Position numbers and translations under genes: made by a program
From: a virus
Reading direction: 5' to 3' (one strand)
Length of the DNA stretch: 20,137 nucleotides
Virus record (IMG/VR): IMGVR_UViG_3300021389_000210
Location: 1-20,137 of that record
Part shown: piece after piece, positions 1 to 20,137 of the stretch
Numbering within the stretch: the stretch's first letter is position 1
Layout of the letters: every line of letters starts with the position of its first letter
Notes under the pieces: model-generated
Databases searched by the model: none
Seen by the model: only the letters and a program-made list of their open reading frames with translations
What the model was told of the DNA's origin: nothing

Positions 1-36
1 GCTTGTCAAGCCGCCTGTAGCTCTCACTGAGTGAGA
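1..36. repeat. Paired dyads GCTTGTCAAGC and TCTCACTGAGTGAGA, copy 1
   Basis: GCTTG-T-CAAGC lies at 1-11 and TCTCACT-G-AGTGAGA at 22-36, separated by 10 bases. Both are perfect dyads with a single central base. The same two motifs recur in the same order at 495-505 and 543-557, there separated by 37 bases. A repeated ordered pair suggests protein-binding sites such as operators. No binding protein is known from this sequence. Confidence 0.7.
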
Positions 37-252
37 CTATACCCCCCTTATACCCTAGGTACTGCCTCACTGCGCCCCCCTACTATGGACACTGCGCATG
101 TGCCATGCTTCAGAACATCAAAGAGCATAAGCTCTGACGAGCTTACAAAGCAAGGTCAAGTTCAAGACATCTTAAAGTCAAGTGCAGCACAGCTCACTAC
201 GAGAGACCTCTATACATCACTGTCATGATGGGTCTCACATAGAGAGCCGTGC

Positions 253-364
253 TTGTCTAGTGCCTCTGCAAGCAGAGAGTGACTCTTTATTATGCGCTTC
301 GCTTACTTTGTCTAATGCCTCTGCAAGCAGAGAGTGACTCTTTATTATGCGCTTCGCTTACTTT
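253..364. repeat. 55-bp tandem direct repeat, two copies
   Basis: Copies 254-308 and 309-363 differ at one base (G260 versus A315), and identity extends one base on each side. Each unit carries two overlapping dyads: CTCTGC-AA-GCAGAG (264-277 and 319-332) and AGAGT-G-ACTCT (276-286 and 331-341). Each then continues into GCGCTTCGCTTACTT. The same core, with its AATG flank, recurs once at 1441-1459 on the far side of the plus-strand unit. Function is unknown. Structured RNA, protein-binding sites and recombination scars are all possible. Confidence 0.9.
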
Positions 365-494
365 ATTCGCTGCGCTCATTGTCAGCAGAGCTGACGTTAG
401 ATGTGACGTAGCACATTACCTGCATACTTCTTATACACAAGCAGACGATACGTGACTCTAAGATAGAATAATTGTAATTAGAAAGGCGTTCGGC

Positions 495-557
495 GCTTGT
501 CAAGCTTTATTTTGTGGTATTATTACCATAATATATTATAGGTCTCACTGAGTGAGA
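495..557. repeat. Paired dyads, copy 2, abutting the promoter
   Basis: GCTTGTCAAGC (495-505) and TCTCACTGAGTGAGA (543-557) repeat the pair at 1-36. The second dyad ends two bases before the proposed -35 box at 559, the usual place for an activator or repressor site. The AT-rich spacer 506-542 contains promoter-like hexamers (for example TATTAT at 518-523) that are too poorly spaced to call. Confidence 0.65.
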
Positions 558-558
558 G

Positions 559-588
559 TTGCAATTCTTTATTGTTTGACGTTATAAT
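559..588 (+). promoter_or_regulatory. Sigma70-like promoter for the 642-1312 unit
   Basis: A perfect -10 hexamer TATAAT (583-588) follows an 18-base spacer from a partial -35 hexamer TTGCAA (559-564, 4 of 6 matches). Transcription would start near 595, about 47 bases before the ATG at 642. The perfect -10 box and correctly placed downstream gene support host RNA polymerase use. The -35 box is weak, so an activator at the adjacent dyad (543-557) is possible. Confidence 0.6.
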
Positions 589-594
589 AAAGCC

Positions 595-609
595 ATACCG
601 AAACGGTAT
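595..609. promoter_or_regulatory. Perfect dyad at the predicted transcription start
   Basis: ATACCG-AAA-CGGTAT is a perfect 6-bp inverted repeat placed 6 bases after the -10 box, over the expected +1. It could be a repressor operator or a 5' mRNA stem-loop. The two cannot be separated from sequence alone. The following leader (610-628) is A/T-rich, with TTAAAT repeated at 612-617 and 623-628. Confidence 0.55.
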
Positions 610-641
610 ACTTAAATTTAACTTAAATAGGAATCATTCTC

Positions 642-1223
642 ATGAAAGCATTAACATTTAAAAAGCAAGTAGAAAACTCAATCCAAGCAGCAGAAATCGA
701 AATCAACACAAATCAGGAAATCAGCCGATTGATGATCGACACCTACAAGCACATCCTGACAGCTGGTAATTTGGATCAGTTCAACATCCTGAATAAAAAG
801 CTCACGGAAAAAATCAACAAATTACACGGCTGGACGTTTCCAAGTTTGAACGGTGTGTATCGCCAAGGGTTTGGGGTGTCGACTCCTCCTAACATCCTTT
901 CGACTTTCCGTCAATTCTGTCAGCTTGAGCTAGACCAAGAAGACAGAGATGCAGCAGTTATCGACGGCATCACTCAAATGCGAGCGTTGATTAAAGCAGC
1001 CAAAGAAAAAGAAAACGCAGCAAATGATGAGCCAGAAGTAGATAAAAAAGCGGCAGCATCTGAAGCGATGGAAGAAGTAAAAGCAGAGCTGGCAGAGATG
1101 GAGCAAGAGCAAATAAGCCCAGCGCATCAGCAATGTATTAGTTTATTGATGCAACTGGACGTTAGTCAGGTATCGGCAGTGACCAGATACCTAGGCAGCT
1201 TGCTGCAAAGTGAGGTAGCGTAA
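642..1223 (+). CDS. Unknown 193-aa acidic helical protein, plus-strand unit
   Basis: I do not recognise this protein. It is predicted to be mostly helical and has no signal peptide or membrane segment. Around residues 62-80 there is an aromatic/glycine-rich stretch (GWTFPSLNGVYRQGFG). A Lys/Glu/Ala-rich, probably coiled or disordered segment covers roughly 115-155, and a short hydrophobic helical tail follows. The ATG start is supported by AGGAA at 629-633 with 8-base spacing, a sigma70-like promoter and an operator-like dyad. Its stop overlaps the next start as TAATG, and an intrinsic terminator closes the unit. It is convergent to the late operon and has its own host-type promoter, so it may be expressed early or independently of the virion genes. 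Roles such as host takeover or superinfection exclusion are guesses only. The gene itself is well supported. Confidence 0.85.
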   Translation: MKALTFKKQVENSIQAAEIEINTNQEISRLMIDTYKHILTAGNLDQFNILNKKLTEKINKLHGWTFPSLNGVYRQGFGVSTPPNILSTFRQFCQLELDQEDRDAAVIDGITQMRALIKAAKEKENAANDEPEVDKKAAASEAMEEVKAELAEMEQEQISPAHQQCISLLMQLDVSQVSAVTRYLGSLLQSEVA

Positions 1224-1312
1224 TGGATGATACAGCAGGTTATGTGATTTTGCTTGTTGGTTGTTATTTGTTCGTACTGAATAAATTATTTTTAACAGCC
1301 TTGGGCTTTTAA
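1223..1312 (+). CDS. 29-aa single-TM microprotein, coupled to the upstream gene
   Basis: The ATG overlaps the upstream stop (TAATG at 1221-1225). GAGG (1212-1215) sits 7 bases before it, and the terminator hairpin begins 20 bases after its stop. The peptide starts MDDTAGYVILLVGC and consists almost entirely of one hydrophobic segment (about residues 7-28) containing a single Lys, with an acidic N-terminus. This would suit a one-pass inner-membrane peptide. The ribosome binding site, stop-start overlap and terminator placement make it more than a chance frame. Function is unknown. Small membrane peptides in phages include antiholins, superinfection-exclusion factors and toxins, but nothing in the sequence selects among these. 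Confidence 0.65.
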   Translation: MDDTAGYVILLVGCYLFVLNKLFLTALGF

Positions 1313-1331
1313 CTTTACTATGGACAGAGAG

Positions 1332-1353
1332 ACCGCCTAACGGCGGTTTTTTT
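1332..1353 (+). terminator. Intrinsic terminator of the plus-strand unit
   Basis: The stem ACCGCC (1332-1337) pairs with GGCGGT (1342-1347) around a TAAC loop, followed by an uninterrupted T run to 1353. It lies 20 bases after the 29-aa frame. There is no T tract in the opposite direction, so it should act only on plus-strand transcripts. Confidence 0.88.
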
Positions 1354-1440
1354 GTGCCTGTTTTTTGTACAAAAATCGTAGCTCGCTTCGCTCGCCTTTA
1401 GTTCCCTGCGGTCACCTTACTTCCCTGCGGTCAGCTTGTT

Positions 1441-1459
1441 AATGCCTCTGCAAGCAGAG
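1441..1459. repeat. Third copy of the AATGCCTCTGCAAGCAGAG element
   Basis: This 19-base stretch is identical to 314-332 in the second unit of the tandem repeat. It includes the CTCTGC-AA-GCAGAG dyad (1446-1459). Copies therefore flank the plus-strand unit on both sides, in the same orientation, about 1.1 kb apart. Confidence 0.8.
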
Positions 1460-1885
1460 TAACGATCTATGCGGTCACCTTCGGTTCCCTTGGGTGTTCT
1501 CGTGACCCTTTGGGTCTACTCGAAGAAAACAGATACAAGCACACACAGATGTACACTAAAGAACCCTCAGAATGCTGATAGAATAACACCCTAGAGTCCT
1601 TGAGGTTCCCTTAGTGTCCTTTAGTGTCAACTTATTGACTCCTTTAGGACTTGGCAGGGCAGTAAGGTGTGTGCAAGCACAGCTCTTGATGCTCACTCCG
1701 TTCGCTAAGGTCAACTACAGGACACCCTATGCACCCCCAAGGGGGTACTCTTGTACTATCCCGATCTCAAAAGGGCATTCATACTTTTGTGCCAAAATGA
1801 GACCATACACCCAAGACTCCCTAAGAAGCCCTCAGGGGCACTTTAAGACTAAGGTAGCGAATGTATTAACGAAATCTTAAAGTAC

Positions 1886-1913
1886 CCTAGAGGAGCTGGG
1901 ATCACCTCCTAGG
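1886..1913. other. Hairpin carrying a 16S rRNA 3'-end-like sequence
   Basis: CCTAG-A-GGAG (1886-1895) pairs with CTCCTAGG (1906-1913), leaving one bulged A. The right arm includes GGATCACCTCCT (1899-1910), which equals the well-known 12-base stretch near the 3' end of bacterial 16S rRNA, including the anti-Shine-Dalgarno core. On the minus strand the same bases read AGGAGGTGATCC, an unusually complete Shine-Dalgarno. No start codon follows at a usable distance on that strand. Whether either strand makes a functional RNA is unknown, and chance cannot be excluded. Confidence 0.45.
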
Positions 1914-1936
1914 AAGGGTGGTGGGTGGGAAAGCTA

Positions 1937-1981
1937 ACAGGCTCCCAAGATCACTTAGGGAACCTTACAGGCTCCTAAGAT
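1937..1981. repeat. 15-bp direct repeat, 30-bp period
   Basis: ACAGGCTCCCAAGAT (1937-1951) and ACAGGCTCCTAAGAT (1967-1981) differ at one base. Between them lies CACTTAGGGAACCTT. They sit immediately before the AT-rich ATCTAT array. Function is unknown. Confidence 0.7.
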
Positions 1982-2034
1982 ATACATATACATATCTATC
2001 TGCATAGATGATCTATTTATCTATATATACTATA
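1981..2034. repeat. AT-rich tract with iterated ATCTAT motif
   Basis: ATCTAT occurs at 1994-1999, 2011-2016 and 2019-2024, with an inverted copy ATAGAT at 2004-2009. The first and inverted copies form a perfect 6/4/6 hairpin. The tract is nearly GC-free and is preceded by repeated TATACATATACATAT. Such AT-rich iterated DNA near a phage RNA polymerase promoter is reminiscent of T7-type replication origins. This is resemblance only. Confidence 0.4.
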
Positions 2035-2040
2035 GGGAAC
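2018..2040 (+). promoter_or_regulatory. Possible T7-type phage RNA polymerase promoter
   Basis: ACTATAGGGA (2029-2038) is identical to the T7 consensus from -6 to +4. With +1 at G2035, 9 of 17 upstream positions match the T7 -17 to -1 consensus, but the specificity region around -11 to -8 matches poorly. A related phage polymerase could have different specificity. It would transcribe rightwards, antisense to the late operon, and is followed by a G8 tract. I did not find a matching family of sites elsewhere in the window, so the call is weak. Confidence 0.3.
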
Positions 2041-2085
2041 GGGGGGGGTCTTTCTCCACAGGGTAACTTTTTGTAAGTCATTGAT

Positions 2086-2574
2086 TTATCTCTTACCTGC
2101 TGGTGTGAAATAAAACCCAATTATAGCTCCCAAAGTGGTGATCGAGACGAGGGAGATATGTCCTGTAGTGATTGACGTTGTAAGCCCTTGGTCGATTGGC
2201 ATTGTGAACAATCCCCACAAGATTGAGATGTCTTTTGCTTGCTCTGGAGGGACGAAGGTGATAAGCTCGACTTGAGGGTAGATAGTGCAGAGGATGGAGA
2301 TTGTAGCAAAGTTGAGCATCCCGATAAGAGCAATGATCCTACGAGTAGTACGAGTAAATATGGTAGCTTCTGGGTCATTACTAGCGTCTCCGAATATAGC
2401 TTTCTGGAACTCAAGATCAGCCTCTTTCATCTGCATATCTCGAATTAGCTCTCTTTTAGCCTCTGCTTCCTTGGCTTCGTTGCGACTCTGCACAGCCCCA
2501 CCAAGGATCTTTAACATGGAACCCATGCCTGTTGCGCCTAAGGTAGACAACAACATTGTTATTAAACCAAACAT
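2086..2574 (-). CDS. Multi-pass membrane protein, holin-like, last gene of late operon
   Basis: This is a 162-aa membrane protein with a moderately hydrophobic Gly/Met/Leu-rich N-terminus (about 2-27) and a strongly charged helical segment (30-58). Two clear hydrophobic segments follow at about 79-99 and 138-156, with a basic tail. This layout resembles small three-segment phage holin-type proteins. Identity beyond that is not established. The start has GGGAG five bases before the ATG, and the gene begins 9 bases after the previous stop. It is the last gene of the leftward operon. A second reading frame inside it encodes a lipoprotein. Alternative views are a virion-associated membrane protein or a spanin partner. 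Confidence 0.7.
   Translation of the reverse strand: MFGLITMLLSTLGATGMGSMLKILGGAVQSRNEAKEAEAKRELIRDMQMKEADLEFQKAIFGDASNDPEATIFTRTTRRIIALIGMLNFATISILCTIYPQVELITFVPPEQAKDISILWGLFTMPIDQGLTTSITTGHISLVSITTLGAIIGFYFTPAGKR
2121..2378 (-). CDS. Nested lipoprotein, candidate outer-membrane spanin (Rz1-like)
   Basis: This 85-aa frame is wholly embedded out of frame in the 2086-2574 gene. It starts MTQKLPYLLVLLVGSLLLSG and reaches the lipobox Leu18-Ser19-Gly20-Cys21, followed by a Ser/Pro/Gln-rich mature part. GGAG lies 9 bases before the ATG at 2378. A longer version starting at 2414 exists, but the signal peptide and ribosome site favour 2378. Short, low-complexity lipoproteins nested in another lysis gene are the classic Rz1 arrangement (lambda Rz/Rz1, T7 18.5/18.7). 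After signal peptidase II cleavage it would sit in the outer membrane and could pair with the TM/coiled-coil protein at 2584-2964. Caution: hydrophobic runs can appear by chance in a frame opposite a membrane segment, and here they do overlap one. Confidence 0.55.
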   Translation of the reverse strand: MTQKLPYLLVLLVGSLLLSGCSTLLQSPSSALSTLKSSLSPSSLQSKQKTSQSCGDCSQCQSTKGLQRQSLQDISPSSRSPLWEL

Positions 2575-2583
2575 AATCTCTCC

Positions 2584-2964
2584 CTATAATAGCGGATTCT
2601 TAGGCTTACCTATAACTTCCACTCTGTTACTAAGCTGATCAACTTGTCTTTGAATTGCTTGAACTTCTGTCTCAAGCCCTCGAATGTCTGCTTCAATTTC
2701 ACCTGTGCTTGGGATAACAATCCCTGCAACTTTGTCAGCAGTGCTTGAAATTTGACCACGTAGCTGTTCAATTTCTTTTCCAATTTTTCCAATATCATTA
2801 TCTTCAATCCTCGTTTCTAGCTTGGTAAGCCTAGATTCTAAGTACGTAGCGTCTGTAGACTCTTCAAGAGCAGCTACCTTTTCTGTTAAAGTTCCGTAAC
2901 CTACCGCAGCTCCTCCAATAGAGGATGCGATACCTATCCATAAGGCAACGTCTTGTGCATTCAT
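2584..2964 (-). CDS. N-terminal TM plus coiled-coil protein, possible inner-membrane spanin
   Basis: This 126-aa protein has one hydrophobic segment at about residues 5-24 (VALWIGIASSIGGAAVGYG). A long Glu/Arg/Leu heptad-like helix follows (about 27-85), then a short break (IVIPSTGE) and a second helical stretch (91-118). One N-terminal membrane anchor followed by coiled coil is the architecture of inner-membrane spanins such as Rz. Topology cannot be fixed from sequence, and other TM/coiled-coil roles are possible. The ATG overlaps the upstream stop as ATGA (2961-2964), with GGAG 11 bases before it. The neighbours are envelope-directed, which fits a lysis role. Confidence 0.65.
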   Translation of the reverse strand: MNAQDVALWIGIASSIGGAAVGYGTLTEKVAALEESTDATYLESRLTKLETRIEDNDIGKIGKEIEQLRGQISSTADKVAGIVIPSTGEIEADIRGLETEVQAIQRQVDQLSNRVEVIGKPKNPLL

Positions 2965-3764
2965 CGTAATATATTCTCCAAGTTATCTTCAGGGTTGTTA
3001 GCGTATAAATAGTACATGGCGCTCTCTACACCTACATTGTGCTGATTCCAATCTAAGTTGAGCTGCGTAGGCAGCAAACTATCTATAGAAACTGCTGTGT
3101 TTGTGAAGAAATCCATAACTGTGTTAGTGTTCATAAATGATGCGGCTATGGTGTCAATAACGACACTATCTTGGGCATAACCCTCAATCATGTTCTTAGT
3201 CATACTTGCTTCTAACATACCTGAGATAGACGTGTTGAACTTCTGGCGGCTAGACTCTTTGATTGCCCTAAGGTCATTCTCAGTAGCGTAGGCTTCTGCA
3301 TTGATCTTAGTCTGCTGGTCTCCATCTACAATCATGTCGGCTATGCTTGTGACTGCCGCTATTTCGCTCGCAGCTTCAATTAGAGACTCTTTCTCTTCCT
3401 CGTATGTACCTTGCTCTACGTCAATCATATCGTTCAGTAGAACGGCTGTGAGAGCCTCTGGAGTGCTGTTCACTAATCCATCAGCATAGGCTGTGTTAAA
3501 GACATCCATCTGTTCTGGTGTCAGTTCATAGCTAGTGCCGTCATCATTATTGTATATAATGGTGTTGCCGTCTAACATAGACTGTTGAGTCCATTGGATG
3601 TATTCCTGAATGTTCTCATTTATCACAGTCGTAACGGTAGACGTGGCGTTTCTTAGAGCTGTCATATCGAAGTCGTTTTCGCTTGCATTCGCTGTCTTTG
3701 GTAATAATAACAGGAGCAACAGGGACAAACTCAGGGTTGTTACTATAGTATTCAAGTGCTTCAT
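2961..3764 (-). CDS. Exported protein with poly-Leu signal peptide, unknown function
   Basis: I start this 267-aa protein at the internal ATG at 3764, not the upstream in-frame ATG at 3803. From 3764 it opens with a textbook signal peptide: MKHLN, then a Leu-rich core with seven Leu in a row, and an ANA cleavage site near residue 27. AGGA lies about 10 bases upstream and GGAG directly abuts the ATG. The mature part is acidic, helical, lacks further membrane segments and has no motif I recognise. Its first 149 bases overlap the end of the upstream exported-protein gene in another frame, and its stop overlaps the next start as ATGA. It should act in the periplasm or be virion-associated after export. 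Confidence 0.75.
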   Translation of the reverse strand: MKHLNTIVTTLSLSLLLLLLLPKTANASENDFDMTALRNATSTVTTVINENIQEYIQWTQQSMLDGNTIIYNNDDGTSYELTPEQMDVFNTAYADGLVNSTPEALTAVLLNDMIDVEQGTYEEEKESLIEAASEIAAVTSIADMIVDGDQQTKINAEAYATENDLRAIKESSRQKFNTSISGMLEASMTKNMIEGYAQDSVVIDTIAASFMNTNTVMDFFTNTAVSIDSLLPTQLNLDWNQHNVGVESAMYYLYANNPEDNLENILR

Positions 3765-4179
3765 CTCCAATGAGTCCTTTAATTGGGCAAGGGGTCTGTG
3801 CATTACGCATAGCCCACCAAACCCTAGGGTCTTGACACATAATACTGGTAGCTGCCACTTTTAGCCCCAAACTAGATAACTGACGTGAAAGCTTTAAACG
3901 CTCACAGTTCTCATCTACCTTCATCTTAGACGTACTAAAGCCTATCTGAAGGGTCTGCATACCCGTACCTGACGTAATTATACAGGTATCTGTTTGGTAT
4001 GTGGGAGTGGAAGGAGCTACAGCAGTAGTTACTGGCATACCCTCTTGGTTAACGGTAGTTTCGGTTGTGGTTGTGATTGTTTCGGCCTGTTGATTAGTAC
4101 CAAAGTCACCTACATTAGCTTCACTGGCTAGTGTTGGTGTAGCTATTAGGACTAAACAAGCTACTATTAGTCTCTTCAT
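3616..4179 (-). CDS. Exported cysteine-rich protein, conserved T7-like phage type
   Basis: This 187-aa protein has a signal peptide (MKRLIVACLVLIATPTLA, cleavage near residue 18). A Thr/Gln/Pro-rich linker follows (about 30-62), then a compact domain with VDENCERLKLSRQL (88-101) and CQDPRVW (115-121). Six cysteines in the mature part (66, 92, 115, 131, 165, 185) would allow three disulfides in an oxidising periplasm. Secreted proteins with the DENCxRLKL and MCQD patterns are familiar to me from T7-like phage genomes, where function is unassigned. The last 49 or so codons overlap the next gene. The start lies inside the preceding gene by 59 bases, and its ribosome site is weak, so it may rely on translational coupling. 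Confidence 0.75.
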   Translation of the reverse strand: MKRLIVACLVLIATPTLASEANVGDFGTNQQAETITTTTETTVNQEGMPVTTAVAPSTPTYQTDTCIITSGTGMQTLQIGFSTSKMKVDENCERLKLSRQLSSLGLKVAATSIMCQDPRVWWAMRNAQTPCPIKGLIGDEALEYYSNNPEFVPVAPVIITKDSECKRKRLRYDSSKKRHVYRYDCDK

Positions 4180-4435
4180 TAACTTTTAACTCTTCTATCT
4201 TTATTACCCATGATTGAGGTATTGCAATATAAGCACCGCCCTCTTGTAGTTCTTCTGCTACAATTCGAGAGCGCATTATAATGACCCTTTCAGAGTCGTT
4301 AAGGACTAACCAGCCAACTTCTTGACAGATGGCACATTGGTGTGCTAAAATGTCCTCAACGGCTGTCCAAGTCCCGTCAGAGTCCTGTGCGTCCTTCCAA
4401 GTAAGACGAACCATTGGTATATCTGTCATATCCAT
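4121..4435 (-). CDS. Small conserved phage protein of unknown function
   Basis: This is a 104-aa soluble protein. The first 80 or so residues look like a compact beta-rich domain: MVRLTWKDAQD near residue 8, then WTAVEDI, VGWLVLNDSERVIIM and IPQSWVIKIEEL. The last 20 residues are polar and overlap the next gene. Proteins of this pattern (an opening V/R-x-T-W-x-D-A, a central VGxL, and an Ile-Pro then IxKIxxL ending) are frequent in phages, with no assigned role. The start at 4435 has AGGG 7 bases upstream and overlaps the terminase stop by 10 bases. An ATG at 4429 giving an ATGA overlap is a close alternative. Confidence 0.75.
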   Translation of the reverse strand: MDMTDIPMVRLTWKDAQDSDGTWTAVEDILAHQCAICQEVGWLVLNDSERVIIMRSRIVAEELQEGGAYIAIPQSWVIKIEELKVNEETNSSLFSPNSYTNTSQ

Positions 4436-6087
4436 GTAGAAGCCCTAGGTGCTGAGTTTATGTTGTAACCATTAACAAATTTATCTAACTCATCCATTAA
4501 TAGCTGCTCTTTACGGTCTGTCATTTCTCGGTCTACGTCTGCTGACATTAGATCTGTCCAGTATTTAACACCCATTGCTAGGGCATCTAACCTATCATCG
4601 TGAGCTAGAGAGCCTCTGTAGGTAGTTATACGGGATAGCTGGTAGGTCAACATATAGCGTTGAGCTTGCTCTGGTGGGCGATGCTGTACGCTGTCAAAGT
4701 CATCCTGTATGACCTTGGGGTCAATAACTAACCTGTGCTGGTTCATTACTGGTTCAAGTGTTTGTATAATACGCTTTTCTTTCTGTACGCTGTGCCTAAC
4801 TTCTTCTATAGAAACAGGATATATCTTTCTAAGGAAGGGTTTGATAAGCTCATTGAACATACCATCACCAAAGTTACTCTCGATGAGCAGTTTGTTGACT
4901 TTATGATCTTTAGCTAGGGTGGCTAGTTTGGTTAAAGTTTGATCTGTATAACCTCCTTCTAAACCTCCACAAGCTGGCACATATAAGAAACCGTTTAACA
5001 TCTTGACTACAGCGTATGACGTTTCATCCTTACCTCGACCAGATGGATCTATTACTAGCACAGAGCCAGTGTAGTCCACGTAGTTGCCCACAACAGCCTC
5101 AGGAGCAAAGAACTTGTCTCCGTTAAGGCCAACATTAGGGAGATCCTTAACCTCCTTCATAATGCCATACACGAGCTTCTCAGGTGCTTTATCTTTATCT
5201 ACAGACATGACCATTAAATCAGAAAATTTAAGAGGGTATCTATCGGTATCAGACAAAGTAGTGTCTAGCATAAACTGTAGAGCAAAACCTGATCTACCGT
5301 AAGACAACTCACGCTCGGTAAGATCCTCGTCATCAAAACGTAAAGGGTCTACTGCTTGGTTATCTAACGGTGATTTAGCTGCGTTAATGGTATCGTACAG
5401 CATAGGTGCTAAACGATTCCCATAAGCTTTGTGTATTTTGTCCAAAGGTGGGTATCGAGCTGGCCAAATTCTCATTTCATAGCCACGCTCAGTCAGAGTG
5501 TTATAAAGACTCATTTCACACTGTGGTGTCCCTAAGTACAATATCTTACCGTCAGGCTTTAGTACCGCATCAAATTCTTTAACAGCTTCACCTAACTTAC
5601 TTCTCATCATCTGAGTCATAGAGTTATTAGGTACTTCGATGTCATCAGCAATTATGATGTCGGCACGACTGCCTGTAAGCTGACCAGTGATACCCACGGA
5701 CTTAACCGAAGGGCTACCACTAGCCAGCGCAGGTCTTACGTCAAACGCTATCTTACTCCACCGCTGCTCACTTGTAGCTATGAGATGTTGGCATATTGGG
5801 AGTTCTAAGATTAGGCGCTGTGTAAATGTCGAGAAGTCATCAGCTCTTTGTTTAGACGCTGAGACCACCATAAACTTCTTTTGGGGGTCGAGAAGTAATT
5901 GGTGCACGACAAATGCGGCAGTAATGTATGACTTACCTACACCTCGGAATGCCTCGATGATTGCTCTTCGAGGACAGTTCTGGATGTACTCAGCCATGTC
6001 GTATTGTACAGGTGTAGGGTCGGGCAAGTTCAGGTGTTTCCAAACTACATATAAGAAGTTACGGAAGTCCTGTAGTTGCTTATCCAT
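4426..6087 (-). CDS. terL: Terminase large subunit (T7 gp19-like)
   Basis: This 553-aa ATP-driven DNA packaging motor with nuclease is closely similar to T7 gp19. The Walker A equivalent is AFRGVGKS (46-53, Lys52). It is followed by the conserved SVKSVGITGQLTGSRAD block (127-143), and Walker B is DIIIADD (143-149). The coupling motif is YLGTPQ (184-189). The C-terminal RNase-H-fold nuclease shows LVIDPSGRGKDE (344-355, Asp347), ESNFGDGMF (403-411) and AHDDRLDAL (495-503). All catalytic acidic positions expected for the family appear present and length is near the T7 protein. AGGAG lies five bases before the ATG. The gene overlaps the HNH-like gene upstream by 8 bases and the small gene downstream by 10. 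It should dock on the portal during packaging. Confidence 0.97.
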   Translation of the reverse strand: MDKQLQDFRNFLYVVWKHLNLPDPTPVQYDMAEYIQNCPRRAIIEAFRGVGKSYITAAFVVHQLLLDPQKKFMVVSASKQRADDFSTFTQRLILELPICQHLIATSEQRWSKIAFDVRPALASGSPSVKSVGITGQLTGSRADIIIADDIEVPNNSMTQMMRSKLGEAVKEFDAVLKPDGKILYLGTPQCEMSLYNTLTERGYEMRIWPARYPPLDKIHKAYGNRLAPMLYDTINAAKSPLDNQAVDPLRFDDEDLTERELSYGRSGFALQFMLDTTLSDTDRYPLKFSDLMVMSVDKDKAPEKLVYGIMKEVKDLPNVGLNGDKFFAPEAVVGNYVDYTGSVLVIDPSGRGKDETSYAVVKMLNGFLYVPACGGLEGGYTDQTLTKLATLAKDHKVNKLLIESNFGDGMFNELIKPFLRKIYPVSIEEVRHSVQKEKRIIQTLEPVMNQHRLVIDPKVIQDDFDSVQHRPPEQAQRYMLTYQLSRITTYRGSLAHDDRLDALAMGVKYWTDLMSADVDREMTDRKEQLLMDELDKFVNGYNINSAPRASTWI

Positions 6088-6304
6088 TACGACTCCTGTT
6101 AGACTTTACGCTCATAATGCGTAAGTTTCTTTTAGATTTGTTAAGAGGGTTGCGATCTACATGGTCAATATCTTTACCTTGTAAGGCAGCTTTGCCATAC
6201 GCCTTAACCATATTACGCCTAGATTGTTTGCGAGCATCGTTTCGTCTACGTTGTTCAGGCTTCTTATGGTAACGCTCATACTCTTGTTTGTAGTTTCTAG
6301 CCAT
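6080..6304 (-). CDS. Small HNH-like protein, 74 aa
   Basis: This is a short, very basic protein. Residues 1-36 are Arg/Lys/Gln-rich helix. The C-terminal half holds DIDHVDRNPLNKSKRNLRIM then NRS, which fits the second part of a phage HNH fold (D-H-x-D-x-N-P-x-N-x-x-x-x-N-L-R). The usual first Cys/His cluster is absent, so it is a minimal or degenerate HNH domain. It may bind DNA rather than cut it. HNH proteins next to terminases are common in phages and in some cases help cut DNA during packaging, so the position is suggestive. AGGG is 7 bases upstream. The stop overlaps the terminase start by 8 bases. Confidence 0.75.
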   Translation of the reverse strand: MARNYKQEYERYHKKPEQRRRNDARKQSRRNMVKAYGKAALQGKDIDHVDRNPLNKSKRNLRIMSVKSNRSRNG

Positions 6305-6307
6305 TAC

Positions 6308-6550
6308 CTATCCCTTCCATTTTACACGATTAGCCCAATAAGCTGCTGATGTTTTACCCTTAGCAATGTTCTTGCCGTGACGGTCTCTAAAAGCTTTACG
6401 TTGTTTAGCACTTTGGTTAGTTTTTGCACCATACTCACCAAAACGAATGATTCTCTCTTTACCATTCTCTTTAATTTTCACAACGTGGGATTTAGTACCA
6501 CTACGCTGCGCTACAGGCTTGTTAATTTTTAAATGGTCAGTATTAGCCAT
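6308..6550 (-). CDS. Small basic conserved phage protein, 80 aa
   Basis: This is a basic, soluble protein with a probable beta hairpin (HVVKIKENGKERIIRFGEYG, about 22-41). A helical Arg/Lys-rich stretch follows, with QRKAFRDRHGKNIAKGKTSAAYWANRVKW (about 50-78). The RKxFRxRH...SAAYWAxxxxW ending recurs in phage proteins of unknown function and loosely resembles small domains also found in large eukaryotic DNA viruses. The strongly positive charge suggests nucleic acid binding. AAGGTG lies about 7 bases before the start. Its start is 2 bases from the preceding 41-aa gene and it ends 3 bases before the HNH-like gene. Confidence 0.7.
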   Translation of the reverse strand: MANTDHLKINKPVAQRSGTKSHVVKIKENGKERIIRFGEYGAKTNQSAKQRKAFRDRHGKNIAKGKTSAAYWANRVKWKG

Positions 6551-6552
6551 TA

Positions 6553-6678
6553 CTACACCTTTTTCTTTAAATACTTAGCTTTGTTATTGACTTTTTTACC
6601 TGATTTCTTGGCTTCTTTTTTAGCAGCCTCTACACCTTGTTTAGTGTAAGCGTATTTTTTATTACCGACTGTAGGCAT
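6553..6678 (-). CDS. 41-aa lysine-rich microprotein
   Basis: This is a very small gene between two close neighbours: 2 bases after the previous stop and 2 bases before the next start. It carries AGGA 8 bases before its ATG. The protein opens MPTVGNKKYAYTKQGVEAAK and continues as almost pure Lys/Ala/Gly. It has about 15 lysines in 41 residues and is predicted to be helical or disordered. Short proteins with the PxVGxKKFxYTxxGxxAAKKEA pattern are familiar from marine phages. A DNA-binding or condensation role is inference. The tight spacing and good ribosome site make it a real gene. Confidence 0.75.
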   Translation of the reverse strand: MPTVGNKKYAYTKQGVEAAKKEAKKSGKKVNNKAKYLKKKV

Positions 6679-6680
6679 AA

Positions 6681-7046
6681 TTATGTCCTGTATTTAGCTG
6701 TTTTTTCAGCTATCTTTTTGGGTTGTTTTGAAAACTGCTTACCAGCAGCAGTGTCTTTGCGTTTTTTAGCGTTGGTGGCTTTTTTCTCTGCAATAGTTAA
6801 AGACTGTCTAGCTTTCTTAGGTAAATACCTAGAACCTTTTTTACCAGTATCGCCCCAGTCTTCTTTAGTCCACTTAGCTAATTTATTAGTAGACTTTTTA
6901 GCGCCTGAGTACCCACCACCTGAGTCTTTGTAGTATTTTACAGCAAGCTGCATGGCTCTAGCTGAGTGTTTACCACCCATCTTAGCCTTAGCCCTAGATT
7001 TGGCTGCTGACCATTTAGCGGGATCACGTTTTGTAGCTGTAGACAT
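6681..7046 (-). CDS. Basic protein with DUF5872-like motif, 121 aa
   Basis: This is a Lys/Arg/Ala-rich protein. Residues 6-75 hold the sequence pattern DPAKWSAAKSRAKAKMGGKHSAR..A, AVKYYKDSGGGY, NKLAKWTKEDWG and RYLPKKA. I associate this pattern with the DUF5872 family, known from phages and large eukaryotic DNA viruses. No function is established for that family, and the assignment is from memory, not a search. The C-terminal 40 residues are a low-complexity basic tail. AGGAGG lies 10 bases before the ATG, which overlaps the upstream stop as TAATG. Sitting between the two terminase genes in a run of basic proteins, it may bind DNA during packaging, which is inference. Confidence 0.7.
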   Translation of the reverse strand: MSTATKRDPAKWSAAKSRAKAKMGGKHSARAMQLAVKYYKDSGGGYSGAKKSTNKLAKWTKEDWGDTGKKGSRYLPKKARQSLTIAEKKATNAKKRKDTAAGKQFSKQPKKIAEKTAKYRT

Positions 7047-7249
7047 TAGTGCTTTGCCTCCTCAAACGGAAGCTCTTTTAATAAGCTTGCCATTGGTGAT
7101 TCTGTTGTTATCACGTCAGTGCTTGCACCATTATCTTTAAGAAACTTAACAGCAACCGACAGCTCTGCTGAGGTAGCCTCACCTGTTCTTACTCTAGCTA
7201 AAAGTTCTTCAGTAACTACCTCATGTAGCTCTTCTAATTTATCTCTCAT
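7046..7249 (-). CDS. Probable terminase small subunit (DNA maturase A-like)
   Basis: This 67-aa protein begins with an acidic helical N-terminus (DKLEELHEVVTEELLARVRTGEATSAEL) and continues SVAVKFLKDNGA. It ends with PMASLLKELPFEEAKH. The pattern LxxRVxxGxATxAELxVAxxFLKDNG followed by a short LPF(D/E)E tail matches small terminases of marine T7-like phages as I remember them. T7 gp18 is 89 aa and, as here, lies between the fibre gene and terL. It would recognise concatemer DNA and hand it to the large subunit. The start overlaps the upstream stop as ATGA with AGGTG upstream. The four small basic genes before terL are an insertion relative to T7. Confidence 0.65.
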   Translation of the reverse strand: MRDKLEELHEVVTEELLARVRTGEATSAELSVAVKFLKDNGASTDVITTESPMASLLKELPFEEAKH

Positions 7250-7470
7250 GTTACACCTGTTAATTTAATAAATTCAGCTAAACCCATTTCTTGCGCCCAG
7301 TAGACACAAGCACCACCTACAACTAACCATTTTATTTGTAGTAAGGTGCGGTTAATGCTATCTAGCATACTCCTAAGGTCTTCAGCGTTAGCTGTCAGGG
7401 TTCTAAGCTGCTCTTCGTGTAAGTCAATACGCCATTCTAAACGATCAACTTGAGATTTTAAATCATCCAT
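7246..7470 (-). CDS. Coiled-coil/TM protein, XhlA- or holin-like
   Basis: This 74-aa protein has an N-terminal coiled coil (LKSQVDRLEWRIDLHEEQLR and onward to about residue 45). It ends in one membrane segment, about 47-60 (IKWLVVGGACVYWA). The order of heptad helix, then INRTLLQIKWLVVGG, resembles the XhlA haemolysin/lysis family. T7 places its 67-aa holin gp17.5 at this same position between fibre and small terminase. A lysis role is therefore the best guess, though pinholins and accessory lysis proteins share the architecture. AGGA lies 8 bases before the ATG, and the stop overlaps the next start. Confidence 0.6.
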   Translation of the reverse strand: MDDLKSQVDRLEWRIDLHEEQLRTLTANAEDLRSMLDSINRTLLQIKWLVVGGACVYWAQEMGLAEFIKLTGVT

Positions 7471-7480
7471 GTATTAAGTC

Positions 7481-9058
7481 CTAATTTAAATCAGCCCAAG
7501 CGCCATTAGCATATACTTTTAGTTTATGGTCATCAGTATCATAATATACTTGACCATTTGCGGGGGAGCTAGGGGCAGCAGACTGTGCAGGGAACTGGAC
7601 ACCTCCATTATTAGGCTGTGTTACTAGATCACCTGTTTGCTGCGCACCACCTACAATTTTACTGTACTTTAAAGAACCGTCTTCAGAACCGTCACTAGCA
7701 TCAGCTATTTCTACAGAAATACTACCGTATAAAGTTTTCTCAGGGCCACCTGATGAAAAACCACGATCATTACTACCGTAAAACTCTAGTTTACCTAGAT
7801 CTTCACCATCTGCTCCATTAGCTTGAGAGCGGTGGAGTTCAATAATAGGACTAGCATTAGCAGAGTCTTCACCATTTGTTATAACAAGGTCAGCGTTAGT
7901 ATTGCTACTGTTTATTGTTATAGGGCCAACTGCTACTTTTACTGGGCTACTAAAGGTAGACTCAGTACCGTTAAGTGTTAATACGGTAGTATCTTCTGTC
8001 CCTGCTGTAACAGTGGTGAAGTGTAAAGAACCATCTTCTGTAGCATTAGACTCATCAATAATCTCAGCGTGTATTCCTGCATACTTATGTTTTGCAGGGC
8101 TGTAACCATTATCATTATAAGCCGTAAATTGAATCTCACCTAGATGATCACCGTCATCAGCTGCTGGGCCATCTTCTTGATATAACTCTAAAATTGGAGT
8201 TGGTGTTGCTTGTGGCTGCCCATTCGCAGATGCTTTAATTAAAACATTATCTGTCGCAGTCAAGCCCGTAAGAACACCTACAGATGTAATGTTAGTCTGT
8301 GCTGCGGTTTGTATCGTTCCTGTTAATGTGCCGCCACTAATAGCGCCTGTTGTAGTTATAGTGCTTGAGCCATTATCAATGTTTCCAAAGCCAGCAGCAA
8401 TACTACCTGCACCTAAAGCGCCTACAGACGTTATTTGGGTTTGTGCTGCATCTACATTAAACGTAGTACCAGCTAAAGTTAAACCAGTTCCACCTGTATA
8501 AGTAGTATTAGTATCTGTAGCGGCTATTGTACCGTTACTGGCTATAGTTATGTTAGTACCAGCCGTTAAAGCTGCTACAACATTAGCTGTATCAGTAACA
8601 TCTGCACCAGCTTCTATACCTGCTACCTTAGTAACTGTAACACTTTGAGAAGCCTCAAAGCCGCTGTCAAAGCTACTAGCAGATTGATCTAAAGCTTCTT
8701 GAGCTATAAAGAAAGCTTGGTTAGAGTCTTCGTTTAATACATCTGATGTCAACAACCCAGAGTCAGAGTAAGTAACTAACTTAGTGCTTTGGCTGCTGTT
8801 CCGAGTAATAAGAACTACAGCACCCGCAGGGATTTCTTCAGAAAACGAAAGGCTAGTTGACCCCTCTACTAAAATGTAGTAGAGAGGGTTAGTAGACGTA
8901 AAAGAGCCAAAAGTTTTCTGTGTGGCTCCTACCTGAGTAGCAGGTACAGTTACATTGTTTACACTTACCTGTAAATGGCTGGATGCAATGTAGTTAGGCG
9001 TAGTAAAGCCTACGGTTTGTGCTGACCCCAAAGTTACCTTTGTGAATGAATTGGCCAT
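7481..9058 (-). CDS. Tail fibre protein (T7 gp17-like N-terminus)
   Basis: This is a 525-aa trimeric receptor-binding fibre. Residues 1-125 match the T7 gp17 virion-attachment domain: TPNYIASSHLQVSVN, LVEGSTSLSFSEEIPAGAVVLITR, VTYSDSGLLTSDVLNEDSNQAFFIAQEALD. A beta-rich Gly/Thr repeat shaft follows (about 150-265), including two AAQTxITSVGxL units. Two related segments come next, about 285-347 (PILELYQEDG..DDGDHLGEIQF..EDGSLHF) and 402-465 (PIIELHRSQA..DGEDLGKLEF..EDGSLKY), a clear internal duplication. The C-terminus (SSPANGQVYYDTDDHKLKVY) resembles small beta caps of phage fibres. There is no enzymatic motif. The T7 fibre is 553 aa. AGGAG lies 11 bases upstream. Confidence 0.9.
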   Translation of the reverse strand: MANSFTKVTLGSAQTVGFTTPNYIASSHLQVSVNNVTVPATQVGATQKTFGSFTSTNPLYYILVEGSTSLSFSEEIPAGAVVLITRNSSQSTKLVTYSDSGLLTSDVLNEDSNQAFFIAQEALDQSASSFDSGFEASQSVTVTKVAGIEAGADVTDTANVVAALTAGTNITIASNGTIAATDTNTTYTGGTGLTLAGTTFNVDAAQTQITSVGALGAGSIAAGFGNIDNGSSTITTTGAISGGTLTGTIQTAAQTNITSVGVLTGLTATDNVLIKASANGQPQATPTPILELYQEDGPAADDGDHLGEIQFTAYNDNGYSPAKHKYAGIHAEIIDESNATEDGSLHFTTVTAGTEDTTVLTLNGTESTFSSPVKVAVGPITINSSNTNADLVITNGEDSANASPIIELHRSQANGADGEDLGKLEFYGSNDRGFSSGGPEKTLYGSISVEIADASDGSEDGSLKYSKIVGGAQQTGDLVTQPNNGGVQFPAQSAAPSSPANGQVYYDTDDHKLKVYANGAWADLN

Positions 9059-12000
9059 TTAATCTGGATCTCCTATTACTTGTTCTGATAACATTCTTGC
9101 TGGTATCTTAGTTAATGGGTTGTTAGGTGTAAAGTTTTCTAATAGCTTGGCTGTTTCATATAAAGCGCCATGCCCGTCAAGGTCTGTAGCTTCACCCGCT
9201 ATTTTACTAATACCTGACATTCCCTGATCTATTAGCTGTACTGTTGGGTTTTGTATTAAAGTATCAGGGCTAAAACCAAAATGGTTAAATAATAAAGACC
9301 CTAAACCTGTCATACCCATGTAACTAAAAACAGCTTTGCTCATTGCGCCTATTTCAAATTTCTTTGCTAGGTACTCTTCTCTATCATCTCTACCTATAGA
9401 GTTAAGAGTAGTACGAGACATATAAGCCATTGTAGCTATGACTAAACCACCAGTAAAGATAGACAAAGGTACTGCTGCATCGCCATGACGTAGCCTTACC
9501 ATTTGACGAGCGTACTGCTGCTCATTAGATCCTAAGACAAAACTCCAGAATTGAAACAAAGTCTTACCCCACTCACTTCTAATAAAGGGGTTAGTAGAAC
9601 CAATGTTTGTTACCTGTACGTTTTGTGTAGTTTCTACATTTAAAGCGTAGCTAAAATCTTCAAAAGCCTCAGGGTGCTCTTGCTTCCAGCGTTGTAAGTT
9701 TAAAGTTTTAAGTTTACCCTTACTATCTACTGTTGCAAGGTCATCCATTGCTGCCTTAATTCTAGTTAACTGCTCTTCGCCTAAACCTAGTTGTTTTAGT
9801 TTTACATCACTAAAGACACTAAAGTCTCCTTTAGCTAACTTTTTGTGCATATTAGTGGCAAAGTTTACTGAGTTCCAGCGGCTTAGAAAGACTGTTACAG
9901 GTGATAAACCACCAACAAGACTTATAAAGTTACGACCCTTAGCTAACACTTCATCAGTTTTAGTGTAGTCGTTGCCCATTACGTGGTGCATATCTGTGTA
10001 ATCTTCATAACGAGAGTTCATTTTACCCGTTATAATATCTGTGCCTAAACCAAAAGCTTCCTCAAACTCATTAGCTAATTCACTAGACAGTTTACCGTCT
10101 CTTGCTCTCTTTATTAATCTACCAAATTCAGGTATATTAGCTATAGCGTTACGCATACCATTTTCAAATAGTACGTTAGACGATTCAATAACAGCAGCTA
10201 AACCTGATTGACCCATCAATCGGATAAAGTTTAACTCTCGTAAACGCCTAAGAGTTTTTCTAGTAACTGTGTCCATACCTTCGTTAATGTTATAACTACC
10301 ACGTATAGCCTCATAAAGATACTGTAAGCTTTTTGTTTCTCTTTGTGATTCATCTGCTGTAAGGTTATATTTTTCTAAGTTTTCAGTGACAATATCGTCA
10401 AGCATTTTCTTAAACGATTCATCACCGTCAATACCTACACGAGCTAATGATGTAGCACCAGCCATTCGGTGTATGTACACACCCATAACACGCTCAGTAT
10501 TTGTGTCAATAAGGTCTGTTAATTTAAAACCAAAGCTAGTACCATGTTGTGGATGACCTTTTTTATAAGGTATATTAACCTCTAACTTATCGTCCATATT
10601 CATACGAGCACGAGAATGGACGTTTTTGCTTTTACCTCTTTGAACATCTTTAGTTAAAATCAAAGCGTCTATCTGCTCATCTGTCAATGCTAAACCATCG
10701 TCATCAGCTTCCGATAAGACTTTACGTAAAACGTCTTCATCTACAGCGTCATTAGCAGACTCACCTGTGCGTGTATACTTTTGTCGGTATACGGTAGTGC
10801 TTAAAGACTTCCAATATCTACCAGCAGCTCGTGCTATAACATCTTCATCCATGTCAGGGTTTGCAGCTCTGATTAGTTTACGAAAGGCTGTTTTAATATC
10901 CTCTGGGTCTGCTCTTTTTGCTAATACATCAAGTAGTTCTGGTAAAAACATACGAGGCATATAGTTTTCAATTTCTTGGAACTCTTCGTAAATGCCTAAT
11001 TTTTTACCTACATCAAACATTTCTTTTTTCATAGCTTCAACAGAATCAGCAGCTTCAATCATGCTTTCTGTCATTACTTGTGAGGTGTCACCGTTTAAAT
11101 AATGAAAGATGCGTTCGTTAGCGTCTGCTTGTGTTATATCTGTTTTATCTACCTTACGCAAGATCATTGCTAATTTTCCTGTGTACTGTCGATGGAAAAT
11201 CATGTGGTGAATAGAAGCGTTTTGTGGTATTGTGACTAACTTACCCGCTTTATCTTGTAATCCGCTAGACACTAAAGCCATTTTCATAGCTAGGTGGCGT
11301 GTTACAGGGTTTTTAGATTGAGTAAGTAGTGCTATAGCTGATAGACGTTTACGAATACGTAAAGTGTCCCAGATGTTTTTAACAAGTGTAGGGACTTCGT
11401 CAAGGTCTTCAGGAAGCCCTAGGTCACGTACATCCTCAGCTACCTGCTCAGGTGTAGGGTCACCAAACTCTTCTTGTTGTGCTTTCTCAGCCTCAGTGTT
11501 AAATTTCTGCTCTGCTGTGGCGCTGCCTTTAGGTACTTTTTTAATTACCTTGCGTTTAACTTGTCGAGTGCGAGGTTCTAGGCGATCTGCAAAGTCACCT
11601 GCGTCAATAGCAACATACGCTTCGTCACCAAAGTCGTTTTCTGCTTTTACTATTAAACCCTCTTCTTCTAAACGCTGAAAAGCCGTTTCTAACTCTTGTT
11701 CTCCATAACCAGAAGTAGTAGCTATGTCATCTAATGTAGTAGCCTCAGCGTTGTCCTCTAACTCATTTAAGACTCGGCTCTCTACATTCGATAAAGAGCT
11801 AACAACTGAGCTTCGTGTTACTGTTACATTCTCTACTACATCTTCTAAGACTTCTTCGACTATTTCATCGAACTCCTCAACGACCTCATCAGCAGCACGA
11901 GCTGGTTGAAGAGATGCTGTAGCTTTCTTTAAAGACGTATGTTTAGAAACTTCTTCACCATTCTTCCTAACTACCCATCTGCTTTTTCCTTTTATAACAG

Positions 12001-12868
12001 AATATACATCTTTACCTACAGTAACTAGATAATCACCTTTGCGGATCTTAGTTGTTTCGACTTGTAAAGGTGCTGTAGTAGGTACAGGGGCTTCTTCAGG
12101 ATCCGTTAGTGTATCTACAGTACGCTTCTGCTTCATCATTGGTGTGTGTTGTTCTAAAGCTTTCTTAGCGTCTTCTGCTAGTTCTATCTGGTTTTGTACA
12201 AAATGCTCTGCATCTACATCTCGCATAAGCCTTGCAGATACACCACCCATTGCACCACCTACACCAGCACCAAGAGCTGCACCGTAAAATACATCACGTA
12301 GTTGTGCGTCAGGGCGTAGCATATACTCAGCAGCGCCTATTACCGTACCTTCACCAGCACCCACAAGAGCACCTGTTTTTAAATACTTACCAATACGTGC
12401 TGCACCTGCAAGCTTACCTGCACCCGCAGTTAAATTAGCATAAGGTACAAAGTACAAAGGAATGTAAGCTGGATCAAGAGCACCAGCAGCTAATAAAGAA
12501 GTTACAGTTCCAAAACCTAAGTCACCTAAGGTCTTATAGCTTTCTTTAGCATTAGCTGCTCGCTCTACTTTAAAATCATATTCAGACTGGCTTTGAGAGT
12601 CTAATAAATCTTTAGCCCACACCTCATCGTAGTTTGTGTTAATAGAAACTTTCTGCTCTTCGTTTAAAGACCATTCAGCATCTCTTTCAAAATCTTGAGC
12701 GTAGTCCGAGTTAGCGTAAAGTCTGTTTATCCAAGTCAAATCCTTAGATGCTTCAAACTTTTCAGTCCAACTGGCTTTTTTAGGAAGTTCAGCGTTTACT
12801 GATGGCGTGAACCCACTTTGGACAGGCGTAAAGCTATCTAAGCCGCCAAAAGGTTTATCGTCAGCCAT
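9059..12868 (-). CDS. Large internal virion protein (gp16-like position), with winged-helix-like segment
   Basis: This is a 1269-aa helical protein at the position and size of T7 gp16 (1318 aa), the core protein ejected into the host envelope. I choose the ATG at 12868, since GGAG lies 7 bases before it. The upstream ATG at 12874 leaves no room for a ribosome site. Glycine/alanine-rich hydrophobic stretches at about 115-215 could be membrane-active. An acidic segment (331-347) precedes residues 363-425, which read like a winged helix-turn-helix domain (ESRVLNELED, TTLDDIATTSGYGEQELETAFQRLEEEGLIV, then DEAYVAI). A long helical region to the end follows. I do not see the lytic transglycosylase signature that opens T7 gp16. 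Gp16 assignment rests on order and size more than on sequence identity. Confidence 0.75.
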   Translation of the reverse strand: MADDKPFGGLDSFTPVQSGFTPSVNAELPKKASWTEKFEASKDLTWINRLYANSDYAQDFERDAEWSLNEEQKVSINTNYDEVWAKDLLDSQSQSEYDFKVERAANAKESYKTLGDLGFGTVTSLLAAGALDPAYIPLYFVPYANLTAGAGKLAGAARIGKYLKTGALVGAGEGTVIGAAEYMLRPDAQLRDVFYGAALGAGVGGAMGGVSARLMRDVDAEHFVQNQIELAEDAKKALEQHTPMMKQKRTVDTLTDPEEAPVPTTAPLQVETTKIRKGDYLVTVGKDVYSVIKGKSRWVVRKNGEEVSKHTSLKKATASLQPARAADEVVEEFDEIVEEVLEDVVENVTVTRSSVVSSLSNVESRVLNELEDNAEATTLDDIATTSGYGEQELETAFQRLEEEGLIVKAENDFGDEAYVAIDAGDFADRLEPRTRQVKRKVIKKVPKGSATAEQKFNTEAEKAQQEEFGDPTPEQVAEDVRDLGLPEDLDEVPTLVKNIWDTLRIRKRLSAIALLTQSKNPVTRHLAMKMALVSSGLQDKAGKLVTIPQNASIHHMIFHRQYTGKLAMILRKVDKTDITQADANERIFHYLNGDTSQVMTESMIEAADSVEAMKKEMFDVGKKLGIYEEFQEIENYMPRMFLPELLDVLAKRADPEDIKTAFRKLIRAANPDMDEDVIARAAGRYWKSLSTTVYRQKYTRTGESANDAVDEDVLRKVLSEADDDGLALTDEQIDALILTKDVQRGKSKNVHSRARMNMDDKLEVNIPYKKGHPQHGTSFGFKLTDLIDTNTERVMGVYIHRMAGATSLARVGIDGDESFKKMLDDIVTENLEKYNLTADESQRETKSLQYLYEAIRGSYNINEGMDTVTRKTLRRLRELNFIRLMGQSGLAAVIESSNVLFENGMRNAIANIPEFGRLIKRARDGKLSSELANEFEEAFGLGTDIITGKMNSRYEDYTDMHHVMGNDYTKTDEVLAKGRNFISLVGGLSPVTVFLSRWNSVNFATNMHKKLAKGDFSVFSDVKLKQLGLGEEQLTRIKAAMDDLATVDSKGKLKTLNLQRWKQEHPEAFEDFSYALNVETTQNVQVTNIGSTNPFIRSEWGKTLFQFWSFVLGSNEQQYARQMVRLRHGDAAVPLSIFTGGLVIATMAYMSRTTLNSIGRDDREEYLAKKFEIGAMSKAVFSYMGMTGLGSLLFNHFGFSPDTLIQNPTVQLIDQGMSGISKIAGEATDLDGHGALYETAKLLENFTPNNPLTKIPARMLSEQVIGDPD

Positions 12869-12880
12869 ATACATTCTCCG

Positions 12881-15331
12881 TTATTTAATACCTTTGATTT
12901 TATTTATCTGCTCGGTTAAAGACTGAATCATTTGATTGTAGTGTATGTTAGAAGGATTTTGAGGTTGTCTTTCGACCATCTCTATAAACGTGTTAAGTGT
13001 GTTTTGTTTATCCTCTAACTCTTCACCTTCAGCTAGTGATAGGCCAAGCTCTTTAAAGCCTAGCAGTCTTTCTTTTTCTATTTGTAACTGCTGTCTGTGA
13101 GATACATAAATAGGATCATCAGGATTATCTAATTTTTGATAAGAACCGTCACGACCTAATAAACGATTACCTGCCTTATAAGCAGCAAATTCGTTTTCTA
13201 TTTGTTTTAGCTCAACATTAATAGGTTCATTGTTTACAGCTTCCTCAGCTTTATTAATCTCGTGCTTTTTACCGTAGTCAATTAAGTCTTGAGGGGTTAA
13301 GGTGATGTTTACACCATACTCAGCTATAGCAGGTACTTTATTACCAAACTCATTTTTTGTATAAACTACATTACCTTCGGAATCCTTTTGCACTCTATTG
13401 AATATCATAGGAGCGCCTGTTGAATCACTTACACTATAAATAGGAGAGTTGTTGTCTCCTGTAGTTGTAGTTAAAGTAAGCTCACTCATGTTTTCTTCGT
13501 TGAGTGTTGAACGGAACTCGTCCAGCATGGCAGGTATATACTCACCTGTTAGCTTACCCATGTACATTTGAGTGTCTGTAATGTGTGGGTTGTTAGCTAA
13601 AATACTAGGGTTAGCCAAAGCGTCAGATATAGGCTTCATGTTTACTCGTGTAGTAAAATCTGAAAAGAAACCTTCTGATCTAATAACTGCATACCTGCTG
13701 TTCATAGCTTCAGTGGTTTTTGCTCTTGCTTGGTCTCTAGTTAAGCCTCCGAATTGCACTAAGTCGTTACCATACCTTACAGCCCATTTTTCAGCTTCAG
13801 CGTTATAAGACCTAGTCAAAAAGAAATCATCAGACCCTTCTATTAAAAAGTCTGCTCCAAATTCAAAACGATTCCTAGCGTTTAAAGGTATAGGGTTAGC
13901 TGCGTTCTTGGCTATTCTAGCTGCCGCAGCTTCTAGGCCTTCTACTTGTTGAAACTCATCAAAGGCTCCCATTATTGCTAATTGCTTGTCTGTGACTATA
14001 TCAGTGACACCACCAGTTGCTCTGTTGTACTGTTGATAGAGGGTTAAGCCTTGCAGCATTGTACGTTTATCGTTGACCTCGCCTTTTAAAATAGAAGCTA
14101 ATGTGTTTTGTATAGCTTGTTTATGCTGAGGTATGTCTATACCTGTCACTATAGATTTCTGTATAGTGTCGTATATGTTATCAACATAAGCGGTAACATC
14201 TTCGTTTGTTGCGTTGAGTGCTACAGCGCCACCTAGTAATTGCTGTGATTCTTCTAACCAACCCTTTAGTGTTGCGGCTCTTGCTTTGGTTTGTTCTTCT
14301 TTAGTGAGAACAGGTGCAACAAGGTTTTGGTCTGTTCTGTTAGCAGTAGTGGCTGTGTTGTTTAAATTAACTACTGTCTGTATCTTTTGCTCCGACAACA
14401 TAGCTTTAACATTTTTTTCGTAACCTTTTAAAGCATTTTGTAAGGAGCTAAACTGGTTGCTGTTTTTAAAATCAGCAGTGTTAAAAAGCTTCTGTGACTT
14501 AGCATACTCATACCAGCGTGGATCCATGTTGTTTAAACCATTTATCGCTGAATTAGTAGCCCATGTGTTAAGTTCTTTTACTTCGACACCAGTGTTACGT
14601 GCTACACTTAAAATTAAACTGTTAGCTGTATTGTTCCAGTTTTCTTGTGTGTATTCCTCAGTAAGCTGCCTTTGGTCTAATACCTCAAAGATACCATCAG
14701 TTTTTGTTGTGAGGAACCTTTGGAAGTCTTTGGGAATGTTTTTATCTCTTTCTGTTACTTCAAGCCTGTTAAACAGCTTACCCCAAGTGTTACGCACTTT
14801 TGTATTAGCTGTTTCACTGTAAGCGTGTACAGGAGAATAAACTCTAAGTCTTTCAGCATCTCGTTCAGCTACAGTCATGTCTTTATATAAAACATCTGTA
14901 ACAGAACCGTCTTCGGCTGTACGTTGTATTGTGCCGTTAGTTTGAAAGGCTGTCCATTCGTTTTGGGCTTTACCCGCTAGAGTCTCTATATTCAGAGTTT
15001 GCATATCAATTTCTTGACGTTCTCTTTCTGCATCTAGTGCTTTCTGCTTACGAGTTCTTCTGTCTTCTTCTGCTTGTGCCTTAGCTTCTTTCCTTTCTTC
15101 AAAAGCTTTCATTTGACCTATAGTTTGCATCGCACCTATGCTGGTTTTTGCAAGAGCTTCCATAACCTTTGCTTTTCTATAGTCACCGCTTTCTGCTAAA
15201 TACGCACTGGCGCTTTTAGCCTGTACAAAGTTACCGCTAGGGTTTCTTTCAGCGTGTACTTCGTAATCGCCTTCTTTAACAATATCAGAGACATTTCCCA
15301 TGATTTCGTAAACTGATTTATTTCTTGCCAT
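12881..15331 (-). CDS. Internal virion protein (gp15-like position)
   Basis: This 816-aa, mostly helical protein lies between the gp14-like and gp16-like genes. T7 gp15 is 747 aa. It has a charged coiled-coil-like segment at about 85-125 (AFEERKEAKAQAEEDRRTRK and following). There is no signal peptide, membrane segment or enzyme motif that I recognise. By analogy with T7 it would form the middle part of the internal core and then a periplasmic tunnel during ejection. AGGA lies about 7 bases before the ATG, and the gene starts 12 bases after the previous stop. Function is inferred from synteny. Confidence 0.75.
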   Translation of the reverse strand: MARNKSVYEIMGNVSDIVKEGDYEVHAERNPSGNFVQAKSASAYLAESGDYRKAKVMEALAKTSIGAMQTIGQMKAFEERKEAKAQAEEDRRTRKQKALDAERERQEIDMQTLNIETLAGKAQNEWTAFQTNGTIQRTAEDGSVTDVLYKDMTVAERDAERLRVYSPVHAYSETANTKVRNTWGKLFNRLEVTERDKNIPKDFQRFLTTKTDGIFEVLDQRQLTEEYTQENWNNTANSLILSVARNTGVEVKELNTWATNSAINGLNNMDPRWYEYAKSQKLFNTADFKNSNQFSSLQNALKGYEKNVKAMLSEQKIQTVVNLNNTATTANRTDQNLVAPVLTKEEQTKARAATLKGWLEESQQLLGGAVALNATNEDVTAYVDNIYDTIQKSIVTGIDIPQHKQAIQNTLASILKGEVNDKRTMLQGLTLYQQYNRATGGVTDIVTDKQLAIMGAFDEFQQVEGLEAAAARIAKNAANPIPLNARNRFEFGADFLIEGSDDFFLTRSYNAEAEKWAVRYGNDLVQFGGLTRDQARAKTTEAMNSRYAVIRSEGFFSDFTTRVNMKPISDALANPSILANNPHITDTQMYMGKLTGEYIPAMLDEFRSTLNEENMSELTLTTTTGDNNSPIYSVSDSTGAPMIFNRVQKDSEGNVVYTKNEFGNKVPAIAEYGVNITLTPQDLIDYGKKHEINKAEEAVNNEPINVELKQIENEFAAYKAGNRLLGRDGSYQKLDNPDDPIYVSHRQQLQIEKERLLGFKELGLSLAEGEELEDKQNTLNTFIEMVERQPQNPSNIHYNQMIQSLTEQINKIKGIK

Positions 15332-15343
15332 TTTAATGTCCTG

Positions 15344-15988
15344 TTAATTAAAGCTAAACGATGGGCCTACTGACATTTGTGGAGTGTTCCCAGTAAAGAC
15401 GTTTCTAGTTGCCGACTGTGAACCTGTTGTAGTAGACGCAGCTACAGTTCCACCGCCGCTGCCTATACCCATACTTTGGGCTGCTGCACCTGCGGATAAA
15501 CCCGCTTGAGTGCCTTGTAGTAAAGAAGTAGTAAGGGCTGAACTAGAATCCCATTCAGGTCTAGCCACAGAGTTAATACGACTTGTATAAGTTGATTCAG
15601 CCCCTAATTGGCCTTCGCCAAATTGAGCAAGTCGTCTGCTCATATTAGCCGCAGCCATATTTTCCTGCATGAGACCCTGTCGCCTCATATCTTGTACAAC
15701 AGCGTTATTGTTTGCCATTGCGCCTGAAGCTGCCTGAGCAAGCTCTGCTCTTGAAACGGCTCTACGTAAGTTTAAGGCGTTTCTTACTTTTTCTTCAGCC
15801 GCTTTTTCTTCCATCTGTAATAAGTTTAAGTTAGCTTGTCTATCTGTTGTAACTTTAGCTCTTAAAGTGTTTTCTGCGTTAGCTTCATACGCTGCCGCTG
15901 CTGCTTCATGTTGGGCTTTTTGTGCTCTTTGTGCTGATACGGCTGATAAACCACCTATAGCTAATCCTATGACTATTGGATTACACAT
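15344..15988 (-). CDS. Internal virion protein (gp14-like)
   Basis: This is a 214-aa protein (T7 gp14 is 196 aa). Like gp14 it begins Met-Cys, followed by a short hydrophobic stretch (PIVIGLAIGGLSAVSA, 4-19). A long Ala/Gln/Arg-rich helix follows (about 20-135) and a Gly/Ser/Thr-rich tail. T7 gp14 forms the outer-membrane channel after ejection, and the amphipathic, Ala-rich composition fits a similar role. The ATG overlaps the preceding stop by 8 bases, with AGGA 9 bases upstream. Order, size and N-terminus all agree with the gp14 identity. Confidence 0.82.
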   Translation of the reverse strand: MCNPIVIGLAIGGLSAVSAQRAQKAQHEAAAAAYEANAENTLRAKVTTDRQANLNLLQMEEKAAEEKVRNALNLRRAVSRAELAQAASGAMANNNAVVQDMRRQGLMQENMAAANMSRRLAQFGEGQLGAESTYTSRINSVARPEWDSSSALTTSLLQGTQAGLSAGAAAQSMGIGSGGGTVAASTTTGSQSATRNVFTGNTPQMSVGPSFSFN

Positions 15989-16445
15989 TTTTTTTAATCC
16001 TCACGAACTGGTAGAAGGGTTGTTTCCCTACTCCGTATTCTTTATCTAATTGGGTGAACTCAAATCCTAATGACTTGAGCCATCGCATCGAGATCGTATT
16101 ATCTACATGAACGTAGTTAAGCAAAAGGGGGTAGGTATCGTTGATACGTTCTACCCACTCTTTCGCTTGAGGGATAAACTCCCTACGTGTATCTATTAAT
16201 TTATCTGTACCAAGTAACCAAGGGCTACCAAAGATAGTACAATCTGCCACACCAAACATACCCACAACACTCCCATCTTCGTGGATGATTGTGTTACACT
16301 CTTGAGAGCCTTCAAAACAAGCCATAAGAGAATCGTAAGGCTCTAACCCGTTACTATAGAGTATCTCTGTAACGTCCTGTGAGCGCATATTGGGAGCCAT
16401 CTCAAGGCAGTCTTCAACCTTACTGGGTCTGTAGTGGTGTGTCAT
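15981..16445 (-). CDS. GNAT acetyltransferase-fold protein (T7 gp13-like)
   Basis: I start this 154-aa protein at the ATG at 16445, one base after the tail tubular protein stop. That gives MTHHYRPSKVEDC, in register with the T7 gp13 opening (RPTKSTD). In-frame ATGs at 16475 (with a GGGA-type ribosome site) and 16493 would add 10 or 16 residues. Features of a GNAT fold are the central VGMFGVADC strand, a LLNYVHVDN strand and the NTISMRWLKSLGFEF helix, where GNAT proteins carry N-xx-A-xx-LYxxxGF. The position between gp12-like and gp14-like genes matches gp13, which in T7 aids virion assembly. Whether it binds acetyl-CoA is unclear, and I see no clear Q/RxxGxG/A acceptor loop. Confidence 0.8.
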   Translation of the reverse strand: MTHHYRPSKVEDCLEMAPNMRSQDVTEILYSNGLEPYDSLMACFEGSQECNTIIHEDGSVVGMFGVADCTIFGSPWLLGTDKLIDTRREFIPQAKEWVERINDTYPLLLNYVHVDNTISMRWLKSLGFEFTQLDKEYGVGKQPFYQFVRIKKNV

Positions 16446-16446
16446 A

Positions 16447-19400
16447 TTATAATCTCTGATTGCGTAGTACGACATAGCCTTCCCACTCTGCACTTTGGAA
16501 AGTGGAGGGTAGGTGGGTGTCGTTAGTTATAGTTATTTTGGCATTAGATGCCTGTGATTGAATGTTTATTGTATGATTACCTGTATCTACTACAGCAGCG
16601 TAACCTATAATGTTAGCTGTTTGTCCTAGTAACCTACCTGTAAAGTTAGAGGTAGCTGGTAACCTTCCTACAGTTTCGTTAGTGACATCAAATGTACCTG
16701 TACTATTAAAGTTAAATGTCATATTTCTTAACTGAAACCGAGCTAGGGACGTAGTATCGCCTTGCTTAGGTTCAAACACTTGTTCTGATACACCATACTT
16801 AAACGTGTAGGGTTGTCCAACATCTACATAATTAGACACTGTAGCATCGTTTTCAACGTGGGTAAAAGCTGCGCTTGTTCCTGCGTTATACAAATGAGAG
16901 ATAACTAAGTTTTTAGCAGTAGTTGTGTTACCTGTAGCTACTATCTCACCTCTAAAGTTAATAAACTTTGTATTTGCATCCATATCAGGATAAGCAGCAT
17001 CCAATTCAGATATTGAAGTTATGGGTGTGTTTGTTGTATGCGTTAAACGTACTTTATGATCTAGTAGTACATCATGCTTCTTACCTGCAAAATTAACACC
17101 TGCAATCATACCTACATTAAATATAGGTTCTTGACCTACTAAACCTACTAGGTATGCTACGTTAGTAGAATTTAAAGGTAAATCCCATTGATATAACTTC
17201 CACTCAACACCATACTGAGATGTAGTACCTGCAACATATTCAGAATCAGTAATGTTGAAAGTCCTTCCGTTTACCTCTAATGACTGTATGTTACCTGTAG
17301 CTAGTGGGGTGTTTATACTTATACTAGCAAAAGGGCTAGTACCACCAGAGGTTACAGCAAGTCCTGCTAAGTTACCATTAACATGAGCAAGAGCTGTAAA
17401 ACTAACTGCTGCTTTTAAGACATTAGGGCTTACTGTAGTGTCAGTAAACGGAATACCTGCACTGTATGAACTTACACCATGCTCCGCAGGGAAGCTAACC
17501 GAATTACCAAAAGACACGTCAGGGGCATCAGTACGTACAGCCATTGTTTCAAAACGACCATCACCAAATGTAATGTATAAGTTAGAGTTGTTAAAACTTA
17601 TATCCACGACATCTGTATCAAAGATCCATTTAGACCAAGCACTTTGGACTCTCTTGTCTCCGTCAGCGTCATACCACTTATAAATATAAACTTCTTTTTT
17701 ATTAGCACTTGTTAAACACACTAATAAATTCTCATTAGTTGAGGCAGCCATTTTTTTAATAGTGCCTTCAAGATATTCTGGAACGTGTGAAGTAACTAAA
17801 TCTGCATCTCTAACGTCCCTTTCGCCGTCTGTGTAAAACTCACGTACTCCAGCATAGTTACCACCTCGTGTGCTGAAAAAGACACTGTTACCTGCTCCTA
17901 CGGGAGTGGCAGTTAAGTCGCATTCAAACTTGGTTGCTCGATCTATGGTGACATCAGTTGGTGTTAATAACTGACTAGATGTTAAAGTAAATTGGTTTAA
18001 TTCAGAGAAAATAAGTAAACTATCTTGTACTGGAATTGCAGATTTTAGTGTAGAAACTTCGTTTTGGCTAACTGCTACATCTATAGGATCTGAATCTAAT
18101 AAAGTCCTAACTGTTGTTCTGAAAAAGTTAAAGAAATCATTAGAACCACTAAATATAACATTCTCACCTGAAAGTAACCCTAAACGATTACGGTGGAAGA
18201 AAATATCATTAATAGTGTTATTCACAAAACTAGGTTGGGGGTTTGTTTCATCATCACCAGCTTTTCGCTCGTTCCAAGAGCCTTCTCCAAAAGAAAAACT
18301 AAGGTCAGCTTTTTGCCTTAAAGTGTGAGGCATAGTGCGGGTGTCGTAAAAGTTTTGTAAATCATAAGCTACACCCTCTTGCCAATATCCAGACCCGCTG
18401 CCGCCTCTAAATACGACATAAAAATCATCTTCGCTTCTGTTGTTGTCACCTACAACACCTAGTCTATAACCGTCTTGGCATTGATTAGGTAAGTCGGTAA
18501 ACGCTGTTGCTTTATCTTTAAAAACTTTAAGTTTACCACCGCCATCATCGTCTGATGCTGCTATATCAAAATCTTTTATAACACCACCCTGAGGCGCATA
18601 AACTACAAAATAAGGTTCTTTTTTTGTATAGACTATAGGTTGTACTACTACATCACTGCTTAATACGTTTGCAACAGTTTGGACATACGTTGTAGGTCTT
18701 TCATATTTAACTACATATACTTCCAACTGTGCTTGATAATACTGAACTCTCTTTATTAAAACAGAAGACGGCAGTCTTATTGTTCTACCACTAGCAGCGC
18801 CTTGGTAACGCCAACCGTTTACACCTAAGGGATCGTAAGCTATACCTGTGCCGCCTACAGTAACAACCATCTTATCAGGGTTTACGTTATAGGTGCTGCT
18901 GCTACAAACTAGATATAGAACATCAGTAAATATGTAATAAGAACCGCCATGCGTTTGGTTGTTTGTTTCTATTCTTTGGTAGCTATTAAAATGACTTTCA
19001 GTAGTAACACCACTGAGTTTAGCATTAAAGCTTTGTTGACCACCGCCTGAAAAGCTAGTAGCAGAATCCGATAATAGACCGCTTCTAAGGTCGCCTATTA
19101 CATTACTGACTTTTAAATATGAATTAAATGCAGAAGCGGTAGTGCTATAACTTCCATTGGAAAGTTCATTAGCATCTAGTGTTTCTACATTTCCTGATGT
19201 TACAGTTCCAGAGCTACCATCGTTTTCTTTGCTGGTAATGTCTATCCTATAATTTCTACCATAATTCACACTGTTTAAATAAACTAAAGCACTACTACCA
19301 AAACTCTTAGGGTTTATAGTGTCAGACATTCGTACTATTTTCTTTTTGTTAACTATAAAAGTAGCGTCAGCAATAGACGTGGTAGTTAGGTCGTCATTAT

Positions 19401-19908
19401 CTAAAACTGTATTACCTTCTCCTACTAAATAAGAAGTGTCGTCGTTATTTGTATACTCATTTACACCGTCTACAACTGGTACGATGGTAGTACCGTCGCC
19501 TAACCAACTAGATTTACCAGACTCATACCGCAAGTTACCTAGAATGTCATAGACAAGGATTGTAGGAGCTGAGGCATGAGGTAAGATTACTACAGTGTAC
19601 TGCTCATCATCACTCCGTTTGTAGGTTTGAACCACGGCTGTAGCTAACTCAGCGTCCGTTAATTCTATAACATTAGAAGACGTTAAATTACCAAGGGCGA
19701 AAAAGCCACCGTCTGCACCTGCTTGCCAATTAGTAGCACACTTAACTAATTTCTTTAAAAACTTTGTAGGTGGTCGTTTCTTTAACCCGTCAACTACATC
19801 AGACAGGCCGTTTTCCTGTAGGTTACCTTGTGTAGGTAAGCGTAAAGCAGGAGGCTGTTGCGAAATACCATTTATAAGATTAGGTATTTTTTTAGAAACT
19901 AAACCCAT
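16447..19908 (-). CDS. Tail tubular protein B (T7 gp12-like), long form
   Basis: This is a 1153-aa nozzle protein of the short tail. The N-terminus MGLVSKKIPNLINGISQQPP, followed by LRLPTQGNLQENGLSDVVDGLKKRPP, aligns directly with T7 gp12 (NLKGGISQQPDILRYPDQG...GLQKRPP). The rest is beta-rich, as expected. It is about 360 residues longer than T7 gp12 (794 aa), the extra length probably being inserted or appended beta domains. A stretch such as NNTINDIFFHRNRLGLLSGENVIFSGSNDFFNFF (about 550-590) matches the conserved central part of the family. AGGG lies about 9 bases before the ATG, which follows the gp11-like stop directly (TAAATG). It joins the tail tube to the internal core on one side and the fibres on the other. 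Confidence 0.95.
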   Translation of the reverse strand: MGLVSKKIPNLINGISQQPPALRLPTQGNLQENGLSDVVDGLKKRPPTKFLKKLVKCATNWQAGADGGFFALGNLTSSNVIELTDAELATAVVQTYKRSDDEQYTVVILPHASAPTILVYDILGNLRYESGKSSWLGDGTTIVPVVDGVNEYTNNDDTSYLVGEGNTVLDNDDLTTTSIADATFIVNKKKIVRMSDTINPKSFGSSALVYLNSVNYGRNYRIDITSKENDGSSGTVTSGNVETLDANELSNGSYSTTASAFNSYLKVSNVIGDLRSGLLSDSATSFSGGGQQSFNAKLSGVTTESHFNSYQRIETNNQTHGGSYYIFTDVLYLVCSSSTYNVNPDKMVVTVGGTGIAYDPLGVNGWRYQGAASGRTIRLPSSVLIKRVQYYQAQLEVYVVKYERPTTYVQTVANVLSSDVVVQPIVYTKKEPYFVVYAPQGGVIKDFDIAASDDDGGGKLKVFKDKATAFTDLPNQCQDGYRLGVVGDNNRSEDDFYVVFRGGSGSGYWQEGVAYDLQNFYDTRTMPHTLRQKADLSFSFGEGSWNERKAGDDETNPQPSFVNNTINDIFFHRNRLGLLSGENVIFSGSNDFFNFFRTTVRTLLDSDPIDVAVSQNEVSTLKSAIPVQDSLLIFSELNQFTLTSSQLLTPTDVTIDRATKFECDLTATPVGAGNSVFFSTRGGNYAGVREFYTDGERDVRDADLVTSHVPEYLEGTIKKMAASTNENLLVCLTSANKKEVYIYKWYDADGDKRVQSAWSKWIFDTDVVDISFNNSNLYITFGDGRFETMAVRTDAPDVSFGNSVSFPAEHGVSSYSAGIPFTDTTVSPNVLKAAVSFTALAHVNGNLAGLAVTSGGTSPFASISINTPLATGNIQSLEVNGRTFNITDSEYVAGTTSQYGVEWKLYQWDLPLNSTNVAYLVGLVGQEPIFNVGMIAGVNFAGKKHDVLLDHKVRLTHTTNTPITSISELDAAYPDMDANTKFINFRGEIVATGNTTTAKNLVISHLYNAGTSAAFTHVENDATVSNYVDVGQPYTFKYGVSEQVFEPKQGDTTSLARFQLRNMTFNFNSTGTFDVTNETVGRLPATSNFTGRLLGQTANIIGYAAVVDTGNHTINIQSQASNAKITITNDTHLPSTFQSAEWEGYVVLRNQRL

Positions 19909-20137
19909 TTAGGTCACCCTTATTCCAATAGAACGATCAAGTACACTATAAGTACCACTATCGTCAAATATATTATAATCGCCATTATCCCCTTCCATCT
20001 CTCGGAGGGCAAATAAGGCCATTTGTTCGTCATTCCTATTCATAGCTGATAAAGTATCACTACCTACTACACGTTCTTGAAAGATACGTGATGCTCTAGT
20101 TGTGATATACCTTCGGGCTACTTCAGGAATCTCTGAA
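19909..20137 (-). CDS. Tail tubular protein A (T7 gp11-like), C-terminal part only
   Basis: The reading frame enters from the right edge and stops at 19911-19909. Its 75 visible residues include VARRYITTRASRIFQERVVG, then SDTLSAMNRNDEQMALFALR and EMEGDNGDYNIFDD. This ending (YITxRAARxFQERVVG...EGDNGDYNIF) is characteristic of T7-type tail tubular protein A, which forms the adaptor ring between portal and nozzle. Its stop is immediately followed by the gp12-like ATG, as in other T7-like late operons. The N-terminal half is outside the window. Confidence 0.9.
   Translation of the reverse strand, partial: SEIPEVARRYITTRASRIFQERVVGSDTLSAMNRNDEQMALFALREMEGDNGDYNIFDDSGTYSVLDRSIGIRVT

Follow-up and report, generated by a model that had tools for sequence, protein, structure and literature searches.

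A nested lipoprotein gene, candidate o-spanin, within a holin-like membrane-protein gene of marine phages

Embedded o-spanins and the late region of the window

In the spanin survey of Kongari et al. (2018, PMC6139136) embedded o-spanins all lie within i-spanin genes, most of them at a similar place, and no spanin is listed for 91 of 677 genomes, 20 of these from cyanobacterial hosts. A 2025 survey of lytic proteins (PMC12596118) and the earlier survey (PMC6139136) both place embedded o-spanins in i-spanin genes and leave many marine and cyanobacterial phages without spanins, and LUZ100, a T7-like Pseudomonas phage, has been reported without them (PMC10134795). The literature searched yielded no earlier case of an o-spanin encoded within a holin-like gene, a provisional result given the partial coverage. 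Here, a lipoprotein gene inside a holin-like gene is described, which occurs in hundreds of marine phage contigs and has been overlooked by annotation.

The stretch of DNA analysed (the window) comprises 20,137 bases of a marine T7-like phage of bacteria (IMG/VR virus record IMGVR_UViG_3300021389_000210, positions 1 to 20,137). Its (−) strand carries a T7-like late region encoding tail tube protein B (phrog_457), internal virion proteins (phrog_805 and phrog_342), a tail fibre, the small terminase (phrog_891) and the large terminase. The large terminase gene is followed by genes for a 104-aa protein, for 187-aa and 280-aa proteins with export signals and for a 126-aa protein, and last comes the gene for a 162-aa protein, hereafter the host gene, in which the nested frame lies. 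The features at this end of the late region are:

2121–2378, (−) strand: nested lipoprotein gene, candidate o-spanin, 85 aa, +1 frame (translation, synonymous null, six-frame scan, relatives)
2316–2378, (−) strand: signal peptide (residues 1–20), lipobox L18-S19-G20 and predicted lipidated Cys21, codon 2318–2316 (translation)
2388–2391, (−) strand: GGAG ribosome-binding site, 9 nt 5′ of the nested ATG (anti-SD duplex −6.6 kcal/mol)
2086–2574, (−) strand: host gene, 162-aa multi-pass holin-like (3-TM) membrane protein (predicted; relatives)
2584–2964, (−) strand: gene for a 126-aa protein, perhaps the inner-membrane partner (predicted N-terminal membrane segment and coiled coil)
2581–2589, (−) strand: TTATAGGGA / TTATAGGGAGAG, with a likeness to the start region of promoters used by T7-type phage RNA polymerases, immediately 5′ of the host gene (weak)

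The promoter-like sequence is a weak signal, with one match against 0.19 expected by chance, and the GGGAGAG inside it doubles as the ribosome-binding site of the host gene. A second T7-promoter-like sequence, ACTATAGGGAAC, is present at 2031–2040 on the (+) strand, in or beside the non-coding end region. Within the non-coding end regions (1–600 and 1330–2080) short stretches such as atgcctctgcaagcagag recur, possibly as terminal-repeat or replication sequences. The late genes for the 280-aa and 187-aa exported products (2961–3803 and 3616–4179, (−) strand) overlap; their homologues stand beside the host gene in about 25–32 near-clade loci, and the second matches phrog_20531. At 7246–7470 on the (−) strand, the place of T7 holin gene 17.5, a 74-aa coiled-coil protein with a C-terminal membrane segment is encoded. 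It has 42% identity to a hypothetical protein of Roseobacter phage CRP-125, whose gene adjoins one resembling a 3-TM holin.

The first-pass annotation had called the host gene multi-pass and holin-like, and not an obvious Rz. The product is indeed predicted to be multi-pass and not an i-spanin, but its holin likeness is only weak. The closest described family, PF11351 (GTA_holin_3TM), was matched by 4 of 28 members with a best E-value of 0.021, below the curated cut-off, and the window's own host protein gave no PF11351 match; holin-like is therefore used as a working label. An AlphaFold model built from 40 sequences had a mean pLDDT of 61.7 and placed helices at residues 2–61, 68–98 and 137–156, with the segment between the last two helices possibly periplasmic at low confidence. 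A Foldseek search with this poor model returned no significant match. No nested lipoprotein was found in bacterial PF11351 genes or in those of the Roseobacter phages CRP-125 and CRP-361, the closest relatives in isolation, and the arrangement therefore belongs to this host-gene family and not to 3-TM holins generally. Among 50,697 phage records, no relatives of the host, nested or 126-aa protein were found.

Anatomy and conservation of the nested frame

Positions 2378–2121 of the (−) strand translate to MTQKLPYLLVLLVGSLLLSGCSTLLQ...PLWEL*, a product of 85 residues consisting of MTQKLPYLLVLLVGSLLLSGC and then a 64-residue Ser/Pro-rich tail. The frame is +1 relative to the host gene, spans 0.41 to 0.93 of its length and is preceded by an in-frame stop. 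An out-of-frame gene of this size, with a signal peptide, LSGC at residues 18–21 and a Ser/Pro-rich mature part, had been proposed in the first-pass annotation and is confirmed by translation, as is its own GGAG (2391–2388), 9 nt ahead of the ATG at 2378–2376. The n-region of the signal peptide is basic. Residue +2 is Ser and not the inner-membrane retention Asp, which is found at this position in none of the 149 relatives that keep the lipobox; by the rule from enterobacteria, absence of Asp at +2 favours the outer membrane. The predicted mature part is 65 residues long (Ser and Pro make up about 24% and 8% of it in the near clade), and no second or C-terminal membrane segment was found in the nested protein, whose end is a polar Ser/Pro-rich tail. 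A unimolecular spanin, which would carry a C-terminal membrane segment, was ruled out on this ground. Further Cys beyond that of the lipobox is present in 25 of 25 near-clade sequences and in a minority elsewhere; extra Cys is thought to dimerise spanins. When the 20 kb were scanned in six frames for lipoprotein-like starts (start codon, basic n-region, hydrophobic stretch and lipobox, followed by 25 or more residues), the nested frame alone was returned.

An open frame with a lipobox could be a mere by-product of a conserved host protein sequence, and parts of the frame are of this kind. Leu-rich membrane helices yield Leu/Ser-rich +1 frames, and the lipobox Cys is truly dictated, because host Met-Leu (ATG then CTN or TTR) reads TGC or TGT in the +1 frame. 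Since the Cys appeared in 100% of null draws and is forced in this way, its conservation is no evidence and was rejected as such. On this point the first-pass annotation, which counted loss of the Cys as refuting, is corrected. The remaining elements behaved differently when the host protein was kept fixed and its codons were re-drawn synonymously (2000 draws). The nested frame was open in 0 of 2000 draws under the codon usage null and in 0.2% under the permutation null, and lipobox, open frame and h-region occurred jointly in 0 of 2000 draws for the window, with the same outcome for nearly every representative. Applying one criterion with a relaxed lipobox pattern across all frames, a lipoprotein-like segment was detected in the +1 frame of 149 of the 152 distinct host genes (relatives down to 36% identity) and in 0 of 152 in the +2 frame and in each of the three antisense frames, against an expected chance rate of 0.0005–0.005 per gene.

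A first scan of IMG/VR returned 118 relatives of the host gene, and a Gammaproteobacteria MAG contig (L083, 36% identity) led to clade 2 with 197 relatives. Because a third codon position of the host gene is a second position in the nested frame, selection on the nested gene must suppress host-silent change. Observed over expected synonymous diversity in the near clade was 0.51 in the overlap versus 0.75 and 0.72 outside, with a minimum of 0.21–0.23 at codons 73–90, over the signal peptide and lipobox; the corresponding values for clade 2 were 0.61 versus 0.86 and 0.78. Circular-shift P values were modest because the gene is short, at 0.04 in the near clade, 0.04 in clade 2, and 0.08 and 0.22 in two other groups. 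Host-silent changes that create stops in the nested frame numbered 0 against 521 expected in the near-clade overlap and 30 against 4585 in that of clade 2, versus 742 against 577 and 4048 against 4904, respectively, 5′ of the overlap, these being counts over non-independent sequence pairs with a large contrast between regions of one gene. Substitutions in the nested frame were also more conservative than their synonymous alternatives. Within the clade-2 lineages L170–L176 and L207–L231, a host change turned the forced Cys into Trp, and the lipobox (LLGGC, QLVGC or QLAGC) is found six codons upstream instead. The lineage of L197, L201 and L203 has a poor lipobox, HAGC, which counts against a spanin.

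A chance open frame was rejected by the synonymous null, which fails in every clade, by the comparison of frames, and by the absence of silent stop-creating changes in the overlap only. It is further contradicted by the lowered synonymous diversity, by the lipobox that shifts position when the host sequence changes, and by the lack of such a frame in GTA_holin_3TM genes, both bacterial ones and those of CRP-125 and CRP-361, and its probability is regarded as close to negligible. The nested frame is a real, conserved gene, coding and under purifying selection, and a case of double coding, in which the signal peptide encoded in one frame holds constant the silent sites of a membrane helix encoded in the other. 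The comparison of homologues proposed in the first-pass annotation thus had the outcome expected of a true gene, with start, lipobox and open frame persisting and host-frame synonymous change suppressed over the overlap.

The start codon occupies different positions among relatives. The nested ATG precedes the Cys by about 20 codons in the clade of the window, by 31 in most clade-2 members (frequently with a strong SD, to −11.3 kcal/mol) and by about 52 in one set of T4-like relatives. Another T4-like set (L047–L080 and similar) has the nested ATG 5–14 nt (once about 43 nt) 5′ of the host ATG, giving tandem ATGs in two frames at the host gene start, for example ATGAT followed directly by ATG. 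The +1 frame of these loci is open over nearly the whole host gene, and ~85 residues precede the lipobox. An upstream in-frame ATG accompanies 31 of 31 distinct genes with the +1 frame open through the 5′ part versus 1 of 57 with it closed (Fisher P 6e-23, relatedness not corrected). With starts at about −20, −31 or −52, or shortly ahead of the host ATG, each of the 88 distinct clade-1 genes therefore offers an in-frame ATG before the lipobox. A missing start codon in T4-like relatives had been taken as counter-evidence and was dropped after this wider search. The predicted T4-like product, with 50–85 residues ahead of the lipobox, is unusual for a lipoprotein and counts against a spanin.

Lysis neighbourhood and candidate role

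Relatives of the host gene have lysis genes as neighbours. Six contigs (L006, L007, L009, L010, L011 and L024) have a gene for a Phage_lysozyme protein (PF00959, E 4.7e-6; phrog_7 endolysin, E 2.4e-14) that begins at the host stop codon, and the group of L027–L033, L116, L122 and L128 has one for a cell-wall hydrolase (PF07486, E 4e-16; phrog_938 endolysin) 0.3–1.1 kb upstream of the host gene. In L034, L035, L037 and L069 the host stop is overlapped by a 73-aa gene whose product has a membrane segment at its N terminus, a coiled coil and weak matches to three Rz-like spanin families (E 0.005–0.026). Neither a lysozyme nor a cell-wall hydrolase gene was found inside the 20-kb fragment of the window. 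T4-like loci carry, downstream of the host gene, two small phrog_18771 membrane proteins of 94–96 aa (e.g. L117:5899–6183 and 6643–6933). This pair is present in >70 loci, some on the same contig twice, and may be lysis proteins; the first has relatives in HTVC008M and in Methylophilales phage Melnitz.

The 126-aa protein may be the inner-membrane partner of the nested lipoprotein. Its gene stops 9 nt before the host gene, and the protein combines an N-terminal membrane segment and a coiled coil with a weak orientation signal. Its homologues are found with the host gene at 27 loci, immediately 5′ of it in some and some 1 kb away on the opposite strand in others; this conservation is confined to the window's own clade. 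Other clades have different TM and coiled-coil genes near the host gene, of mixed likely orientation. Several T7-like clade-2 contigs, such as L158 and L161, have the host gene between scaffold and capsid genes, with no TM and coiled-coil gene within 2.5 kb of it. No single i-spanin family accompanies the nested gene everywhere, which counts against a spanin.

Lipoproteins of lytic T7-like phages are usually spanins. Given its predicted anatomy, its position within the host gene and the lysis neighbours of relatives, the nested gene probably encodes an outer-membrane lipoprotein of the lysis system, the o-spanin of a two-component spanin, and the candidacy raised in the first-pass annotation fits both the protein and its neighbourhood. 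The nested product would be exported by Sec, then cleaved and lipidated at Cys21, and would pass to the outer membrane with its 65-residue Ser/Pro-rich flexible tail in the periplasm. After removal of peptidoglycan by the endolysin, the tail would meet the inner-membrane partner and the two membranes would be fused or disrupted. As the nested gene lies inside a 3-TM holin-like gene, holin-type and outer-membrane lysis functions would share one stretch of DNA.

A real outer-membrane lipoprotein could have another job, such as superinfection exclusion, receptor masking or regulation of the holin-like host protein; T5 Llp and lambda Bor are models for the first two. A real lipoprotein gene is compatible with such a role, no significant match to spanin families was obtained for the nested protein (best phrog_8971, Rz-like, E 0.23), and the host gene is not always beside an endolysin, being placed among structural genes in some T7-like contigs. 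However, the nested gene stands at the end of the late region in the window, relatives have a lysozyme gene abutting or a cell-wall hydrolase gene nearby, and no folded domain is evident in the short Ser/Pro-rich tail, so that another job is considered unlikely. Alternatively, the host protein itself may be the inner-membrane partner, the overlapping pair forming the full outer-membrane disruption unit and the coiled-coil neighbours being unrelated. The nested frame occupies the same part of its host gene as Rz1-type genes typically do of i-spanin genes (Kongari 2018, PMC6139136), the pair occurs without a nearby TM and coiled-coil gene in L158 and L161, and the host protein has the segment predicted at low confidence that could be periplasmic. 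Against this, the host protein is multi-pass and not type II single-pass with a periplasmic coiled coil, its model is poor, and TM and coiled-coil neighbours are present in many relatives; we hold this partnership to be very doubtful. A self-contained disruption unit, with the host protein as both holin and partner of the +1-frame lipoprotein, is a rather doubtful proposal. If true, it would be a spanin pair of an undescribed kind, with an origin independent of Rz/Rz1, and its carriers would be uncultured phages of the sea, both T7-like and T4-like.

The interpretation as an o-spanin would identify one place where missing spanins can hide and would give an independent origin of the embedded arrangement.

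Comparison with known systems

The unimolecular spanins of the T1 gp11 and roseophage SIO1 type share the lipoprotein signal and the lysis role, the latter predicted here, whereas the nested protein is without their C-terminal membrane segment. To the GTA_holin_3TM (PF11351) holins the host protein is similar in length and helix layout with marginal similarity (E 0.021), but it falls below the family cut-off and the PF11351 genes examined are without a nested lipoprotein. In the separated spanins PseT.2/PseT.3 of T4 the o-spanin is likewise outside the reading frame of the i-spanin, whereas the candidate described here overlaps a third gene. Compared with lambda Rz1 and T7 gp18.7, to which there is no sequence match, the embedding gene is multi-pass and holin-like and not an i-spanin (Rz), and it comes after the large terminase gene, while in T7 it is beside it. 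Like both, however, the nested gene encodes a short outer-membrane-type lipoprotein in the +1 frame of another late gene for a membrane protein, which it occupies from near 0.4 to near 0.9 of the length, and the lipoprotein has a Ser/Pro-rich tail.
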